Assembly (NCBI GenBank): GCA_009837395.1
Contig: VXTP01000043.1
Coordinates: 186,001 to 250,000, forward strand
Length of the DNA: 64,000 nucleotides
Source: Gemmatimonadota bacterium
Lineage (GTDB): Bacteria > JAAXHH01
Direction: 5' to 3'
The notes beneath the pieces were generated by a model. The model was not told the origin of the DNA, ran no database searches, and was given only the letters and a program-made list of their open reading frames with translations. This document shows, in pieces, positions 1 to 64,000 of the stretch (its first letter is position 1; every line of letters starts with the position of its first letter). The position numbers and the translations under genes were made by a program.

Positions 1-2
1 CC

Positions 3-1256
3 GGCCTGGCGCCCGAAGAGGCCCTGCCGCTCTGGCATTACACGCAGTTCGCCTACGGAGAGCCCCTGGAACCGGTCAATTGGCCCACCATCGAGTCCTA
101 CCTGGACCTCTTTCCGGGCCGCTCACCCGCTAACGTGTATCCCCAGGTGCCGCACTGCGCCGTGCGCGTCAAGGCCATGGGCTGGGACCCGGGGGCGCCC
201 ACGCCAGACCAGATGAAGGTCATGGAAGCGGAGACCCGCGCCTGGATGGAAGCCGGCGCCGGCTGCCTCTGCCTGGGACTGGACTACCAGCCCAGCGCCA
301 ACGCGCCTTTCGAGGAACTGGTAGCGCTTTGCAAGGTGGCGCTGGAATACGACGGGATCTACGCCGCCCACCTGAGATACCAGATCCTGGGACGGGACCG
401 GGCCTGGCAGGAACTCATCGACCTGCACCGGGCAAGCGGCATTCCCGTGCACGCATCCCACGAACGAGTCGACGACATGACGGGTCCGTTCCTGGACCAG
501 GCCATGAAAGACGGGGTGGATGTCTCCTTCGAATCCTATCTCTATCCGGCGGGCATGACCCATATCACCATGCAACTGCCCATGTGGGTCCAGACGGGCA
601 GTCCGGAAGAAGTCCTCGAGCGGATGCGCCTGCCGGATACCCGTCGCAAGGCCCTCGAGTATCTGAAGTCGACGAACCTGGCCGACCGCCAGTACATCGG
701 CTATACTCGTTCAGGCAAATTCGCGGGGATGACCCTGGGCGAGGCCGCGCGGAGCGTGAACAAGACGAACGAGGAATTCGCCTACGACCTCGTCCTCGAT
801 GAAGACGGCATCCAGGCCTTCGTCATGTTCTGGCCGGTGCCCGAAGCAGAAGTCGACGCCGTGCTGAACCGGACGGCGCCCCATTCCCTCATGATGGTCG
901 CCAGTGACGGCGTCTATGACTGCACCCATCCCCATCCCCGGGGCATGGGGTGTTTCGCGCAGATGCTCCGGAAGTTCGTTCGGGAGCGCGAGCTGCTGTC
1001 CCTGGAAGAGGCCGTCTACAAGATGAGTGGCTTTCCGGCGGAACGTTACCGGCTGAAAGACCGGGGCGTGCTGCGCGAAGGCGCGCCCGCGGACGTGGTC
1101 GTCTTCGATCCGCGGACCGTGGCCGACCGGGCCACCTTCGAAGCGCCGATCCAGCCTCCCGACGGAATTCCACACGTCTTCGTCAACGGCATTCCGGTCA
1201 TCGAAAACCACGAGCCCACGGCGCACCGCCCGGGCCAGGTCCTGAGCAGAGGATAG
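3..1256 (+). CDS. N-acyl-D-amino-acid deacylase family amidohydrolase, 5'-truncated by window edge
   Basis: The reading frame is open from the first bases of the window, so the N-terminus with the metal-binding HxH motif is missing. The visible part is the C-terminal two thirds of a D-aminoacylase-type amidohydrolase, which removes the acyl group from N-acyl-D-amino acids in the cytoplasm. The best evidence is the C-terminal block: GVLREGAPADVVVFDP, then a TVADRATFEAPIQ stretch, then GIPHVFVNGIPV and a RPGQVL ending, which is diagnostic of the family. The HASHERVDDM segment and ASDGVYDCTHPHPRG fit the metal-site and substrate loops. A GTG at 135 is only an internal codon. The pepF gene follows after 21 bp, suggesting co-transcription and use of peptide-derived substrates. 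Substrate specificity cannot be read from this part. Confidence 0.82.
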   Translation, partial: GLAPEEALPLWHYTQFAYGEPLEPVNWPTIESYLDLFPGRSPANVYPQVPHCAVRVKAMGWDPGAPTPDQMKVMEAETRAWMEAGAGCLCLGLDYQPSANAPFEELVALCKVALEYDGIYAAHLRYQILGRDRAWQELIDLHRASGIPVHASHERVDDMTGPFLDQAMKDGVDVSFESYLYPAGMTHITMQLPMWVQTGSPEEVLERMRLPDTRRKALEYLKSTNLADRQYIGYTRSGKFAGMTLGEAARSVNKTNEEFAYDLVLDEDGIQAFVMFWPVPEAEVDAVLNRTAPHSLMMVASDGVYDCTHPHPRGMGCFAQMLRKFVRERELLSLEEAVYKMSGFPAERYRLKDRGVLREGAPADVVVFDPRTVADRATFEAPIQPPDGIPHVFVNGIPVIENHEPTAHRPGQVLSRG

Positions 1257-1277
1257 GAAGGGACGCGTTGTAGATAC

Positions 1278-3080
1278 ATGGATTGGGATCTGGCTGCTTA
1301 CTTTCCCGCATTCGACGGACCGGAGATGCGCCGTTTCAAGGCCGGCCTCCGGAACGACCTGGACGCTTTGCTGGCCGATGCCTCGGGCACGGCGGATTTG
1401 AACCCCGGCAACATGGAAGTGTGGGAGCGCATCGTCCTGTCCTTCGAAGACGCCGTCACCCGGTTGCGGCACCTGGGCTCCTACGTTTCCTGCATTACCT
1501 CCGCGGACGCGAACAACGAGGAATTCGCCGCAGAGGAAGGCGCGTTGAGTCTGCTGGACGCCCGGATGTCCAAGATACTCGTGGAACTTCAGCGGGGACT
1601 CAAGACCCCTTCGGACGAGGTTTTTGAAGCGTTCACTTCCCGCCCCGCCCTCCGGGACGCACGGTACCGCATTTCCCGAATCAGGGAGCAGTCGCGGCAT
1701 ACCATGTCCACGGTGGAGGAACACCTGGCCTCCGACCTGGGCGTGGACGGGATCGAGGCCTGGGGACGGCTATACGACAGGATCTCGGGCAAGCTGACTT
1801 TCGAGATGGCCTATCCGGACGGCCGGCGGGAGCAGGTGCCCATGTCGCAGCGCCGCGCCCTGATGGAACACCCGGACCGGCGGGTACGTCGCGCCGCCTT
1901 CGAGGGGGGCAACGAGGCCTGGACTTCGATTGAGACGGTGCCGGCCGCCGCGTTGAACGCCATCGGAGGCACGCGGTTGACCCTGTACCGCCATCGCGGC
2001 ATGGACCACTATCTGGATAAGGCCCTGTTCCAGGCGGCGATCTCGCGGGAAACGCTGGACGCCATGTTCGAAGCGGTGTTCGCGGAAATCGATGTAGCCC
2101 GCGGCATCCTGGCGTACAAGGCGCGCCTCATGGGCGGCGATACACTGGGATGGTACGATCTCTCGGCGCCCCTGACCGTGGAGCACCAGGACGAACCCTC
2201 CTGGGATGATGCCAGGGCACTGGTGCATCGAGCCTTCGCGGCCGGATATCCCGCCCTGGCAGACTACACGAACGAGGCCTTCGAGCGCAAGTGGATCGAC
2301 TGGTCGCCCCGGCCAGGCAAGCGTCCCGGCGCCTTCTGCACGGGTTCCCCACTGACGAGAGAGTCCCGTGTATACATGACTTATAACGACAACATGGGTG
2401 ACGTGTTGACCCTGGCCCACGAACTGGGGCACGCCTTTCACGGCCATCTGATGCGGGAGGAACGCACGCTGAACCGCGCCTACCCCATGACCCTGGCCGA
2501 ATCCGCTTCCACCTTCGGCGAGATGCTGCTCATGCGGGGCCTGCTGGAGGAACCGGACGTGAGCGCCGAAACCAGGGCCTTCCTGTTGAACCTGGAGGCC
2601 AGCGACGGCGCCACCTACCTGATGGACATCCCGGTGCGATTCGAATTCGAAAAGGCCTTCCACGAAGAACGGGCGGACGGCGAAGTCGGCGTGAGCAGGC
2701 TGAAGGAGATGATGGTCGAGACCCAGCGCCGCGTGCTCGGCGACGTGCTGGACCCCGAGGGCGGCGATCCCTACTTCTGGGCGTCCAAGCTTCATTTCTA
2801 CATCACAGACACCACGTTCTACAATTTCCCCTATACCTTCGGCTACCTGCTCAGCCGGGGGCTATTCGCCCGGTACGAGAAGGAAGGTCCGGATTTCCTG
2901 CCGAGATACGAGCAGTACCTCAAGCTGACCGGCAGCGATACGGCGGAAAACGTGGTGCGGCAGACCATCGGCCTCGAGCTCACGGAGCCCGAATTCTGGT
3001 CGGAAGCCATACGGGGATTGGATGGAGTGCTGGACCAACTGAAGGCCAGCGTGGACGAAAGCCGTGCCGTGTTGAATTAG
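1278..3080 (+). CDS. pepF: M3 family oligoendopeptidase F
   Basis: A 600-residue cytoplasmic zinc metallopeptidase of family M3B, which cleaves short oligopeptides. The zinc site is HELGHAFHGH with HEXXH at residues 381-385, followed by the third-ligand helix around TLAESASTFGEMLL. The length matches PepF (about 600 aa). The C-terminal YNFPYTFGYLLSRGLFA block is typical of the family. The start is ATG at 1278; a GGAAGGG lies rather far upstream (about 1256-1262). It sits between an N-acyl-D-amino-acid deacylase and a NUDIX gene on the same strand, consistent with a peptide-scavenging neighbourhood. Confidence 0.92.
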   Translation: MDWDLAAYFPAFDGPEMRRFKAGLRNDLDALLADASGTADLNPGNMEVWERIVLSFEDAVTRLRHLGSYVSCITSADANNEEFAAEEGALSLLDARMSKILVELQRGLKTPSDEVFEAFTSRPALRDARYRISRIREQSRHTMSTVEEHLASDLGVDGIEAWGRLYDRISGKLTFEMAYPDGRREQVPMSQRRALMEHPDRRVRRAAFEGGNEAWTSIETVPAAALNAIGGTRLTLYRHRGMDHYLDKALFQAAISRETLDAMFEAVFAEIDVARGILAYKARLMGGDTLGWYDLSAPLTVEHQDEPSWDDARALVHRAFAAGYPALADYTNEAFERKWIDWSPRPGKRPGAFCTGSPLTRESRVYMTYNDNMGDVLTLAHELGHAFHGHLMREERTLNRAYPMTLAESASTFGEMLLMRGLLEEPDVSAETRAFLLNLEASDGATYLMDIPVRFEFEKAFHEERADGEVGVSRLKEMMVETQRRVLGDVLDPEGGDPYFWASKLHFYITDTTFYNFPYTFGYLLSRGLFARYEKEGPDFLPRYEQYLKLTGSDTAENVVRQTIGLELTEPEFWSEAIRGLDGVLDQLKASVDESRAVLN

Positions 3081-3145
3081 CAGGTGTCGAGCGGGTCAGG
3101 CCCGGTCCGCCGGTCCCGCCGGCCAGCCCCGCCAGGGAGAGCCTC

Positions 3146-3895
3146 ATGACCGTCATCGAGGGGGAGCGCAACCGGTTCCACGGCGTGGAAGTCGACTCGG
3201 ACGCCCTGCCGGACAATCCGGATGGATTCAGGGAGCGCCTGGACCTTTCGATCCGGACATGGAAGGCAGAGGACCTCCAGGTCGCCTGGTTCAAAGTCCC
3301 CCTGGACCGCGCTTTTCTCATTCCCGCACTGGTGGATGCGGGAAGCGTGTACCATCACAGCACCACCGATTACCTGATGCTGACGCTCAGGTTGGTGGAG
3401 GACGCCTTCGTGCCGCTGTACGCGACTCATTACATCGGCGCCGGTGGCGTGGTGATCAACGAGAAGGACGAACTGCTCGTGGTGTGCGAACGGTTTCGCG
3501 GTGGACGCGCCCCCTACTACAAGCTTCCCGGCGGCGCACTGCAGCCGGAGGAGCACCTGGCCGAGGGCGTCGTCCGGGAGGTTTTCGAAGAAACGGGCGT
3601 GCCGACCCGCTTCGACGGCCTGGTCTGTTTCCGGCACTGGCACGGATACCGCTACGACAAATCCGATATCTATTTCGTCTGTCGCCTGAGGCCGCTCCAC
3701 CAGATCATCCAGATGCAGACCACGGAGATCGAAGAGTGCTTCTGGATGCCGGTGGCGACTTACATGGGCTCGGAGAACGTCAGCCAGTTCAACAAGCTCA
3801 TCGTCAAGGCCGCCGTGGAGAACCAGGGTCTGAAGGAAACGTGGGTCGACGGTTACGGCGATCCGGAACGGTACGAGTTCTTCATGCCGGAGTAG
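3146..3895 (+). CDS. NUDIX hydrolase with NUDT6-like N-terminal domain
   Basis: A 249-residue protein. The C-terminal half holds a complete Nudix box, GGALQPEEHLAEGVVREVFE followed by ETG (about residues 129-151), with the REVFEE metal ligands. Such enzymes hydrolyse nucleoside-diphosphate-linked compounds. The N-terminal 90 residues (starting FHGVEVDSDALPDNPDGF) resemble the pre-NUDIX domain of eukaryotic NUDT6 and plant NUDX proteins. The start ATG follows a GGGAG ribosome site. Its substrate is unknown; the neighbouring genes give no clear pathway. Confidence 0.85.
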   Translation: MTVIEGERNRFHGVEVDSDALPDNPDGFRERLDLSIRTWKAEDLQVAWFKVPLDRAFLIPALVDAGSVYHHSTTDYLMLTLRLVEDAFVPLYATHYIGAGGVVINEKDELLVVCERFRGGRAPYYKLPGGALQPEEHLAEGVVREVFEETGVPTRFDGLVCFRHWHGYRYDKSDIYFVCRLRPLHQIIQMQTTEIEECFWMPVATYMGSENVSQFNKLIVKAAVENQGLKETWVDGYGDPERYEFFMPE

Positions 3896-3953
3896 GTAGC
3901 GTTATAAATAGTAAAACATCCATAACTTAACACACATCATCGAGGACTGACCC

Positions 3954-5360
3954 ATGGCCAAGACCCGCCGGCGCAGGAAGAAGCATCCCAATATCGTACT
4001 GTTGGGCGTGGATTCCCTTCTGGCCGATCACATGAGCTGTTACGGCTACCACCGACAGACCACGCCCCATATCGACCGATTCGCCGAGGGCGGCGCGTTG
4101 TTCGAGAAGACCTACAGCGCTCATATCCCTACGACCAGCGCCTACGCGTCCATGTTGACCGGCCTGGACGCCTTCGGCACCCAGGTGGTGGCCCTGCGGC
4201 ACAAGGGCGGCCTGCGGGAGGACGTGCAGACGCTGCCCGAGATCCTGCGGGAGCATGGATACGCGACCACCAGCGTGGGCTTTGCCGGGAACCCGTCGTC
4301 CCGCGGTTTCGACAAGTACCTCGAGTATCCGAGCTGGGGAAGCTGGAACGAAGGGCGCAGTCCCAAGGCGCAGAAGCTGAACGACGTAGCCATCCCGGAA
4401 CTGGACCGGCTCGCAAGGCGGCGCGGCCCCTTCTTCCTGTTCCTCCGCCACATGGACCCCCACGCGCCGTACCTGCCGCCGAAGCCCTACGAGCGCATGT
4501 TCTACCATGGCGACGAGTGCGACCCGAAGAACAGGTCCATGGATCCGGTCAAGGCGTTCAAGCCCTTCTGCGATTTCTTCGCCCAGTGGATGCCGCCGGG
4601 CATCACCGACAAGGACTACGTCATCGCCCAGTACGACGGAGCGGTGGCGTACATGGACGCCTGCATCCAGACGATCTTCAACGCCCTCGAGGCCCACGGC
4701 ATCATGGACGAGACGATCGTGATCCTCAACGGCGACCACGGCGAGACGCTCTACGATCACGAATGCTGGTTCGACCACCACGGTCTCTATGACGTGACGC
4801 TCCACGTCCCGCTCATCATCCGGTATCCGGGCAGGATCCCCGCGGGTGGCCGCGTCAGCGGGTACAACCAGCACAAGGACCTCGTGCCCACCATCCTGGA
4901 CCTGGCGGAAATCAACACGGGGATCGACTTCGACGGCGACAGCCTGATGTCCCTGGTAGACGGTACGGTGCCTTCCTTCGACAGCGAGTTCTACATCACC
5001 GAGTGCACCTGGATGCGCAAGCACGGCTGGCGAACGCCCCAGTGGAAACTGATGGTGGCCCTGGAACCGGATTTCCACTTCAAGCCGCCGGTCGAGCTGT
5101 ACAACCTGGTGGAGGATCCGGATGAGAACAATAACCTGGCCGATGAGCTGCCGGACGTGGTAAACCTGCTCAAGCGGCGCATGAGGAACTGGATCAGCAA
5201 ACGGGTGAAGGAGACAGGGAAACGCAATCCCATGCTGACCCAGGGGGACTGGCACGGCCATGAGGGGGTAGGGGCCTTCAAGTCCTCGCAGCAGGCCTAC
5301 GACACGATGCATATCGGCGATCCCAACCAGGCCGCGAGCCTGCAGGCGCGCAGCCGATGA
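3954..5360 (+). CDS. Sulfatase/alkaline-phosphatase-fold hydrolase with noncanonical nucleophile site
   Basis: A 468-residue sulfatase-family protein without a signal peptide; it begins with a very basic stretch (KTRRRRKK). Metal-ligand motifs are present: NIVLLGVDS near the N-terminus and LNGDHGETLYDHE about residues 258-270. The activation motif, however, reads PTTSAYASMLTG. Counting back from the conserved TG, the position of the Cys/Ser converted to formylglycine is Thr60 and the motif Arg is Tyr64. A canonical sulfatase needs C/S-x-P-x-R. The protein may therefore be a phosphodiesterase-like member using Thr, or inactive. It precedes a Gfo/Idh/MocA dehydrogenase, isomerase and galactonate dehydratase, so a sugar-ester substrate is plausible. 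The family call is firm; the activity is open. Confidence 0.8.
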   Translation: MAKTRRRRKKHPNIVLLGVDSLLADHMSCYGYHRQTTPHIDRFAEGGALFEKTYSAHIPTTSAYASMLTGLDAFGTQVVALRHKGGLREDVQTLPEILREHGYATTSVGFAGNPSSRGFDKYLEYPSWGSWNEGRSPKAQKLNDVAIPELDRLARRRGPFFLFLRHMDPHAPYLPPKPYERMFYHGDECDPKNRSMDPVKAFKPFCDFFAQWMPPGITDKDYVIAQYDGAVAYMDACIQTIFNALEAHGIMDETIVILNGDHGETLYDHECWFDHHGLYDVTLHVPLIIRYPGRIPAGGRVSGYNQHKDLVPTILDLAEINTGIDFDGDSLMSLVDGTVPSFDSEFYITECTWMRKHGWRTPQWKLMVALEPDFHFKPPVELYNLVEDPDENNNLADELPDVVNLLKRRMRNWISKRVKETGKRNPMLTQGDWHGHEGVGAFKSSQQAYDTMHIGDPNQAASLQARSR

Positions 5361-5380
5361 CGGGGTCGCCGCGCCGCGTC

Positions 5381-5405
5381 GCGTGGTATCAAAACCGCTT
5401 TTTCT
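5381..5405 (+). terminator. Weak hairpin plus T-run after sulfatase-like gene
   Basis: About 20 bp after the stop codon, GCG-T-GGT and ACCGC can pair around an ATCAAA loop with a two-base bulge, followed directly by five T residues. The stem is short, so this is only a possible intrinsic terminator. It would separate the sulfatase-like gene from the following oxidoreductase. Confidence 0.3.
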
Positions 5406-5505
5406 ACACAGGTATTTAGTGGACCGATCCGCGCAACTTACTGAAATATCGTAGTTTAACACGCGAGAATCGATAGTCTGAGATTTAGCAAAGGAGCGTT
5501 TGAAG

Positions 5506-6501
5506 ATGGGGCTGAATATCGCGGTGGTGGGCATGGGCGGCATCGGAAACAACCATGCACGGAACTACCAGGAACATGAAGCGTGCACGATCGTGGCCGT
5601 TTGCGACGCCATCAAGGACAAGGCCGACGAGGCGGCGCAGACCTACGGCTGCAGGGCATTCAACAGCGTCGGAGACCTGTTGAACAGCGGGTTGAAGGTC
5701 GACGCGGCCAGCGTATGTACGGCCGGCGTGGAGAACGGCGGGGATCATTACGCCCCGACGATGGAATTGCTGGGCGGCGGCATCCCCGTACTGGGCGAGA
5801 AGCCCATATCGAACGAGATCCCGAAGGCCCGGGAGATGGTCGCGCTGGCGCAGGAACGGAGTCTTCGCTACGGGATCAACCTCAACCACCGCTTCACGCC
5901 GGCCGCGCTCCGGGCGAAGGAATGGGTCGAGGCCGGCCGGCTGGGCGAACTGAACATCATCAACATGACGATGTGGATCAACAACCCCAACGAGAGCTCG
6001 CCCCATTTCCACATGCGGGCGCTTCATCCCCACTCCATCGACGTGATGCGGTATTTCTGCGGCGACGTGGAGAAGGTGCAGGCCTTCTTCAAGAAGGGCC
6101 GGGGACGGAAGATCTGGTCCAACGTCCAGGTCAACATGCTGTTCGAGAACGGCGTCGTCGGCCATCTCACCGGGAGCTACGACGCCGGGGGAAGCTATGG
6201 CCTGGAGACCTGCGAGGTCGTGGGCTCGGACGCCCGGTTCGTCATACGCGAAGCCTGCGAGGGACTGGAATTCTATCCCCGGCATTCCAGGGAAGTGGAA
6301 TCCTACCAGTACCTGGGCGGCATGATGGGGTTCTCTGAGACCTTCGGCTCGCGGATCACCCGCTGGATTGAACAGAACCTGGAAGGCGCGGCGCCGGAGG
6401 ACATCGACGCCAAAGCCGAGGATGCCCTGCGCGCCCAGTTGATCATCGAGGCTGCCATCGAATCATGGGACACCGATTCCGTAGTTACGGTACAATATTG
6501 A
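5506..6501 (+). CDS. Gfo/Idh/MocA family NAD(P)-dependent oxidoreductase
   Basis: A 331-residue cytoplasmic dehydrogenase of the glucose-fructose oxidoreductase/inositol dehydrogenase family. The N-terminal Rossmann motif is VVGMGGIGNNHA, and the family EKP motif appears as GEKPISNEIPKA near residue 105. The C-terminal half is the substrate-binding beta-sheet domain. An AAGGAG ribosome site at 5491-5496 is nine bases from ATG 5506 but only three from an in-frame TTG at 5500, so ATG 5506 is preferred. It is followed 40 bp downstream by a sugar-phosphate-isomerase-like gene, a common pairing in polyol, inositol and amino-sugar catabolism. The substrate is unknown. Confidence 0.9.
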   Translation: MGLNIAVVGMGGIGNNHARNYQEHEACTIVAVCDAIKDKADEAAQTYGCRAFNSVGDLLNSGLKVDAASVCTAGVENGGDHYAPTMELLGGGIPVLGEKPISNEIPKAREMVALAQERSLRYGINLNHRFTPAALRAKEWVEAGRLGELNIINMTMWINNPNESSPHFHMRALHPHSIDVMRYFCGDVEKVQAFFKKGRGRKIWSNVQVNMLFENGVVGHLTGSYDAGGSYGLETCEVVGSDARFVIREACEGLEFYPRHSREVESYQYLGGMMGFSETFGSRITRWIEQNLEGAAPEDIDAKAEDALRAQLIIEAAIESWDTDSVVTVQY

Positions 6502-6541
6502 CGGTACAAAACTAACGATACGAGACTGACAAGGAGCAAAC

Positions 6542-7339
6542 ATGAAACTCGGTGCCAACTCGGTACTGTTCGGCGGCTACGACATGGAAACGGCCTTCAA
6601 GTACCTGTCCATGGCCGGGTACGACGGCATGGAAGTGTCGGCTATCGGCGGCATGAGCGAGCATCTCGTCCTGTCGGACTGGCGAGCCATCGCGCCGGAA
6701 ATCCGGCGTCTGTCCGACGAATATGGCCTGGAACTGCTGGCCATGGAGCAGCCGTCCCAGGACGGGGAAGTCATGGAGTCCGCGTTCCAGGCCGCGGTCG
6801 AGACCGGCATCCCGATCATCAACTGCGGACCCGGCGGAACGTCCGGAGACGAGGAGAGCCTCCAGGCGACCATCGATTCGCTGGGCAGGCTGGCGGACCG
6901 GGCGGAGCAGTATGGCGTCACGCTCTGCGTCAAGGCCCACGTGGGCGCAAGTATCTACGACACGCCGACGACGCTGCGCGCCATGGAAGCCATATCGTCT
7001 CCGGCCTTCGGGATCGACATGGATCCTTCCCATATCCACCGCGCCGATGAGAACACAGTGGACGCTATCAAGGCGGTGCTGCCCCGCGTCCGCCACGTGC
7101 ACATCCGCGACTGCAAGGGTCGCCAGGCAGGTCCGGGGGCGCCGGAGGACCAGGCTAACGGCCGCGGCGATATCGACCTGGTCGGGTATATCCGCGCACT
7201 GCACGAGGGCGGTTACGACGGTCCGGTCAACCTCGAGGTCATCGGGGCAAAGGAATATTCACTGGAGCAGTGTTGTGTCATCGCCGCCGAAACGCGGGGT
7301 CACATGCAGGCTTGTCTCCAGGCGTGCGGAGCGCGGTAG
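6542..7339 (+). CDS. Sugar phosphate isomerase/epimerase-like TIM barrel
   Basis: A 265-residue TIM-barrel protein of the xylose isomerase-like/AP endonuclease 2 superfamily. Segments such as CVKAHVGASIYDT, GIDMDPSHIH, HVHIRDCKGR and a closing VNLEVIG carry the expected metal-binding acidic and His residues. Members isomerise or epimerise sugars, or act on inosose-type cyclitols. AAGGAG at 6531-6536 sets the ATG start. It is paired with the upstream Gfo/Idh/MocA oxidoreductase. Its last four codons run into a 23-bp tandem repeat, and its TAG stop lies inside the first repeat copy. Confidence 0.85.
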   Translation: MKLGANSVLFGGYDMETAFKYLSMAGYDGMEVSAIGGMSEHLVLSDWRAIAPEIRRLSDEYGLELLAMEQPSQDGEVMESAFQAAVETGIPIINCGPGGTSGDEESLQATIDSLGRLADRAEQYGVTLCVKAHVGASIYDTPTTLRAMEAISSPAFGIDMDPSHIHRADENTVDAIKAVLPRVRHVHIRDCKGRQAGPGAPEDQANGRGDIDLVGYIRALHEGGYDGPVNLEVIGAKEYSLEQCCVIAAETRGHMQACLQACGAR

Positions 7340-7419
7340 GTTGGTTGGCCGGAGCGCGGTAGGTTGGTTGGCCGGAGCGCGGTTGGGTGGCAGGCCGGAG
7401 CGCGGTTGGGTGGTAAAAC
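7328..7419. repeat. Four tandem copies of a 23-bp unit overlapping a gene end
   Basis: Four head-to-tail copies with period 23 lie at 7328-7350, 7351-7373, 7374-7396 and 7397-7419. The first two are identical (GGAGCGCGGTAGG then TTGGTTGGCC); the third is changed in its second half and the fourth diverges at its end. The first copy contains the stop codon of the upstream isomerase. There are no unique spacers, so this is not a CRISPR array. The remainder lies directly before the ribosome site of the dehydratase gene. Confidence 0.95.
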
Positions 7420-7443
7420 GGCAGATAACCGGAGAGGCACACC

Positions 7444-8547
7444 ATGAAAATCACCAAGCTGGAGACCTTCCTTGTCAAGCCCCGATGGCTCTTTCTCAAG
7501 ATCCATACCGACGAGGGCCTGGTGGGACTGGGCGAACCCATCCTGGAGGGCCGGGCAAAGACCTGCGCCCAGGCCGTGGCGGAGTTGGAGCCGTATCTGA
7601 TCGGCAAGGACCCGACCCGGGTGGTCCACCACTGGCAGGCCATGTACCGCCACGCCTTCTACCGGGGAGGTCCAATCCTGACCAGCGCGCTCAGCGGGGT
7701 GGAACAGGCGCTCTGGGACCTGTCGGGCAAGGCCCTGGGCGTGCCGGTGTACAAGCTGCTGGGCGGCCCCACGCGCGATCGCATACGGTTGTACAAGGGC
7801 GGCGGCGACCCGGACACCATCGGGGACTGGATCGCGAAGGGGTTCACCTGCTTCAAAACCGGACCGTATGCGGAGCGACCATCCCGCATCATCGAGAACA
7901 AGGCCTTCATCGACACGGCCGCCAACCACTTCGCCCGGCTGAGGGAAGTCGCCGGCCCGGAAATCGACCTGGCCATCGACTTCCACGGCGCGATCAGCCC
8001 CCAGACGGCCAAGCTGCTCATCAAGGAACTCGAACCCTACCAGCCCTTTTTCGTGGAAGAGCCCGTTCAGTGCCAGAACGTCGACGTGCTCGCCGAGATC
8101 GCCCGGGGCACCCACCTGCCCATCGCCACGGGAGAGCGCGTCTTCACCAAGTGGGGGTTCCGGGAGATCCTGGAGAAGCAGGCCGCGGCCATCCTGCAGC
8201 CGGACCTGTGCCACGCCGGCGGCATCTTCGAGGTACGGCTCATCGCGGGCATGGCCGAGGCCTACTACGGCGGGATCGCGCCCCACAACCCCCTCGGACC
8301 CATTTCCCTGGCCGCCTGCCTGCAGCTGGACGCCTCGATCCCCAATTTCGTCGCCCAAGAACACACCACGCTGGGCGAGGGATACCTCAAGAAGCCCTTC
8401 GTCTTCAAGGATGGATTCGTAGAATTGCCCACGGGACCGGGTCTGGGTATCGAACTGGACGACGACGCCATGGAGGACAAGATCGACCACGACTGGCGCA
8501 ACGGTGAAAGCTACCTGGCCGACGACGGGTCCGTGGTGGACTGGTAG
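7444..8547 (+). CDS. dgoD: D-galactonate dehydratase-like enolase-superfamily enzyme
   Basis: A 367-residue mandelate racemase/muconate-lactonizing-enzyme family protein that resembles DgoD along its whole length: LKIHTDEGLVGLGEPILEG near the N-terminus, FYRGGPILTSALSGVEQALWD, then the catalytic segment. Visible active-site residues are Asp179 and His181 (DFHG), Glu205 (FVEEPV), Glu231 (TGERVF) and His281 (APHNPLGP). DgoD dehydrates D-galactonate to 2-keto-3-deoxygalactonate. It is slightly shorter than the E. coli enzyme (382 aa). GGAGAGG at 7431-7437 fixes the start. It is the last gene of the leftmost + strand run and converges with the next operon. A related aldonate could be the true substrate. 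Confidence 0.85.
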   Translation: MKITKLETFLVKPRWLFLKIHTDEGLVGLGEPILEGRAKTCAQAVAELEPYLIGKDPTRVVHHWQAMYRHAFYRGGPILTSALSGVEQALWDLSGKALGVPVYKLLGGPTRDRIRLYKGGGDPDTIGDWIAKGFTCFKTGPYAERPSRIIENKAFIDTAANHFARLREVAGPEIDLAIDFHGAISPQTAKLLIKELEPYQPFFVEEPVQCQNVDVLAEIARGTHLPIATGERVFTKWGFREILEKQAAAILQPDLCHAGGIFEVRLIAGMAEAYYGGIAPHNPLGPISLAACLQLDASIPNFVAQEHTTLGEGYLKKPFVFKDGFVELPTGPGLGIELDDDAMEDKIDHDWRNGESYLADDGSVVDW

Positions 8548-8588
8548 GATCAGGTCGGCGTGAGGGCGCGCACCAGCCTGAAACCATA

Positions 8589-9359
8589 CTAGAGGCTGCG
8601 CAACAGCCCGAACCCGCTTTCTATGGCCGCCAGCGGGTCGGGGAGCCCAGGGTTCATTTCCAGGCTGACCGGACCGTCGTATCCGATGTGTTCGAGGGTG
8701 GCCAGCGTACGCTTCAGTACGTCCCGGGTGAGCAACCCGTCGCACAGGGCCCAGTGTAGGTCGGACACGCCGTCGTTGTCGTCGAGGTGGAAGTAGCCGA
8801 GACGATCGCCCGCCCGCGCAACGGCTTCGGCGGGATCTTCCTTCGAAATCTGTGCGTGGCCGATGTCGAAGAGCAGGTAAAGGTTGTCGTGACCCAGCCT
8901 CTCGATGTAGTCGAGGGTGTCCCCCACCGTCGCCAGGGCCTTCCCCGGAAAATGCTCGATGCATAGCTTGCTGCCGTACCCGGCGGCGAGGTCGGCTAGA
9001 CCGGTCACGGTCTCTCCGTACCGGCTCAGCGCTTCCGTGTCCCCCTCTTCCTCCCCGGGCAGCAGGTAAGCCCTTCGGATACCGGTCTCGTGGGCGTATT
9101 CGAGGGCCCGCCGGGTATGTTCAATGGCCGTGCCCCTCGCGCCGGCATCGGCCGCGTCCAGCGCCGCACCTTCCGGCATGCCGAAACCTGTAGCCATGCA
9201 TGTGGGCGTGAGCTCCAGGTCCGAGATCAGGCGGCGGGATTCGGCGGACTTGAAATCGAAGGGGCGGTGATCGATGTGGCGCAGGCCCGCCTGCGCGATG
9301 GCCGACAATACGTCCGCTTCCGTTCCCCCCAGGGCCCAGGTACAGTAGGAAATCGTCAT
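8589..9359 (-). CDS. Sugar phosphate isomerase/epimerase-like TIM barrel (operon 3' gene)
   Basis: A 256-residue xylose isomerase-like TIM-barrel protein. Motifs include CIEHFPGKALATVGDT, LLFDIGHAQISKEDP, GYFHLDDNDGVSDLHWA and a final VSLEMNPG, giving the usual Glu-Asp-His-Glu metal set. The start ATG overlaps the TGA of the upstream sulfatase by four bases, so the two are probably translationally coupled. In context it should act on a sugar released by that sulfatase, but the substrate is not known. Confidence 0.83.
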   Translation of the reverse strand: MTISYCTWALGGTEADVLSAIAQAGLRHIDHRPFDFKSAESRRLISDLELTPTCMATGFGMPEGAALDAADAGARGTAIEHTRRALEYAHETGIRRAYLLPGEEEGDTEALSRYGETVTGLADLAAGYGSKLCIEHFPGKALATVGDTLDYIERLGHDNLYLLFDIGHAQISKEDPAEAVARAGDRLGYFHLDDNDGVSDLHWALCDGLLTRDVLKRTLATLEHIGYDGPVSLEMNPGLPDPLAAIESGFGLLRSL

Positions 9360-10789
9360 CTTGCCGGCCCTCCATGCGAATACTTATCGTGATTGAATCG
9401 CTGCCCGAGCCGCAGCATGCCCGTCTCCGGGTCGCGGGGCCCGGTATCGAAGGGATCGCCGGTTTCCGCCATCCATCGCTGTAGCCGCGCTTCACATTCG
9501 TCCTGAATCTCCCGAAAATCCGGATCGCCGGCCAGGTTCTTCATCTCGAAGGGATCGTCCTTCCGGTCGAAGAGCAGGGTGTCCCGTTGGTTCCCGTGCC
9601 AGCGCGCGTAGACCCAGCGGTCCGTGCGTATCCCTCGCCAGAAACCGACCCACTCGCCCCGGTGCGGCCAGCCCGGTCCGAGAATCTGCAGATAGACCGA
9701 ATCGTTGCACGGTCCCGGTGTCCCGGTCAGCACGTGCGATTGATCCACCCCCTGTACCTCTTCGGGCACCGGCACGCCGGCCATGCCCAGCAGCGTAGGC
9801 ATTAGGTCCACGCTGCTCACCAGGGCGTCGCTCCTTCTCCCGGGCGCGATCCTGCCCGGTTGCCGGGCGATGAAAGGTACATGGATCGATTCCTCGTACG
9901 GCGTCGCCTTAGAGGCGCGGAAGGAAGGGTGCATCCAGCGGTCCATGGGCTTTCCGTAGCCGTGGCTGCTTAGGTGGTCTCCATGGTCGGAGGTGAAGAC
10001 CACCAGGGTGTCGTCCCGAATGCCCAGCCGTTCCAGCGCGTTGTCCAGCCGGCCGAACTGCTCGTCCAAAGCGGTCACGTTGCCGTAGTAGTGGGCGATC
10101 TCCCGCCGGGCAAAGGCGGCGAACTGCTCCGGGACATTAGGTGGCAGGTCCACCGTGTCCGGGTCGTAGAGGTCGTACTCGGCCGGATAGGCATCGTAGG
10201 GCCAGTGGGGCGGTCCCCAGCTCAGCACGAGGGCGAAGGGCCGGTCGGCATGTGCATTTGCGTGTTCCTCCATGAACCGGATGGCCAGCGAGGTCTCCGT
10301 TTCCGGCGCCCATCCCGCCATGTCGATGGGGCCCTGTTCATTTTCATGGTAGGATACGTCGTAATAGTCGTGATTGCAGTCGTAGGCGGCCATGTAATCG
10401 AAGCCGTAACGGTCGTTCTCACCATAGGGACCGTAGCCCAGGTGCCACTTGCCGATGTAGGCCGTACGGTAGCCGTGGTCTCCGAGCACGGCCGGCAGGA
10501 AGTCCTGGTCCTCGCGAAGGAGATACTCGTTGTCCATGACGCCGTTGACGTGGGAATAGCGTCCGGTCATGAGCTGGCCGCGGTAAGGCGAGCAGATGGG
10601 GCAACTGGAAAACACCTGGTCCAGTACCACGCCTTCGGATGCGAGCCGGTCCAGGTTCGGCGTTTGCACGACGGGGTTGCCGCTGGTACCCATGGCGGAG
10701 TACCGGTGCTGATCGTCGAATACGAAGAGGATGTTTGGGCGGGACATCATGGTCTCGGCCGGTGCTACGTGGTCATGGTCGCCCGTCAC
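9356..10789 (-). CDS. Sulfatase (canonical Cys-type)
   Basis: A 477-residue type I sulfatase. The formylglycine motif CSPYRGQLMTG is intact, with the modifiable Cys at residue 66 from the GTG start. KWHLGYGPYGEND and the metal-binding VFTSDHGDHLSSHGYGKP are present. There is no signal peptide, so cytoplasmic action or a non-Sec route is implied. The GTG at 10789 overlaps the preceding aldolase stop by four bases, but ATG codons at 10750/10747 just before SRPNILFVFDDQ fit family N-termini better; the true start is uncertain. It forms an aldolase-sulfatase-isomerase operon with four-base overlaps at both junctions. It probably desulfates a carbohydrate. Confidence 0.9.
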   Translation of the reverse strand: MTGDHDHVAPAETMMSRPNILFVFDDQHRYSAMGTSGNPVVQTPNLDRLASEGVVLDQVFSSCPICSPYRGQLMTGRYSHVNGVMDNEYLLREDQDFLPAVLGDHGYRTAYIGKWHLGYGPYGENDRYGFDYMAAYDCNHDYYDVSYHENEQGPIDMAGWAPETETSLAIRFMEEHANAHADRPFALVLSWGPPHWPYDAYPAEYDLYDPDTVDLPPNVPEQFAAFARREIAHYYGNVTALDEQFGRLDNALERLGIRDDTLVVFTSDHGDHLSSHGYGKPMDRWMHPSFRASKATPYEESIHVPFIARQPGRIAPGRRSDALVSSVDLMPTLLGMAGVPVPEEVQGVDQSHVLTGTPGPCNDSVYLQILGPGWPHRGEWVGFWRGIRTDRWVYARWHGNQRDTLLFDRKDDPFEMKNLAGDPDFREIQDECEARLQRWMAETGDPFDTGPRDPETGMLRLGQRFNHDKYSHGGPAR

Positions 10790-11568
10790 GACCCGTCCAG
10801 CGCCTTGCGCATATCGTCGCCTTCACGCCGCCAGTAGCCATGCAGCACGTGCACGTCCGTGCCGATGCAGAAGTGGCGCACGCCAAGATCGAGGTAGTAC
10901 CGTGCCTCGTCCGCGGTGTTGATTTCCGCACGGGGGTTCCTGCCCGCGGCCAGGGACTTGTCGATCACCACGCGTTCGACGGATTTTACCGCTTCTCGCT
11001 GGCCGATCTTGCCCACGTTCACGGAATAGTCGGCCGGTCCCCACTGGATCATGTCGATCCCGTCGATTTCCAGGATCTCGTCGAGGTGGTCCACCGCGGG
11101 TCCCTTTTCGATCATGACCGCCACGACGATCTCGTCCAGGGCGTCAACATAGTCCTGGCCGCCGCCGTATCCCATGTAGGAGAACCGTCGGGTCGCAACG
11201 CCGTAGGTACCCCGGGATTCCGGCGTATCCGGGCGCGCGATGTCCACGCAGGCACGGAACTCGTCCGGGGTCCGGCAGTCGGCGAAGAGCACGCTCTGGA
11301 ATCCTGAACCGATGGCCCGCTGCGCGAGGAAACCCCGCGGCTCCTGGTCGACCTTGATCATCAGGCCGAGATCGTGCAGTTCGGCGGCGCGGCCCAGGTT
11401 GTCCAGGTCATGGAGGTCGTAGGGTCCGTATTCTCCCACAAATTCGACGTAGTCGTACCGGCCGGTGTGCCCCACGAGTTCGACCACGGAGGGCCAGACC
11501 GTGTGGATGTGGGTAGCCAGGGACGGACGGCCCTCGTTCAGGATGCTCCTGAGCTTGTTCGGTCGCAT
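10786..11568 (-). CDS. HpcH/HpaI family aldolase
   Basis: A 260-residue class II aldolase of the HpcH/HpaI (2-keto-3-deoxy acid / hydroxy-ketoacid) family. The metal ligands are seen in VVAVMIEKGPAVDHLD (Glu) and DMIQWGPADYSVNVG (Asp). The GYGGGQDY stretch also fits. Members split 2-keto-3-deoxy sugar acids to pyruvate and an aldehyde. It is the first gene of a three-gene minus-strand operon with a sulfatase and a TIM-barrel isomerase. A second, divergent aldolase of this family lies at 25908-26687. Confidence 0.87.
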   Translation of the reverse strand: MRPNKLRSILNEGRPSLATHIHTVWPSVVELVGHTGRYDYVEFVGEYGPYDLHDLDNLGRAAELHDLGLMIKVDQEPRGFLAQRAIGSGFQSVLFADCRTPDEFRACVDIARPDTPESRGTYGVATRRFSYMGYGGGQDYVDALDEIVVAVMIEKGPAVDHLDEILEIDGIDMIQWGPADYSVNVGKIGQREAVKSVERVVIDKSLAAGRNPRAEINTADEARYYLDLGVRHFCIGTDVHVLHGYWRREGDDMRKALDGS

Positions 11569-11631
11569 TTGTCTTGTTTGCCTTTCCGGGTTTCGGGCCG
11601 CCTGCAGCGGCTTTATTGATGAACCGCCTGG

Positions 11632-12195
11632 TTATGGTTTGTCCGGCTTTGCAGATTCGAAAGCCGTCATGGCCTGGTCCGCCCACTCGATGTGCATCTG
11701 GACCATGGAGATCTCCCGCTGCAGTGAAAGGGCGAAATGGCGAGAGCTATCGGCCTGCGGCCTGGTCTGAGATTTGAGGATGCTGGCGTAGGTCCTGGCC
11801 TTGCGCCTGAAATCCCGGAGAAACCGCAGCGTTTCCTCGTCGCTCGCGGTGTCTTCCATGAACCGGAACCTGAGCATCAACTCGGAGAGGTTTTCCCTCA
11901 GATCGGATACTGCGAGCCGCTTGTGCAGCCAAGCGCTAAGGGCCTTTCTGCCCTTCTCGGTCAGGTGAAACACTTCCCTCGGCTTCAACCTGGACCGGTG
12001 GACGACCTCGCTGTCGATGAAACCGTTTTTCTTCAGCAGTTGGAGCGCCGGGTAGATCGAACCGGGGCTGCTGCTGAAATGGGCCGTGGGCGTCGATTCC
12101 ATCTCCAGGCGGACGTCGTAGCCCGACCGGGGAAGCTGGTTCAGCAGTCCCAGCAGTACGTATCCGAGCAAGGTGGGGGAATAGGGTCTGGCCAT
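11632..12195 (-). CDS. PadR family transcriptional regulator
   Basis: A 187-residue PadR-type repressor. The N-terminal winged helix is clear: LLGYVLLGLLNQLPRSGYDV, then SPGSIYPALQLLKKNGFI and VFHLTEKGRKAL (residues about 8-85). The rest is the helical PadR C-terminal dimerisation domain. It lies upstream of the aldolase-sulfatase-isomerase operon on the same strand (63-bp gap), which makes that operon a likely target, although the ligand is unknown. Confidence 0.9.
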   Translation of the reverse strand: MARPYSPTLLGYVLLGLLNQLPRSGYDVRLEMESTPTAHFSSSPGSIYPALQLLKKNGFIDSEVVHRSRLKPREVFHLTEKGRKALSAWLHKRLAVSDLRENLSELMLRFRFMEDTASDEETLRFLRDFRRKARTYASILKSQTRPQADSSRHFALSLQREISMVQMHIEWADQAMTAFESAKPDKP

Positions 12196-12266
12196 CGGGC
12201 AGTTCAGATGGGGATCGGATGTCCGAGATTTATGCTTTCCGGCACATTATTGCAGGTGTATCGATG

Positions 12267-12286
12267 GCGCCTGACGTTGCAGGCGC
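12267..12286 (-). terminator. GC-rich hairpin downstream of the RraA-like gene
   Basis: GCGCCTG and CAGGCGC form a perfect seven-base stem around a six-base loop, 16 bp past the stop of the RraA-like gene and before the PadR start. No T-run follows on the minus strand, so this may be a weak or Rho-assisted terminator, or an operator for the PadR promoter. Confidence 0.35.
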
Positions 12287-12301
12287 GCCGATGGTGCCTG
12301 G

Positions 12302-13123
12302 TTACGAATCGTCCGCGTTCTGCTGCTGCCGCCAGGCCTCGAATTCGGCCGTCATTTCGGGGGTCCATTCGCGGTCGATCTCGCCGGGCGTGTAGGTGCC
12401 TTCCCGAAGCTGATGGTGGCCCCAGGCATCCCGCATCCTGGTTTCTTCCGATTCGATGACGACCTGTTCCGCCAGGTGCGGCGGAATGAAGATGACCCCT
12501 TCCCGCGTTCCGAGCACGACGTCCCCGGGTACGCAGGTGGCCTCTAGACCGATACGGACCGGCACATTGATGCCAAGGAGGGTCACATCGGCGATGGCCG
12601 TGGGATCGACCCCGCGGATATAGGAGACCATGGGGATTTCGTAGAGCCTCTGCAGGTCCCGGATGCCGCCGTCGATGACCATGCCCGTGCCGGTCTTGGC
12701 ATAGATGGAATTGCCGAGGTTATCGCCGGCGAAGGTCCCGAACTTGACCTTGCCGAAGAGGTCGATGACGATCACGTCGTTGGGTTCGAGCGTATCGATC
12801 ACCCAGGAGTTCTGGCCGCCGATGCAGCCATGTCTTGCGCCGTCGGCCTGGACCGCCGTTTCCAGGTCGGGGCGGGTGGGCACGTACACGCCGGTCACCG
12901 CGCGGCCGACCAGGGTGCGATCGGGGTGGAGGATTTGCCAGTCCCCCGCGAACTGGTAGTTGTATCCTTTCCCTCCGATGACGCCCCATGCTTCCTCGAT
13001 GGTTACCTTCTTCATCCGTTCCAGAATGCTGTCAGGCACGACGGGGCGCCCGTCCGGACCCCGCTCGCCGTCCCACTGCGAGGTAACGGCACGCGTGAAC
13101 TCCGGACTGTTCAGACCGATCAT
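12302..13123 (-). CDS. RraA family protein (4-hydroxy-4-methyl-2-oxoglutarate aldolase-like)
   Basis: A 273-residue member of the RraA/dimethylmenaquinone methyltransferase-named family. The key GGIRDLQ loop, with the Arg-Asp pair that binds pyruvate in the related aldolases, and GDVVLGTREGVIFIPPHLAE are visible. Proteins of this length with an N-terminal extension are usually metal-dependent retro-aldolases or decarboxylases, not RNase E inhibitors. The ATG start is preceded by a purine-rich GGAGACAGGA site. Neighbours are regulators and dehydrogenases, so a sugar-acid or keto-acid role is plausible. Confidence 0.85.
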   Translation of the reverse strand: MIGLNSPEFTRAVTSQWDGERGPDGRPVVPDSILERMKKVTIEEAWGVIGGKGYNYQFAGDWQILHPDRTLVGRAVTGVYVPTRPDLETAVQADGARHGCIGGQNSWVIDTLEPNDVIVIDLFGKVKFGTFAGDNLGNSIYAKTGTGMVIDGGIRDLQRLYEIPMVSYIRGVDPTAIADVTLLGINVPVRIGLEATCVPGDVVLGTREGVIFIPPHLAEQVVIESEETRMRDAWGHHQLREGTYTPGEIDREWTPEMTAEFEAWRQQQNADDS

Positions 13124-13221
13124 GTATGGCTCCTGTCTCCTTTACGCTCGCGGGGATTGATGCGCTTTGCCGTGTTCGAACGCCGCACGCTTGCGCGGGT
13201 GCGACTTACCGACTTACCTCC

Positions 13222-14043
13222 CTACCGTGTCTGGGGTCCGAGCGTCTTCAGATCGATGAAGGGCATGGCCTGGCCGATGACCTGGGGGAAATGGCCGTCC
13301 CATTTCTCGATCGCCCGGAGCTGCAGCAGGGTCGGCGTGATCGTGGCACGCTGCAGCCGCTGTGCCTCGGCCTCGGCCTCGGCCGTGGCGATCTTCTGTT
13401 CGGCCTCGATGCGGATTCGCTCCAGGTCACGCTGGGCCTTCAGGGCCTGTTGCTCGGCCGTCTGCTTGGCCTCGATCGCCAGGTTGAAGGTGTTCGAAAA
13501 CGCGAAATCGACGATATTGAACTCGTCCACGATCATGTTGAAATTCCTCAGGCGTTCCGTGAGGGATGCCTTGATCGCCTCTTTGACAACCGCCCGCTGC
13601 GTGATCAGTTCCTCCGCGGTGTACTGGGCGGACACCGCCTTGACGGCTTCCTGCACCGCCGGGTCAATCACGCGTTCCTTGAAGAAGATGCCGATTTCCT
13701 GGTAGACGGTGTTCACCTGGCCGGGATCTACATGGTAATTCAGCGCGATCGTGGAGGAGACCGTCTGCAGGTCTTTCGTGGAGGCCGTTGCGGCGGTTTC
13801 CGACTTCTTGATCTTGACGTCGACGGGGATCACATCCTCGATGAACGGCATCTTGAACTGCAGGCCCTCGGACAGGACGCGGTCCTGGACGCCGCCGAAC
13901 TTGCTGAACACGACCCCGCGCTCGCCGGCACCGATTACGGCGTATGAATTGTACAACACCAGGAGTACGACGATGCCGATGGCGATCTTGAGATAGGGTA
14001 TGTTGCTGCCGGGCAGCTGCTCCCGGATATCATATTCAGACAT
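13222..14043 (-). CDS. Prohibitin-like SPFH/Band 7 membrane protein
   Basis: A 273-residue prohibitin-family protein. One N-terminal membrane segment (about residues 17-35, IAIGIVVLLVLYNSYAVI) is followed by the SPFH domain starting GERGVVFSKFGGVQDRVLSE, and a C-terminal Ala/Glu-rich coiled coil (AEQKIATAEAEAEAQ). The ending FIDLKTLGPQTR is short. A GGAGGAG ribosome site at 14050-14056 supports the ATG. Members form ring or cage assemblies at the inner membrane and modulate FtsH-type proteolysis. No partner NfeD gene is adjacent. Confidence 0.9.
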   Translation of the reverse strand: MSEYDIREQLPGSNIPYLKIAIGIVVLLVLYNSYAVIGAGERGVVFSKFGGVQDRVLSEGLQFKMPFIEDVIPVDVKIKKSETAATASTKDLQTVSSTIALNYHVDPGQVNTVYQEIGIFFKERVIDPAVQEAVKAVSAQYTAEELITQRAVVKEAIKASLTERLRNFNMIVDEFNIVDFAFSNTFNLAIEAKQTAEQQALKAQRDLERIRIEAEQKIATAEAEAEAQRLQRATITPTLLQLRAIEKWDGHFPQVIGQAMPFIDLKTLGPQTR

Positions 14044-14076
14044 TTCTACTCCTCCTTCTACTTAGTGGACTGGCTT

Positions 14077-15114
14077 TTATACGTTGATCTGAATCAACAC
14101 TTTCAATGAATCCTTTGCGGCGGCGGTGACCTCCATGCCCCGCCGTGTCTCCGATAAAGGAAAGCGGTGCGTAACGACCTGGTCGGAAGTTACCACACCG
14201 GCCTCGATAAGGTCCAGCGCCATGCGGGTATCGTGAGGCCCGCAGGAATAACTGCATACGATCGATACGTCATTAAAGTACAGGTCATAGGGCCGGAAAG
14301 CAAGCACATCCTCCTCCGGCGAAGACATGAAGAGGAGCACGATCCCGCCCTTGCCCACGCACGCCAGTCCGGTCTCCATCGCCGCGATGCTGCCGGGACC
14401 GACGATCACCGCGTCGGCCATCACGCCGCCCGTAAGTTCGCGCACCGCCTCCGCCGGATCGCGCTCCCCCACGTCCACCACGTGGTCCATGCCGAGTTCG
14501 AGCGCCTTGTTCAGTCGGTAAGGAACCCGGTCGGCCCCGATGACCGTCCTGGCGCCGTAGTGCCGGGCCACGATTCCGTTCAGGACGCCCATGAAGCCCA
14601 GTCCGATGACGAGCACGATGTCCCCCGGGCGGATACGGGCGCGTTCCACCGCCTTGACCGAGCAGGCGACGGGCTCGATCAGCGCGCCGTCGTCGAAGGA
14701 AACCGATTCGGGCAGGACCAGGGTGTCGTAGCGGAGGTTGATCTCGGGGACCCGCACGTATTCGGCCGCGCCTCCCGGGTCGAGCCGGGTATTCTTCCAG
14801 GTGGCGCACATGGTGAAGTTGCCGCGGCGGCAGTGGCGGCACCGGAAGCAGGGTGCGTGGTGGTGTATGAATACGCGATCCCCTACGGAGAGTCCTTCGA
14901 CCTCGTCGCCTACGGCCTCCAAGACACCGGTCGGCTCGTGCCCGATGACAATGGGCGCTTTTCGCCGAATGTACCAGGGGGTGACGTCCCCGCTGCAGAT
15001 CCCGCAAGTGCGCATCTTCACCAGGGCGTCGCGCGCCGTGATGACAGGCGTATCCATCTCCTCGATCCGGATATCGTCGATATCGTAGACTTTTGCGGCT
15101 TTCATGGAAGGCAC
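14077..15114 (-). CDS. Zinc-dependent medium-chain alcohol dehydrogenase (sorbitol/threonine dehydrogenase-like)
   Basis: A 345-residue MDR-family dehydrogenase. The catalytic zinc motif TCGICSGD, GHEPTGVLEAVGDEVEGL and the four-Cys structural zinc lobe CFRCRHCRRGNFTMC are complete. The NAD-binding motif is VIGLGFMGVLNG. It oxidises a polyol or hydroxy acid; the substrate is not resolved. It lies 11 bp downstream of a second MDR gene on the same strand, suggesting a two-gene unit. Confidence 0.9.
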   Translation of the reverse strand: MPSMKAAKVYDIDDIRIEEMDTPVITARDALVKMRTCGICSGDVTPWYIRRKAPIVIGHEPTGVLEAVGDEVEGLSVGDRVFIHHHAPCFRCRHCRRGNFTMCATWKNTRLDPGGAAEYVRVPEINLRYDTLVLPESVSFDDGALIEPVACSVKAVERARIRPGDIVLVIGLGFMGVLNGIVARHYGARTVIGADRVPYRLNKALELGMDHVVDVGERDPAEAVRELTGGVMADAVIVGPGSIAAMETGLACVGKGGIVLLFMSSPEEDVLAFRPYDLYFNDVSIVCSYSCGPHDTRMALDLIEAGVVTSDQVVTHRFPLSETRRGMEVTAAAKDSLKVLIQINV

Positions 15115-15125
15115 CCCCGCCGGGA

Positions 15126-16193
15126 TCAGGGTATGATCGCGTACTTCAGCGTATCCTTACCACGGAAGGTCCTGAAGGTCTCCGGCACTTCCTCCAGCGT
15201 GCGGTCTCCGGTAATCAAGGGCAAAACATCGAGTCGCCCTTCCGCGAGCAAATCGTAGGCATTCCGGACCGCTTCGGGCGTAAAATGAAAGATGCCCTTG
15301 AGGGTGATCTGGTCGTAATGGAGCCTTGCCGTGTCATAGGTGACCTTCGTGCCGCCCGGGCATCCACCGAAGAGGATCACGCATCCGCCCCTGCTGACCA
15401 TGGTTACGGCTTCTTCCCAGACCTCGGGCAATCCCGTGCATTCGAATACGACGGGCGACCCGTGACCTCCGGTGGCGTCCATTACCGCTTCAGCGGCATG
15501 CTCGCTTTCGCTGTCGATGACGAGGTCCGCCCCCACCGCCTTTGCCGTTTCGAGCCGGTAGGTGTGCCGACCCGAAACGATGACCTGGCCGACTCCCATT
15601 TCCTTCAGCACCATGACGTGCAGCAACCCGATGGCGCCGGCGCCGATCACGACCGCGGATTCCGGGCGCGTCGCCAGCGCCTGGCTGATACCGTAGGTCA
15701 CGCAGGACAGGGGTTCCAGCATGGCGGCTTCGCGATAGCCCAGTTCATCGGGCTTGGGGTACATGTTCACGTCGACCACCGAACCGGGAACCCTGAGGTA
15801 CTCGGCGTATGCGCCCAGCGCCATCGTCTTCGTCAGGTACGGGCAAAGGTTCTGCAGCGATCTGCCGCAGTAGACACATTTTCCACAGGGCGCCGTATGT
15901 ACCGACATGACGGGCTGCCCGATGGCGTAACGGTCCACCTTATTCCCTTTGTCGAAAACAACTCCCGAGAACTCGTGGCCGAACAGGGTCGGCGGCGGCA
16001 TGAGGTGATGGCCCCGCCGGTATGCCTTGAGATCGGTCCCGCAGGTCAGGGCGGATTCCACCCGCACGACCACGTCGCTCGGTCCCGCGACCGGCAGATC
16101 GACATCGTCGCGGGTTTCGATCCGTCCCGGTTCAACCAGCACACATGCGCGCATAGGGAAAGGTATCCGTAGCTTTGTGGGTACGTTCGCCAC
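15126..16193 (-). CDS. Zinc-dependent medium-chain alcohol dehydrogenase
   Basis: A 355-residue MDR dehydrogenase with an intact catalytic site (TCGTDLKAYRRGHHLM, LFGHEFSGVVFDKG), a four-Cys structural lobe (CGKCVYCGRSLQNLC) and a Rossmann motif VIGAGAIGLLHVMVL. The GTG at 16193 has no clear ribosome site; ATG at 16154 (MRACVLVEPGRIE) matches family N-termini and may be the real start. It is divergent from the M19 dipeptidase gene across a 171-bp region and probably co-transcribed with the next MDR gene. Confidence 0.88.
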   Translation of the reverse strand: MANVPTKLRIPFPMRACVLVEPGRIETRDDVDLPVAGPSDVVVRVESALTCGTDLKAYRRGHHLMPPPTLFGHEFSGVVFDKGNKVDRYAIGQPVMSVHTAPCGKCVYCGRSLQNLCPYLTKTMALGAYAEYLRVPGSVVDVNMYPKPDELGYREAAMLEPLSCVTYGISQALATRPESAVVIGAGAIGLLHVMVLKEMGVGQVIVSGRHTYRLETAKAVGADLVIDSESEHAAEAVMDATGGHGSPVVFECTGLPEVWEEAVTMVSRGGCVILFGGCPGGTKVTYDTARLHYDQITLKGIFHFTPEAVRNAYDLLAEGRLDVLPLITGDRTLEEVPETFRTFRGKDTLKYAIIP

Positions 16194-16364
16194 GAACGTA
16201 AACGCCTATCAGGTAAGACGTAATGACTACGAAACAAGTTTCACGGACGCCTATTATACGTCCTGAACGAAGCAAACGCAAGGACAGGCGGCCGGCATGA
16301 ATCAAAACGGAATTCGGGGGTGATTTGTATTGACACCCCACGGACCGCCCGGTATCGTTTTCCC

Positions 16365-17456
16365 ATGCTCATTTTCGACGGTGACTATCCCATGGCATAC
16401 GGCGGCGTAGAGCTGAACAGGGACCTTACGCTTCCGCTGACCGAGGTGCGTGCGGCCGATGGATATTCGGGCAACATAGCCTTCGCGTGCCTGCCCGAGA
16501 TGCGGCGGGGCCGGGTAGCGGCTGCGCTCATGAAGTTCACCGTACGTCGAAAACGGGAAAACAGCATACTCTCCGGTCTCCACGGGAGCGCGGCGGTCTA
16601 TGGAGCGGCCCGCGGCCAGTTGGCCTATTACCATATGCTTGCGGAACAGGGGGAAGGCGTCGTACTCACGCACGGGGAAGCCCTGGCCGGTCATGTGGAA
16701 GTATGGGAGAAGGCGGAGGATACACGCAGACTGCCCGTGGGATTCATCCTCGGCATGGAAGGCGCCGATCCCATCCTCCGGCCGGACCAGGTACACGAAT
16801 GGTTCGAATCCGGGGTCCGCGTGGTAAGCCTGACCCACTACGGCCCGAGCACCTACGCCCACGGCACGGGTTCGGAAGGCGGCCTGTTCGCACCCGCGAG
16901 AGACCTGCTGCGGGAGATGTCCGACTGCGGCATGTTGCTCGACCTCACCCATATTTCGGACGAGAGTTTCTTCGAGGCCGTGGACCGGTATGAGGGACCG
17001 GTACTGGCCAGCCACCAGAACTGCCGCGCCCTCGTGCCCGGCCAGCGCCAGTTCTCCGACGAGCAGCTCCGGATCGTCATCGAACGGGGCGGCGTCATCG
17101 GCGCGTCCATGGATACCTGGATGCTCTGTCCGTGGTACACCCTGGACTGGGCGAACACCGACGGATACAACCGTCGGGACCACTACCGGCGCGAGGACAT
17201 TTCGCTGAACCACGTGGCCGATCATATCGATCACGTGTGCCAGCTTTCCGGCAATGCCGACCATGCGGCGATCGGCGGCGATACCGACGGGCAGGGCGGC
17301 ATAGAGGGCGCGCCTTGCGAAGTCGATTCCATCGCGGATTACCAGTTGCTGGCTCCCATGCTCGAAGGGCGGGGCTACGACCGGGAGGACATCGAGAAGA
17401 TCATGTACCGGAACTGGGTGAGATTCTACACGGACCACCTGCCGAAGAACGGCTGA
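16365..17456 (+). CDS. Membrane dipeptidase (M19) family protein with altered N-terminal metal motif
   Basis: A 363-residue M19-type hydrolase. Conserved features are FILGMEGAD (bridging Glu), LLDLTHISDESFFEA and PVLASHQNCRAL (His ligands) and AAIGGDTDG (Asp). The usual N-terminal DGHxD, which supplies His-x-Asp to the binuclear zinc site, reads FDGDYP here, so one metal site is changed. M19 enzymes cleave dipeptides, often with a D- or dehydro-residue at the C-terminal side. GTG 16320 also opens this frame, but ATG 16365 places the motif at the expected N-terminal distance. An oligopeptide-binding lipoprotein follows. Confidence 0.8.
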   Translation: MLIFDGDYPMAYGGVELNRDLTLPLTEVRAADGYSGNIAFACLPEMRRGRVAAALMKFTVRRKRENSILSGLHGSAAVYGAARGQLAYYHMLAEQGEGVVLTHGEALAGHVEVWEKAEDTRRLPVGFILGMEGADPILRPDQVHEWFESGVRVVSLTHYGPSTYAHGTGSEGGLFAPARDLLREMSDCGMLLDLTHISDESFFEAVDRYEGPVLASHQNCRALVPGQRQFSDEQLRIVIERGGVIGASMDTWMLCPWYTLDWANTDGYNRRDHYRREDISLNHVADHIDHVCQLSGNADHAAIGGDTDGQGGIEGAPCEVDSIADYQLLAPMLEGRGYDREDIEKIMYRNWVRFYTDHLPKNG

Positions 17457-17480
17457 CGATACAAGGACGAGGGTCCCGCA

Positions 17481-19241
17481 ATGGACACATACTTACGAAA
17501 CATGAGGCGACGCGCATCCAGGCGGCCTTTGCGACGTCGAGGACTTTTGCTGCCCGTGGCTACCGGCTGCATGTTGCTGGCCTTGGCGGTCCTTTATCTG
17601 AACGGTTGCGCCGGCGACGAAACCGGCTCGCGGTCCGACGGCCAGACCCACGTCAATTCCATAGGCCGCCAGTTGCCCGACGACGCGGCCCCGCCGGAGC
17701 GGCAGAAGTTCCGATACATGTTCCGCGAGCCGTCCACGCTGGACATCAGTGTGGCGGCCTACGAAGCCGACGGCACGTACTTCGCCTTCGAGCGGCTGGT
17801 ACTGCTGGACGAGAACAACGAGCTGGTGCCTGCCGCGGCGGACCGTTGGGAGTCTTCGGAGGACGGCAGGACATGGACCTTCCATCTCCGGGAAGGCGCG
17901 CGGTGGAGCGACGGCCGGGACGTAACGGCCCAGGACTTCGAGTACTCCTTCCGCCGCATGCTGGATCCGGCCAGCGGGAACATCTACGCCTTTCTCTACT
18001 ACGTGATCAAGAACGGGCGGGCCTTCAACCAGGGTGAGCTGACGGACGTGGAGCAGGTGGGCATCCACGCAGTGGACGAGCTGACCTTCCAGATCGAGAC
18101 CGAAGGACCCTGCCCCTACCTGCCCTATATCGTTTCCTTCATCACGTCGTCGCCCGTGCCGCGGTGGCAGGTGGAGCGGTTCGGCGCGGAATGGACGGAA
18201 CCGGAACACTGCGTGTCCAACTTCACCTACCGGCTGGCGGAGTGGAACACGGGTTCCGACATGACGTTCACGCTGGATCCGAACTACAACGGTCCGCACA
18301 AGGCGCTGCTCGAGGAGATCATCGTTAAGTTCATCGGCGCGCAGCGTCCGGGCACCCTGCCCTACGAGAACGGTGAAATCGACGCCTACCGGCTGGACCC
18401 CATCGACTACGAACGGGTGCGCCAGGACGAGAGGCTCGCGCAGGAGATCCACCGGATGCCGGAGTTCACCACGTGGTACCTGTTCTTCCAGACCCGGCAG
18501 CCGCCCTTCGACGACGTCCGGGTAAGGCAGGCCATCGCCCGTGCGATCGACCGGTCCACGCTCAGCACCACCGTCCTCAACGACCTCGCCATCCCGGCGT
18601 ACTCCATGCTCCCGCCCGGCTTCCCGGGGTATTCGGCGGAGCAGTTCAAAGCGTTCCAGACCTACGATCCCGACGAGGCGCGGCGCCTGATGGCGGAAGC
18701 CGGTTATCCGGAGGGCCGGGGCTTCCCCCGCACGGAACTATGGCTGCGGGTGGCCGACACGGGCATCAACCGCATTGCGGGTGAAGCGGTACAGGCCATG
18801 CTCCGGGAGACATTGGGCATCGAACTGGAAATCAGGTACCAGCAACGCAACGTTTTCAACGAGAACCTGTTCCAGTGGCAGATCCCCATGGGCATGCTGG
18901 TCTTCGTCTATGACTACCCCGATCCGTCCAACATGCTCGGCCTCCTCTGGCGATCCCAGCCCAGGGGCTATGCCCGCCACGACTGGCTGCACGCGGAGTT
19001 CGACGACCTGCTCGACCGGGCCAATACCCATATGGACCCCGCGGTTCGCTACGACCTGTACGCCCGGGCCGAGCGCATCATGGCGGAGGAGGCGGGCGCC
19101 GTCTTTCTCTTCCACCCGGTGATTACGGAGTTGCGTAAACCCTATCTCCGGGGCGTCAAGCAGGACCGTGAAGGCCGCGTGGTGCCGATCATATCGATAC
19201 AGACCGTTAACTTCACGGAAATGTATATCGCCCGCGACTGA
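17481..19241 (+). CDS. Oligopeptide ABC transporter substrate-binding lipoprotein (OppA/SBP_bac_5 type)
   Basis: A 586-residue periplasmic-binding protein. A basic N-terminus and hydrophobic stretch end in LYLNGC (about residues 38-43), a near-consensus lipobox, so it is probably membrane-anchored. Family markers include PSTLDISVAAYEADGTYFAFE, the WTFHLREGARWSDGRDVTAQD block and FDDVRVRQAIARAIDR. It follows the M19 gene by 24 bp. No permease or ATPase genes are adjacent, so it must use a transporter encoded elsewhere. Confidence 0.9.
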   Translation: MDTYLRNMRRRASRRPLRRRGLLLPVATGCMLLALAVLYLNGCAGDETGSRSDGQTHVNSIGRQLPDDAAPPERQKFRYMFREPSTLDISVAAYEADGTYFAFERLVLLDENNELVPAAADRWESSEDGRTWTFHLREGARWSDGRDVTAQDFEYSFRRMLDPASGNIYAFLYYVIKNGRAFNQGELTDVEQVGIHAVDELTFQIETEGPCPYLPYIVSFITSSPVPRWQVERFGAEWTEPEHCVSNFTYRLAEWNTGSDMTFTLDPNYNGPHKALLEEIIVKFIGAQRPGTLPYENGEIDAYRLDPIDYERVRQDERLAQEIHRMPEFTTWYLFFQTRQPPFDDVRVRQAIARAIDRSTLSTTVLNDLAIPAYSMLPPGFPGYSAEQFKAFQTYDPDEARRLMAEAGYPEGRGFPRTELWLRVADTGINRIAGEAVQAMLRETLGIELEIRYQQRNVFNENLFQWQIPMGMLVFVYDYPDPSNMLGLLWRSQPRGYARHDWLHAEFDDLLDRANTHMDPAVRYDLYARAERIMAEEAGAVFLFHPVITELRKPYLRGVKQDREGRVVPIISIQTVNFTEMYIARD

Positions 19242-19332
19242 ATTGCCGCGAGATTCACGGGCATGCCCGGCGGGTTTCGTGTCGCCGCTGATTCGCATCG
19301 GCCATCCGCCGCGTTGACCATCCGATTTCCAT

Positions 19333-20607
19333 ATGAACAAGACCGACGTACTGATCATCGGAGGCGGCGCGGTGGGGGTATGCGCCGCGTACTACCTGTG
19401 TGAAGCGGGGTACGAGGTCACCCTGGTGGACCGCGGGGGGATTGGGTCCGGCGCTTCCCACGGCAACATGGGCCTGGTCGTGCCCAGCCACAGCGTTCCT
19501 CTCGCGGCGCCGGGCGTTGTGGCGCAGGGCCTGAAGTGGATGCTCAGGCCGGACAGCCCCTTCTACATCAAGCCGCGGCTGGATCCGTCGCTGATCCGCT
19601 GGCTATGGGCCTTCTGGAAGGCGAGTAGCGAAGGCCGGATGCGCAGGGCCATACCGCTGATCCGGGACATGAGCCTGCACAGCCTTTCACTCTTCGATGA
19701 GTTAAACGGTCTGGACGGGGTCGATTTCGACTATCATCAGCGGGGCGTGTTGGCCGTGTATCAAACGCGGGAGGGCCAGGAGGAAGGGGAGGAGGAACGG
19801 CACCTGCTCTCTTCCTACGGACTGGAGATCGACGCACTTTCTCCGGACGGACTGTCCGAGGTACTACCAGGGCTGGAACTGAATGCGTTGGGCGGTCTGC
19901 ACTTCAGGCAGGATGCCCACTTGACGCCAGCCAAGTTTGTGCGGTCGTTGGCGGACTACGTAGAGTGGCTCGGTGTGAAGGTGCTTACCCAGGCGGAAGT
20001 AAAGGGTTTCAAGAAAGAAAACGGACGCATCACAGCTACCCACACGACCAGGGGGGAAATCGCGGCGGGAGAAGTGGTGCTCACGGCGGGTTCCTGGTCC
20101 GCCGCACTTGGTGAACTCGCCGGTGTTCCGCTGCCCATTCAGCCGGCCAAGGGGTACAGCGTTACCCTGAGACGGCCGTCCGACTGGCCGGAAATGCCCT
20201 TCATGCTGTCTGAATCCCGGGTGGCCATTACGCCCATGGGCGACACGCTCCGAATCGGAGGCACCCTGGAGCTGGCCGGCATGGACCAGACCATTAACCA
20301 GCGGCGCGTTTCCGCCATTCTGAACGCTGTTCCCAGGTACCTGCCGGATTTCGATATCGGCTCTCATGAGATCCTGGAGACCTGGTGCGGGCTGCGTCCC
20401 TGCACGCCCGATGGACTGCCCTTCCTGGGCCGGGCCCCGGATGTCCGCAACCTGGTCGTGGCGGCCGGCCACGCCATGATCGGGGTATCCCTCGGTCCGG
20501 TGACCGGGAAGCTGGTCCGCCAGATCGTAGCCGGCGAACGGACCGAAAACGACAACGACCTCGACATCGACCTCGATCTACTCGCGGTGGACCGTTTCGC
20601 CGGCTGA
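19333..20607 (+). CDS. FAD-dependent D-amino-acid dehydrogenase/glycine oxidase-like
   Basis: A 424-residue DAO-family flavoenzyme. The N-terminal FAD motif is VLIIGGGAVGVCAAYYL followed by the acidic VDRGG; the C-terminal FAD motif is GLRPCTPDGLPFLGRAPDV and a GHAMIGVSLGPVTGKLV ending. The closest general family is DadA, which deaminates D-amino acids to keto acids. Placement after an M19 dipeptidase and a peptide-binding protein suggests use of D-amino acids released from peptides. The electron acceptor is unknown. Confidence 0.85.
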   Translation: MNKTDVLIIGGGAVGVCAAYYLCEAGYEVTLVDRGGIGSGASHGNMGLVVPSHSVPLAAPGVVAQGLKWMLRPDSPFYIKPRLDPSLIRWLWAFWKASSEGRMRRAIPLIRDMSLHSLSLFDELNGLDGVDFDYHQRGVLAVYQTREGQEEGEEERHLLSSYGLEIDALSPDGLSEVLPGLELNALGGLHFRQDAHLTPAKFVRSLADYVEWLGVKVLTQAEVKGFKKENGRITATHTTRGEIAAGEVVLTAGSWSAALGELAGVPLPIQPAKGYSVTLRRPSDWPEMPFMLSESRVAITPMGDTLRIGGTLELAGMDQTINQRRVSAILNAVPRYLPDFDIGSHEILETWCGLRPCTPDGLPFLGRAPDVRNLVVAAGHAMIGVSLGPVTGKLVRQIVAGERTENDNDLDIDLDLLAVDRFAG

Positions 20608-20659
20608 GTACGCCGCTAAAGTACGCCGATTCAGCAAGCCGATTCAGCACGCTGCCCAG

Positions 20660-22009
20660 GTGAATATGCGCGATTCAAAACCCGCGGGCACCTCGTCCGA
20701 CCATCCTTTTACGGCCAGGCCCCATGCCACGCTTGTACGGCTTTCCTTCCCCGTACTGCTCTCGCTCATCGCGGAACCGCTTACCGGCCTCGTGGACACC
20801 GCCTTCATCAAGCGGTTGGGCGCGGAGTCGCTGGCCGCCCTCGGGGTCGGCGCCGTGTCGCTTTCCGGCCTCTTCTGGATCTTCAACTTCCTCGGGATCA
20901 GTACCCAGACCGAAGTAGCCCAGGCCGAGGGCGACAACGACCGGTCCCGGTCCGTTTCCATGAGCAGCCTGGGTATCATCATGAGCGCGGTCTTCGGTCT
21001 GTTGATCATCGCGCTCGGCGTTCCGCTCACCTCGTACCTGGCCACGCTGCTCGGCGCGTCGGGTGCCATCCACGATGGTGCCGTGGACTACATCTTCTGG
21101 CGCTGGTTCGGCGCGCCCGCCATTCTGATCACGCTCACGGCCTGCGGTGCCTTGCGGGGACTCCAGGATATGCGTTCGGCGCTCTGGATCGCCCTCGGCA
21201 TCAATGGTATCAATATCGTGCTCGACCCGATCCTCATTTTCGGCGCGGGACCCGTGCCCGCCCTCGGTATCGCCGGCGCGGCGGTGGCCAGCGTCATCGC
21301 GTACTGGATCGGCGCGGCCTGGTCGATCTGGATCGTCAGGCGGAAGCTGGGCTGGTCCTTCCAGGTAAGTTTCGGTGCGGTCGGCCGGCTGATGCGCGTC
21401 GGCGCCGATCTCTTCATACGCACCGGCGTTTTGAACCTGTTTCTCCTCCTGACGACCCGCGAGGCCACGCACGGTGGGGCCGACATCGGGGCCGCTCATC
21501 AGGCGATCAGGCAGGTCTGGATGTTCGGCACTTTCGTGCTGGACGCCTTGGCTGTCACGGGCCAGAGCCTGGTGGCCTACTTCCTAGGCGGCGACCGGAT
21601 CAGGAGCGCCCGGAAGGTGGCGCGCATCGTGTGTCACTGGAGCGTGTGGTCGGGTGGCCTTCTGGGACTCGTCCTGTGGATGGGGAGCGGGGTCGTCATC
21701 GATCTGCTCGTACCAGCGACCGCGGTAGCCTATTTCCATTCGGCCTGGATCATCGCTGTCGTCGTACAGCCGCTGAACGCCCTGGCCTTCGCCACCGACG
21801 GGTTGCACTGGGGCTCGGGAGACTACCGGTACCTCAGGAACGCCGTGGTCCTTGCCACTGGCACGGGTGCGGCGGGACTGCTCGCCGGCCCTCACGCCCT
21901 GGACTGGATCTGGTTGATGACCGGGGTCTGGATCGGCGTCAGGGCGGCCCTGGGCGTGGTACGGATCTGGCCGGGTATGGGGAACAGCCCGTACAGGGTG
22001 ATGGAGTGA
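20660..22009 (+). CDS. MATE family efflux transporter
   Basis: A 449-residue, 12-helix MATE (DinF/NorM superfamily) exporter. Typical elements are SFPVLLSLIAEPLTGLVDTAFI in helix 1, GALRGLQDMRSALWI, and the internal second-half repeat starting GADLFIRTGVLNLF. Such proteins expel cationic metabolites or drugs with Na+ or H+. The start is GTG 20660 or ATG 20666; neither has a strong ribosome site. It follows the flavoenzyme by 52 bp. Confidence 0.9.
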   Translation: MNMRDSKPAGTSSDHPFTARPHATLVRLSFPVLLSLIAEPLTGLVDTAFIKRLGAESLAALGVGAVSLSGLFWIFNFLGISTQTEVAQAEGDNDRSRSVSMSSLGIIMSAVFGLLIIALGVPLTSYLATLLGASGAIHDGAVDYIFWRWFGAPAILITLTACGALRGLQDMRSALWIALGINGINIVLDPILIFGAGPVPALGIAGAAVASVIAYWIGAAWSIWIVRRKLGWSFQVSFGAVGRLMRVGADLFIRTGVLNLFLLLTTREATHGGADIGAAHQAIRQVWMFGTFVLDALAVTGQSLVAYFLGGDRIRSARKVARIVCHWSVWSGGLLGLVLWMGSGVVIDLLVPATAVAYFHSAWIIAVVVQPLNALAFATDGLHWGSGDYRYLRNAVVLATGTGAAGLLAGPHALDWIWLMTGVWIGVRAALGVVRIWPGMGNSPYRVME

Positions 22010-22148
22010 GGAAGTGGGTACACAAACGGAGGGGCACGTGGTGGCTCGGAGTAGTTACAACCACAATGTATCAATTCGGAATATCGGACCAACCGCCTTG
22101 TTGTCGGATACGGGCTTGTTAGCCGTATACCTCATCACCGGCAGGAAT

Positions 22149-22382
22149 TCATGGGTCATTGGCCAGCAGATTGCCAAGTCGACGGTTTTTGTCTACACTA
22201 GCCTGAAAGTGGGCCATAACAGAGGCGCGGAGTTTCTCCCGATCGTGATTATCTATGTATTCCTGCATGGCGTCTTCCAGTACCGCTTGAAAATTACGAC
22301 CTTCCTTGCGTGCTATTCCACGCACAGCCGCCAGCAACACCGGCGAAGCCTGACTGGAGAACTTTTCTCGTTGCGTACTCAT
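22149..22382 (-). CDS. Orphan ribbon-helix-helix-like antitoxin candidate
   Basis: A 77-residue protein starting MSTQREKFSSQASPVLLAAV, with a predicted strand-helix-helix pattern like type II antitoxins of the RHH class, then a charged C-terminal tail. GGGAGG nine bases upstream selects ATG 22382 over the longer frame. A partner toxin would normally follow, but downstream there is only a 34-codon frame (22055-22159, starting MTHEFLPVMRY) that overlaps the antitoxin end and stops early. It is either an orphan or the remnant of a broken pair. The family call is by pattern, not a precise match. Confidence 0.55.
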   Translation of the reverse strand: MSTQREKFSSQASPVLLAAVRGIARKEGRNFQAVLEDAMQEYIDNHDREKLRASVMAHFQASVDKNRRLGNLLANDP

Positions 22383-22413
22383 CAGGTATCCTCCCTTCTT
22401 GTGTCCTTCGTGT

Positions 22414-22442
22414 TTAAAGAACAGGTGGGAGTAATGCGTCAA
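22414..22442 (-). promoter_or_regulatory. Sigma70-type promoter for the antitoxin gene
   Basis: On the minus strand TTGACG (22442-22437) and CTTTAA (22419-22414) are separated by 17 bp, about 32 bp before the antitoxin ATG. The -35 is a near-perfect match; the -10 is weaker. Confidence 0.4.
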
Positions 22443-22488
22443 GAACTATCTTGGTAAAAATGGACAAACCTGTGGCGGAACCGGTGGT

Positions 22489-24240
22489 TTATCCCCACGG
22501 AAACGCTAACGTCGGCTGGTTCACAAATCGTTCCATGGAGATCTCGAGGCGGGCCCCGGAGCCGGGCGCGAGCCACAGTCTGAGATAGTCGCCGGCCACT
22601 TCCACGGTCCTTCCATCCGCTTCCGCGGCCTCGCTATCCACCGATACCGATTTCAACACATGCTCCCTGTAGGCGCCGCCCTGCATGATGACTTCGGTGG
22701 GTTCCACGGGATTTGTGTTGACCAGCGTCACCGTCGACTTCGTATCGCCGACCGCGTCGACCAGTGCCGCGACGTCTTCCGGCAGCCCGGGCCTGCGTCT
22801 ATTGGGATCGAAGTACCGGAACATGCAGTGGACCGCCTGGGCTCGCTTCGGGGCAGGACCGCCCATGGTCAACTGAAACAGCGAGCCCGGTGTCGCGGGG
22901 TTGAAGCCGTTGGTATTGTCGGACAGGCGCGTGTCCGGCGTCAAGGGGTCGTTGCGTACCGACTCAACCTTCTGCCGGACCGACGCCAGGTCGGCCTGCA
23001 ATGCCTCTTCCGGATAGGCGGGGTTATCTCCGGCCACGTAACGCACCCACGCGTCATCGGCACAGCGCGCCCGCGCGTTCTCGGTCATCGACCAGTACCA
23101 GGTCTCCATCGCGCCCACATTATAGGGTCCCGGGGTAAAGTTGTACCAGCCGTCGTCCCCATACTTGTTGGGGTACACCATCCGACCGTCTTCTTCCCGC
23201 CCGTTCTCGTTGATCAGATCGATCATCTCGCTCCAGGGCGCCGCGTAGGACCGGTCCCCGGTCAGCAGCAGCGCGTGGCTGAAGCCCGACAGGCCCAGGT
23301 GGATCGTGTCACGGTGTACGGTCCGGCCGTCCTGCGGGGCGACGGTTGTGAACCCCCAACCGTAGCAACCGCCGTACCACCTACCGTCACAGGCGCCGCC
23401 GATGGTGCCGTCCAGCCCGATATTGGTGGGGATGATGCCGCCATTGGCCCGGGTACGTTCCACCCAGGCGTCCACATATTCCAGGATCCAGTCCCGGTAC
23501 TTGTCCTCTCCCGTCAGCGCATAGGCGTTGAAGGCCAGTCCCGTCGCGAGCATGTTGGAGGGATGGTCGCCGACCACGTCGGTGTAGTCCTTGAAATGGC
23601 CCAGCATCTCTTGGTAGTTGCGCTCGCCGTGGGCCAGTACGAAACGGCCCTCCTCAATGGGATCGCCCGTCCAGTCCAGCGCGGTGGCCTTGCGGAGCAT
23701 GGGACCGCGGCTCCCATTGAACAGGCTGCGGATAATCCGGTGTTCCGGGTCGTAGTTCCGCGCCCCGGGATCCTCGTCCATGTAGAACCCGGACCACAGG
23801 CGCACTCGCCGTTCGAATTCTTCTGAGTCCGGATCGCAGAGGCCCAGGTCACCGAAAACCGACATGCTCTCGCCGTTGTGCAGCCAGTCGAACATCACCG
23901 GGAACTCCTTGTAGTACATCCCGTCCCGGCAAAAAGGCACGTCGACCGTCTTCGCCTCGGTGTACTGCTTGATATGGCCGTCCTGCGCCAGGTTGCTCAG
24001 CGCGAGCAACTGTTCCGGCCCACCCATCATGTACAGCAGGGGCCACCCGGTCAGGTTCTCGATGGCGTCGTCGGGGCCGTCGTCGCCGCCCCAGCGCGGC
24101 ACGCAGCGCATGTATCCCTGCTCATCGAAGTAACGGCTGTAAAAGTATGCGCAGGCCCGGGCCTGCGCCTTCATGGACTCCTTCTGCAGGAGCGCCCAGG
24201 CCGGTGGTGGCATCGGGGTGGTGATGGCAAGGGATGTCAT
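22489..24240 (-). CDS. Unrecognised 583-residue protein, probably alpha/alpha-toroid (six-hairpin glycosidase-like)
   Basis: No specific family was recognised. The protein is soluble, lacks a signal peptide and is rich in Trp, Tyr and Gly. Repeated helical-pair-like segments (AYFYSRYFDEQGYMRCVPRW, LAFNAYALTGEDKYRDWILE, HALLLTGDRSYAAPWSEMID) resemble the alpha/alpha barrel of glycoside hydrolases or uronate lyases, and the final 110 residues look like a beta-sandwich cap. Acidic residues in GDDGPDDAIENLTGWPL and GDHPSNMLATG could be catalytic. It sits between toxin-antitoxin genes, as a single gene, and could be a passenger of that island. A carbohydrate-active role is inference. Confidence 0.6.
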   Translation of the reverse strand: MTSLAITTPMPPPAWALLQKESMKAQARACAYFYSRYFDEQGYMRCVPRWGGDDGPDDAIENLTGWPLLYMMGGPEQLLALSNLAQDGHIKQYTEAKTVDVPFCRDGMYYKEFPVMFDWLHNGESMSVFGDLGLCDPDSEEFERRVRLWSGFYMDEDPGARNYDPEHRIIRSLFNGSRGPMLRKATALDWTGDPIEEGRFVLAHGERNYQEMLGHFKDYTDVVGDHPSNMLATGLAFNAYALTGEDKYRDWILEYVDAWVERTRANGGIIPTNIGLDGTIGGACDGRWYGGCYGWGFTTVAPQDGRTVHRDTIHLGLSGFSHALLLTGDRSYAAPWSEMIDLINENGREEDGRMVYPNKYGDDGWYNFTPGPYNVGAMETWYWSMTENARARCADDAWVRYVAGDNPAYPEEALQADLASVRQKVESVRNDPLTPDTRLSDNTNGFNPATPGSLFQLTMGGPAPKRAQAVHCMFRYFDPNRRRPGLPEDVAALVDAVGDTKSTVTLVNTNPVEPTEVIMQGGAYREHVLKSVSVDSEAAEADGRTVEVAGDYLRLWLAPGSGARLEISMERFVNQPTLAFPWG

Positions 24241-24366
24241 CGGTTTGACCGTCTTTCAGTTTTCTGTGGATTCGTGTTCTGTGTGATTGGAATGGACGAC
24301 GGCCCGTTTGAACTGTACCACATTTTACTCAGGTTGCGGCATGTCGTCGAGTGCGAGTCCTGGTTA

Positions 24367-24756
24367 TCAACCAAGTACTCGAATAGGGCCAGGGTACTTT
24401 CCCAGCGTTGCGTCCGTGGTTAACAGGGTCATCCTTTCTATTTGAGCCTGTGCAACCAGGATGCGGTCGAACGGATCCTTGTGAATCATTGGAAGCAGGT
24501 CTACGGCCAACGCGTGCGCGCCGGTTATGGACAGTTCCTTGTAGCCATGATCCAGCAAACTCCGCCGCAGCAGATGTGGATCTACGCTGAAATCCTTCCG
24601 CTGCAGGCTGTTCTTAATGGTGATTTCCCAAAGTGAAGCCACACTGAACGCCAGGTCGTTCGCAGGATTACTTATCATGGCTTTCGCTTCGGCAGGTAAA
24701 CGTTCGTATACACCCGCCGTCCAGAGCAGTATCTGCGTATCCAGAAGTACGGTCAC
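24367..24756 (-). CDS. PIN-domain toxin (VapC-like)
   Basis: A 129-residue PIN ribonuclease. The acidic active-site residues are in LLDTQILLW (Asp6), SLWEITIK (Glu), KDPFDRILVAQAQ (Asp) and LTTDATLGKY (Asp). The LDTQ form is typical of the PIN toxins paired with Phd-type antitoxins. Its ATG overlaps the antitoxin stop by four bases, giving the usual antitoxin-first operon. Expected activity is RNA cleavage (commonly tRNA) when the antitoxin is lost. Confidence 0.9.
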   Translation of the reverse strand: MTVLLDTQILLWTAGVYERLPAEAKAMISNPANDLAFSVASLWEITIKNSLQRKDFSVDPHLLRRSLLDHGYKELSITGAHALAVDLLPMIHKDPFDRILVAQAQIERMTLLTTDATLGKYPGPIRVLG

Positions 24757-25004
24757 TGTTCGCCCTCGAAGAGCTTATTGATTTCCGCTGAACCCATGTG
24801 GTCAAAGTCATCGGGTACGGTAATCTGACCATCCAGAAATCCGACCCGATGCGTTACGCCCCTACCTGGATCCGGTGCTTCGACGGATATGACCTTTACG
24901 ACGGGTTTTCCTGCCCGTGCGATGATAAATGGTTCACCGTTCGCGGCGTCCCGGACGAGCCTGGACAGGTGCGTTTTGGCCTCGTGCATGTTCACTGTTC
25001 GCAT
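24753..25004 (-). CDS. Phd/YefM-type antitoxin
   Basis: An 83-residue antitoxin. The N-terminus TVNMHEAKTHLSRLVRDA is the Phd/YefM DNA-binding fold, followed by GEPFIIARAGKPVVKV. The C-terminal segment, which should wrap the toxin, is acidic (FDHMGSAEINKLFEGEQ). It is translationally coupled to the PIN toxin. An inverted repeat 28 bp upstream is a likely autoregulatory operator. Confidence 0.9.
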   Translation of the reverse strand: MRTVNMHEAKTHLSRLVRDAANGEPFIIARAGKPVVKVISVEAPDPGRGVTHRVGFLDGQITVPDDFDHMGSAEINKLFEGEQ

Positions 25005-25031
25005 GGTCGTGTTCCTCGGTTTAATACTCTG

Positions 25032-25052
25032 ACTAAGTTTATATGACTTAGT
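25032..25052 (-). promoter_or_regulatory. Inverted repeat, probable Phd operator
   Basis: ACTAAGT (25032-25038) and ACTTAGT (25046-25052) are perfect seven-base arms around TTATATG, in a local AT-rich patch 28 bp upstream of the antitoxin ATG. Phd/YefM antitoxins repress their own operons through such palindromes. Confidence 0.55.
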
Positions 25053-25131
25053 TTACTTTTTTATCCGGTTATGTCAAGCTCTTCATAACCATTTGGTAAT
25101 TACCTTGTACAAACCGCTACCGCCGTGACAG

Positions 25132-25425
25132 TCACGCTACTTTATGTGGCCTTATGGCTTGCAATGCTGAAGCTGCAGTTCGTTTCGCCAGTGCCAGTTC
25201 GTATTGAACCTGCAAGTTCATCCAACTCTGCGCGTCCGTATTGAAGTACTTGGCGAGTCGCAAAGCGGTTTCAGCAGAAATCCCCCTGCGGCCACGAACA
25301 ATTTCGTTTATCCTGGCTGGCGTCACTCCGACGGCCTTTGCCAATGCGTTCGAAGACAGTCCAAAGGGTTCCATGAAGTCGTATTTCAATACTTCACCGG
25401 GATGCACGGGATTCAGTCGTGTCAT
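25132..25425 (-). CDS. higA: HigA family antitoxin (XRE-type HTH)
   Basis: A 97-residue addiction-module antidote. RLNPVHPGEVLKYDFMEPFG at the N-terminus and the HTH segments SSNALAKAVGVTPARINEIV and SAETALRLAKYF are characteristic of HigA. It follows the toxin gene by 15 bp on the same strand, the toxin-first order usual for higBA. It should neutralise the toxin and repress the operon. Confidence 0.93.
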   Translation of the reverse strand: MTRLNPVHPGEVLKYDFMEPFGLSSNALAKAVGVTPARINEIVRGRRGISAETALRLAKYFNTDAQSWMNLQVQYELALAKRTAASALQAIRPHKVA

Positions 25426-25440
25426 GGAAGGTATTTCCTT

Positions 25441-25719
25441 TCAGTGGTAATCAACAATCTCCACATCATAAGCATTACCTTTATCATATCTGAAACACAG
25501 ACGCCACCGATCATTTATCCGTACACTGTACTGGCCTTCACGGTCTCCCACCAGGGCTTCAAGACGATTTCCCGGCGGGACCTTCAGAAAACTAAGTGTC
25601 GCGGCAGCATCCAACTGGGCGAGTTTACGCTGGGCAACTCGTTCAATCGCGACAAATCGACGCACACGGTACCCCTTAGCAAGTTTCTCCGTGTCCCTGC
25701 ACCGATAAGTCCTAATCAT
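25441..25719 (-). CDS. higB: HigB family toxin (RelE-like)
   Basis: A 92-residue RelE-superfamily toxin: a basic N-terminal helix region (RYRVRRF-like; RKLAQLDAA), the LKVPPGNRLEALVGDREGQY strand-turn block, and RINDRWRLCFRYDKGNAYDVEIVDYH at the C-terminus, the HigB signature split over two strands. Family members cleave mRNA on the ribosome. A palindrome starts 12 bp upstream of its ATG. Confidence 0.93.
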   Translation of the reverse strand: MIRTYRCRDTEKLAKGYRVRRFVAIERVAQRKLAQLDAAATLSFLKVPPGNRLEALVGDREGQYSVRINDRWRLCFRYDKGNAYDVEIVDYH

Positions 25720-25730
25720 ATTAAAAGATA

Positions 25731-25745
25731 TATCGAATATCGATA
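25731..25745 (-). promoter_or_regulatory. Inverted repeat, probable HigA operator
   Basis: TATCG and CGATA form five-base arms around AATAT in AT-rich DNA directly upstream of higB. Position and symmetry suit autoregulation by HigA. Confidence 0.45.
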
Positions 25746-25907
25746 AACGGCAAGTAGTTTGCTCTTAACTCCCGTTAGAGATACGAAGTTGACACAACCG
25801 TTAGATCTTGACACAACAGCACGTGGTTTGAATAATCCTCTGGATTCAAAGACTGACATTCGTCATTTGTACGATGGACATCGTACCTCTTCCCGAAAGG
25901 ATCCGGC

Positions 25908-26687
25908 ATGCGCAAGAGCAAGGTCCTGTCCAAGCTTAGCTCCTCCGGCTTCGTCCGGATGGCCGGTCTCGGCCATTATCTGCCGTTCTACATTCGCTAT
26001 GCCGCCCATTTCAAATACGACGGCCTCTGGTTCGACCTGGAACACCGCGCCATGGATGCCCGGGAGGTCCAGTCCATTCTGGCCATGTGCAAGCAGCATG
26101 ACATCGACTGCATGGTGCGCCCGCCGACCCTGGAAAGGACCCGCCTGTACCGGTACCTGGAGGACGGCGCCACGGGCTTCATGATCCCGTTCATGTCGAC
26201 TGCGGACGTCGCCCGCCATGTCGTTGACTGTACGAAGTTCCCGCCCCTTGGCAACCGGGGCATCGACGGCGCCGGCCTCGACGGCGATTTCGGGATCGAG
26301 GTTTGGAATGAGGGTACGACTTACTTCGAAGACGCCAACCGGGAGACCTTCATCGTCGGCCAGATCGAGACCGTGGAAGGCCTGCGCAACGTGGATGCCA
26401 TCGCGGCCGTGGAAGGGATCGACGTGGTCTTCATCGGTCCCGCCGACCTGACGCACCGCCTGGAGACCGATCCCAACGTAAACTGGACGCTGGACGATGC
26501 CATCTCCAGGGTGTCGGACGCAGCCGAACGGCACGGCAAGGCCTGGGGCATCACGGCGGGCAGCCCGGAACTGGTCGCCCACTACCGCGGCCTGGGCGCC
26601 AGTCTCGTGCCATGGGGCGGCGATTTCAGCCTGATGGGCGTGTTGGAGCAATGCAGCAAAGACCTGGACGCGATTCCCGGCGCGTGA
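25908..26687 (+). CDS. HpcH/HpaI family aldolase
   Basis: A 259-residue metal-dependent aldolase. Motifs: GLWFDLEHRAMD (catalytic-site His/Asp region), TGFMIPFMSTADVARHVVD, PPLGNRGIDGAG, VGQIETVEGL (Glu ligand) and DVVFIGPADLTHRL (Asp ligand), all close to the HpaI/2-dehydro-3-deoxyglucarate aldolase consensus. It should cleave a 2-keto-3-deoxy acid or similar substrate to pyruvate plus an aldehyde. It opens a + strand run with a kelch protein and a PhyH oxygenase after a 188-bp AT-richer spacer from higB. Confidence 0.9.
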   Translation: MRKSKVLSKLSSSGFVRMAGLGHYLPFYIRYAAHFKYDGLWFDLEHRAMDAREVQSILAMCKQHDIDCMVRPPTLERTRLYRYLEDGATGFMIPFMSTADVARHVVDCTKFPPLGNRGIDGAGLDGDFGIEVWNEGTTYFEDANRETFIVGQIETVEGLRNVDAIAAVEGIDVVFIGPADLTHRLETDPNVNWTLDDAISRVSDAAERHGKAWGITAGSPELVAHYRGLGASLVPWGGDFSLMGVLEQCSKDLDAIPGA

Positions 26688-26727
26688 TTCGAATTACTTC
26701 CAAGGCGACAACTTAAGTGATCTCGAT

Positions 26728-27687
26728 TTGGGCTATCATTGGACGCAGGTGACTGCCCGCGCCCCCTTCGCGCCCCGCGACGGGGCCGGCGCATTGATTT
26801 TCGACGACGCCATGTGGTTGATCGGCGGCTGGAATCCGCGCGACAAGCTGCATTACCCAAGGGTCTGCAGCAATGATGTCTGGCGATCCACCGACGGGCG
26901 GGACTGGTCGCAAGTAAAACCCAACATCTACCTCGACGAGTCCTTCGATACGAAGCGGGACTGGGCGGGCAGACACACGGGCGGATACGCCGTTCACGAC
27001 CGTCGCATGTGGCTGATCGGCGGCGACGCCAACCAGGGGTATCACCAGGGCGATGTCTGGTCGTCGGCTAACGGGCGGGACTGGCACTGCGTGCTCGAAG
27101 AAGCCCCCTGGGCACCCCGCGTGCTGCACGGCGCGGTGGCCTGGATGGGCAGACTCTGGGTATGGGGCGGACAGACCATGCCCGGCTTCGCCGGTGGCAA
27201 GGACCGTTTCTACGATGACGTGTGGGTCTCGGCAGACGGATCAGATTGGACGAGGCTCGAATCAACAACGCCCCGGTGGGCGCCCCGCGGCATGGTGGGC
27301 GGAAGCGTCGTGCATCGAGGTCGTTTCTGGGTACTCGGCGGCGGTACGTACGAAACGCCGGAGACGCCCGATCGGACGTTTCACAATGATGTGTGGAGTA
27401 CCTCCGACGGCGTCCACTGGGCGTGCCACAGCCGTAACGCACCCTGGTCGCCGCGGCAGTATCACGGGACCGCCGTGTTCGACGGCCGGATGTGGGTGCT
27501 GGCGGGTTGGAACGGCGTTAACCTGAACGACGTCTGGTACTCGTCCGACGGCACAGACTGGTTCGAAGTACCGGACACGCCCTGGCCGGCCCGGCACGCG
27601 GCCAGTGTCTTCGTGTACCGCGATGCACTCTGGGTCGTCGCGGGCAGTCACATGGCGTCGGACGTATGGAGACTGGAACGGGTATGA
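26728..27687 (+). CDS. Kelch-type beta-propeller protein
   Basis: A 319-residue protein with five to six repeats of about 50 residues, each built on a NDVWxSxDGxDW core followed by PWxPR and then a WxxGG strand (for example WLIGGWNP, WLIGGDAN, VWGGQTMP, WVLGGGTY, WVLAGWNG). This is a six-bladed kelch propeller. No signal peptide is visible. The frame is open upstream to the aldolase end without an ATG; TTG 26728 is the first plausible start and lacks a good ribosome site, so the N-terminus is uncertain. Its TGA overlaps the ATG of the PhyH gene. A sialidase-like, lectin or scaffold role cannot be chosen. Confidence 0.8.
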   Translation: MGYHWTQVTARAPFAPRDGAGALIFDDAMWLIGGWNPRDKLHYPRVCSNDVWRSTDGRDWSQVKPNIYLDESFDTKRDWAGRHTGGYAVHDRRMWLIGGDANQGYHQGDVWSSANGRDWHCVLEEAPWAPRVLHGAVAWMGRLWVWGGQTMPGFAGGKDRFYDDVWVSADGSDWTRLESTTPRWAPRGMVGGSVVHRGRFWVLGGGTYETPETPDRTFHNDVWSTSDGVHWACHSRNAPWSPRQYHGTAVFDGRMWVLAGWNGVNLNDVWYSSDGTDWFEVPDTPWPARHAASVFVYRDALWVVAGSHMASDVWRLERV

Positions 27688-28520
27688 CGACACAGACCCC
27701 GGTGCCCTTCCTGACACCGGAAGAGAAGTGGCATTTCGAGCTGCAGGGCTACCTGCTGCTGCCTGGCGTCGTTCCGGACGCCGACCTGTCCGAGATGCGT
27801 CCGGTCCTGGACGGCTGGCTGACCGCGGACGAGAAGGACATTCCCGCTCCACTCAAGCGGGGACGCCAGGAGCCGAACAAGACCCATATCGGCCATATCC
27901 ACTATGGCCACGAGGTGTTCCAGCGGCTCAACATGAACCCGGAGATCATCCGCGTGGTAGCCGGGTTGACCTGGGGTTGTCCCCGTCTGATGCACTGCGT
28001 ATTCACCCACATGGTCAAGGGCCCGGAAGAACTGCGCTTTCACCGGGATGACGACGGCGTCAAGGTCACCCACGGATTCCGCAATCCGAACAACGATTTC
28101 CAGGTGGCGGACGGCGAGATCTACTGCAGCCACCTGGCCACCTGGGTCGCCCTGGCCGACGTGCCGCCCGGCACGGGATTCTGCCTGGTCCCCGGCAGCC
28201 ATAAATCTACGATTCCCGAGCCGGAAGGTCTACCCGTCGAGCACGATCCTCCCACTTCGATTACGATCCCAATGAAGGCAGGAGACGTCGTCATCTTCTC
28301 TACCCGCCTGCTGCACAACGCCAGTCCGTGGACCCGGGACTATCCCCGCCTGAACATCTTCCAGCGGTACGTCTTCAGCTGGTTCTTCGACCTGCCCCAC
28401 CTTTACCCGCTGGAGGAGCACCGCGGGAAGCTCTCGGACGATATGTACGAGTTGGAGAAAATGACCCGCGACGAGAAGCAGGTCGTCAAGCGGGTGCGGG
28501 AGCGACTGGCCGGCGCGTAG
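27684..28520 (+). CDS. Phytanoyl-CoA dioxygenase (PhyH) family oxygenase
   Basis: A 278-residue Fe(II)/2-oxoglutarate-type oxygenase. The iron site HxD is in LRFHRDDDGV, the distal His in TRLLHNASPWTRD, and the 2-oxoglutarate-binding Arg in YPRLNIFQRY. GTGFCLVPGSHKS is the typical cupin turn. ATG 27684 overlaps the kelch stop (ATGA), so the upstream in-frame start at 27666 is unlikely. Substrate unknown; PhyH paralogues are also present at 31535 and 36086. Confidence 0.9.
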   Translation: MTTQTPVPFLTPEEKWHFELQGYLLLPGVVPDADLSEMRPVLDGWLTADEKDIPAPLKRGRQEPNKTHIGHIHYGHEVFQRLNMNPEIIRVVAGLTWGCPRLMHCVFTHMVKGPEELRFHRDDDGVKVTHGFRNPNNDFQVADGEIYCSHLATWVALADVPPGTGFCLVPGSHKSTIPEPEGLPVEHDPPTSITIPMKAGDVVIFSTRLLHNASPWTRDYPRLNIFQRYVFSWFFDLPHLYPLEEHRGKLSDDMYELEKMTRDEKQVVKRVRERLAGA

Positions 28521-28563
28521 AAGCGGTTGCGTAGACGCGGGCGCGATCACTCCTCCTGTCCGC

Positions 28564-29715
28564 CTACGCCTCGTGCACGATCGTGTTTACCTGGTGCTTC
28601 TCGATGTAATCCCGGTCGATCTCGGCGCCCAGACCCGGGCCCTGGGGGACGGGAACGCATCCGTGTTCATCGATGTTCTCCAGCTCATCGGTGAATTCCG
28701 GCGCGTAAACGGGCGGCTTGGTCTTCTTAATCCCGGGATGCACGAGCCCCAGTTCGTAGTAGTTGCTGTTCCGGACGGATGCCATGATATGACGGTGAGC
28801 CAGGCCGCCGCCGTGGAGTTCCATGTCCAGCCCGAGGCCCTCGGCCGCGTGGGCGATCTTCATTACGCCGGTGATGCCGCCGTCCTCGTAGACCCCGGAC
28901 CGCACGAAGTCCGTTCCCCCGTTGACGACGAAATCGACGTGCTGCTCCAGGCCAAAGATATGCTCGGTCTGCAGGATCGACGTGGTGATGTGTTCCCGCA
29001 GCTTCTTGTGGCCGAATATGGACACGCCGCCGTCCTTGTAGGGATCTTCCAGCCAGAAGAACCCGGCTTCGTCGCAGGCCCGCCCCACCTTGAGCGCGTC
29101 CGCCCAGGTATTGTATTCGCAGGCGGGATCGATCATGAGGTCCATGCCGTCTCCCACGCGCTTTCCCGTGACCTTCACGTTGGCGACCTCGCGCTCGATG
29201 GGAGCGTTGCCCCAGCCGTGTATCTTGAAGGCGCGGTATCCCAGGTCCCGGCACTGTTCGGCGAAGTCCGCGAAGGCCTCGGGCGTGTGCAGACCGCCGT
29301 TTTCGTCGCCGTGGTACGTGCTCGCGTAAGCCGGAAGGGAAGTCCGGTAACCGCCCAGCAACTGGTAGACGGGCGCGTTGTAGTACTTGCCCGCGAAGTC
29401 CCACAACGCCACGTCCACCGCGCCGATCTGGGTGCGGTCGGTGTGCCGCAGGCCCCGCTTCAGATCGTTATAGGTCTTCTCCCGCTCGAAGGGATTGCTG
29501 CCCAGCAGGTACTGGACCGCCGCACCCGACGGAGAGGGACCGCCCAGGTATTCCCCGACGATGCCTAGATTGGTGTGTATCCGCAACAGGCCACCGCCGA
29601 GCTTGCGCGTGGCGCCTTTCTCGTACACCAGGTTGAATCCGTTATAGTCCACGCCCATGTTTTCGACGGTGTGCTGAAAAACAACGGTTTCGATTTTAGT
29701 GATTTCCGGGGTCAT
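28564..29715 (-). CDS. Mandelate racemase/muconate lactonizing enzyme family protein
   Basis: A 383-residue enolase-superfamily enzyme. QIGAVDVALWDFAGKYYNAP marks the family; the second-strand motif is FKIHGWG, a Lys-x-His in place of Lys-x-Lys. Metal ligands are Asp in LMIDPACEYN, Glu in FWLEDPYKDGG, and Glu in ILQTEH. A late His lies in DMELHGGGLAHRH. It probably dehydrates or racemises an acid sugar; sequence does not match DgoD closely. GAGGGAGGT just upstream is the ribosome site. Its ATG overlaps the stop of a small upstream frame. Confidence 0.88.
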   Translation of the reverse strand: MTPEITKIETVVFQHTVENMGVDYNGFNLVYEKGATRKLGGGLLRIHTNLGIVGEYLGGPSPSGAAVQYLLGSNPFEREKTYNDLKRGLRHTDRTQIGAVDVALWDFAGKYYNAPVYQLLGGYRTSLPAYASTYHGDENGGLHTPEAFADFAEQCRDLGYRAFKIHGWGNAPIEREVANVKVTGKRVGDGMDLMIDPACEYNTWADALKVGRACDEAGFFWLEDPYKDGGVSIFGHKKLREHITTSILQTEHIFGLEQHVDFVVNGGTDFVRSGVYEDGGITGVMKIAHAAEGLGLDMELHGGGLAHRHIMASVRNSNYYELGLVHPGIKKTKPPVYAPEFTDELENIDEHGCVPVPQGPGLGAEIDRDYIEKHQVNTIVHEA

Positions 29716-29984
29716 GGCCGGGAACCTCCCTCGAGATAGATTAGTGGGTCGGACAAAGGTTTCGGTTCTGGTTTCATCGGGCCGAATTCCGATTTCATCC
29801 TTCTTTTCATCCAGTCTTTCTTCTTCCGGTGCGTTTTTTTGGTCAGGTCCAGTCCTTCATCCTTCTTTAATACGAAACGTACTATCGGTTTCTCGCCGAG
29901 CGATCCGTGCTTCCACTTTCCCGTGCCTTCCGGAGCTTCTGCTTCCATCTTCGGTCCTTTTGTTCTTCTTTCCGGCCTTTTCAT
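29712..29984 (-). CDS. Possible small basic Lys-rich protein (90 aa)
   Basis: A 90-residue frame with about one quarter Lys/Arg (KKTHRKKKDWMKRRMKSEFG), also rich in Pro and Glu, and without a hydrophobic core. The stop overlaps the ATG of the enolase-superfamily gene as ATGA, and its last codons contain that gene's ribosome site, which is the pattern of a coupled upstream gene. No family was recognised, and composition differs from neighbours. It could be a regulatory leader peptide, a nucleic-acid-binding protein or a chance frame. Confidence 0.35.
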   Translation of the reverse strand: MKRPERRTKGPKMEAEAPEGTGKWKHGSLGEKPIVRFVLKKDEGLDLTKKTHRKKKDWMKRRMKSEFGPMKPEPKPLSDPLIYLEGGSRP

Positions 29985-30146
29985 CCGGTTTTACTTTTTC
30001 ATCTTCGCATCCGAGTTCGATCTGATTTTGAACGTAATAATTTTAAAACAAATATAATTAATAAATATAGTTCTAAACGTACTATAATAAATCGCAGTAT
30101 TGAAACCCGCGAACTTTCGCCCCTGAGTTCCACATCGATAAAGTGT
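29985..30146. promoter_or_regulatory. AT-rich intergenic segment with inverted repeat
   Basis: This spacer is strikingly AT-rich compared with the rest of the window, especially 30030-30100. TATAGT (30066-30071) and ACTATA (30081-30086) form an inverted repeat. Several -10-like hexamers occur on both strands. It follows the amidohydrolase stop and precedes the small basic frame, so it is the likely promoter region for the latter and the enolase-superfamily gene. Confidence 0.4.
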
Positions 30147-31373
30147 TCACTTCACCTTCCTGATGTCCCGAATGGCCCCGTACGGCACCCCGGTGATATC
30201 CACCATTTCCTGGGCCCGGCGCTCCGTCTCCGCGACCTCTTCTTTCACGTCTTCCGGATGATAAACCCGGCCGGCCCGTACGGTAAGTTGCGGCGTGATC
30301 ATGCTTCCGCCGGTTTCCTCCCTGCCGTGGGCATCGGTAAAGGTAAACTGGCCTTCCTCCACGCTGAAAACAGCAATGTCGGCGACGCTTCCTTCCTTCA
30401 GCGTTCCGATTTCATCCGATCGTTTCAGGATTCGTGCGGGATTGATGGTCGTCTGTCGCACGATCTCCTCGAAATCCAGCCCCATATTCAGCAGTTTTGA
30501 TGCCGTTTCGGGCAGGCTGTGCACCGGGGACTTCAGGCTGTAGACGTGCAGATCCGTGCTTATCACGTCGGAAAGGAAACCCAGTTCGACCGCGCGCTTC
30601 GCGATCCCGTAGTGAAAGCTCCCGGCGCCGTGGCCCAGGTCGAAGAACACGCCGCGCGCTCTGGCTTCGTACACCTCGGGAATCACCCGGTCTTCATCGC
30701 CGAGGATGTGATCTCCCTTGCCCTGGTAGCAGTGGGTCACGATATCGCCCGGACGAAGTAGCTCCAGGATATCCGGAAGGGCAACGCCCTTGTCGATGTG
30801 GACCATGACCCGGGTGTCCACCATTTCCGCGGCTTCGACGGCCCGCCGGAGCGGTTCCACGCCGTGGCTTCCCACCTGGAAGGCTCCCTGCCGGACCTTG
30901 ACGCCCACGCAGTGTTGCGGCCACATGGAAATGACCCGGGCCGTGTGTTCGGGATCGGCGTTCTTGATGTCCTCCATCTCGCCGCGCATGGAATTCAGGA
31001 GCCCGATGCTGCTGATGTGAACGAAGGTGAGTATCTCGGTCCTGGACGGTTCGATGATGTACTCGAGAAAGCCGCGCAGGTTGGTCCATCCCGGGCTTCC
31101 AGCGTCTACGATCGTCGTCACGCCGGTCGCCAGGCAGAGGGCGTCGGCCTTGATGCCGAAGGTCGTGGCGCCGGCGTATACGTGGGCGTGCAGATCGATC
31201 CAGCCGGGCGTTAGAAACTTGCCCGAAACGTCGATGGTCGTGTGCGCGCCGGCTTCAATACGATCGGAAACAGCGGCTATTTTGCCGTTAGTGATCCCTA
31301 CGTCGCCTCTTCCGTTCTTCTGCTGGGAGGGATCGACAATCGTCGCGCCCGACAGCACCAGGTCGAAAGCCAT
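30147..31373 (-). CDS. Amidohydrolase/deacetylase family metallohydrolase
   Basis: A 408-residue dihydroorotase-like TIM-barrel amidohydrolase. Metal ligands: DLHAHVYAG (HxH), GVKVRQGAF (Lys region), VMVHIDKG and VTHCYQG (His), and SDVISTDLHVYS (Asp). The C-terminus carries NPARILKRSDEIGTLKEGSVADIAVF. The EF_0837/AHA_3915 subgroup, which this resembles, is thought to hydrolyse N-acyl or cyclic amides. It is divergent from a PhyH gene across 160 bp. Confidence 0.88.
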   Translation of the reverse strand: MAFDLVLSGATIVDPSQQKNGRGDVGITNGKIAAVSDRIEAGAHTTIDVSGKFLTPGWIDLHAHVYAGATTFGIKADALCLATGVTTIVDAGSPGWTNLRGFLEYIIEPSRTEILTFVHISSIGLLNSMRGEMEDIKNADPEHTARVISMWPQHCVGVKVRQGAFQVGSHGVEPLRRAVEAAEMVDTRVMVHIDKGVALPDILELLRPGDIVTHCYQGKGDHILGDEDRVIPEVYEARARGVFFDLGHGAGSFHYGIAKRAVELGFLSDVISTDLHVYSLKSPVHSLPETASKLLNMGLDFEEIVRQTTINPARILKRSDEIGTLKEGSVADIAVFSVEEGQFTFTDAHGREETGGSMITPQLTVRAGRVYHPEDVKEEVAETERRAQEMVDITGVPYGAIRDIRKVK

Positions 31374-31438
31374 GGAAAACCTCCGGAATCGGTTTCATTC
31401 GGACGTCGCAGTCCTGATTCCCTTCAGCACCCTAGTTA

Positions 31439-31467
31439 TTGACATTTGAAAAGTATAATCATATCGT
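31439..31467 (+). promoter_or_regulatory. Sigma70-type promoter upstream of PhyH gene
   Basis: TTGACA (31439-31444), a 17-bp spacer and TATCGT (31462-31467) lie about 68 bp before the ATG. A perfect TATAAT at 31454 sits inside the spacer and could serve a second, -35-less start. Confidence 0.5.
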
Positions 31468-31534
31468 TTTCTCGCATCAATGGACTTAACCCCAATGGAA
31501 TTAACCCGGTCCAGCCACCTGAAGGATTCGCGCC

Positions 31535-32368
31535 ATGGCGAGCGGTCTGACCGACCAACAGAAAAACCAGTATCTCGACGACGGCTACCTGCCTATCGAA
31601 AAGCTGTTCGATCCCGCTTCGCTCGATCCCCTGATCACGGAGTTGAACGAGGTCATCGATGCATGGGCGGAGCGGTATCACGGGGAAGGAAGGCTGTCGG
31701 AGCGGTTTGCGGACGAGCCCTTCGAGCGGAGACTATTCCTGATCCATGAGGCCATGGACGGCCAGTGCAGGGAGCTGCTCGAAGCTGTGCTGGGCAAACG
31801 GAAGACCGCGGGCATGTTTCACGTCATGACCCTCCACGAGATCCTGGACGTGGTCGAATCCCTCATCGGCCCGGAGATCCTCGTCCATCCCCAGTTCAAC
31901 TCCCGGGCCAAGCTTCCGGACCGGACTTCCGTCGTGGACTGGCACCAGGACATCGGGTTCCTGGATCCGGACGTGATGCAGACCTTTATGGTCAATTTCT
32001 GGCTGCCGCTGGTGGATACGGACGAACACAACGGCTGCCTGGAGGTCATCCGCGGCAGTCACCGCAGCGAACGCCTTCCGTTCGAGGATTCACCCGAGAA
32101 CATCGTTCCCGGCGCTCTGCCCGCCGGCGAGCGGGTATCCTGTCCCATTCCCAGGGGCGGGGTGCTCCTGCTGCAGCACACCACGGTGCACCGATCCGCG
32201 CCGAATTACTCGGATCACATACGATGGAGCCTGGACATCCGGTACAGCGACTGGCGAAAGCCCACGGGAAGGGACGACGTCCCGGGCTTTATCGCCCGCA
32301 GCCGGTCCCATCCCGATAAGGTCGCCACCGGGCACGAGGCCTGGCAGCGGTTGTTCGAACTGGCGTAA
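31535..32368 (+). CDS. Phytanoyl-CoA dioxygenase (PhyH) family oxygenase
   Basis: A 277-residue non-heme iron oxygenase. The HxD pair is in VVDWHQDIGFLDPD, the distal His in TTVHRSAPNYSDH and the cofactor Arg in IRWSLDIRY. NGCLEVIRGSHRSE is the usual turn. GAAGGA at 31521-31526 supports the ATG. The stop is nine bases before the first of two permease genes, suggesting that the permease imports, and this enzyme hydroxylates, a common substrate (inference). Confidence 0.9.
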   Translation: MASGLTDQQKNQYLDDGYLPIEKLFDPASLDPLITELNEVIDAWAERYHGEGRLSERFADEPFERRLFLIHEAMDGQCRELLEAVLGKRKTAGMFHVMTLHEILDVVESLIGPEILVHPQFNSRAKLPDRTSVVDWHQDIGFLDPDVMQTFMVNFWLPLVDTDEHNGCLEVIRGSHRSERLPFEDSPENIVPGALPAGERVSCPIPRGGVLLLQHTTVHRSAPNYSDHIRWSLDIRYSDWRKPTGRDDVPGFIARSRSHPDKVATGHEAWQRLFELA

Positions 32369-32377
32369 AAAAGGTCC

Positions 32378-34141
32378 ATGGACAACGATAGCCCAAACCA
32401 CCAGTCCGGCGTTCGATACGAGGCGGACGAAAGACCTCCGTTTCTCCTGGCCATCGGACTCGGTCTCCAGTTCGCCCTGCTCACCGTGGGTAGCGTATTC
32501 CTGAAAGTCGCCATCGTGAGCCGCGCCGGAGGCGCCGGCGAGGACTATCTGGTATGGGCGGTTTTCGCCGCTGCCATCATCACCGGAACGACCACGATCA
32601 TCCAGGTTTTGCGCGTAGGACGCATCGGTGCGGGCTATGTGCTCCTGATGGGCACGTCGGGCAGTTTCATCGCGATCTGCATTTCAGCCCTGCTGGAGGG
32701 CGGTCCCGCGCTGATGGCCACCCTCATCATCGTCTCGTCGCTCTTCCAGTTCCTGCTTTCCGCCCGTCTTTCGCTGCTTCGCCGGATCCTGACGCCGGTC
32801 GTCACCGGTACGGTCATCATGTTGATCCCGGTCTCGATCACGCCCGTCGTCTTCAGAATGCTGGGCGATGTTCCCGAAGGGTTCCCCGAGTCGTCAGCAC
32901 CCGTTATGGTGCTGGCTACCCTGTTGGTCACCATCGTCATCGCATTGAAGGCGAAGTCTTCGCTGAGGCTTTGGGCGCCCGTGATCGGCATGGTCACGGG
33001 ATCCATCGTCGGCGGATACTATGGCTTGTACGACACGGAGCGCGTGATCGCCGCGCCCTGGCTCGGATTACCGGACGGCCACTGGCCGGGTATCGATCTC
33101 TCCTTCGGTACGGCCTTCTGGGCGCTGCTGCCCGCTTTCCTGTTTGTAACACTGGTGGACGCCGTGGATACGATCGGCGATTCGGTCGCGATCCAGCGTA
33201 TATCGTGGCGCCGGCCCCGGGCCGTGGACTATCGGGCGGTGCAGGGCGCCCTGGCCGCGGACGGTACGGGAAATTTCCTTTCCGGCCTGCTGGGCACCAT
33301 ACCCAACACCACCTACTCCTCGAGCATCGCGGTGACGGAACTGACCGGTGTGGCCTCCCGCATGGTCGGACTGGTCGTGGGGGTAATCTATATCCTCGTC
33401 GCGATTGTGCCGAAGGTCCCGGCGGTGGTCCTCGCCATACCGAATCCGGTCGTCGGCAGTTTCCTGCTCGTGTTGCTGGCTATCCTCTTCCTCATCGGCA
33501 TGAAGCTGGTCGTGCAGGACGGGATCGACTACCGAAAGGGGTTGGTGGTCGGGGTGGGCTTCTGGATCGGCGTGGGTTTTCAGAACGACGCGATATTCCC
33601 CACGCTAGTGGCCGACTTCGCCGGTGGATTCCTGCGGAACGGGATGACTTCAGGTGGCATTGCGGCGATCCTCATGACGATGTTTCTGGAACTGGCCGCT
33701 CCCCGCCGGTACCGGATGGAAACCGCATTCGATCTCGCGGCGCTGCCGAAGATCCGAGCTTTTCTGGAAGCATTCGCCATCCGGCAGGGCTGGGACAAGG
33801 AGACGGCGGACCGGCTCGTGGCGGCCAGCGAGGAAACGCTGTTGACGCTTAATCCACGGGAAAGCGAGACCGGCCAACGACGGCGGCTGCTCCTGGTCGT
33901 TCGCCGGGAGGACGAAAGGGCGATCCTGGAATTTGTCGCGGCCACCGGCGAAGGCAACCTCCAGGACAGGATCGAGCTGCTTGGCGACGCGCGGGCCGTG
34001 GAAACGCCCGAGGAAATGGAGGTGTCGCTGCGCCTCCTGAGGCACTTCGCTTCTTCGGTCCGCCATCAGCAGTACCACGACACGGATATCATCACCCTCC
34101 AGGTCGAAGTCCGGTCGACGGATCCGGACGCATCACGTTAA
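32378..34141 (+). CDS. NCS2/SLC23-like permease fused to a RsbW-like C-terminal domain (copy A)
   Basis: A 587-residue protein. Residues about 20-440 form a multi-helix nucleobase/ascorbate-type transporter: GRIGAGYVLLMGTSGSFIAI, the helix-8 block VDTIGDSVAIQ, and the helix-10 block NTTYSSSIAVTELTGVASR. The canonical substrate residues are altered: helix 1 QH is QF, helix-8 Glu is Asp264, and the Q/E/P-N-x-G signature is S-S-I-A. From about residue 445 a soluble domain follows (LPKIRAFLEAFAIRQGW, then ASEETLLTL, LEFVAATGEGNLQDR), which resembles an anti-sigma/GHKL ATPase module without its catalytic Asn and Asp. A close paralogue follows at 34372. Confidence 0.82.
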   Translation: MDNDSPNHQSGVRYEADERPPFLLAIGLGLQFALLTVGSVFLKVAIVSRAGGAGEDYLVWAVFAAAIITGTTTIIQVLRVGRIGAGYVLLMGTSGSFIAICISALLEGGPALMATLIIVSSLFQFLLSARLSLLRRILTPVVTGTVIMLIPVSITPVVFRMLGDVPEGFPESSAPVMVLATLLVTIVIALKAKSSLRLWAPVIGMVTGSIVGGYYGLYDTERVIAAPWLGLPDGHWPGIDLSFGTAFWALLPAFLFVTLVDAVDTIGDSVAIQRISWRRPRAVDYRAVQGALAADGTGNFLSGLLGTIPNTTYSSSIAVTELTGVASRMVGLVVGVIYILVAIVPKVPAVVLAIPNPVVGSFLLVLLAILFLIGMKLVVQDGIDYRKGLVVGVGFWIGVGFQNDAIFPTLVADFAGGFLRNGMTSGGIAAILMTMFLELAAPRRYRMETAFDLAALPKIRAFLEAFAIRQGWDKETADRLVAASEETLLTLNPRESETGQRRRLLLVVRREDERAILEFVAATGEGNLQDRIELLGDARAVETPEEMEVSLRLLRHFASSVRHQQYHDTDIITLQVEVRSTDPDASR

Positions 34142-34165
34142 TTGAGGACCGATCGGCACGCCCGG

Positions 34166-34230
34166 TGTACGCGCCCGATGTACGCCACCGGTGTACGCCA
34201 CCGGTGTACGCCACCGGTGTACGCGGGATG
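34166..34230. repeat. Five tandem copies of a 13-bp unit
   Basis: The unit TGTACGCCACCGG is exact at 34179-34191, 34192-34204 and 34205-34217, with diverged flanking copies at 34166-34178 and 34218-34230. It occupies the start of the 230-bp spacer between the paralogous permease genes. The rest of the spacer shows no gene. Confidence 0.95.
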
Positions 34231-34371
34231 TATCTACAATGGAATGCCTTGACTCGCTGGCGCGTGCCTTTATTTTCCTAACCCTGTAAGCATATTCCAG
34301 ACCCCGTCGACAAACCATTTCCAGTCCCTGCTGAAACAAGACTGCAGCACTGGATTTCGACAGGACACCGC

Positions 34372-36126
34372 ATGAACACGGATGCTTCAGCCCGCCAGTC
34401 AAGCGTACGCTATGAAGCGGACGAACGGCCACCGCTTCTTCTGACCATAGGTCTCGGACTCCAGATCGCCCTGCTTACGGTCGGGGGCGTCGTCCTGACC
34501 GTGGCCATCGTGAGCCGGGCCGGCGGCGCGAGCGAATCCTTCCTGACCTGGGGGGTGTTCGCCGCGGCGGCGATCAGCGGAACGACTACGGTCATCCAGG
34601 CCATTCGAGTCGGCCGCATCGGCGCGGGCTACGTACTCATGATGGGAACGTCGGGCAGCTTTATCGCGGTCTGCATCGGGGCGCTCGCGCAGGGCGGTCC
34701 CGCACTGATGGCGACGCTCATCATCATCTCCTCGCTATTTCAGTTCCTGCTGTCCGCCCGCCTTTCCCTGCTGCGCAGGATACTGACGCCGGCAGTATCC
34801 GGGACGGTCATCATGCTGATTTCGGTCACGGTGATGCCCATCGCGTTCAACATGCTGAACAGGGTACCCGAAGGCATGCCGTCCACGTCTGCGGCGGTCA
34901 CGGCCCTGGCCACCGTGCTGGTCACCCTCGGCATCGCATTGAAGGCGAAGTCGTCGCTGCGTCTCTGGGCGCCCGTAATCGGCGTCGCCGCGGGGTCCAT
35001 CGTGGGCGGATACTTCGGCCTGTACGATGCCGGAAGGGTAGCCGCCGCTTCCTGGCTGGGTCTTCCGGAAGGGAGTTGGCCGGGCATCGATATCTCTTTC
35101 GGTCCCGCCTTCTGGGCGCTGCTTCCCGCCTTCATGTTCGTAACGCTGGTCGGCGCCGTGGAAACGATCGGCGACTCGGTCGCGATTCAGCGCGTTTCGT
35201 GGCGCAGGCCCCGGGCGGTGGATTACCGGGCCGTGCAGGGCGCCGTGGCCGCGGACGGCCTGGGCAACCTCCTGTCCGGTCTCATGGGTACGGTGCCCAA
35301 TACGACCTATTCCTCGAGCATCGCGGTGACCGAGTTGACCGGCGTGGCTTCCCGAATGGTCGGGGTGGTCGTGGGACTGGCTTTTGTCCTGGTCGCGTTT
35401 ATCCCGAAGTTCCTGGCGGTCGTCCTCGCCATTCCGGATCCCGTTGCCGGCGGCTTTCTGATCGTGCTGCTTGCCATGCTGTTCGTTATCGGCATGAAGT
35501 TGGTCTTGCAGGATGGGATAGACTACCGGAAGGGGCTGGTCGTAGGCGTGGGCTTCTGGATCGGCGTCGGTTTTCAGAATGACGCGATCTTTCCCGCGCT
35601 GGTCTCAGACTTCGCGGGCGGACTCCTGCGGAACGGCATGACGGCCGGCGGACTGACGGCCATACTCATGACGATTTTTCTGGAAATCACTTCCCCGCGC
35701 CGTCACCGGATGGAGTCGGACTTCGATCTTGCGGCACTGCCGAAGATCCGTGCGTTTCTCGAAGGATTCGCGCGCCGCCAGGGCTGGGACAAGGGGACGG
35801 CGGACCGGCTTATGGCTGCGAGCGAAGAAATGCTGTTGGCGCTGATTCCGCAGGACGGTGAGCACAGCCAACCCCGGCGGCTGCTCCTGGTCGCGCACCG
35901 GGAGGGCGAAAGCGCGGTCCTCGAACTGGTCGCGGCGACCGGCGAGGGAAACCTGCAGGACAGGATCGAATTGCTCGGAGACGAAAGAGCCGTGGAGACG
36001 CCGGAGGAACTGGAAATATCACTCCGTCTCTTGAGACACTACGCTTCGTCGGTGCACCACCAGCAATACCACGATACGGATATCGTTACCCTTCAGGTGG
36101 ACGTGCGCCCGCCCCCGCCACAATAA
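34372..36126 (+). CDS. NCS2/SLC23-like permease fused to a RsbW-like C-terminal domain (copy B)
   Basis: A 584-residue paralogue of the preceding permease, alike along its full length including the C-terminal soluble domain (from about residue 445: LPKIRAFLEGFARRQGWDKG, LELVAATGEGNLQDRIELLG). The same altered signature S-S-I-A-V-T-E-L-T-G is present, but helix 8 keeps the family Glu (Glu264 in VETIGD) where copy A has Asp. Tandem duplication with divergence at this residue suggests different substrates. The 3' end overlaps the convergent PhyH gene by 41 bp. Confidence 0.82.
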   Translation: MNTDASARQSSVRYEADERPPLLLTIGLGLQIALLTVGGVVLTVAIVSRAGGASESFLTWGVFAAAAISGTTTVIQAIRVGRIGAGYVLMMGTSGSFIAVCIGALAQGGPALMATLIIISSLFQFLLSARLSLLRRILTPAVSGTVIMLISVTVMPIAFNMLNRVPEGMPSTSAAVTALATVLVTLGIALKAKSSLRLWAPVIGVAAGSIVGGYFGLYDAGRVAAASWLGLPEGSWPGIDISFGPAFWALLPAFMFVTLVGAVETIGDSVAIQRVSWRRPRAVDYRAVQGAVAADGLGNLLSGLMGTVPNTTYSSSIAVTELTGVASRMVGVVVGLAFVLVAFIPKFLAVVLAIPDPVAGGFLIVLLAMLFVIGMKLVLQDGIDYRKGLVVGVGFWIGVGFQNDAIFPALVSDFAGGLLRNGMTAGGLTAILMTIFLEITSPRRHRMESDFDLAALPKIRAFLEGFARRQGWDKGTADRLMAASEEMLLALIPQDGEHSQPRRLLLVAHREGESAVLELVAATGEGNLQDRIELLGDERAVETPEELEISLRLLRHYASSVHHQQYHDTDIVTLQVDVRPPPPQ

Positions 36127-36868
36127 CCTCTGGCTCAGTGGACTTGAACGGACTGTCTTTCGAAGACCGGCAGTGCGTGGAAGCGTAATGGTACTGGAGT
36201 GCCCTTCGGCGGCGGTCGGACGAATTCGGCGGCGTGTAGTGGTACGTCTCGCCGTGGAACACGAGGGCGTCCCCGGACTTCATGACACAGGCCACCGCGT
36301 CGTCCGTCGTAGGCGCCGAAGACAGCCCGTAATCGTCCTCCACCCCCCCGTGTTCTCCGATCCCCGCACGATGCGACCCCGGAATGACGTGCATGCATCC
36401 GTTCGCCACGTCGGCGTCGTCGAGGGCGATCCAGAATCCGAAAACATCGTTGGGTTCCAGTCGGAAGTAGGCGTTGTCCTGGTGCCAGACCTTCTGGCCG
36501 CCGAACCGGGGCGGTTTCATCAGCAGCATGCTCTGAAACAGGGAAACGTCAGGTCCGATCAATTCGAGCGCCATACCCACCATTCTGGGATGGAAGGCCA
36601 GGGCGCGGAAAAGCTCGCTGTGGCGGGTCATCCGGAACAGCTTCCTCACGCCCAGCTCCGTGGATTCGGGCGTAACCGCACCGCGGCGTACGGCCGGCTC
36701 GATCTGCACCAGTTCCTCCGGGACGTCCGGGTACCGGTCCACGATCGCCGTAATCTCGCGCCGGATGGATTCGACTTCGTCCGGGGACAGGAAGGCTTCG
36801 GCGATGAAGTAGCCGTCCCGGTCGAAGGTCGATTTCTGCGCTGCTGACAACAGCGTTTCGGTGGTCAT
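36086..36868 (-). CDS. Phytanoyl-CoA dioxygenase (PhyH) family oxygenase
   Basis: A 260-residue member with HxD in KVWHQDNAYFRLEPND, NGCMHVIPGSHRAGIGEHGG, and distal His within FHGETYHYTPPNSSDRR. A catalytically normal PhyH fold is expected. It is the last gene of a minus-strand operon with a non-zinc MDR dehydrogenase (3-bp gap) and a DUF362 protein, and converges on permease copy B with overlap of the coding ends. Confidence 0.9.
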   Translation of the reverse strand: MTTETLLSAAQKSTFDRDGYFIAEAFLSPDEVESIRREITAIVDRYPDVPEELVQIEPAVRRGAVTPESTELGVRKLFRMTRHSELFRALAFHPRMVGMALELIGPDVSLFQSMLLMKPPRFGGQKVWHQDNAYFRLEPNDVFGFWIALDDADVANGCMHVIPGSHRAGIGEHGGVEDDYGLSSAPTTDDAVACVMKSGDALVFHGETYHYTPPNSSDRRRRALQYHYASTHCRSSKDSPFKSTEPEVIVAGAGARPPEG

Positions 36869-36871
36869 GAT

Positions 36872-37885
36872 TCAGTCCTTCCAGTTGAAGACGACGCCCA
36901 TCATGTTCTTTTCACGCCTGTATATCATCTCGTAGGCTTCGTTGATCTGACCGTAGTGCATCCGGTGGGTAATCAGGCGCTTCGGTTCCAGCTTGCCCTC
37001 GCGCATCAGGTCCAGCGTGAAGCGGCACATGGCGGACCATTCCCTCCGGTCGCCCCGTTCCGGGGGGAACAGGTAGCCGGCCCGCCCGTTGACCGCGATC
37101 AGCGAAATCCCCTTGGCATAGAACCATTCCATGTCCAGGGGATTGAAGTCGAGCGGCGGTTCGCCCCGGCCGGGCAGGGCTACGATGCCGACCCGCCCGT
37201 TGTCGCGCACGATTTGGCAGGAAGTCCGCAGCGCGGGCCAGGGATTGGCCGTGAGTATGACCAGGTCGACGCCCTCGCCGTGGGTGAAGTCGTCCAGTTT
37301 GGCCGCGAGATCGGGATCGTCGTGCATAAAGGTCGCGTCCGCCCCCATGCGCTCGGCCATTTCCATGCGCACCGGGCTGTTCGCGATACCGATCGTCCGC
37401 GCGCCGAGGCAGGGACCGAGTCCTACGGCACCGAGTCCGAGGACGCCCAGTCCCACGACCGCCACGTTCTCGCCGGGCTGGAAATGCGATTTGTAGTAGC
37501 ACAAGGCGCTGAGGGTGTACAGGTGGCCGTATACCGCGTCCTCGTCATGTACGCCGTCGGGTACCTTCACGAGCATTTCATCGTCCTTCGCGATGAACTC
37601 GGAGTGGTGTGGGTACCGGGAGATGACCCGGTCGCCCACGGCAAAACCTTCGACCGCGTCTCCCACGCCGCGGACCACGCCCAGGTTGCTGTCCCCGACC
37701 CAGCGCGGAAAATCCGGTGCTCCGGGCACCTGCTCCGCGCCTTCGTAGTTACCCCGGTCCGTCCCGATCTTGAGCGCCGATATGACAGTCTCGACCCAGA
37801 GGTCGTGAGGCCCCAGGCTGTCCGTGTCCAGGGCATGGTCTTCGATGCGCAGGTCTCTCGGGCCGTAGAGCATGGCGATTTTCAT
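36872..37885 (-). CDS. Medium-chain dehydrogenase lacking zinc ligands
   Basis: A 337-residue MDR protein with a good Rossmann motif (VAVVGLGVLGLGAVGLG). The catalytic Cys motif reads SALKIGTDRGNYEG and the GHE motif reads VGDSNLGVV, and the four-Cys structural lobe is absent. It is therefore a zinc-independent reductase or oxidoreductase like quinone-reductase or BchC-type relatives. It sits between a DUF362 gene and a PhyH gene in one operon. Confidence 0.85.
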   Translation of the reverse strand: MKIAMLYGPRDLRIEDHALDTDSLGPHDLWVETVISALKIGTDRGNYEGAEQVPGAPDFPRWVGDSNLGVVRGVGDAVEGFAVGDRVISRYPHHSEFIAKDDEMLVKVPDGVHDEDAVYGHLYTLSALCYYKSHFQPGENVAVVGLGVLGLGAVGLGPCLGARTIGIANSPVRMEMAERMGADATFMHDDPDLAAKLDDFTHGEGVDLVILTANPWPALRTSCQIVRDNGRVGIVALPGRGEPPLDFNPLDMEWFYAKGISLIAVNGRAGYLFPPERGDRREWSAMCRFTLDLMREGKLEPKRLITHRMHYGQINEAYEMIYRREKNMMGVVFNWKD

Positions 37886-37899
37886 GGAATGTGCTCCAA

Positions 37900-39117
37900 T
37901 CAGGCCGACAGGGCGGAAAGGCAGCGGTCGTAGACCTCGTATCGCTCGCCTTCCGTCTCCTCGGGGTCCACCAGCTTGAGCCAGAGGGCGCTGCCGGGCT
38001 TTGCCGAGCTGTAGGACCGGTGGCTGCCGATCACGGAGGGATCCTCGCCGTGCCAGGCGATTTCCCCCTCCTGCATGTAGATGAATTCTCCGCGGTGGCG
38101 GTCCACGATGTCCTTCCGGTGATCGCGGTAGAACAGGCCCTGTTCACAGGCCGTGCGCCGCAGCGTATGGATCAGCTCGGGCGCTTCATCGGGATCCGAG
38201 TCGAAGTGCGCTACCGGGGCCTGTACATCGCATTCGAAATCGATTTCGTCCAGGTCCACCGTGCCGAAGCCCCGCTGGGCGGCCACCAGGAGGTGATTCC
38301 GGTCCCTCCGGAACGGCGGCTGTGGCCAGTCGGAGGCCGGATCGTGTCCCATCAGGTGTGCGCCGCAGGCGTCCGTGGCCGTGATCTGGTCGCCGGCGAT
38401 CAGCACGTCGCCCACGCGTCCTTCACCGCCCCATTCCCTTCCTTTCTGTCCCACGAGTCCGTCGATGATGTTCAGGCAAGGGTTCGTAATCATGGCCAGA
38501 TCAGGTAGCACGTATGAGAGCCTGATCGCATGATGGAAATACGTTCGGACCCGCCCCCCGGGAGGAACGATGGGCGGTAGCCCGAAGAGATTCTTCATGC
38601 ACAGAGTGATGCCCATGAACGAGTGGTTCTTCATCTTCGCCACTGAAATAACCTCGTCCGCATCCTCGAACACGTCGCTCAGGATGTACCGGTCGAACAT
38701 ATTTCCGCCGCCGGGCACCTCGTAGACCGCCCACGGCGGCCGGTTCGAGTCGTCGTACTTGACGTCGAATTCGCGGAGGTGGTGGACGTAGTTGAATTCT
38801 TCCGGCGTGAGTTTGTCCGTGGCGTAGGGATTGGTGTCCGTGGCGTAGATCTGCGCGTCGGTATGTTCCCGAAGCAATTGCAGCACGGCCCTGCATACCG
38901 CGTCGTCCACCAGCTCCTGCCGGCGCCCCTTGAACCGGACGACGTTGTCCATGGGTTTCATCATGTTGAACTTGATGACGATCTTCCGGGCTTTTTCGAT
39001 GCGCGCCCAGGAATCCGCAAGCGGTTCGGTGATGCGCTTGAGGGTTTCGTAGACGCCTTCGTAGGGCGTCCGATGGTCGCAGGACGCCGCGCGAACGGTG
39101 TATGGCTTCTCCGGCAT
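37900..39117 (-). CDS. DUF362 domain protein
   Basis: A 405-residue protein of the DUF362 family, whose function is poorly defined. Family elements include KIVIKFNMMKP, ATDTNPYATDKL, DEVISVAKMKNHSFMGITLC with MKNLFGLPP, and LNIIDGLVGQKGREWGG. No ferredoxin-type Cys cluster is attached. The frame extends further upstream to 39258, but ATG 39117 is nine bases after GGAG and begins the conserved region. It leads an operon with MDR and PhyH genes. Confidence 0.82.
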   Translation of the reverse strand: MPEKPYTVRAASCDHRTPYEGVYETLKRITEPLADSWARIEKARKIVIKFNMMKPMDNVVRFKGRRQELVDDAVCRAVLQLLREHTDAQIYATDTNPYATDKLTPEEFNYVHHLREFDVKYDDSNRPPWAVYEVPGGGNMFDRYILSDVFEDADEVISVAKMKNHSFMGITLCMKNLFGLPPIVPPGGRVRTYFHHAIRLSYVLPDLAMITNPCLNIIDGLVGQKGREWGGEGRVGDVLIAGDQITATDACGAHLMGHDPASDWPQPPFRRDRNHLLVAAQRGFGTVDLDEIDFECDVQAPVAHFDSDPDEAPELIHTLRRTACEQGLFYRDHRKDIVDRHRGEFIYMQEGEIAWHGEDPSVIGSHRSYSSAKPGSALWLKLVDPEETEGERYEVYDRCLSALSA

Positions 39118-39301
39118 ATCACGGTCTCCAGATGTTGCGGAATGCGAGGGGATACAATTCAAGGTGCAATATACATCCACCGGAGTCGGCGACAAGTGTA
39201 AAGCCCCGGCGCGGCCCGGCGCGGCTCGACACGACCGGGCTGATCCAGCTCTCTGCATCGCCGCAGGCAGTCAAAATGAAAGGCGCGGGCGTTTTGGGTT
39301 G

Positions 39302-39307
39302 TATAAT
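39302..39307 (+). promoter_or_regulatory. Candidate -10 box in the 346-bp divergent spacer
   Basis: A perfect TATAAT lies in the spacer 39118-39463, about 155 bp before the TRAP small-permease gene; no good -35 accompanies it. The spacer also holds a six-base stem hairpin TTCCCC-CTC-GGGGAA at 39349-39363 and a direct repeat CGGCGCGGC near 39210. I see no gene in it. Confidence 0.3.
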
Positions 39308-39463
39308 TAAGATCGTTGCGGCATATTGAACACCCCTTTGTCCTGTTATTCCCCCTCGGGGAAACCGAACCGCCATCGGTAATGCGGTACGTCCGCGGAA
39401 GATGGCCCGGTCTGGCCCCGCCCTGTCCGGCTACGCTGACCGGATGCCGCGGCCACCAGGAAG

Positions 39464-40054
39464 GTGAACACGGAATTGAACGCGCTTCGGAAATTCGTAC
39501 GGATCGTGGACGGGTTGAACGAACGGGTCGGCTCGGTCGTTTCCTGGTTTACGACCCTACTCGTCCTGACCGTCTGTATCGACGTGTTCACCCGGTATTT
39601 CCTGCGCAGCAGCAGCGTGGCGGTGCAGGAACTGGAGTGGCACTTCTTCGCGGTGATCTTCCTGCTCGCCTCGGCGTGGGCCCTTAAGCACAACAAGCAT
39701 GTCCGCGTGGACGTGCTGTATATGAACTTCAAGCCCCGAAACCAGGCCCTGGTCAATCTCATCGGCAGCCTGCTGTTTCTGCTTCCCTTCGCGGTGATCG
39801 CGATCTGGAGCTCCCAGAATTTCGTCCTGAATTCCTTCCGGATCGGCGAGGTTTCGCCGGATCCCGGCGGGCTGCCCGCCCGCTATATCCTGAAGGCCAT
39901 GATCCCCCTCGGGTTTTCGCTCATACTCCTCCAGGGACTGGCCCTGGCGGCACGCTCCCTGGACCGGTTCATCCACGGAGGCGAAGATCCCATGGGCGAG
40001 CAGGATGAATCGCCCCCGAGAGGGCTTTCGGCCAGGGAGGAGGACGCGGTTTGA
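39464..40054 (+). CDS. dctQ: TRAP transporter small permease (DctQ type)
   Basis: A 196-residue, four-helix membrane protein. Motifs: FTTLLVLTVCIDVFTRYFLR, AVQELEWHFFAVIFLLASAW and HVRVDVLYMNF, the classic DctQ profile. It bridges the large permease in Na+-driven uptake of organic acids. The GTG at 39464 abuts AGGAAG, so a TTG at 39476 could be the real start. Its stop overlaps the large-permease start. Confidence 0.92.
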   Translation: MNTELNALRKFVRIVDGLNERVGSVVSWFTTLLVLTVCIDVFTRYFLRSSSVAVQELEWHFFAVIFLLASAWALKHNKHVRVDVLYMNFKPRNQALVNLIGSLLFLLPFAVIAIWSSQNFVLNSFRIGEVSPDPGGLPARYILKAMIPLGFSLILLQGLALAARSLDRFIHGGEDPMGEQDESPPRGLSAREEDAV

Positions 40055-41364
40055 CCGAAGCGATGCCCCTCATCCTTTTCCTGGTCCTCTTCCTGCTGCT
40101 CCTGATGGGGTACCCGGTCGCCTTCACCCTGGGCGGCGTGTCCGTACTCCTCGGGCTGATGACCTTCGGCGCGGATTTCTTCAACTTGCTGCCGCTGCGC
40201 ATCTGGGGCGTCATGACGAACTACGTCCTGCTCGCCGTGCCCCTGTTCGTCTACATGGGCGTCATGTTGGAGAAATCAGGCCTGGCCGAGGATATGCTGG
40301 AGACCATGGCCCTGCTCTTCGGCCGGCTTCGGGGCGGACTCGCGGTGGCAGTGGTGATCGTGGGGGCCTTGCTGGGCGCTTCCACCGGCATCGTAGGGGC
40401 GACGGTTGTGACCATGGGCCTGCTCAGCCTGCCCACCATGCTCAGGCGGGGCTACAGTCCCCAGGTGGCCACGGGCACGATCGCCGCGTCGGGGACGCTC
40501 GGGCAGATCATACCGCCCAGCGTGGTGCTCGTGCTGCTCGGAAGCATCCTCAACGTGTCGGTCGGCGACATGTTCATCGGCGCGGTCATACCGGGCGCGA
40601 TTCTCGTGGGCATGTACCTCGTGTGGCTTGCCATCGTGGCCGTGATCAAACCGGACGAGGCCCCGGCCATGCCTGCCGATGAACTGGCCGCGTTCCGCGA
40701 AAGCGGCATGTTCAGGAAGATCATCCGGGCCTTCCTGCTTCCCCTGGGCCTGATGACTGTCGTGCTGGGTTCCATCTTCGCGGGCATCACCTCGCCGACG
40801 GAAGCGGCGGCCGTGGGCGCGCTGGGTGCGACCCTGCTCACCGTTTTCCAGGGCAAGTTTTCCTATAACACGCTGAAGGAGGTCATGAAGGAGTGCACGC
40901 ACATCACGTGCATGGTCTTCTTCGTGCTGGTGGGCGCCGAGGCCTTCGGTCTGGTGTTCCGGGGCATGAAGGGCGACGCGTACATGACCAGCCTGATCAT
41001 GGACGCCAACTTGAGTACCTACGCCTTCCTGGCCCTGGTCTTGGTCATGATCTTCATCGCCGGCTTCTTCATAGATTTCATCCAGATCACCTACATCATC
41101 GTACCGGTCGTCACGCCCATCTTCATCGCCTTCGGCGTCGATCTGCTTTGGCTCGGCATCCTGATTGCGGTGAACCTGCAGACATCCTTCCTCACGCCCC
41201 CCTTCGGGTTCTCCCTGTTCTACCTCAAAGGGGTAGCTCCGCCCGAAGTGCAGACCCGCCATATCTACAAGGGTATTCTGCCCTTTATCGTGATCCAGCT
41301 CATCTGCCTGGGGTGTCTGGTCTACGCTCCGATGCTTGCGACCTGGCTGCCGGGTCTTCGCTAG
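40051..41364 (+). CDS. dctM: TRAP transporter large permease (DctM type)
   Basis: A 437-residue, roughly 12-helix permease. Signature stretches are GYPVAFTLGGVSVLLGL, TGIVGATVVTMGLLSLPTML, GQIIPPSVVLVLLG and LTPPFGFSLFYLKG. The start is TTG 40051, overlapping the DctQ stop (TTGA) after a GGGAGGAGG site. No DctP binding-protein gene is adjacent, so the substrate cannot be inferred. Confidence 0.95.
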   Translation: MTEAMPLILFLVLFLLLLMGYPVAFTLGGVSVLLGLMTFGADFFNLLPLRIWGVMTNYVLLAVPLFVYMGVMLEKSGLAEDMLETMALLFGRLRGGLAVAVVIVGALLGASTGIVGATVVTMGLLSLPTMLRRGYSPQVATGTIAASGTLGQIIPPSVVLVLLGSILNVSVGDMFIGAVIPGAILVGMYLVWLAIVAVIKPDEAPAMPADELAAFRESGMFRKIIRAFLLPLGLMTVVLGSIFAGITSPTEAAAVGALGATLLTVFQGKFSYNTLKEVMKECTHITCMVFFVLVGAEAFGLVFRGMKGDAYMTSLIMDANLSTYAFLALVLVMIFIAGFFIDFIQITYIIVPVVTPIFIAFGVDLLWLGILIAVNLQTSFLTPPFGFSLFYLKGVAPPEVQTRHIYKGILPFIVIQLICLGCLVYAPMLATWLPGLR

Positions 41365-41404
41365 ACCCCAAAACCCGCGCCAGGCCCTGGGCCTTCGCTA
41401 GGCG

Positions 41405-43048
41405 TTAATATCCTATCGCGCAACCGTCTTTACGGGGCTCCGACGCGCCGTGCAGCATGCGGGATTCCGGGTCGATGCGGATCGCCTGGTAGCCGCCGTA
41501 CCCGTGGGCATACCGGGATATGCGGTGACCCATCTCCTCCAGACGCCGGAAGGCACCTTCGCCGATGCCGTCTTCCACGTTGACCCGGCCCCCTCCGGAC
41601 TCCATGGGGGCGCCCGTGGGTTCGGCTGAACCGATGTGCTGGAACCGCGGCGCGTCGCCCGCCTCCTGCACGTCCATGCCGAAATCGATCATGCTGCAGA
41701 GGACCTGGACGTGACCCTGCGGCTGCATGGCGCCGCCCATCAGGCCGAAAGTGAGCCAGGGATTCCCGCCCCGGGTCACCATGGCGGGGATGATGGTGTG
41801 GAAGGGCCGCTTGTGAGGCGCCAGGGCGTTGCGGTGCGCGGGGTCCAGCGAGAAGAGCTGCCCCCGGTTCTGGATGGGGAATCCCGTACCCTCCGGCACG
41901 ATGCCCGATCCGAAACCCCGGAAGATGCTCTGGATGAACGAAACGACGTTGCGGTCCTCGTCGACGACGGTCATGTAGGCCGTGTCCCCGTGCTGCAGGA
42001 TGGGATCGCCGGCCGGGACGTCGACCGCCGCCCTTCGGGGATCGATCCGTGCGCGCTGCCGGTCGGCGTAGTCCCTGGACAGCAAGGCTTCCACAGGTAC
42101 GTCCGCGAAGGCGGGATCGGCGTAGAACACGGCGCGGTCGGCGTAGGCGAGTTTCTTGGCTTCGATCTGCAGGTGCAGTGTTTCGGCCGAGAGGCAGCCC
42201 GTTTCGGCGAGGTCGTAGCCTTCCAGGATGTTCAGCATCTGCAGGGCGGCGATGCCCTGCCCGCTCGGGGGCAGTTCCCAGACCGTGTGGCCCCGGTAGT
42301 CGACGCTGACGGGATCGTCCCAGGTCGACGCGTGGTCCCGGAAATCCTCGAGACTGAACAGTCCGCCGACGTCCCGGGAACAGGCCACGACGGCCTCAGT
42401 GATTTCGCCTTCGTAGAACGCGTCCCGTCCGCCTTCGGCCAGGATGCGGTAGGAACGGGCGAGGTCCGGGTTCCGGAACACCGCACCGGGTTCGGGTGCT
42501 TTCCCACCGGGCAGGTAGACGCGGACGGACTCGGACCACGGCTTCAGCAGCGGTATGGACCCCGCCCAGTCTCTCGCGATGATGTCCGAAACGGGAAAAC
42601 CGTTCTCCGAGTAATAGATAGCAGGTTCCAGCACCTGTTCCAGGGACATCGTCCCGAAACGGTCCAGGAGGCAGGACCAGCCGTCGACACAGCCCGGTAC
42701 GGACCAGTTCAACGGACCGGTACCCGGCACGTATTCGTGTCCCTGCCCGGTGTAATAGTCGATCGTGGCCGCGTAGGGCGCCCGGCCGCTCGCGTTGAGC
42801 CCGGTCAGCCCGCCGCTTTCGGCCTTCCGAACGATGGCGAACAGGTCGCCGCCGATACCGCAGGACATGGGTTCCACCACGCCGAGTACCGCGTTGACGG
42901 CGATGGCGGCGTCAATAGCGTTTCCGCCGGACTTGAGGATCTCGATGCCGGCCTGCGCGGCCAGCGGCTGGCTCGTGGCAACCATGCCCCGGGGCGCCAT
43001 GACGACCGAGCGCCGCGAGCCGCGGTAGGTGTGGGGATCGTATCGCAT
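41405..43048 (-). CDS. ggt: Gamma-glutamyltransferase family protein
   Basis: A 547-residue Ntn-hydrolase of the gamma-glutamyltranspeptidase family. The autoprocessing site is HGDTAYMTVVDEDRN, with Thr as nucleophile at the new N-terminus of the small subunit. SGGNAIDAAIAVNAVLG and SCGIGGDLFAIV are family markers. No signal peptide is visible, unlike secreted GGTs, so it may act in the cytoplasm, on gamma-glutamyl compounds or acylated substrates. It is the last gene of the kynureninase operon. Confidence 0.9.
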   Translation of the reverse strand: MRYDPHTYRGSRRSVVMAPRGMVATSQPLAAQAGIEILKSGGNAIDAAIAVNAVLGVVEPMSCGIGGDLFAIVRKAESGGLTGLNASGRAPYAATIDYYTGQGHEYVPGTGPLNWSVPGCVDGWSCLLDRFGTMSLEQVLEPAIYYSENGFPVSDIIARDWAGSIPLLKPWSESVRVYLPGGKAPEPGAVFRNPDLARSYRILAEGGRDAFYEGEITEAVVACSRDVGGLFSLEDFRDHASTWDDPVSVDYRGHTVWELPPSGQGIAALQMLNILEGYDLAETGCLSAETLHLQIEAKKLAYADRAVFYADPAFADVPVEALLSRDYADRQRARIDPRRAAVDVPAGDPILQHGDTAYMTVVDEDRNVVSFIQSIFRGFGSGIVPEGTGFPIQNRGQLFSLDPAHRNALAPHKRPFHTIIPAMVTRGGNPWLTFGLMGGAMQPQGHVQVLCSMIDFGMDVQEAGDAPRFQHIGSAEPTGAPMESGGGRVNVEDGIGEGAFRRLEEMGHRISRYAHGYGGYQAIRIDPESRMLHGASEPRKDGCAIGY

Positions 43049-43078
43049 GGTCTGCGTTTTGCTCCGTTCGGAGGGTGA

Positions 43079-43915
43079 TCAGCGGAAGAAAGTCTCGGCG
43101 TTGTGCCGGGGCGCGTAACCGATCTCTTCCTTCGGCGTCTGTATGTCGAAGATGTTGTACGTGTTGTCCGAAATGACGAAATAGTGCCGCGCGGGAGGAA
43201 GCGTGCCGGCGAGATGGGCCGTGTACGCCGCGTGGACCATGGCCGCCGCGTCCTGCTGGTGGCACCAGACGGCGAAATACCCGGGCTCCTCCGTGATGGG
43301 CGTGTTTCGGGGGTTCACGCCGCCCCAGCGCGTGGCCACCGCGCCGCAGCCCCGTTCTGCCGCCCGTTCCACCCAGGTCTCGACGTAGGCCTTTTCGTGG
43401 CCGTAGTCGTTGATCGGGCAGGCGGGCAGTCGTGCGGAGATCGGATCAGGCCATTCCCGGATTGAATCGAACCTTCGTTCCGCGATCAACGCGTACGCGC
43501 CCGATTCGAAAAAGCGATAGGCGTCGTCCACCGCGTGCACGGAACTCGAACCCACGATCATCGGCCGGTGGTCTGGACCTTCCTGACCACCTGGACCGCT
43601 CGGCCCGCCCGTACCGCACAGGTCCAGCACCGATTCGAACACCAGGTCCGTCATCGCGTTCATAGCGGCGAGATCGCCCTGCCGGGCCAGGTAGACGACG
43701 AGATCGAATTCCGGGAGCATGGCCCGGAATCGATCCGGTTCTTCGACGATGTTCATATCGACGAACCGCCCTTCGGCGCGACCCTCGGCCCGGTCGGGTG
43801 CCCCGGGAAGGTCGATGGAACAGAAGCGGTATCTATCGTCCATCCGCGGCAGGTACGTCCGGAGTCCGGAGCCGATCGTCCCCCTGCCCCCGATGAGCAG
43901 CGTGTTAAACGCCAT
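43079..43915 (-). CDS. NAD-dependent epimerase/dehydratase, uronate-dehydrogenase-like
   Basis: A 278-residue extended short-chain dehydrogenase. The Rossmann motif is LIGGRGTIGSGL; the catalytic Ser is in IVGSSSVHAVDD and Tyr-Lys in NDYGHEKAYVE, with WGGVNPRN after it. This pattern is close to uronate dehydrogenases. A Gly/Pro-rich insert (CGTGGPSGPGGQEGPDHRP) interrupts the strand before the catalytic Ser and looks like a repeat-derived insertion. Confidence 0.83.
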   Translation of the reverse strand: MAFNTLLIGGRGTIGSGLRTYLPRMDDRYRFCSIDLPGAPDRAEGRAEGRFVDMNIVEEPDRFRAMLPEFDLVVYLARQGDLAAMNAMTDLVFESVLDLCGTGGPSGPGGQEGPDHRPMIVGSSSVHAVDDAYRFFESGAYALIAERRFDSIREWPDPISARLPACPINDYGHEKAYVETWVERAAERGCGAVATRWGGVNPRNTPITEEPGYFAVWCHQQDAAAMVHAAYTAHLAGTLPPARHYFVISDNTYNIFDIQTPKEEIGYAPRHNAETFFR

Positions 43916-43926
43916 GCGGCTTCCCT

Positions 43927-45090
43927 TCAGTAGGCTTCGAGATAAAGCGATTTGATTTCGTCGGCCGTGGGCACGCGCGGATTGTTCTGCGGGCTCCCCG
44001 AAGCGAGGGCGTCGTCGGCCATCTTGTCCAGCGCGCCCGTCAGGGCCTCTTTCGAGATCCCGCAGTCCCTCAGTCCGGGAATCTCGACGGTGTCGTTGAG
44101 ATTCTGCAGGCCATCGATGAGCAGCTCACAGGCGGTGGACGTATCGTCCCCTTCTCTGGCCCAACCGAGCTTCCGGGCAAGTACGGCGTACCGTTCAGGC
44201 GCCGCCGGCACACTGAACCGGGTGACCGCCGGCAGCAGCACGGAATTGCTGAGGCCGTGGGGCAGATGGAAGACCGCGCCGAGGGGCCTGCTCATGCCGT
44301 GCACGAGGCAGACGGAACTGTTGGCGAAGGCCATGCCGCCCAGGGAGGCGGCTTCCATCATGCCGCTGCGGGCCTCGTGGTCGCCGGGATGCTTCCAGGC
44401 CCGCACCAGGTGCCTGCCGACGAGATCGACGCAGGAAAGGGCGAGGGCGTCCGTCATCGTGCCGTGCTTGCGCGATACATAGGCTTCTATACCGTGGGTC
44501 AGCGTGTCCACGCCGACGTTGGCCGTCAGCGGACGGGGCATGGACAGGGTCAGCGTGTAGTCGACGAAGGCCGCCGCGGGCAGCAGATGGGCATCCAGGA
44601 TCATCATCTTCACGTTACGCCGTGTATCCGTTATGACCGTCACCCGGGTCATTTCACTGCCCGTTCCGGCCGTCGTGGGAACGGCGAACAGCGGCACGCC
44701 GGGCCGGGGTATCCGGTGATAGCCCGCATATGCAGACAGGGGCCCGTCGTTGATGGCCATGACCGCGATGGCTTTCCCCGCGTCGATGCTGCTGCCGCCG
44801 CCCACCGCGATGACGCCGTCGCAGCCGTTTTCGTTGAGCAGGGCAAGCCCTTCCTCGACGTTCACGTCCGTGGGCTCGGGGGTCACGTCGCCGTAGACGC
44901 AGGCTCCTATGCCCGCCTGGCGGCACTGGTCCACCACGCGGGCGGGCAGGCCCTGTTCGACCAGGTAGGGATCGGAGACCACCAGCACGTTTTTAAGGCC
45001 GGCGCGGGCGGCCTGGGGGGCCGCTTCGTCGAAGGCGCCCGCCCCATTGAAGATGATGGAAGGGATATTGATCTGCACGGGACCGTTCAC
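43927..45090 (-). CDS. Iron-containing alcohol dehydrogenase
   Basis: A 387-residue group III alcohol dehydrogenase. NAD motif IAVGGGSSIDAGKAIA; metal ligands Asp and His in VDTLTHGIEAYVSRK, and His residues in CLVHGMSRPLGAVFHLPHG. Substrate unknown. It is two bases downstream of the kynureninase gene and 11 bp from the epimerase gene in the same operon. Confidence 0.92.
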   Translation of the reverse strand: MNGPVQINIPSIIFNGAGAFDEAAPQAARAGLKNVLVVSDPYLVEQGLPARVVDQCRQAGIGACVYGDVTPEPTDVNVEEGLALLNENGCDGVIAVGGGSSIDAGKAIAVMAINDGPLSAYAGYHRIPRPGVPLFAVPTTAGTGSEMTRVTVITDTRRNVKMMILDAHLLPAAAFVDYTLTLSMPRPLTANVGVDTLTHGIEAYVSRKHGTMTDALALSCVDLVGRHLVRAWKHPGDHEARSGMMEAASLGGMAFANSSVCLVHGMSRPLGAVFHLPHGLSNSVLLPAVTRFSVPAAPERYAVLARKLGWAREGDDTSTACELLIDGLQNLNDTVEIPGLRDCGISKEALTGALDKMADDALASGSPQNNPRVPTADEIKSLYLEAY

Positions 45091-45092
45091 CG

Positions 45093-46361
45093 TCAGGTAA
45101 CTCCCTTGATGACGGCGCTGTACTGGCGGAATGAACCGGACTGCACGACCTCGCGCAGCGCGTGTACGGCCGTGTGCAGTTCTTCGTAGGTCGTGTAGAG
45201 CGGAGCGATGCCCAGCCTGATGTTGTCGGGCATGCGGAAATCGGAAATCACCTGTCTTTCCTCCCGGATCGCCTGGTCGATGCGATACCCCTCGGCATGG
45301 CCGAAGGAGACGTGCGACCCCCGGCGTGCGCCGTTCCGGGGCGAATTCAGCGTGAATCCGAGGGGCGACAGTTCAGACGCCCAGAGAGCGACCAGGTACT
45401 CGGACTGGCTCAGCGACTTGTCGCGCGCGGGCTCCACGCCGGCTTCGATCGCGAGGTCCACGCCGGGTTCGATCATGGCCAGGGAAAGGACAGACGGCGT
45501 ACCCGTGAGATAGCGGTCGATGCCGGACGCCGGTTCGAATTCGGTATCGAAATAGAACTGCTTCCGGTGGCCGAACCAGCCTGAAATCGGATTGTCCAGC
45601 CTGTCCTGCAGGTCTTCGCGGACATAAAGGAACGCCGGAGCCCCCGGTCCGCCGTTCAGGTACTTGTACGTGGAACCCACCGCCAGTTCGATGCCCAGGT
45701 CGTGGCAATCCATGGGCACGACGCCGGCGGAATGACTCAGGTCCCACAGGATCATCGCGTCCCGGCCGTGGGCGATCTCGGTGATCCGCGCCATGTCGTA
45801 CATGTAACTGGACTTGTACATGACGTGGGAGAGGAGCACCAGGGCGGTGTCGTCGTCGATGGCCCGGTCGAGGGCCTCCTCGGACGCGGCAAAACCATTG
45901 TCCACGGGGAGTACGACCAGTTCGTACGCGGGATCGAGCAGGTCCGCCACGGCCTTCAGGATATAGATGTCGGACGGGAAGTTCACGCTGTCGGTTACGA
46001 TACGGCGCCGCCCGGGCCGTTCCTTCAGGGCACCGGCAATCAGCTTGAAGAGGTTGACCGACGTCGAGTCGGCGATGATCACCTCGTCGGGCCGGGCGCC
46101 GATCAGGCCGGCCAGCTTCCCGCCGATACGCCTCGATAGCCCCATCCATTCATCATTCCAGGCCCGAATGAGCCGGTTTCCCCACTGATGCCGGATCAGC
46201 CGGTCCATCAGGGAGATGGCGTCCTTGGGAACCCGCCCGAGGGAATTGCCGTCCAGGTATATCAGGCCGGGGTCGTCGATCAGAAAGCGATCCCGGAACC
46301 TGCCCAGGTCATCGCGGCGGTCCAGTTTACGCGCGTACTCGAGCGACGTGTCGAAATCCAA
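45093..46361 (-). CDS. kynU: Kynureninase
   Basis: A 422-residue PLP enzyme that splits kynurenine (or 3-hydroxykynurenine) to anthranilate plus alanine. Motifs: LIYLDGNSLGRVPKDA, IIADSTSVNLFKLIAGAL, ILWDLSHSAGVVPMD (PLP-ring Asp) and GSTYKYLNGGPGAPAF with the Schiff-base Lys. The length is usual. No other kynurenine-pathway gene is visible; it leads an operon with a Fe-ADH, epimerase and GGT. Confidence 0.95.
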   Translation of the reverse strand: MDFDTSLEYARKLDRRDDLGRFRDRFLIDDPGLIYLDGNSLGRVPKDAISLMDRLIRHQWGNRLIRAWNDEWMGLSRRIGGKLAGLIGARPDEVIIADSTSVNLFKLIAGALKERPGRRRIVTDSVNFPSDIYILKAVADLLDPAYELVVLPVDNGFAASEEALDRAIDDDTALVLLSHVMYKSSYMYDMARITEIAHGRDAMILWDLSHSAGVVPMDCHDLGIELAVGSTYKYLNGGPGAPAFLYVREDLQDRLDNPISGWFGHRKQFYFDTEFEPASGIDRYLTGTPSVLSLAMIEPGVDLAIEAGVEPARDKSLSQSEYLVALWASELSPLGFTLNSPRNGARRGSHVSFGHAEGYRIDQAIREERQVISDFRMPDNIRLGIAPLYTTYEELHTAVHALREVVQSGSFRQYSAVIKGVT

Positions 46362-46470
46362 ACACCTACCTCCACGGGACGTGGTGTCGCGGGAATGCGG
46401 CTGGCTGGTCGGCGGAAAAGGAAAACCGGAATGTATACGGAGGGGAAGGCCGGGACAAGTGGAATGTCAG

Positions 46471-46600
46471 CGCCCGGTCGCGCGGCCAGTGCTCATCGGC
46501 TAGCCCGTCTGGCCGTGCTCACCGGCTGGCCCGTCTGGCCGCGCTCATCGGCTGGCCCGTCTGGTCATGCTCATCGGCTGGCCCGCTCGTCCCGCTCGTC
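46471..46600. repeat. 26-bp tandem repeat overlapping the end of the SanA-like gene
   Basis: Three clear copies at 46497-46522, 46523-46548 and 46549-46574 share CGGCTGGCCCGTCTGG and then a xxxGCTCAT end; diverged copies flank at 46471-46496 and 46575-46600. The stop of the SanA-like gene lies inside the third copy. The rest of the spacer to the kynureninase start carries no gene. Confidence 0.9.
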
Positions 46601-47242
46601 CTGCTCCAGGGATCGCGGCTGGGTGTCGAAGATGTTCAGGTCGACGAAGGCCATCGCCCGGGCCAGTGTTTCGCGACTGCGTACCAGCAGGGACTGAGTA
46701 TACGGGGTGTCTTCGGCGCAGAAACCCGTCGCGGTGAGATCGACGGCGTCAGCGAGGTAAAGCGCCCGTTCGCAGTGAAACTGCTGCGAAACGATGATGA
46801 CGCGGTCGAGGCCGAACACCTTCTTCGCCCGAAAGACCGAGTCCAGGGTCCGCACGCCGGCGTAGTCGAGCATGATGAAGTCTTCCGGTACACCCAGCTC
46901 GACCAGGTCTCGCTGCATCGTCGTGGTCTCGTCATAGTATTTCGTGGAAGCGTCCCCGCTGACGAGAATGGCCCTGACCCGGCCGGCGTGAAACAACTCG
47001 GCTGCGGCCTCGATGCGCGCGCGGTAGTACTGATTGACGTTCCCCTTGGCGTACTTGGAAGTGCCCAGTACGAGTCCCACCTGGCACTCGGGCGTTTCCT
47101 CGGCCAGGTAGTAAAGACGGGCGGATGCGTTGCGGGTAATGGCGAAGTCGTTCAGCAGGGCTGCGAAGAGACCGGTCATGGCGAGTGCCGTAAGGACGCG
47201 GGTCCATGCCGGCAAATGGCGAAATGCGGGTTTGCTTCGCAT
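46571..47242 (-). CDS. SanA/YdcF-like (DUF218) membrane-anchored protein
   Basis: A 223-residue protein with one N-terminal membrane segment (LTALAMTGLFAALLNDFA, about residues 17-34) and a DUF218 domain: VGLVLGTSKYAKGNVNQYY, ILVSGDAS, YAGVRTLDSVFRAKKVFG and VIIVSQQFHCERALY. SanA family members affect envelope permeability (vancomycin exclusion) by an unknown reaction. The C-terminal tail EQDERDERASR is encoded by repeat-like DNA. Confidence 0.88.
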   Translation of the reverse strand: MRSKPAFRHLPAWTRVLTALAMTGLFAALLNDFAITRNASARLYYLAEETPECQVGLVLGTSKYAKGNVNQYYRARIEAAAELFHAGRVRAILVSGDASTKYYDETTTMQRDLVELGVPEDFIMLDYAGVRTLDSVFRAKKVFGLDRVIIVSQQFHCERALYLADAVDLTATGFCAEDTPYTQSLLVRSRETLARAMAFVDLNIFDTQPRSLEQDERDERASR

Positions 47243-47273
47243 TGAAACCGGTGATTTCTGGGGAAATGGATCT

Positions 47274-47301
47274 TTGAGGGAAGAAGGACTGGGGTTATAC
47301 T
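47274..47301 (+). promoter_or_regulatory. Sigma70-type promoter for the esterase gene
   Basis: TTGAGG (47274-47279), a 16-bp spacer and TATACT (47296-47301) lie about 87 bp before the esterase ATG in the divergent spacer. Confidence 0.4.
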
Positions 47302-47387
47302 GTCATACTACCTGGCGCGTCCCGCGACGTCAAGCGGTAAACCTTGTATTTTCGTGTTTTCTCCATTGATGCCGGAGTGATTCCATC

Positions 47388-48107
47388 ATGCTAAAACGAG
47401 TGTTCGTCTTGCTGCTTCCCGTGATCTGGCTGTTCCCCATGATCTGGCTGCTCCCGGTCGCCGCGGCGGACAGTGGGCAGGACGCGGCGGACAGTGGGCA
47501 GGACGCGGCGGACAGCGGCCAGGACGTATCGGGCGAAGGGGCGCCGATGACCGTGCTGTTCTACGGCAACAGCCTTACGGCGGGGTTCGGGGTCGATCCC
47601 GACAAGGCCTTTCCGCAACGCGTGCAGGATAAGATCGACGGACTCGGCTGGCCGTTCAAGGTGATCAACGGCGGCGTGGGCGGGGAGACCACGGCGGGCG
47701 GCCTGAGCCGTATCGACTGGGTGCTGCAGAACCGTCCGGACGTGTTCATCCTCGAACTCGGCGGAAACGACGGGCTCCGGGGTGTCGATCCCGGCGTCAC
47801 CCGCCGGAACCTGCGGGCCATCATCCGGCGCGTCCGGGAGCGGTATCCGGCGACGAAGATCATTCTCGCCGGCATGCAGGCGCCGCCCAATATGGGGCAG
47901 CGCTTCGTGACCGAGTTCCGGGAGATCTACCCGAAGCTGGCGGAATCGGAGCGTGTCTCGCTGATCCCCTTCATTCTCGAGGGTGTCGGCGGCATACCGG
48001 AGCTGAATCTGCCGGATGGCATTCATCCGACCGCGGAAGGGCACGCGATCATGGCCGAGTTGGTCTGGAAGGTGCTTGAGCCCGTTCTGAAGGAACTTCT
48101 GCCCTGA
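47388..48107 (+). CDS. TesA-like SGNH arylesterase/lysophospholipase, exported
   Basis: A 239-residue SGNH hydrolase with a signal peptide (KRVFVLLLPVIWLFPMIWLL, cleavage after AVAA-type Ala residues). Block I reads FYGNSLTAG, with Asn in place of the Asp of GDSL; the catalytic set is Ser62, Asp210 and His213 (DGIHPTAEGH). GGNDGLRG is block III. Right after the signal peptide, three AADSGQD heptads from a 21-bp DNA repeat form a linker. It lies end to end with ybbP-type genes, the genomic partner of TesA in many bacteria. Confidence 0.9.
   Translation: MLKRVFVLLLPVIWLFPMIWLLPVAAADSGQDAADSGQDAADSGQDVSGEGAPMTVLFYGNSLTAGFGVDPDKAFPQRVQDKIDGLGWPFKVINGGVGGETTAGGLSRIDWVLQNRPDVFILELGGNDGLRGVDPGVTRRNLRAIIRRVRERYPATKIILAGMQAPPNMGQRFVTEFREIYPKLAESERVSLIPFILEGVGGIPELNLPDGIHPTAEGHAIMAELVWKVLEPVLKELLP
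47463..47525 (+). repeat. 21-bp in-frame tandem repeat in the esterase gene
   Basis: Three units at 47463-47483, 47484-47504 and 47505-47525; the first two are identical and the third has two substitutions. Each encodes AADSGQD, placed between the signal peptide and the catalytic domain. Confidence 0.95.
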
Positions 48108-48119
48108 TCCCGCGGATCG

Positions 48120-50687
48120 TCAGATTTCCGCCCGGAGCACTTCCAGCGGGGACTGGCGGTAGATGCCGGCGCTGGCGGCCATGCCCACCAGGATGGTAAT
48201 CAACGCGATCCCGCCGACCACGGCCAGCACGGGGATGTAGGCCGGCACGTAGGAGATGTTGAAGACGAAGACGGCCAGGATCCACGTGGCGGCAAAGGCC
48301 AGCACGACCCCCGTCAATGCGCCGATCGCGCCCAGGAACAGGTACTCGATCGTCATGATCTTCAGAATCTGGTTCCGGGAGCCGCCGAGGGTCTTCAGCA
48401 GCACGCTTTCCTGCATCCGCTGGTATCGGCTGTTGGTCACGACGCCCACCAGGACGATGACGCCGGTGAATACGCTGAACAACGCCATGAAACGGACGAT
48501 GAGGGAGACCTTGCCGAGTATGTCGTTGAGGGTGTTCAGGATGAGGCTCAGGTCGATCAAGGAGACGTTGGGAAACCGGCTGACTGTTTCCCGCTGAAAG
48601 CTTGCCGAGACCTGCGGATCATCGATCCGGGTCACGACCACGTGAAACTGGGGCGCCTCTTCCAGGACGCCTTCCGGGAAGACCACGAAGAAGTTGGGCT
48701 GCATCCGCTGCCAGTCTACCGCCCTCACGCTCCCCACGGTGGTAGGCACCGGCACGCCCTGCACGTCGAACACGATCTCGTCGCCGATCCCCAGCCCCAG
48801 GCGGTCGGCGATTCCCTTTTCTATGGATACGAATACGGAATCCTTCCCGGTCTCGGCGCGGGGCTGCAAAGACCCTTGCAGGAGTGTTTCCGCGTCTTCC
48901 AGGTGGCTCCGGTAGGTCGAACGGTATTCACGGCGCAGCGCCCAGCGCGGAACCCTTTCCGTCGAATCCGCCATCACCTCCGCGACCGTCCGCCCCTTCA
49001 GGCCCGCCAGCCGCATGCTTACCACCGGCGTCTGCTGCATGACCGGCAGCTCGTTGCGGCGCATTGATTTCAGGATATCCTCTCGCTGGCCGGGTTGTAT
49101 GTCGAAGAGCACCAGGTTCGACTGCCGGTCTCCGCCGACCTGGGTAATGTGTCCCACGAGGGAGTACTGCAGGAGGTACAGCGTCGTGATCAGGAAGGCG
49201 CCTAGCCCGAGGGCGACGACCATGGTGACGGTCTGGTTGTCCGGGCGGAAGAGATTGGCCAGGCCCTGCCGCCAGACATAGGGCCACGTAGCCGGCACGA
49301 TGCGACGGGCCAGCTTGATCAGGCTCCGTGCGACCAGGGTCAGCAGCAGGAAGGCGCAGATCAGTCCTCCCGCGAATCCCACGCCCTGCAGCCATACCCT
49401 GGTCTGGGTGATGCCGAAGAGCACGACGCCGGCCACGAGCACGGCGATCAGCAGGATGCGCCGCGGGTCCGTGTTGGCGCGCCGCGGTGTTTCGACGGAG
49501 GAGCGCAGCGTGAGCAGGGGAGAAATGTCCCGGATCGCGAGAAGCGGCAGGAGGGCGAACAACAACGCCATGAGCAGCCCGAGCCCCATGCCCTGAAGCA
49601 GCGGAAGCCAGGTAAACCCCACCACCAGTTCGAATGGAACGAAGTCCTGGATCAGCACGGGCAATACGCCAAGGACGAGATAACCCACGACCGCGCCGAT
49701 GGCGGAACCGATCACGCCGATGGCCACGGCCTGGATGACGTACACCGCGAAGGTGTGCCGCCCTTCCGCGCCGAGGCAGCGCAGCACGGCAATAGTGCCC
49801 CGTTTTCGCCGCACATAGGTATGAATGGCACTGGCGACCCCCACGCTTCCGAGGATCAGGGCGATGAACCCGCTCAGGTTGAGAAACCGGTAGAGATTGC
49901 CCAGGGACCGTTCCAGGCCCGCCTGGCGGTCCCTGACGGTGTCCCAGTCCATCCCCCATTTGGCCGCGGTGGCCGCGCCATAGGTCGCCGCGAGTTCGTC
50001 CGCATCTACACCGTCGTCGAACCGGAACAGGGCCCGGTAGGTCACGCGGCTGCCCGGCTGGATCAATCCCGTGGATTCGAGGTCCGACATGGGGATGTAG
50101 ACCCGGGGACCGATCGTGCTCATGGCCGCGGTTTCGCCCGGTATGCTCACCAGGCGGCCGGAGATCTCGAGTGTGCGCATCCCGACGCGGATCGAGTCGC
50201 CGACCTCCACGCCGTGCTGGATCATCAGGTTGTCGTCCACGAGGGCCGTGCCGTCCGTTCTGAACGCCTGTGCGGCGGCGGGAGGGACCGTTTCCAGCAC
50301 ACCGTAGTAGGGGAACGCGCCCTCGAGCGCCCTGACGTTGGACAGGCGTGACGAACCCGTCCGCGGGAAGGAGACCATGGAGACGAAACTGGACTGGCGC
50401 GACTGCTCGCCGCCCAGGTTTCCGAGAAAGACTTCGGCCGAATCCGAGAAGGCCGTCCGGGTGTTGATGTCGAGGTCGGCGCCGAGCAGGGCCTTGGCCT
50501 CCACGTCGATCGCGGCGGCCATGCTGTCGCCCAGGGTACGTATGGACACCAGCGCGGCGGTGCCCAGGATGATGGAAGACATGTACAGGAGCAGGCGGCG
50601 CCTGTAGGTCCGGCTGTCCCGCCAGGCCATGCTGAGCAGCCAGCCTGCCCGTACCGGCGTCTTATCGGATGCGGCAGGAACGCTCAT
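48120..50687 (-). CDS. ybbP: YbbP-like ABC transporter permease (FtsX family)
   Basis: An 855-residue MacB/FtsX-family permease with an N-terminal helix, a large periplasmic domain, and two sets of helices (around LGSVGVASAIHTYVRRKRGT and FMALFSVFTGVIVLVGVVTN), as in E. coli YbbP. LRCLGAEGRHTFAVYVIQAV and LKTLGGSRNQILKIMTIEYL are the paired coupling segments. It partners the ATPase whose gene it overlaps by four bases. Such systems probably extrude or extract lipids or hydrophobic compounds; the substrate is not settled. Confidence 0.92.
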   Translation of the reverse strand: MSVPAASDKTPVRAGWLLSMAWRDSRTYRRRLLLYMSSIILGTAALVSIRTLGDSMAAAIDVEAKALLGADLDINTRTAFSDSAEVFLGNLGGEQSRQSSFVSMVSFPRTGSSRLSNVRALEGAFPYYGVLETVPPAAAQAFRTDGTALVDDNLMIQHGVEVGDSIRVGMRTLEISGRLVSIPGETAAMSTIGPRVYIPMSDLESTGLIQPGSRVTYRALFRFDDGVDADELAATYGAATAAKWGMDWDTVRDRQAGLERSLGNLYRFLNLSGFIALILGSVGVASAIHTYVRRKRGTIAVLRCLGAEGRHTFAVYVIQAVAIGVIGSAIGAVVGYLVLGVLPVLIQDFVPFELVVGFTWLPLLQGMGLGLLMALLFALLPLLAIRDISPLLTLRSSVETPRRANTDPRRILLIAVLVAGVVLFGITQTRVWLQGVGFAGGLICAFLLLTLVARSLIKLARRIVPATWPYVWRQGLANLFRPDNQTVTMVVALGLGAFLITTLYLLQYSLVGHITQVGGDRQSNLVLFDIQPGQREDILKSMRRNELPVMQQTPVVSMRLAGLKGRTVAEVMADSTERVPRWALRREYRSTYRSHLEDAETLLQGSLQPRAETGKDSVFVSIEKGIADRLGLGIGDEIVFDVQGVPVPTTVGSVRAVDWQRMQPNFFVVFPEGVLEEAPQFHVVVTRIDDPQVSASFQRETVSRFPNVSLIDLSLILNTLNDILGKVSLIVRFMALFSVFTGVIVLVGVVTNSRYQRMQESVLLKTLGGSRNQILKIMTIEYLFLGAIGALTGVVLAFAATWILAVFVFNISYVPAYIPVLAVVGGIALITILVGMAASAGIYRQSPLEVLRAEI

Positions 50688-51427
50688 GACTGGGGATCTG
50701 GAGTAAGGGAAAGGGACGGGGCTTCCGGGATTCCGGAATGCTCGGGAAGGTAGTCTTCGACCATGCGGCCCCCGCTCAACCGGACGATGCGGCGGGTCCT
50801 GCGTGCCAGGTCGAGGTTGTGGGTCACGGTGACCAGGGTCGTCCCGGATTCCTCGTTCAGTTCAAACAACAGGCTTTCCACGGTAGCGGCCGTATCAGCG
50901 TCGAGATTGCCCGTGGGTTCGTCCACGAAGAGCAGTGCCGGACGGTTGATGAAGGCCCTGGCCATGGCGACCCGCTGCTGTTCGCCACCGGACAGCTGTA
51001 CCGGGTAGTGGGTGGTTCGGTCCGCCAGCCCCACGCGGTCCAGGAGTTCTTCCGCCCGGCGGTAGACCGCCTTTTCGCCGCGCAACTCGGCAGGGACCAT
51101 GACATTCTCGAGACTGGTGAGGGTCGGGATGAGCTGGAAATTCTGAAAGACGAAGCCCACGTGCCGGTTGCGAACACGGGCCCGTTCATCTTCATCGAGG
51201 TCGTCCAGCACGATGCCGTTCAGCGAGACGGATCCCGTAGTGGCCCGGTCCAGGCCGGCGCAGAGACCGAGCAGTGTCGTCTTTCCGCTGCCGGAGGGTC
51301 CGATGATCGCCAGGGAGTCGCCCGGCATCAGGTCGAATTCGATATCCCGCAGCACGGTAAGCGTCCCGCCGCCACTCGCGTAGGTCTTGCTCAGGCCCCG
51401 GACCGACAGGATGGGCTGTTCGCTCAT
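50684..51427 (-). CDS. ybbA: YbbA-like ABC transporter ATPase
   Basis: A 247-residue MacB-type ATPase. Walker A GPSGSGKTT, signature LSGGEQQRVAMARAF, Walker B ALLFVDEPTGNLD, and the H-loop VTHNLDLARRTRRIVRLSGG are intact. It follows the GDPD gene by two bases and overlaps the permease gene by four. Confidence 0.94.
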   Translation of the reverse strand: MSEQPILSVRGLSKTYASGGGTLTVLRDIEFDLMPGDSLAIIGPSGSGKTTLLGLCAGLDRATTGSVSLNGIVLDDLDEDERARVRNRHVGFVFQNFQLIPTLTSLENVMVPAELRGEKAVYRRAEELLDRVGLADRTTHYPVQLSGGEQQRVAMARAFINRPALLFVDEPTGNLDADTAATVESLLFELNEESGTTLVTVTHNLDLARRTRRIVRLSGGRMVEDYLPEHSGIPEAPSLSLTPDPQS

Positions 51428-51429
51428 GG

Positions 51430-52368
51430 TTACGGTGCTTCTCCTTCCGATGTGTCTGGTTCCCGCAGTTCCGGATACCGGTCCAGTACCTGCAGGAGAC
51501 GATCCGGATAGTCCGTAATGATGCCGTCTACGCCGTGATCGACATGGCGTTTCATTTCCGCTTCCTCGTTGATCGTCCAGACATACACGTCCATGTTGTG
51601 CCGGTGGGCGCCCGATACGAACCGGGTGCTTACCAGGGTCCGATCCTGAAAACTGGGCGGTACCTGCATCGTCTCACCCCCGGGCACGAAGGCGAACCCG
51701 AGTCTCAGGGAGTTCAGCACCCAGAAGCCGAGTACCTCACCGGCCGTGGACGATGTCGCGATGCCCGGATTGTTGTCTCGAATGTATTTGACGCTCTCGG
51801 ACTGAAAGGAAGCGATGACCTTCCGTTCCGGGTACGAACACTGCGCGATTGCCTCGGAAAAACGGACCCGGGCGGCATCTGAGACGTTCTTCAGCTCGAT
51901 AATCATCCGGGTATCGGGGAGTGCGTTCAGTACCTCCTCCAGGGAAGGAACCCGCAATCCCATGCCCCGGAAGGGAAAGCTCGCGCCGCCGTCCGCGGTC
52001 CACCGGTAACCCGCGTCCAGTTCCCGCAGTGCGTCCCAGGTTATCTCGTCGACCCGGCCCGCGCCGTCGGTCGTACGGTCGACCGTGGCGTCGTGGATGA
52101 CCACCAGTTCACCGTCACTGGTGGCGTGCACGTCGAATTCCAGTGCGTCCGCACCGATTCTGACCGCGTTTTGAAAAGCAAACAGCGTGTTTTCAGGCCA
52201 CAGTCCCGCGCCGCCGCGGTGAGCGATGGCCAGGAATTGGTCCGTATCCGTGAATGTATGCTCGGGCATGGGGCGGGATATAATCGAAGTGTATGCCAGG
52301 ACCGCGACAAGTATGACCACGGCTGCAACGGCCAGCCGAAAAAACCATTTCCAGATGAATCGAAGCAT
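51430..52368 (-). CDS. Glycerophosphodiester phosphodiesterase, membrane-anchored
   Basis: A 312-residue GDPD with an N-terminal membrane segment (LAVAAVVILVAVLAYTSII). The catalytic motifs AIAHRGGAGLWPENTLFAF, ALEFDVHATSDGELVVIHD and TTDGAGRVDE supply the two His, Glu and Asp. It releases sn-glycerol-3-phosphate from deacylated phospholipids. Location beside a YbbAP system and TesA-like esterase suggests an envelope-lipid turnover cluster. Confidence 0.93.
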   Translation of the reverse strand: MLRFIWKWFFRLAVAAVVILVAVLAYTSIISRPMPEHTFTDTDQFLAIAHRGGAGLWPENTLFAFQNAVRIGADALEFDVHATSDGELVVIHDATVDRTTDGAGRVDEITWDALRELDAGYRWTADGGASFPFRGMGLRVPSLEEVLNALPDTRMIIELKNVSDAARVRFSEAIAQCSYPERKVIASFQSESVKYIRDNNPGIATSSTAGEVLGFWVLNSLRLGFAFVPGGETMQVPPSFQDRTLVSTRFVSGAHRHNMDVYVWTINEEAEMKRHVDHGVDGIITDYPDRLLQVLDRYPELREPDTSEGEAP

Positions 52369-52387
52369 TCAGCCGCCGCGGTTGGAT

Positions 52388-52813
52388 TTAAAGGGGCCAG
52401 TCCCGAAGGATGCGTTCCACTTCTTCGGCGTGACTGCTCTCGTCCCGGATCATGTCTTCCAGCTGGACCATGAGGCCGTAATCGCCGTACTCCTCGGCCT
52501 CGGACCTCCGCTGGACGTACCGCTCGACGATCGTGCGTTCGTCCTCGAGCATGGTCTCCAGGTTCTCGCGGTTCGAATTGCTTACCTTGACCGGACGGGG
52601 AACGGTGGTGGGCTCGCCGCCCAGCACCACGATCTTGTCGGCCAGGTACTGCGCGTGCAGTTGCTCATCGGCAACCTCGTCCTGGAAGAACTTGGCCAGT
52701 TCGGGCCGATAGGGACCGCTGGCCTTGGCCGCGTAGATGGTAAACTGGATGATCGCGCCGAGCTCGGCGGCCAGGTCACCGTTCAGGTTGTCGATCAGGG
52801 TCTGCTTGTCCAC
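52388..52813 (-). CDS. Ferritin-like di-iron protein
   Basis: A 141-residue four-helix bundle. The di-iron ligands can be seen in LAAELGAIIQF (Glu), FFQDEVADEQLHAQYLAD (ExxH), TMLEDERTIVERYV (Glu) and LEDMIRDESSHAEEVERIL (ExxxxH). It resembles short bacterioferritin/rubrerythrin-like proteins. An upstream in-frame start exists, but GTG 52813 is seven bases after AAAGGAG and begins the fold. Likely roles are iron storage or oxidative-stress defence. GDPD follows 19 bp downstream. Confidence 0.87.
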   Translation of the reverse strand: MDKQTLIDNLNGDLAAELGAIIQFTIYAAKASGPYRPELAKFFQDEVADEQLHAQYLADKIVVLGGEPTTVPRPVKVSNSNRENLETMLEDERTIVERYVQRRSEAEEYGDYGLMVQLEDMIRDESSHAEEVERILRDWPL

Positions 52814-53012
52814 GGTTCCTCTCCTTTTACTCGCTGTCTTCTTTGACAAACAAGGGCGTAACATCCTTCGGTCGTTTTCATGATACGTATCGCCGCCGAA
52901 ATAGACAACGCGTATGTTCCATGTTCGGTTTCGACACGCCGCTTCTACATGCCGCTCCGGGATCGGCAAATCAGCGTACCGTGACCGGCATGCGTCCTGG
53001 TGCGATCCGTCA

Positions 53013-54032
53013 TCAGCCCATTTCGAGTACGGCCTTGACCACGCCCCTCTCCGGGTCGAGCCAAGTGGGGAAGTCCACCAGCATGCCTTCCGGATCGGCT
53101 GTGTGCGTTATCCAGGGCGAGGTGTCGATCCGTCCGCTTTCGATATGCCCGATGACCCCTTGCAGGTCGACGGTACGGGCGTTCCGGCTGCCGAGGAGGG
53201 TCATCTCCCTCCGGTGGAAGTCCGGTCCGTCGAAGGAAATGCGCGAGCCGGTGATGCCGACGTAGACCAGGCGTCCGCCGTTGGCGACGTACTCGTGGGC
53301 CTGCATCATGGACCCGGCGTGGCCGGTGGCGTCGAAGACGGCCGTGGGCAGTTCGCCGTCCAGCAGGGCGCGCAGCTTCGACGGCACGTCCGCGGTGTCG
53401 GAAACGATTTCGAAGAGGTCGTAGCGGCGCTTGCAGAATTCGATGCGCCGCGGGCTGATTTCCAGCAGGATCACGCGCGCACCGGCCAGGAGGGCGAAGG
53501 TCAGCACGGAAAGTCCGATGGGCCCTGCGCCGATGAGCAGGACCGTTTCCCCCGATTCGACCGCGGCGCGGTCCACGGCGTGGGCGCCGATGCCCAGGGT
53601 CTCCACCAGGGCCAACTGTTCGAGGGACATGACATCGGAACGCAGCAACTTCTCGGCCGGGAGCACCAGGACGTCGCGCATGCCGCCGTCCACGTGTACG
53701 CCCAGGACGTCGAGGTTCGAGCAGCAGTTCGTCTTGCCCATGCGGCAGGGCACGCAGTCCCCGCAGTCCATGTAGGGGACGACGGCACACAGGTCGCCGG
53801 AGTGGAGGTGCGTCACGTCCCGGCCGGTCGCGATGACCTCCACCCCCAGTTCGTGCCCGAGGATGCGGGGGTAGTCGAAGAAGGGTTGCGTACCCTCGAA
53901 GGCGTGCAGGTCCGTGCCGCAGATCCCGACCCGGCGAATGCGTACCAGCGCTTCTCCGGGACCCGGAGGCGTGGGCTCGGGGGTATCCTCCAGGACGAAA
54001 CGGCCAGGTTCTTCGAGTACGATAGTGGGCAT
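53013..54032 (-). CDS. Zinc-dependent medium-chain alcohol dehydrogenase
   Basis: A 339-residue MDR dehydrogenase with catalytic VGICGTDLHAFEG and ILGHELGVEV, a four-Cys lobe (CGDCVPCRMGKTNCC) and Rossmann motif LIGAGPIGLSVLTFAL. It resembles L-galactonate/threonine-type dehydrogenases. It follows the tagaturonate-reductase-like gene by 32 bp on the same strand, so it may oxidise a hexonate. Confidence 0.9.
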   Translation of the reverse strand: MPTIVLEEPGRFVLEDTPEPTPPGPGEALVRIRRVGICGTDLHAFEGTQPFFDYPRILGHELGVEVIATGRDVTHLHSGDLCAVVPYMDCGDCVPCRMGKTNCCSNLDVLGVHVDGGMRDVLVLPAEKLLRSDVMSLEQLALVETLGIGAHAVDRAAVESGETVLLIGAGPIGLSVLTFALLAGARVILLEISPRRIEFCKRRYDLFEIVSDTADVPSKLRALLDGELPTAVFDATGHAGSMMQAHEYVANGGRLVYVGITGSRISFDGPDFHRREMTLLGSRNARTVDLQGVIGHIESGRIDTSPWITHTADPEGMLVDFPTWLDPERGVVKAVLEMG

Positions 54033-54064
54033 ACGGTCAGGACTCGCTTTTCAAATCTCGCGTT

Positions 54065-55174
54065 TCAGGTCAGCAGGGCGGACAGCAGGGGCGGCTTGCG
54101 TTTAAACTTCTCGACGTACGCTTCGAAGGTCGGTACAAGCCGCAGTTTCACCTTGGTTTCGTGCGCGGTCGCGATGGATTCGAGCCGGTGGTCCAGGAAA
54201 GGATTCCGGAACCGTTCTATGCAGTCCTCCGCGAAGGACCGGGCGTCTTCCACCTCGTCCGGCAGCGCCGGCACGATTTCCTCCAGCATCAGGTCCCGCA
54301 GCCACGGCCCCGTTTCCCCATGGTCGACCGCCTCCCGGACGGTCCGGATGCCCAGGGGCATGGCCCGGCAGACCAGTGCCGTGTGGGCGCCGTTGAGCAC
54401 CCGCACCTTGCGCAGCGCGTAGGGACGGACGTCCGGCGTACGCGTAATGGCCGGATGCTCGATGAACGCTGCGGCGCCCGGCCGGTCCTCCAGGGCCCAG
54501 AAGGCGAAGGGTTCGGTCAGTGCCAGCAGCCCGTCGCCGTGGGGGTTGGGAAATCCCGGCGGCGGTTCGATAGTGATCCGGTCCACGAGCGTATGCAGCC
54601 AGGTCACCCCTTCTTCCAGCCAGCCCAGGAAGCCGTCGTCCAGTCGCCGCTGCCGCCCCAGTGCCCGGACCAGCCCGCGCAACGCCCCGGCGTTGCCGTC
54701 GATCAGTTCGCAGGGGATTACGGTCACCGGCGCGCCGCCGTGTTCATATCGCGCAAGGAGCACGGCGAGCAGCTTTCCGGGGAAAGAATCCGGCGGCGCG
54801 CCGTCCAGCCGCTCCGACTCCGGCACGTCGTACCCGTTTTCCGAGGTGTTGGAGAGGATGTACTCCATGGCCGGGTCGCGTCCCGCGGCCAGTACGGCTT
54901 CCCAGTCGTCCGTGGCGCTCAGGGCCCTCGATACGCTCTCCACCCGGATGGATTCATCGATGCGGCTGCCGTCGCGGATCCCCAGTACGCGTATCCGGTA
55001 GCGGCCGCGCTGGTCATTGAACAACCGGACCCGCCCGGTACCCGTGGACTGGACCACGACGATCCGGCCGATGTCCTGCCCGGCCTGCCTGGCCTCGTGG
55101 ATGAAGAGGTCGGCGAAGGCACGGAGGAACCGGCCGCTGCCGAACTGGAGCACCGATTCAGCCGGCGTCGCCAT
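54065..55174 (-). CDS. uxaB: Tagaturonate reductase-like mannitol dehydrogenase family protein
   Basis: A 369-residue long-chain polyol/uronate dehydrogenase. N-terminal VLQFGSGRFLRAFADLFI is the NAD-binding start; YILSNTSENGYDVP, VIPCELIDGNAGALRGLV and KVRVLNGAHTALVCRAMPLG are typical of UxaB/UxuB, the last holding the catalytic Lys-Asn-His set. Shorter than E. coli UxaB (483 aa), mainly at the C-terminus. It would reduce tagaturonate to altronate. It overlaps mazG by 17 bp. Confidence 0.8.
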   Translation of the reverse strand: MATPAESVLQFGSGRFLRAFADLFIHEARQAGQDIGRIVVVQSTGTGRVRLFNDQRGRYRIRVLGIRDGSRIDESIRVESVSRALSATDDWEAVLAAGRDPAMEYILSNTSENGYDVPESERLDGAPPDSFPGKLLAVLLARYEHGGAPVTVIPCELIDGNAGALRGLVRALGRQRRLDDGFLGWLEEGVTWLHTLVDRITIEPPPGFPNPHGDGLLALTEPFAFWALEDRPGAAAFIEHPAITRTPDVRPYALRKVRVLNGAHTALVCRAMPLGIRTVREAVDHGETGPWLRDLMLEEIVPALPDEVEDARSFAEDCIERFRNPFLDHRLESIATAHETKVKLRLVPTFEAYVEKFKRKPPLLSALLT

Positions 55175-55949
55175 CCGGCTCCCTTCGCTTGGCCTCGTCC
55201 CACAGGGCGTCCAGCTCCTCGAAGGTGGCCTTTTCCAGGCTTTCTCCCTTGAGTTCGAGGGCGGCCTCGATATACCGGAAACGGCGGATGAACTTGTCGT
55301 TGCTCCTTCTCAGGGCATCCTCCGGCGGCACATTGAGATGACGGGAAAGATTCACCAGGGAGAACAGCAGGTCGCCCATCTCCTCCTCGATCTTCGCCCG
55401 GTCCCCGTGCTCCAGGGCCCGCCGCACCTCGCCGAATTCCTCGCCGACCTTCTCGAGCACCGCTTTAATGTCGTCCCAGTCGAAGTTGACCCGGGCGACC
55501 TTCTCCTGGATGCGGTAGGCACGGAGCAGGGCCGGCATGCCCGCCGGGAGGCCGTCCAACATTGACCCGGGGCCTTCTTCCCCCTTCTCCTCCCGCTTGA
55601 TCTTCTCCCAGTTGGTCAGCACCTCTTCGGACGTGTCCGCCCGGATGTCCCCGAAAACGTGGGGATGGCGCCGGACGAGCTTGTCGTTGATCGCCCGGGC
55701 CACGTCATGGATGTCGAACCGCTGCTCCTCGGTGGCGATCTGCGCGTGGAAGACGACCTGGAGGAGCAGGTCCCCCAGTTCGTCCCGGAAGTCGCCGTCC
55801 CCGCCGTTGTCCAGTGCGTCCAGCACCTCGTAGGCCTCCTCGATCAGGTACGGCCGCAGGGTCTGGTGGGTCTGTTCCCGGTCCCAGGGACAGCCTCCCT
55901 TCGACCGGAGTTTCGCCATGATGTCCACGAGTTCTTCGAAGGGGGTCAT
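55158..55949 (-). CDS. mazG: Nucleoside triphosphate pyrophosphohydrolase MazG
   Basis: A 263-residue MazG, the same length as the E. coli enzyme. Two MazG domains are seen; the first has GGCPWDREQTHQTLRPYL and EEAYEVLDAL plus DELGDLLLQVVFHA, the second EEFGEVRRALEHGDRAK and EEMGDLLFSLVNLSRH. It hydrolyses NTPs to NMPs and PPi, cleansing noncanonical nucleotides. About 100 bp without a gene separate it from the hepT remnant. Confidence 0.95.
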   Translation of the reverse strand: MTPFEELVDIMAKLRSKGGCPWDREQTHQTLRPYLIEEAYEVLDALDNGGDGDFRDELGDLLLQVVFHAQIATEEQRFDIHDVARAINDKLVRRHPHVFGDIRADTSEEVLTNWEKIKREEKGEEGPGSMLDGLPAGMPALLRAYRIQEKVARVNFDWDDIKAVLEKVGEEFGEVRRALEHGDRAKIEEEMGDLLFSLVNLSRHLNVPPEDALRRSNDKFIRRFRYIEAALELKGESLEKATFEELDALWDEAKRREPDGDAG

Positions 55950-56052
55950 AGGGGTTTGCGTCAGGTCGTAAGTTGAGCTTTGAATAGGTGGTTCAAGTAG
56001 TCGTTCGGTTCAGGGCTGGGAGCGAACAGCTTTGACCGCTTGAGGGAAGGCA

Positions 56053-56400
56053 TTACGATTTACTATCATGGATGATGGAATCGAGTTGATCAATAAGTGG
56101 TGGCAGTTCGTCCTTTATTGTGTCCCACAGCCTTTCAAGACTAATGTCGTCATATCCATGAACCAATCGATTGCGCATTCCAACAATCTGAGGCCAGGGA
56201 ATGGCGGATTGATGTCGCTACGTTTCCTCGGAAACACGGGTGGCCGCTTCGCCTACAATCTCCACCAGCTTCCGCAACGCGAGTTCCATGACCCTGTCTT
56301 CTGCAAGGTCATCCAAACTGGCCTCACCGAGCAAATTAACCGCTTCCTCCGCGTAGTTTCGCATATCTGTTAGCGCTACTTGATCATTACGTCTGCTCAT
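56053..56400 (-). pseudogene. hepT: HepT (DUF86) toxin interrupted by an in-frame TAG
   Basis: The frame from ATG 56400 gives a HepT N-terminus (MSRRNDQVALTDMRNYAEEA, then LALRKLVEIVGEAATRVSEET) and hits TAG at 56220-56218, codon 61. The same frame then continues with the rest of the protein: IPWPQIVGMRNRLVHGYDDI, and ends at TAA 56053, giving about 115 codons, the normal HepT length. The HEPN catalytic motif RNRLVH (R-x4-H) and the adenylylation-target Tyr lie after the TAG, so the product should be inactive. Start overlaps the antitoxin gene by 14 bp. Confidence 0.85.
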
Positions 56401-56701
56401 AAACTGTCTCTGCCGTACCAAGTATCTCCTTCTGGAGCAACCCGTTTCGGCTTCTTTCAACTCCCTCAAGGGTGTGCAGATCGACATTCCTGCCAAGCAT
56501 ATCAATCAACTCAATTTCCAATCCTGCCAGTCCAATATAACCAATAAGTGTATCCGGCTCGAAATCCACCAGTATGTCCACATCGCTTTCAGGCGTGAAA
56601 TCGTCGCGCAGAACAGACCCGAACAGGGCAAGGCGCTTGATATGGTGCCGCTGGCAGAATTCAGCGATCTTATTGTTGGGTATGTTAATACGTACGTTCA
56701 T
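56387..56701 (-). CDS. mntA: MntA-type nucleotidyltransferase antitoxin
   Basis: A 104-residue minimal nucleotidyltransferase. The active-site motif GSVLRDDFTPESDVDILVDF (GSx10DxD) is complete. MntA antitoxins AMPylate the HepT toxin. The partner toxin here carries a stop codon, leaving an apparently intact antitoxin without a functional target. Confidence 0.9.
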   Translation of the reverse strand: MNVRINIPNNKIAEFCQRHHIKRLALFGSVLRDDFTPESDVDILVDFEPDTLIGYIGLAGLEIELIDMLGRNVDLHTLEGVERSRNGLLQKEILGTAETVYEQT

Positions 56702-56868
56702 GACTGGTGTTTCCCTGGCTTTAAAACTCGAAAAACAACCGCAAACCGAAACCGTATCTTACAATAACCAGAACCGGTCAGGAATCAAGCCGTAAATTGC
56801 CGTGACGCCACAGACTGGCACCATGCATGAAACTCCGTTCCACCCGCCTGTATCCGCCAATAAAACTA

Positions 56869-56903
56869 TTGACGTAAGCCCTTGGTAAATCTACATTGTG
56901 TAG
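56869..56903 (+). promoter_or_regulatory. Promoter with overlapping palindrome for the HNH-scp operon
   Basis: TTGACG (56869-56874), a 17-bp spacer and TACATT (56892-56897) face the HNH gene. CTACA-TTG-TGTAG (56891-56903) is a perfect inverted repeat over the -10, a possible operator. The remainder of the 283-bp spacer (56702-56984) shows no gene. Confidence 0.45.
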
Positions 56904-56984
56904 GTTTAACGGGGATCGTTCCCGTAACCGGTTCAGGATCGTTTCGCGAGGGAGGAACAGGGGTTTCGGAAAGGCGTGCAAGGC

Positions 56985-57524
56985 ATGGTAAGCGAACATG
57001 TCCTCGTTCTGAACCAGAACTACGAGCCTTTGAGTGTTTGTACGGCAAGACGGGCGGTCATTCTCGTTTTTCTGCGCAAGGCGGAGATCATTGACAATTA
57101 TGCGGACCCGGTGCGGGGCGTTTACACGCTGTTCGACCGGCCCAGTATCGTCCGGCTCGTGAACTTCGTCCGCATACCCCGCAAGGGTATCATGCTGTCC
57201 CGCAAGAACATTCTCAAGCGCGACGGGCACCAGTGCCAGTACTGCAGTACGACGAGAGGCCCCCTGACCGTGGATCACGTCCTGCCCAGGTACCTTGGCG
57301 GTAGGGACAGCTGGGAGAACATGGTCTGCGCCTGCCAGCGGTGCAACAACAAGAAGGGGGACCGGCTGCCGGAAGAGGTGAACATGGCGCTGCGGCGCAA
57401 GCCCAAGGCGCCCACCAGGATACACTTTATTCGAGACTTCATTGGCATCCACCATCATTCCTGGCGGCCCTACCTGTTTCTGAAGAACGAACAACCGGAA
57501 GAATTGCTATGGCCTACCAGGTAA
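56985..57524 (+). CDS. HNH endonuclease family protein
   Basis: A 179-residue protein. The N-terminus VLVLNQNYEPLSVCTARRAV is typical of housekeeping HNH proteins; the nuclease core has CQYCSTTRGPLTVDHVLPRY, then CACQRCNNKKGDR, giving CxxC pairs for zinc and the D-H catalytic pair. GGAAAGG ten bases upstream favours ATG 56985 over a GTG at 56976. It overlaps scpA by 16 bp. Its cellular task is unknown. Confidence 0.9.
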   Translation: MVSEHVLVLNQNYEPLSVCTARRAVILVFLRKAEIIDNYADPVRGVYTLFDRPSIVRLVNFVRIPRKGIMLSRKNILKRDGHQCQYCSTTRGPLTVDHVLPRYLGGRDSWENMVCACQRCNNKKGDRLPEEVNMALRRKPKAPTRIHFIRDFIGIHHHSWRPYLFLKNEQPEELLWPTR

Positions 57525-58255
57525 GGCTCGAACATTTCGAAGGTCCGCTGGACCTCCTGCTGTTCCTGATCAGGGAACACGAGGTGGATATTTACGACAT
57601 TCCCATCTCGCTGGTCACGCAGCAGTACCTTCAATATCTCGAGCTGCTGAAATTGCTCGATCTGGAAGTCGGCAGCGAGTACCTGCTCATGGCGGCGACG
57701 CTCCTTCGCATCAAGTCGAAGATGCTCCTGCCCCGCAGGCCCGAAGAGGAGGAAGAGGAAGGCGCGGACCCGCGTGAAGAACTCGTGCAGCGCCTGCTGG
57801 AATACCGGCAGTTCAAGGAAGCGGCCGGCGTGCTGAACGAACACCAGGACCGCAACGCCGACGTGTTCTACCATCCGCCCGCGGAGCACCCGGACGAGGA
57901 CCTGAACGGCGTGGAAACGCTCGATACCCGCCTGGCGGGCAACCTGAATCTCTGGGACCTTCTGCAGGCCTTCAAGTTCACGCTGGACCGCGCGAAAGAC
58001 GATTTCGACCGGACCGTGGAACGGGAGACCCTGTCGATCGAGGACCGGATGGACGATATCCTGGATCACCTGAAGCAGCGGAAGAACCTGTTTTTCAGTG
58101 CGCTCTTCCAGGAAGACCTCTCCCGGCCCTTTCTGATCATCACCTTCCTGGCCCTGCTGGAACTGATCCGGCAGAACTGGGTGGTTTTCGAACAGACCGA
58201 TACGCTGGGCGAGATCTGGCTGACCCTTTCCGATTCGGTAGGTACCTCGTCATGA
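57509..58255 (+). CDS. scpA: Segregation and condensation protein A
   Basis: A 248-residue kleisin of the SMC-ScpAB complex. The start RLEHFEGPLDLLLFLIREHE, DIYDIPISLVTQQYL and YLLMAATLLRIKSKMLLP are diagnostic; the C-terminal winged helix ends FLALLELIRQNWVVFEQ. ATG 57509 is preferred over a longer frame because it follows a GGAAG site and matches the family N-terminus. It acts with ScpB in chromosome condensation. Confidence 0.96.
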   Translation: MAYQVRLEHFEGPLDLLLFLIREHEVDIYDIPISLVTQQYLQYLELLKLLDLEVGSEYLLMAATLLRIKSKMLLPRRPEEEEEEGADPREELVQRLLEYRQFKEAAGVLNEHQDRNADVFYHPPAEHPDEDLNGVETLDTRLAGNLNLWDLLQAFKFTLDRAKDDFDRTVERETLSIEDRMDDILDHLKQRKNLFFSALFQEDLSRPFLIITFLALLELIRQNWVVFEQTDTLGEIWLTLSDSVGTSS

Positions 58256-58268
58256 GGGAGCACGGGGC

Positions 58269-58979
58269 ATGCAGAAGAAACTGATCATGGACGAGGCGCA
58301 ACTGGACGAATACCGTGCGATCACGGAAGCCGTGCTTTTCGCCAGCGACGCGCCGCTCAGCCTGACCGAACTCAGCCGCATCATGGACGACGTGGGCGAG
58401 GACCTGGTCGGTGCTTGCATCGAAGCCCTGAACGAGAAGTACGCGAAGGGCGGCCACGGCTTCGAAATCCGGCACGTGGCCAATGGCTACCAGCTCAGCA
58501 GCAAGGTGGATTACGCGAAATGGATTCGTCGGCTCTACCGGGGCAGGATCCCGTCGCGGCTCACCCAGGCCGCCCTGGAATGCCTTTCGATCGTCGCGTA
58601 CAAACAACCGATCAGCCGGTCCGAGGTGGAGGCCATTCGCGGGGTGAACGTCGACGGCGTGCTTCGGACGCTACTGGACCGCAATCTTATACGCATCGCC
58701 GGCAGGGGGGAAGGCGTCGGCCGGCCGATTCTCTATGCGACGACGGGTGATTTCCTCCGGTATTTCGGGCTCAACAAGCTGTCGGACCTGCCCAAGCTGG
58801 ACGAACTGAACGAACTGTTGAAGGACCAGGATATCGAGCTGGACGAAGTAGAAGAGCAGTTGGACTCGTCGCTGTTCCCGCGGCCGGGGCAGTCAGGCAG
58901 TCCGCCGGACGGAACGGATGAGCAAGTAGATGAGCAAGTAACGGATGAGAAAATAGTGTCGACCGATGAGACTGAATAG
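58269..58979 (+). CDS. scpB: Segregation and condensation protein B
   Basis: A 236-residue ScpB with two winged helices: ITEAVLFASDAPLSLTELSR and LTQAALECLSIVAYKQPISR, followed by EAIRGVNVDGVLRTLLDRNL. It dimerises and binds ScpA. A charged Asp/Glu-rich tail follows the folded part. The last 14 bp overlap the pseudouridine synthase gene. Confidence 0.96.
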   Translation: MQKKLIMDEAQLDEYRAITEAVLFASDAPLSLTELSRIMDDVGEDLVGACIEALNEKYAKGGHGFEIRHVANGYQLSSKVDYAKWIRRLYRGRIPSRLTQAALECLSIVAYKQPISRSEVEAIRGVNVDGVLRTLLDRNLIRIAGRGEGVGRPILYATTGDFLRYFGLNKLSDLPKLDELNELLKDQDIELDEVEEQLDSSLFPRPGQSGSPPDGTDEQVDEQVTDEKIVSTDETE

Positions 58980-59688
58980 ATACATGGCCCAGGCGGGCGT
59001 CGCCTCCCGGAGGCACAGCGAGGCGATGATCGTGGCCGGCCGGGTCAAACTGAACGGTGAGACGGTGGTTTCCCTGGCCACGCAGGTCCATCCCGATTCG
59101 GATGTCGTGACGGTCGATGACCGGACACTGGAGGTACCGGCGGACCGGAAATGTTACCTGCTCAACAAGCCGGCCGGATACCTGACCACGTTGAGCGATC
59201 CGTTTGGCCGGCCGACGGTGGCCTCGTTGATCGGGGACATCCCGGAACGCGTCTTTCCCGTCGGCAGGCTGGACCGGGACTCGGAGGGCCTGCTGCTTCT
59301 GACGAACGACGGCGCATTGGGAAACAAGCTGATGCATCCGCGTTTCCGTTGTGAAAAGGAGTATCACGTCCTCGTAAAGGGCGTGCCGCGGGAAGACACG
59401 CTGCAAAGGCTGAGAGAAGGCGTCGTGCTGGACGGCAGGACCACGGCGAAGGCCGGCGTGGAATCGATCCGGCGCACGGAGAGCGGCGCCTGGCTTTCGA
59501 TCGTGTTGCACGAGGGTCGCAAGCGTCAGATCCGAAGAATGTGCGACACGGTGGGGCATCCCGTGATGCGGTTGATCAGGGTGCGACTGGGCGGACTGGC
59601 CGACGGCGGCCTTCCCGCCGGGAAATGGCGCGCGCTGACCCATGGAGAAATCGAGGAACTTGAGCCGGTGGGAAGCATGACCGGCTGA
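58966..59688 (+). CDS. rluB: rRNA pseudouridine synthase (RluB/RsuA family)
   Basis: A 240-residue enzyme with an N-terminal S4 RNA-binding domain (MRLNRYMAQAGVASRRHSEA) and the catalytic motif GRLDRDSEGLLLLTNDG with the essential Asp. HEGRKRQIRRMCDTVGHPV is the family C-terminal signature. It modifies 23S or 16S rRNA; gene order after scpAB favours RluB. Confidence 0.94.
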   Translation: MRLNRYMAQAGVASRRHSEAMIVAGRVKLNGETVVSLATQVHPDSDVVTVDDRTLEVPADRKCYLLNKPAGYLTTLSDPFGRPTVASLIGDIPERVFPVGRLDRDSEGLLLLTNDGALGNKLMHPRFRCEKEYHVLVKGVPREDTLQRLREGVVLDGRTTAKAGVESIRRTESGAWLSIVLHEGRKRQIRRMCDTVGHPVMRLIRVRLGGLADGGLPAGKWRALTHGEIEELEPVGSMTG

Positions 59689-59763
59689 AGGACTTTTTCG
59701 TTCGGGCGGACCGGTCCCGGAGTGGCCGCGGTCCGTGTTTTTCATCCATCAAGGAGGAGTGAC

Positions 59764-62040
59764 ATGTCAGAGGACTCACCGAAGACTACCGAGGTCGAGG
59801 AGGCCGAGGCGTCTTCTTCACCCGCCGAACTCGCGGAGGCGGCTAAAGAGGTATCCGCGGAGCCACCCGCAACGGATTCGGAGCAAGACGGGCCGGCGGA
59901 GCCTTCCGCCGAGCCGGAGACCGCCGTGGCGACGGAGACGGCCGTAGCAACGGAAACCGCCGAAGCGGCGGAAACCGCCAAGCCGGCCGACGAAACGGAA
60001 CCCGCTTCCCCGAAGCGTCCGTACCGGCTGCCCAAGTGGGTGGACGAGCAGGACCTGAATCAACAGGAACTCGAAGAATACGAACAGATGTTCCAGATGT
60101 ATGACGAGACCCTGAAGGACATCGTGGAAGGCGAGATCGTTCCCGGCCAGGTCATCGCGATCGAGAACGGCGAAGTCATCATCGACGTCGGGTTCAAGTC
60201 GGAAGGCGCGATCTCCCTGTCCGAGTTCACGGACCCCGACGAACTCGAGATCGGCCAGGACATCGAGGTCTTCCTGGAGGATATCGAAGCCCAGGAAGGG
60301 CAGCTCGTACTGTCCAAGCAAAAAGCCGATTTCATGAAGGTCTGGGACAAGATCAAGGACGCCCACGAGGAAGGCGCCGTGGTGGAAGGCCAGATCCTGA
60401 GGCGCATCAAGGGCGGTCTGGTGGTCGATCTGTTCGGCGTGGATGCCTTCCTGCCCGGTTCGCAGGTGGCGTTGAAGCAGACGCCGAACCTGGACCAGTT
60501 TATCGGAGAAAAGCTTCCCTTCAAGATCATCAAGCTGAACAAGAGCCGCAGGAACATCGTGGTGTCCCGTCGCGTGGTGCTCGAGGTCGAGAAGGAGAAG
60601 CAGAAGCAGGCCATCATCGCCGAACTCGACCGTGGCCAGGTTCGCAAGGGCGTGGTCAAGAACATCACGGATTTCGGCGCTTTCGTGGATCTGGGCGGTA
60701 TCGACGGACTGTTGCACATCACGGATATCTCCTGGGGACGCATCGGCCATCCTTCCGAACTGGTGACGATCGGAAGCGAGATTACCGTGGCCATCCTGGA
60801 ATTCGACCGGGAACGCGAACGGATTTCGCTGGGTCTCAAGCAGCTCGAGCCCTACCCCTGGGCGAACGTCGAGGAGAAATACCCGGTCGGTACGCGTATC
60901 ACGGGTCGGGTCGTCAGCATCACCGACTACGGGGCCTTCGTGGAACTCGAACGGGGCGTCGAGGGGCTGATCCACATCTCCGAAATGTCCTGGACGAAGC
61001 ACGTTACCCACCCTTCGAAGATGGTGACGGTCAACGAGAACGTGGACGCCATGGTCCTCAAGGTGGATCAGCAGAACGAGAAGATCTCCCTGGGCATGAA
61101 GCAGACCCAGCCGGACCCGTGGCTGTCGCTCAACGAGCGGTACAACGTGGGCGCCATGGTTCGTGGTCGCGTGCGTAACATCACCGCTTTCGGCGCCTTC
61201 GTGGAAATCGAAGAGGGCATAGACGGACTGGTCCATATCTCCGACATGTCCTGGACGCGACGGATCAAGCACCCCAGCGAGGTCGTCAGGAAGGGTGAAG
61301 AAATCGACGTGATGGTCCTCAACATCGATCCCGAAGCCCGGCGCGTATCCCTCGGCATCAAGCAGGTCTCCGAGGATCCGTGGATCTCGCTTGCCGAGGT
61401 CTATCCGGTGAATACCGAGACGACGGGGGTCATCATCCGGCTGCTCGAACGGGGCGTGGTCGTCGAGCTTTCACACGAAGTGGAGGGATTCGTCCCCATT
61501 TCGCAGCTCAATCATCCGGAGATCAAGCGGCCGGGCGATGCCTTCAAGGAAGGCGAGGAAATCCCGCTGAAGGTCATCGAATTCGACGGGAAGAACCGCC
61601 GGGTCGTCCTCAGCGTGAAGGCCTACTTCCGCGACCGGGAACGGGCTGAAATCGACGACTACCTGAGCAAGCACCCCGTGGCGGGTACCGTGATCGGCGA
61701 TGTCGTGGCCGTTGAAGACGAGGCCGCCAAGGCGGAGGACTCCGCCAAGGCAGAAAAAGCAGCCAAGATAGAGGACACTGCCAAGACTGGGGACGCCGTC
61801 GAGGTGGACGCCGCCGCCGAGGCAGAGGATACCGCCGAGGTGGAGGACGCTGTCGAGGTGGAGGAAACCGCTGAGGCAAAGGAAACCGCCGAGGTGGAGG
61901 ACGCTGTCGAGGTGGAGGAAACCGCTGAGGCAGAGGAAACCGCTGAGGCAGAGGAAACCGCCGAGGCAGAAGAAACCGCCGAGGCAGAAGTCACCGCCAA
62001 GGCCGAGGACACCGGTAAAACCGGGGAAGCGGACGGATAA
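59764..62040 (+). CDS. rpsA: 30S ribosomal protein S1 with long acidic repeat tails
   Basis: A 758-residue S1. Six S1 (OB-fold) domains run from about residue 118 to 640, the best being GVVKNITDFGAFVDLGGIDG, GRVVSITDYGAFVELERGVE and GRVRNITAFGAFVEIEEGID. It helps mRNA bind the 30S subunit. Unusual Ala/Glu/Thr-rich tails are present: about 100 residues before domain 1 and about 113 after domain 6. AAGGAGGAG just before ATG 59764 is a very strong ribosome site, so the longer frame from 59722 is rejected. Confidence 0.95.
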   Translation: MSEDSPKTTEVEEAEASSSPAELAEAAKEVSAEPPATDSEQDGPAEPSAEPETAVATETAVATETAEAAETAKPADETEPASPKRPYRLPKWVDEQDLNQQELEEYEQMFQMYDETLKDIVEGEIVPGQVIAIENGEVIIDVGFKSEGAISLSEFTDPDELEIGQDIEVFLEDIEAQEGQLVLSKQKADFMKVWDKIKDAHEEGAVVEGQILRRIKGGLVVDLFGVDAFLPGSQVALKQTPNLDQFIGEKLPFKIIKLNKSRRNIVVSRRVVLEVEKEKQKQAIIAELDRGQVRKGVVKNITDFGAFVDLGGIDGLLHITDISWGRIGHPSELVTIGSEITVAILEFDRERERISLGLKQLEPYPWANVEEKYPVGTRITGRVVSITDYGAFVELERGVEGLIHISEMSWTKHVTHPSKMVTVNENVDAMVLKVDQQNEKISLGMKQTQPDPWLSLNERYNVGAMVRGRVRNITAFGAFVEIEEGIDGLVHISDMSWTRRIKHPSEVVRKGEEIDVMVLNIDPEARRVSLGIKQVSEDPWISLAEVYPVNTETTGVIIRLLERGVVVELSHEVEGFVPISQLNHPEIKRPGDAFKEGEEIPLKVIEFDGKNRRVVLSVKAYFRDRERAEIDDYLSKHPVAGTVIGDVVAVEDEAAKAEDSAKAEKAAKIEDTAKTGDAVEVDAAAEAEDTAEVEDAVEVEETAEAKETAEVEDAVEVEETAEAEETAEAEETAEAEETAEAEVTAKAEDTGKTGEADG
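61819..62016 (+). repeat. Eleven 18-bp in-frame units in the rpsA 3' end
   Basis: Eleven consecutive six-codon units encode variants of EAEETA or EVEDAV. A higher-order 54-bp block (three units) is duplicated: 61837-61890 and 61891-61944 differ at only a few bases. The tail is wholly acidic. Confidence 0.92.
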
Positions 62041-62075
62041 ACACCCGTCCGTTACCAGCGGGACAGAGGTCTTTC

Positions 62076-63620
62076 GTGACTCAACCTGGCTTGGCCCCGG
62101 CGCCTGATACGCCGACGGTAGCCTTGCATACGCTCGGCTGCCGTCTGAATCAATACGAGACCGAGGCCATTCGCGAGCAGTTCGTATTGCGGGGCTTTCA
62201 TGTCGTGCCCTTCAGCGGGCCCGCGGATGTCTATGTCGTCAATACCTGCACGGTGACCAACCAGGCCGATGCGTCTGCCCGGCAGGCGCTTCGCCGGGCC
62301 GTCCGGACCGTGCGGGCCATGAGGTCCAAGCAGTCCGCAGGGCGCGATCCGGCGTCCATCGTTGTCGCCACGGGCTGTTACGCCCAGACGAATCCCAGCC
62401 AGCTCCTGGAAATTGAGGGCGTGGACCTCGTCCTCGGCAACGTGGAAAAGGGAGATCTCGTCGACCACGTGCTGACGATGCGCGCGGGTGATCCTCCCAA
62501 TGCCCGGGTGACCCGCAGGGCGGAGATGGCGCAATTCGACGAGCGTCTCGACGTCTCCGCTTTCGAAAACCGAACGCGGGCCACACTGAAGGTCCAGGAC
62601 GGCTGCGATCAATTCTGCTCGTTCTGCATCATTCCCTGGGCCCGCGGCCGGCATCGCAGCCTGCCGCCGGACGCCGTGTTGCGCCAGGTTCAGACCCTGG
62701 TGGACAGAGGTTACGCCGAGATCGTGCTCACCGGCGTGCATCTCGGCGAATACGGCACCGACCTGCCCACGTCCGTCACGCTCAACGACGTCGTTCGGCA
62801 GATCCTGGAACGGACCACGCTGCCCCGCCTGAGGCTGAGTTCCATCTGGCCCACGGCGGTGGACGGTGAACTGATCGACCTGTTCGGGCACCACGCGCCG
62901 AGGCTGTGCCGTTACACGCACCTGGCCGTTCAACATGGCGACGACCGCCTGCTGGGGGCCATGCGCCGGACTTACACGGCCGGTCAGGCCGAGGAGGTAA
63001 TCGAACGGCTGGTCGACGCGGTGCCGGATATCTGTATCGGCGCTGACGTCATGGTAGGATTTCCGGGGGAAACCGACGCCTCCTTCCAACGCATGTACGA
63101 CTGGCTGGACCGCCTGCCCTACGCGTATTTCCACGTATTCTCCTATTCCAAACGGGACCATACCCGCGCCGCCCGCATGCCGGACCAGGTGCCGCCTTCG
63201 ACGGCACGGGATCGGAGCCGGTTGCTTCGAACGTTGAGCGATCGGAAATCAGCGGCCTATAACAGCCGGTTCTTGGGCAGGAAACTGTCCGTACTGGTGG
63301 AGGAAGAGTCGGATGGGTTACCTGGACCGCATGGCTCGCCTGGATCGCCCGGTGAACAAGGCCCGCCCGGTGAACAAGGCCCGCAAGCGCAGGTCATGAC
63401 GGGGAGGACGGACCACGGACTGAGATGCTGGTTCGAGGGACGGGTGGAGCAGGTGAATACCTTCGTCGAAGTGGAAGTATGCACGACTGACGCCCGGGGC
63501 GCGACCGGCCGGCTCTCCGTTCCCGATGCCCGGGACGCCGGTGCCGCCGACACGGTACCCGCAATCCGGGGCGCGACCGGCCGGGTTCCCGTCGCCGGCG
63601 CCACCCTTGAATTGGATTGA
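62076..63620 (+). CDS. mtaB: tRNA t6A37 methylthiotransferase MtaB
   Basis: A 514-residue radical-SAM methylthiotransferase. N-terminal cluster cysteines are in TLGCRLNQYETEAI, VNTCTVTNQADAS and ATGCYAQTNP; the SAM cluster is CDQFCSFCIIPWARGRHRS (Cx3Cx2C). It thiomethylates t6A37 of tRNAs. Longer than usual (about 430-450 aa): a short insert follows the second Cys block and a Gly/Pro-rich GPHGSPGSPGEQGPPGEQGP stretch interrupts the C-terminal TRAM region. Start is GTG. It is directly upstream of tRNA-Arg. Confidence 0.94.
   Translation: MTQPGLAPAPDTPTVALHTLGCRLNQYETEAIREQFVLRGFHVVPFSGPADVYVVNTCTVTNQADASARQALRRAVRTVRAMRSKQSAGRDPASIVVATGCYAQTNPSQLLEIEGVDLVLGNVEKGDLVDHVLTMRAGDPPNARVTRRAEMAQFDERLDVSAFENRTRATLKVQDGCDQFCSFCIIPWARGRHRSLPPDAVLRQVQTLVDRGYAEIVLTGVHLGEYGTDLPTSVTLNDVVRQILERTTLPRLRLSSIWPTAVDGELIDLFGHHAPRLCRYTHLAVQHGDDRLLGAMRRTYTAGQAEEVIERLVDAVPDICIGADVMVGFPGETDASFQRMYDWLDRLPYAYFHVFSYSKRDHTRAARMPDQVPPSTARDRSRLLRTLSDRKSAAYNSRFLGRKLSVLVEEESDGLPGPHGSPGSPGEQGPPGEQGPQAQVMTGRTDHGLRCWFEGRVEQVNTFVEVEVCTTDARGATGRLSVPDARDAGAADTVPAIRGATGRVPVAGATLELD
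63346..63381 (+). repeat. 18-bp duplicated unit in mtaB
   Basis: CGCCCGGTGAACAAGGCC occurs at 63346-63363 and again at 63364-63381 without change, encoding collagen-like PGEQGP repeats. It lies within the interdomain insert of MtaB. Confidence 0.95.
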
Positions 63621-63646
63621 CAGATGGAGCAACCGCCCGTTATATT
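63617..63646 (+). promoter_or_regulatory. Strong sigma70 promoter for tRNA-Arg
   Basis: A perfect TTGACA (63617-63622) overlaps the mtaB stop codon, and TATATT (63641-63646) follows after an 18-bp spacer. Start of transcription would fall about 10 bp before the tRNA. Confidence 0.7.
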
Positions 63647-63663
63647 GCGGGCTGGTAAGTCCT

Positions 63664-63737
63664 GCGCCAGTAGCTCAGCTGGATAGAGCGACGGCCTCCG
63701 GAGCCGTAGGTCAGAGGTTCGAATCCTCTCTGGCGTA
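63664..63737 (+). tRNA. tRNA-Arg (anticodon CCG)
   Basis: A 74-base cloverleaf. The acceptor stem pairs GCGCCAG with CTGGCGT (first pair G-U), the D arm is GCTC...GAGC, the anticodon arm ACGGC-CTCCGGA-GCCGT reads CCG, and the T arm is AGAGG-TTCGAAT-CCTCT. No 3' CCA is encoded. It reads CGG codons. Confidence 0.95.
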
Positions 63738-63744
63738 TATCCCC

Positions 63745-63827
63745 CGGGTTCAGCCCTTCCCCCGGTCCGGATCCGATCGTCCCCGAACCAGTCCTGTTTG
63801 TCTCCGGTTCAGTCCTTTTCCCCGGTC
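63745..63827. repeat. Imperfect 23-bp direct repeat between tRNA and recombinase gene
   Basis: CGGGTTCAGCCCTTC followed by CCCCGGTC at 63745-63767 recurs in near form at 63805-63827 (CGGTTCAGTCCTT, then TTCCCCGGTC). The second copy covers the recombinase stop codon. A short related GAACCAGTCC element lies between. Confidence 0.45.
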
Positions 63828-64000
63828 GGGCCGTCTTCCTCTTCTTCGGCAAGGTAGAGTTCGTTTTTCAGCAGGTACCGGACCGTGGACGCGTACCAGC
63901 GGGTTTCCCGTGAAACCGCCGCGGCACGCTTGGTGGGGATCCCCATCCCGTTGAGTTCTTCCGCGATGCTGCGCAGGCTCCTGCCTTCGGTCCGCCAGAG
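63809..64000 (-). CDS. Serine recombinase/resolvase family protein, 3' end (truncated by window edge)
   Basis: Only the last 63 codons are in the window. They read TEGRSLRSIAEELNGMGIPT, then a RWYASTVRYLLKNELY block, which matches the recombinase (DNA-binding) domain of serine recombinases. The protein ends in a short acidic tail without a zinc ribbon, as in the smaller recombinase-family proteins. It converges on tRNA-Arg with a 71-bp gap. The catalytic N-terminal domain with the Ser would lie beyond the right edge, so activity cannot be judged. Confidence 0.75.
   Translation of the reverse strand, partial: LWRTEGRSLRSIAEELNGMGIPTKRAAAVSRETRWYASTVRYLLKNELYLAEEEEDGPTGEKD

What the first reader, a model, noticed from the sequence alone, without database searches (positions are those of the whole stretch)
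56053..56701. HepT toxin inactivated by an in-frame amber codon beside an intact MntA antitoxin
The toxin frame stops at TAG (56220-56218) but the same frame then encodes the rest of HepT, including the RNRLVH HEPN catalytic motif. One base change (for example CAG to TAG) explains it. This is a snapshot of toxin loss with the antitoxin retained, or stop-codon readthrough could silence the toxin conditionally.
Basis: seen in the sequence. Interest (0 to 1): 0.6.

Follow-up and report, generated by a model that had tools for sequence, protein, structure and literature searches.

The report
Broken HepT toxin beside intact MntA
A bacterial toxin gene (hepT) has been cut in half by a stop codon while its antitoxin gene (mntA) stays open; the same break occurs in a second species, and the pair is the leftover of a larger anti-phage restriction system, so this is real but fairly ordinary decay of a defence gene.

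Summary
The hepT frame at 56400-56053 (-) has an in-frame TAG at 56220-56218 (codon 61), followed by 54 sense codons encoding the rest of HepT, including the catalytic RX4HXY motif. MntA (56701-56387) is open with its GSX10DXD motif.

It is not an assembly slip: a second species of the genus (G001) has the same TAG at the same codon in DNA that differs by 10 bases across the module. Readthrough is not supported: the 44 tRNAs found include no amber suppressor, there is no pyrrolysine system, RF1 is present, and TAG ends 10 of 44 large ORFs in the window.

The module is a remnant of a type III restriction-modification operon that survives at this same site in another species; the first and last codons of res are still visible after hepT. 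mntA is mosaic. The amber module is shared with G001 although one flank is closer to G002, which carries a different, intact module, so the broken allele seems to have moved between species. In G001 another hepT is also stopped, at the catalytic arginine, with mntA open.

Best reading: toxin-first decay of a type VII toxin-antitoxin module. Selection for the leftover antitoxin is possible but not shown.

The parts
56387..56701 (-). mntA, 104 aa minimal nucleotidyltransferase antitoxin, open; mosaic gene
   Evidence: ORF; PF01909 54.5 bits; 5' part 98-100% to G009, 3' part resembles RM-embedded alleles
56576..56620 (-). GSX10DXD catalytic motif of MntA (codons 28-42), intact
   Evidence: read from the translation; motif definition from PMC7641770
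56560..56580 (-). approximate mosaic breakpoint in mntA
   Evidence: identity to G009 falls from 100% (56625-56576) to 56% (56575-56526) while identity to L004/L005 stays 76-84%
56218..56400 (-). hepT 5' part: 60 codons plus the TAG; predicted product lacks the catalytic motif
56218..56220 (-). in-frame amber codon, hepT codon 61
   Evidence: same codon in G001; relatives have sense codons, mostly Gln/Lys/Arg
56053..56217 (-). hepT 3' part, 54 sense codons plus TAA, predicted untranslated
   Evidence: no start codon with a convincing ribosome site upstream of the motif
56152..56175 (-). RX4HXY (RNRLVHGY) HEPN RNase motif and its AMP-acceptor Tyr, downstream of the stop
   Evidence: motif from PMC7641770
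55961..56053 (-). remnant of a type III res gene: original start (ATGCCTTCC) fused by internal deletion to the last codons (NDYLNHLFKAQLTT, TGA)
   Evidence: alignment to the end of G008 res, 0 of 2000 shuffles as good; res start follows the hepT stop in the same way in G008 and L004
55158..55949 (-). mazG, conserved left flank of the site
   Evidence: PF03819 146 bits; conserved across the genus
56976..57524 (+). HNH endonuclease-family gene, conserved right flank of the site
   Evidence: PF14279/PF01844; found in all 14 genomes of the family

Best explanation
This is a decaying type VII (HEPN/MNT) toxin-antitoxin module. Its toxin has been switched off by a nonsense mutation upstream of the RNase active site, while the adenylyltransferase antitoxin frame remains open. 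The module is what is left of a type III restriction-modification operon (mod, a class II MNT/HEPN pair, mntA-hepT, res) at the mazG/HNH site: mod, the MNT/HEPN pair and nearly all of res are gone, and the 5' half of mntA comes from a resident solitary-module allele. Translation should give a 60-residue HepT fragment with no catalytic motif, hence no RNase and no need for antitoxin. The broken module has since been exchanged between at least two species. Shown: the stop, its sharing, the mosaic, the res remnant, the lack of a suppressor. Inferred: loss of toxicity, the order of events, lateral exchange rather than old polymorphism.
For: Stop and continuing frame. Same TAG in G001. No suppressor tRNA among 44, no Pyl system, RF1 present, TAG a normal terminator. 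The model places codon 61 in a short helix before the active-site loop; the motif (76-83) and the final helix 88-114 would be lost. The best 19 PDB fold matches are HEPN/HepT toxins (E-values 0.009-0.5, probability 0.98-1.00). Intact mod-MNT-HEPN-mntA-hepT-res operon at this site in G008 and a similar one in L006; res remnant after the window's hepT. Mosaic mntA. Left flank closer to G002 (96.5% over uxuB-mazG) than to G001 (93.7%), yet module 98.2-99.2% identical to G001 and about 69% (hepT side) to G002; silent divergence 4/145 sites in the module against 30/184 in mazG, p 4e-5. Parallel case in G001: the second hepT is stopped at the catalytic Arg, mntA open.
Against: Apart from the TAG the frame is uncorrupted, with 2 silent and 0 amino-acid-changing differences after the stop between G000 and G001; this fits recent inactivation but would also fit a frame still read (too few changes to decide). 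Amino-acid changes in the module are not significantly in excess (p 0.056 against mazG, 0.30 against an intact module), so relaxed selection is not proven. Reads, expression and toxicity were not available.
Confidence: 0.82

Rival explanations
1. Selected anti-addiction allele: the dead-toxin module with a live MntA is kept and spreads because MntA can neutralise HepT toxins of incoming or resident modules at this hotspot.
For: Module shared across species against left-flank relatedness; MntA open with GSX10DXD; the GSX10DXD half of MntA is the resident type; other species carry intact homologous toxins at the site; in G001 a second mntA beside a broken hepT is also open, and omega over that pair is 0.16. 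Anti-addiction by orphan antitoxins is a described idea (PMC7354431; PMC7192599).
Against: MntA differs between G000 and G001 by 3 amino-acid-changing and 1 silent change, so no constraint is visible; the 0.16 for the second mntA mostly reflects time before the recent stop; the second half of MntA matches the dead toxin's lineage, not the resident toxins; cross-neutralisation is untested.
Confidence: 0.1
2. Conditional stop-codon readthrough: UAG is occasionally read, giving a little full-length HepT under some condition.
For: The 3' frame is intact and shows no amino-acid-changing differences in 54 codons between two species.
Against: No CTA-anticodon tRNA among 44, no PylS or MttB, RF1 present, TAG ends 10 of 44 large ORFs in the window. 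None of the other homologues examined has a stop at this codon; they use sense codons.
Confidence: 0.05
3. Split toxin: translation restarts after the TAG and the two fragments reassemble into an active HEPN.
For: An in-frame ATG (codon 75, 56178) lies just before the RX4HXY motif.
Against: No convincing ribosome-binding site upstream of that ATG and it lies 14 codons past the stop; the fragment would have 41 residues; no relative is split there.
Confidence: 0.02
4. Sequencing or assembly error at 56218-56220.
For: The window is from a draft assembly in 47 contigs and reads were not seen.
Against: The same TAG at the same codon in G001, whose module DNA differs at 10 other positions and whose left flank differs by about 6%.
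Confidence: 0.01

Closest known systems
MntA-HepT (SO_3165/SO_3166) of Shewanella oneidensis, type VII toxin-antitoxin, PMC7641770
   Same: Antitoxin-first gene pair, PF01909 plus PF01934, GSX10DXD in MntA, RX4HXY encoded in hepT; fold matches to the solved structures
   Different: Here hepT is stopped before RX4HXY, so the predicted product has neither the RNase motif nor the AMP-acceptor tyrosine
Solitary intact mntA-hepT modules of the same genus at the same mazG/HNH site (G002, G004, G007, G009)
   Same: Same site, orientation and overlap; 5' mntA nearly identical to G009
   Different: HepT only 59-62% identical, no stop, both genes under purifying selection (omega 0.12-0.21)
Type III restriction-modification operons with embedded MNT/HEPN genes (G008 at this site; L006 in a Latescibacterota genome)
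   Same: mntA-hepT of the same lineage lies directly before res; the window keeps the res start and end
   Different: The window lacks mod, the class II MNT/HEPN pair and nearly all of res
Orphan or degraded toxin-antitoxin loci, e.g. orphan antitoxins in Klebsiella, PMC7192599
   Same: Antitoxin frame kept, toxin lost or degraded
   Different: Here a mosaic type VII module, with the broken allele shared between species against left-flank similarity

Membership tests
Type VII MntA-HepT toxin-antitoxin | HEPN toxin of PF01934 beside an MNT of PF01909 | tested here: met
   80.7 bits (read through) and 54.5 bits, both over the cutoff
Type VII MntA-HepT toxin-antitoxin | MntA GSX10DXD motif | tested here: met
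   G28 S29 ... D40 x D42 in the translation
Type VII MntA-HepT toxin-antitoxin | RX4HXY motif present in the translated toxin | tested here: not met
   Motif lies after the TAG; the predicted product ends at residue 60
Type VII MntA-HepT toxin-antitoxin | Antitoxin gene first, overlapping the toxin gene | tested here: met
   14-nt overlap 56387-56400, as in L004
Type VII MntA-HepT toxin-antitoxin | Toxicity neutralised by polyadenylylation | not testable with these tools
   Needs expression and biochemistry
Type III restriction-modification system | mod and res genes | tested here: not met
   Only a 31-codon res remnant in the window; no Res match at E <= 1e-60 in the own genome; mod absent from the site
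UAG recoding (pyrrolysine or amber suppression) | Suppressor tRNA, or PylS/MttB | tested here: not met
   44 tRNAs, none with CTA; PylS below cutoff (a HisRS); no MttB; the genome is 95.6% complete
Anti-addiction antitoxin | Antitoxin neutralises toxins other than its own | not testable with these tools
   Needs a neutralisation assay

The most novel reading that the evidence does not exclude
A mosaic, toxin-dead but antitoxin-live HEPN/MNT allele is spreading between species by recombination at a defence hotspot because it lets cells replace or ignore addictive MntA-HepT modules.
Probability: 0.1. Interest if true: 0.55.

Novelty: new member of a known kind. Interest (0 to 1): 0.33.

Why it matters
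Toxin-antitoxin decay is well known, but the order of events is rarely caught. Here one site in one genus shows an intact host operon, intact solitary modules, a toxin-dead module shared by two species, partial deletions and empty sites. That makes it a small natural series for asking whether toxins die before antitoxins, and whether antitoxins left behind are useful or just waiting to decay.

Tried and rejected
Amber suppression and pyrrolysine: rejected. Assembly error: rejected by G001. In-frame TAG between window ORFs 135-1256 and 1278-3080 as a second recoding case: rejected, two unrelated genes (amidohydrolase, M3 peptidase). The first codon comparison of G000 and G001 was off by one base and was redone. 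A phylum-wide search gave no more amber copies, but only 16 genomes are held. The single-sequence PDB search found nothing; the profile and the fold search did. Plasmid Res relatives inspected have mod directly followed by res, without MNT/HEPN genes. A general claim that HepT is repeatedly dead when linked to type III res was considered; of four loci with a full res, two are motif-dead (G008, L009) and two intact (L004, L006), too few to claim.

Full report
Observation. On the minus strand the hepT frame begins at ATG 56400, stops at TAG 56220-56218 after 60 codons, and continues in the same frame for 54 sense codons to TAA 56055-56053. Read through, it matches Pfam HepT-like (PF01934) with 80.7 bits across both halves. 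mntA (56701-56387) is open, matches PF01909, and keeps GSX10DXD. The published hallmarks of this toxin-antitoxin type are RX4HXY in HepT and GSX10DXD in MntA (PMC7641770). RX4HXY lies after the stop. A model of the read-through protein (mean pLDDT 91) puts codon 61 in a short helix ahead of the active-site loop; truncation removes the motif and the final 27-residue helix. The best 19 fold matches in the PDB are HEPN/HepT toxins, with weak E-values (0.009 to 0.5) but probability 0.98-1.00.

Is the stop real? The same TAG at the same codon occurs in a second species of the genus, G001, in DNA that differs from the window at 6 of 348 hepT positions and 4 of 300 mntA positions. The same error in two assemblies of different species is very unlikely. 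Reads were not available.

Is the stop read? The 44 tRNA genes found include none with a CTA anticodon (the genome is about 96% complete). There is no MttB, and the only PylS-like hit is far below cutoff and is a histidyl-tRNA synthetase. RF1 is present. TAG ends 10 of the 44 large non-overlapping ORFs in the window. No other homologue examined has a stop at this codon; they have sense codons, mostly Gln, Lys or Arg. Readthrough at more than background level is therefore unlikely.

Surroundings. The module sits between mazG and an HNH gene. Across the genus this site is a turnover point. G002, G004, G007 and G009 have solitary mntA-hepT pairs with HepT 59-62% identical to the window's, open, with both genes under purifying selection (omega 0.12-0.21). 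G006 has a different MNT/HEPN pair plus a hepT scrap and a res tail. G005 keeps only a tail resembling a hepT end; G003 and G011 have no module. G008 has a complete operon: type III methyltransferase (PADLOC 799.8 bits), MNT, HEPN (PF05168), MNT, HepT, and type III res (PADLOC 459 bits). In G008 the MntA and HepT motifs are both degenerate.

Origin of the window module. Among the closest relatives of the window's HepT outside the genus, L004 (78%) and L006 (66%) lie directly in front of a res gene; L006 has the whole mod-MNT-HEPN-mntA-hepT-res order. L005 (76%) has MNT/HEPN and mntA hits split between frames and no res within the DNA held. In the window, the 31 codons after hepT begin with the res start and end with the res C-terminus; the match to the end of G008 res is not reached in 2000 shuffles. 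So the window once carried, or received by recombination, a res gene that has been internally deleted. In mntA, the stretch 56725-56576 is 98-100% identical to the solitary module of G009, while from about 56570 onward identity to G009 falls to about 55% and the sequence resembles the operon-type alleles. The antitoxin is thus mosaic, with the break just after its catalytic motif.

Movement of the broken allele. Over uxuB-mazG the window is closer to G002 (96.5%) than to G001 (93.7%), and over HNH-scpA they are equal (96.2%). Yet the module is 98.2-99.2% identical to G001 and about 69% (hepT side) to G002. Silent differences in the module are 4 of 145 sites against 30 of 184 in mazG (p 4e-5). 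The simplest reading is that the amber module was exchanged between the two lineages after they parted. No formal recombination test was run.

Selection after the stop. The window-G001 comparison has only 10 changes in the module (4 silent, 6 replacing). That ratio is not significantly different from mazG (p 0.056) or from an intact module pair (p 0.30). After the TAG there are 2 silent and no replacing changes. These counts cannot tell neutral decay from retention. The claim that MntA is kept by selection is neither supported nor excluded.

A second case. G001 carries the orthologue of another G000 mntA-hepT pair (G000:C16, intact). In G001 that hepT has TGA at the codon of the catalytic Arg and a later TAG, while its mntA is open. 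So two independent toxin-first inactivations are present in this genus, one of them shared by two species.

Mechanism. Shown: nonsense truncation before the RNase motif, an open antitoxin with catalytic motif, remnant and mosaic structure, no suppressor found. Inferred: a 60-residue fragment without RNase activity; antitoxin dispensable for its own toxin; any continuing role (anti-addiction) speculative.

Literature. HEPN families are known to cluster with R-M operons, and the RX4-6H motif is conserved in about 83% of the PF01934-type group, so dead members are expected (PMC3710099). Orphan and degraded antitoxin loci are common, and anti-addiction has been proposed for them (PMC7192599; PMC7354431). 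The finding is therefore a new example of a known kind, with an unusually clear local history.

Noticed in passing
L069 (G001:C78:17240-17554) versus L068 (G000:C16): A second hepT in the sister species is stopped by TGA exactly at the catalytic arginine codon and by a later TAG, while its mntA is open; the G000 orthologue is intact.
   Followed up: yes
L139 (G008:C21) 631-8526: Complete type III R-M operon with two embedded MNT/HEPN pairs at the mazG/HNH site; in it the second MntA has lost the G of GSX10DXD and HepT has lost both R and H of RX4H.
   Followed up: partly
L161 (G021:C3) 810-4620: In a Gemmatimonadota type III operon no mntA or HEPN2 match is found and two Fic-family genes (462 and 309 aa) lie between the MNT gene and a HepT whose catalytic His is Gln. 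Fic proteins are often AMPylators, as MntA is; whether they replace it is unknown.
   Followed up: no
L112/L140 (G006:C9): At the same site an MNT/HEPN pair related to the PF05168-type pair of G008 is followed by a scrap of hepT and the tail of res.
   Followed up: partly
L138 and L142 (G001 contigs C113 and C109): The G001 assembly breaks at the start of mntA; the contig ends appear to overlap by about 22 bases with one mismatch, suggesting strain variation at the module.
   Followed up: partly
L155, L156, L157, L158 (plasmids of haloarchaea and Athalassotoga): Relatives of the res gene lie directly after mod with no MNT/HEPN genes between, so those genes appear to be an insertion into the mod-res pair in the bacterial lineage seen here.
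   Followed up: partly
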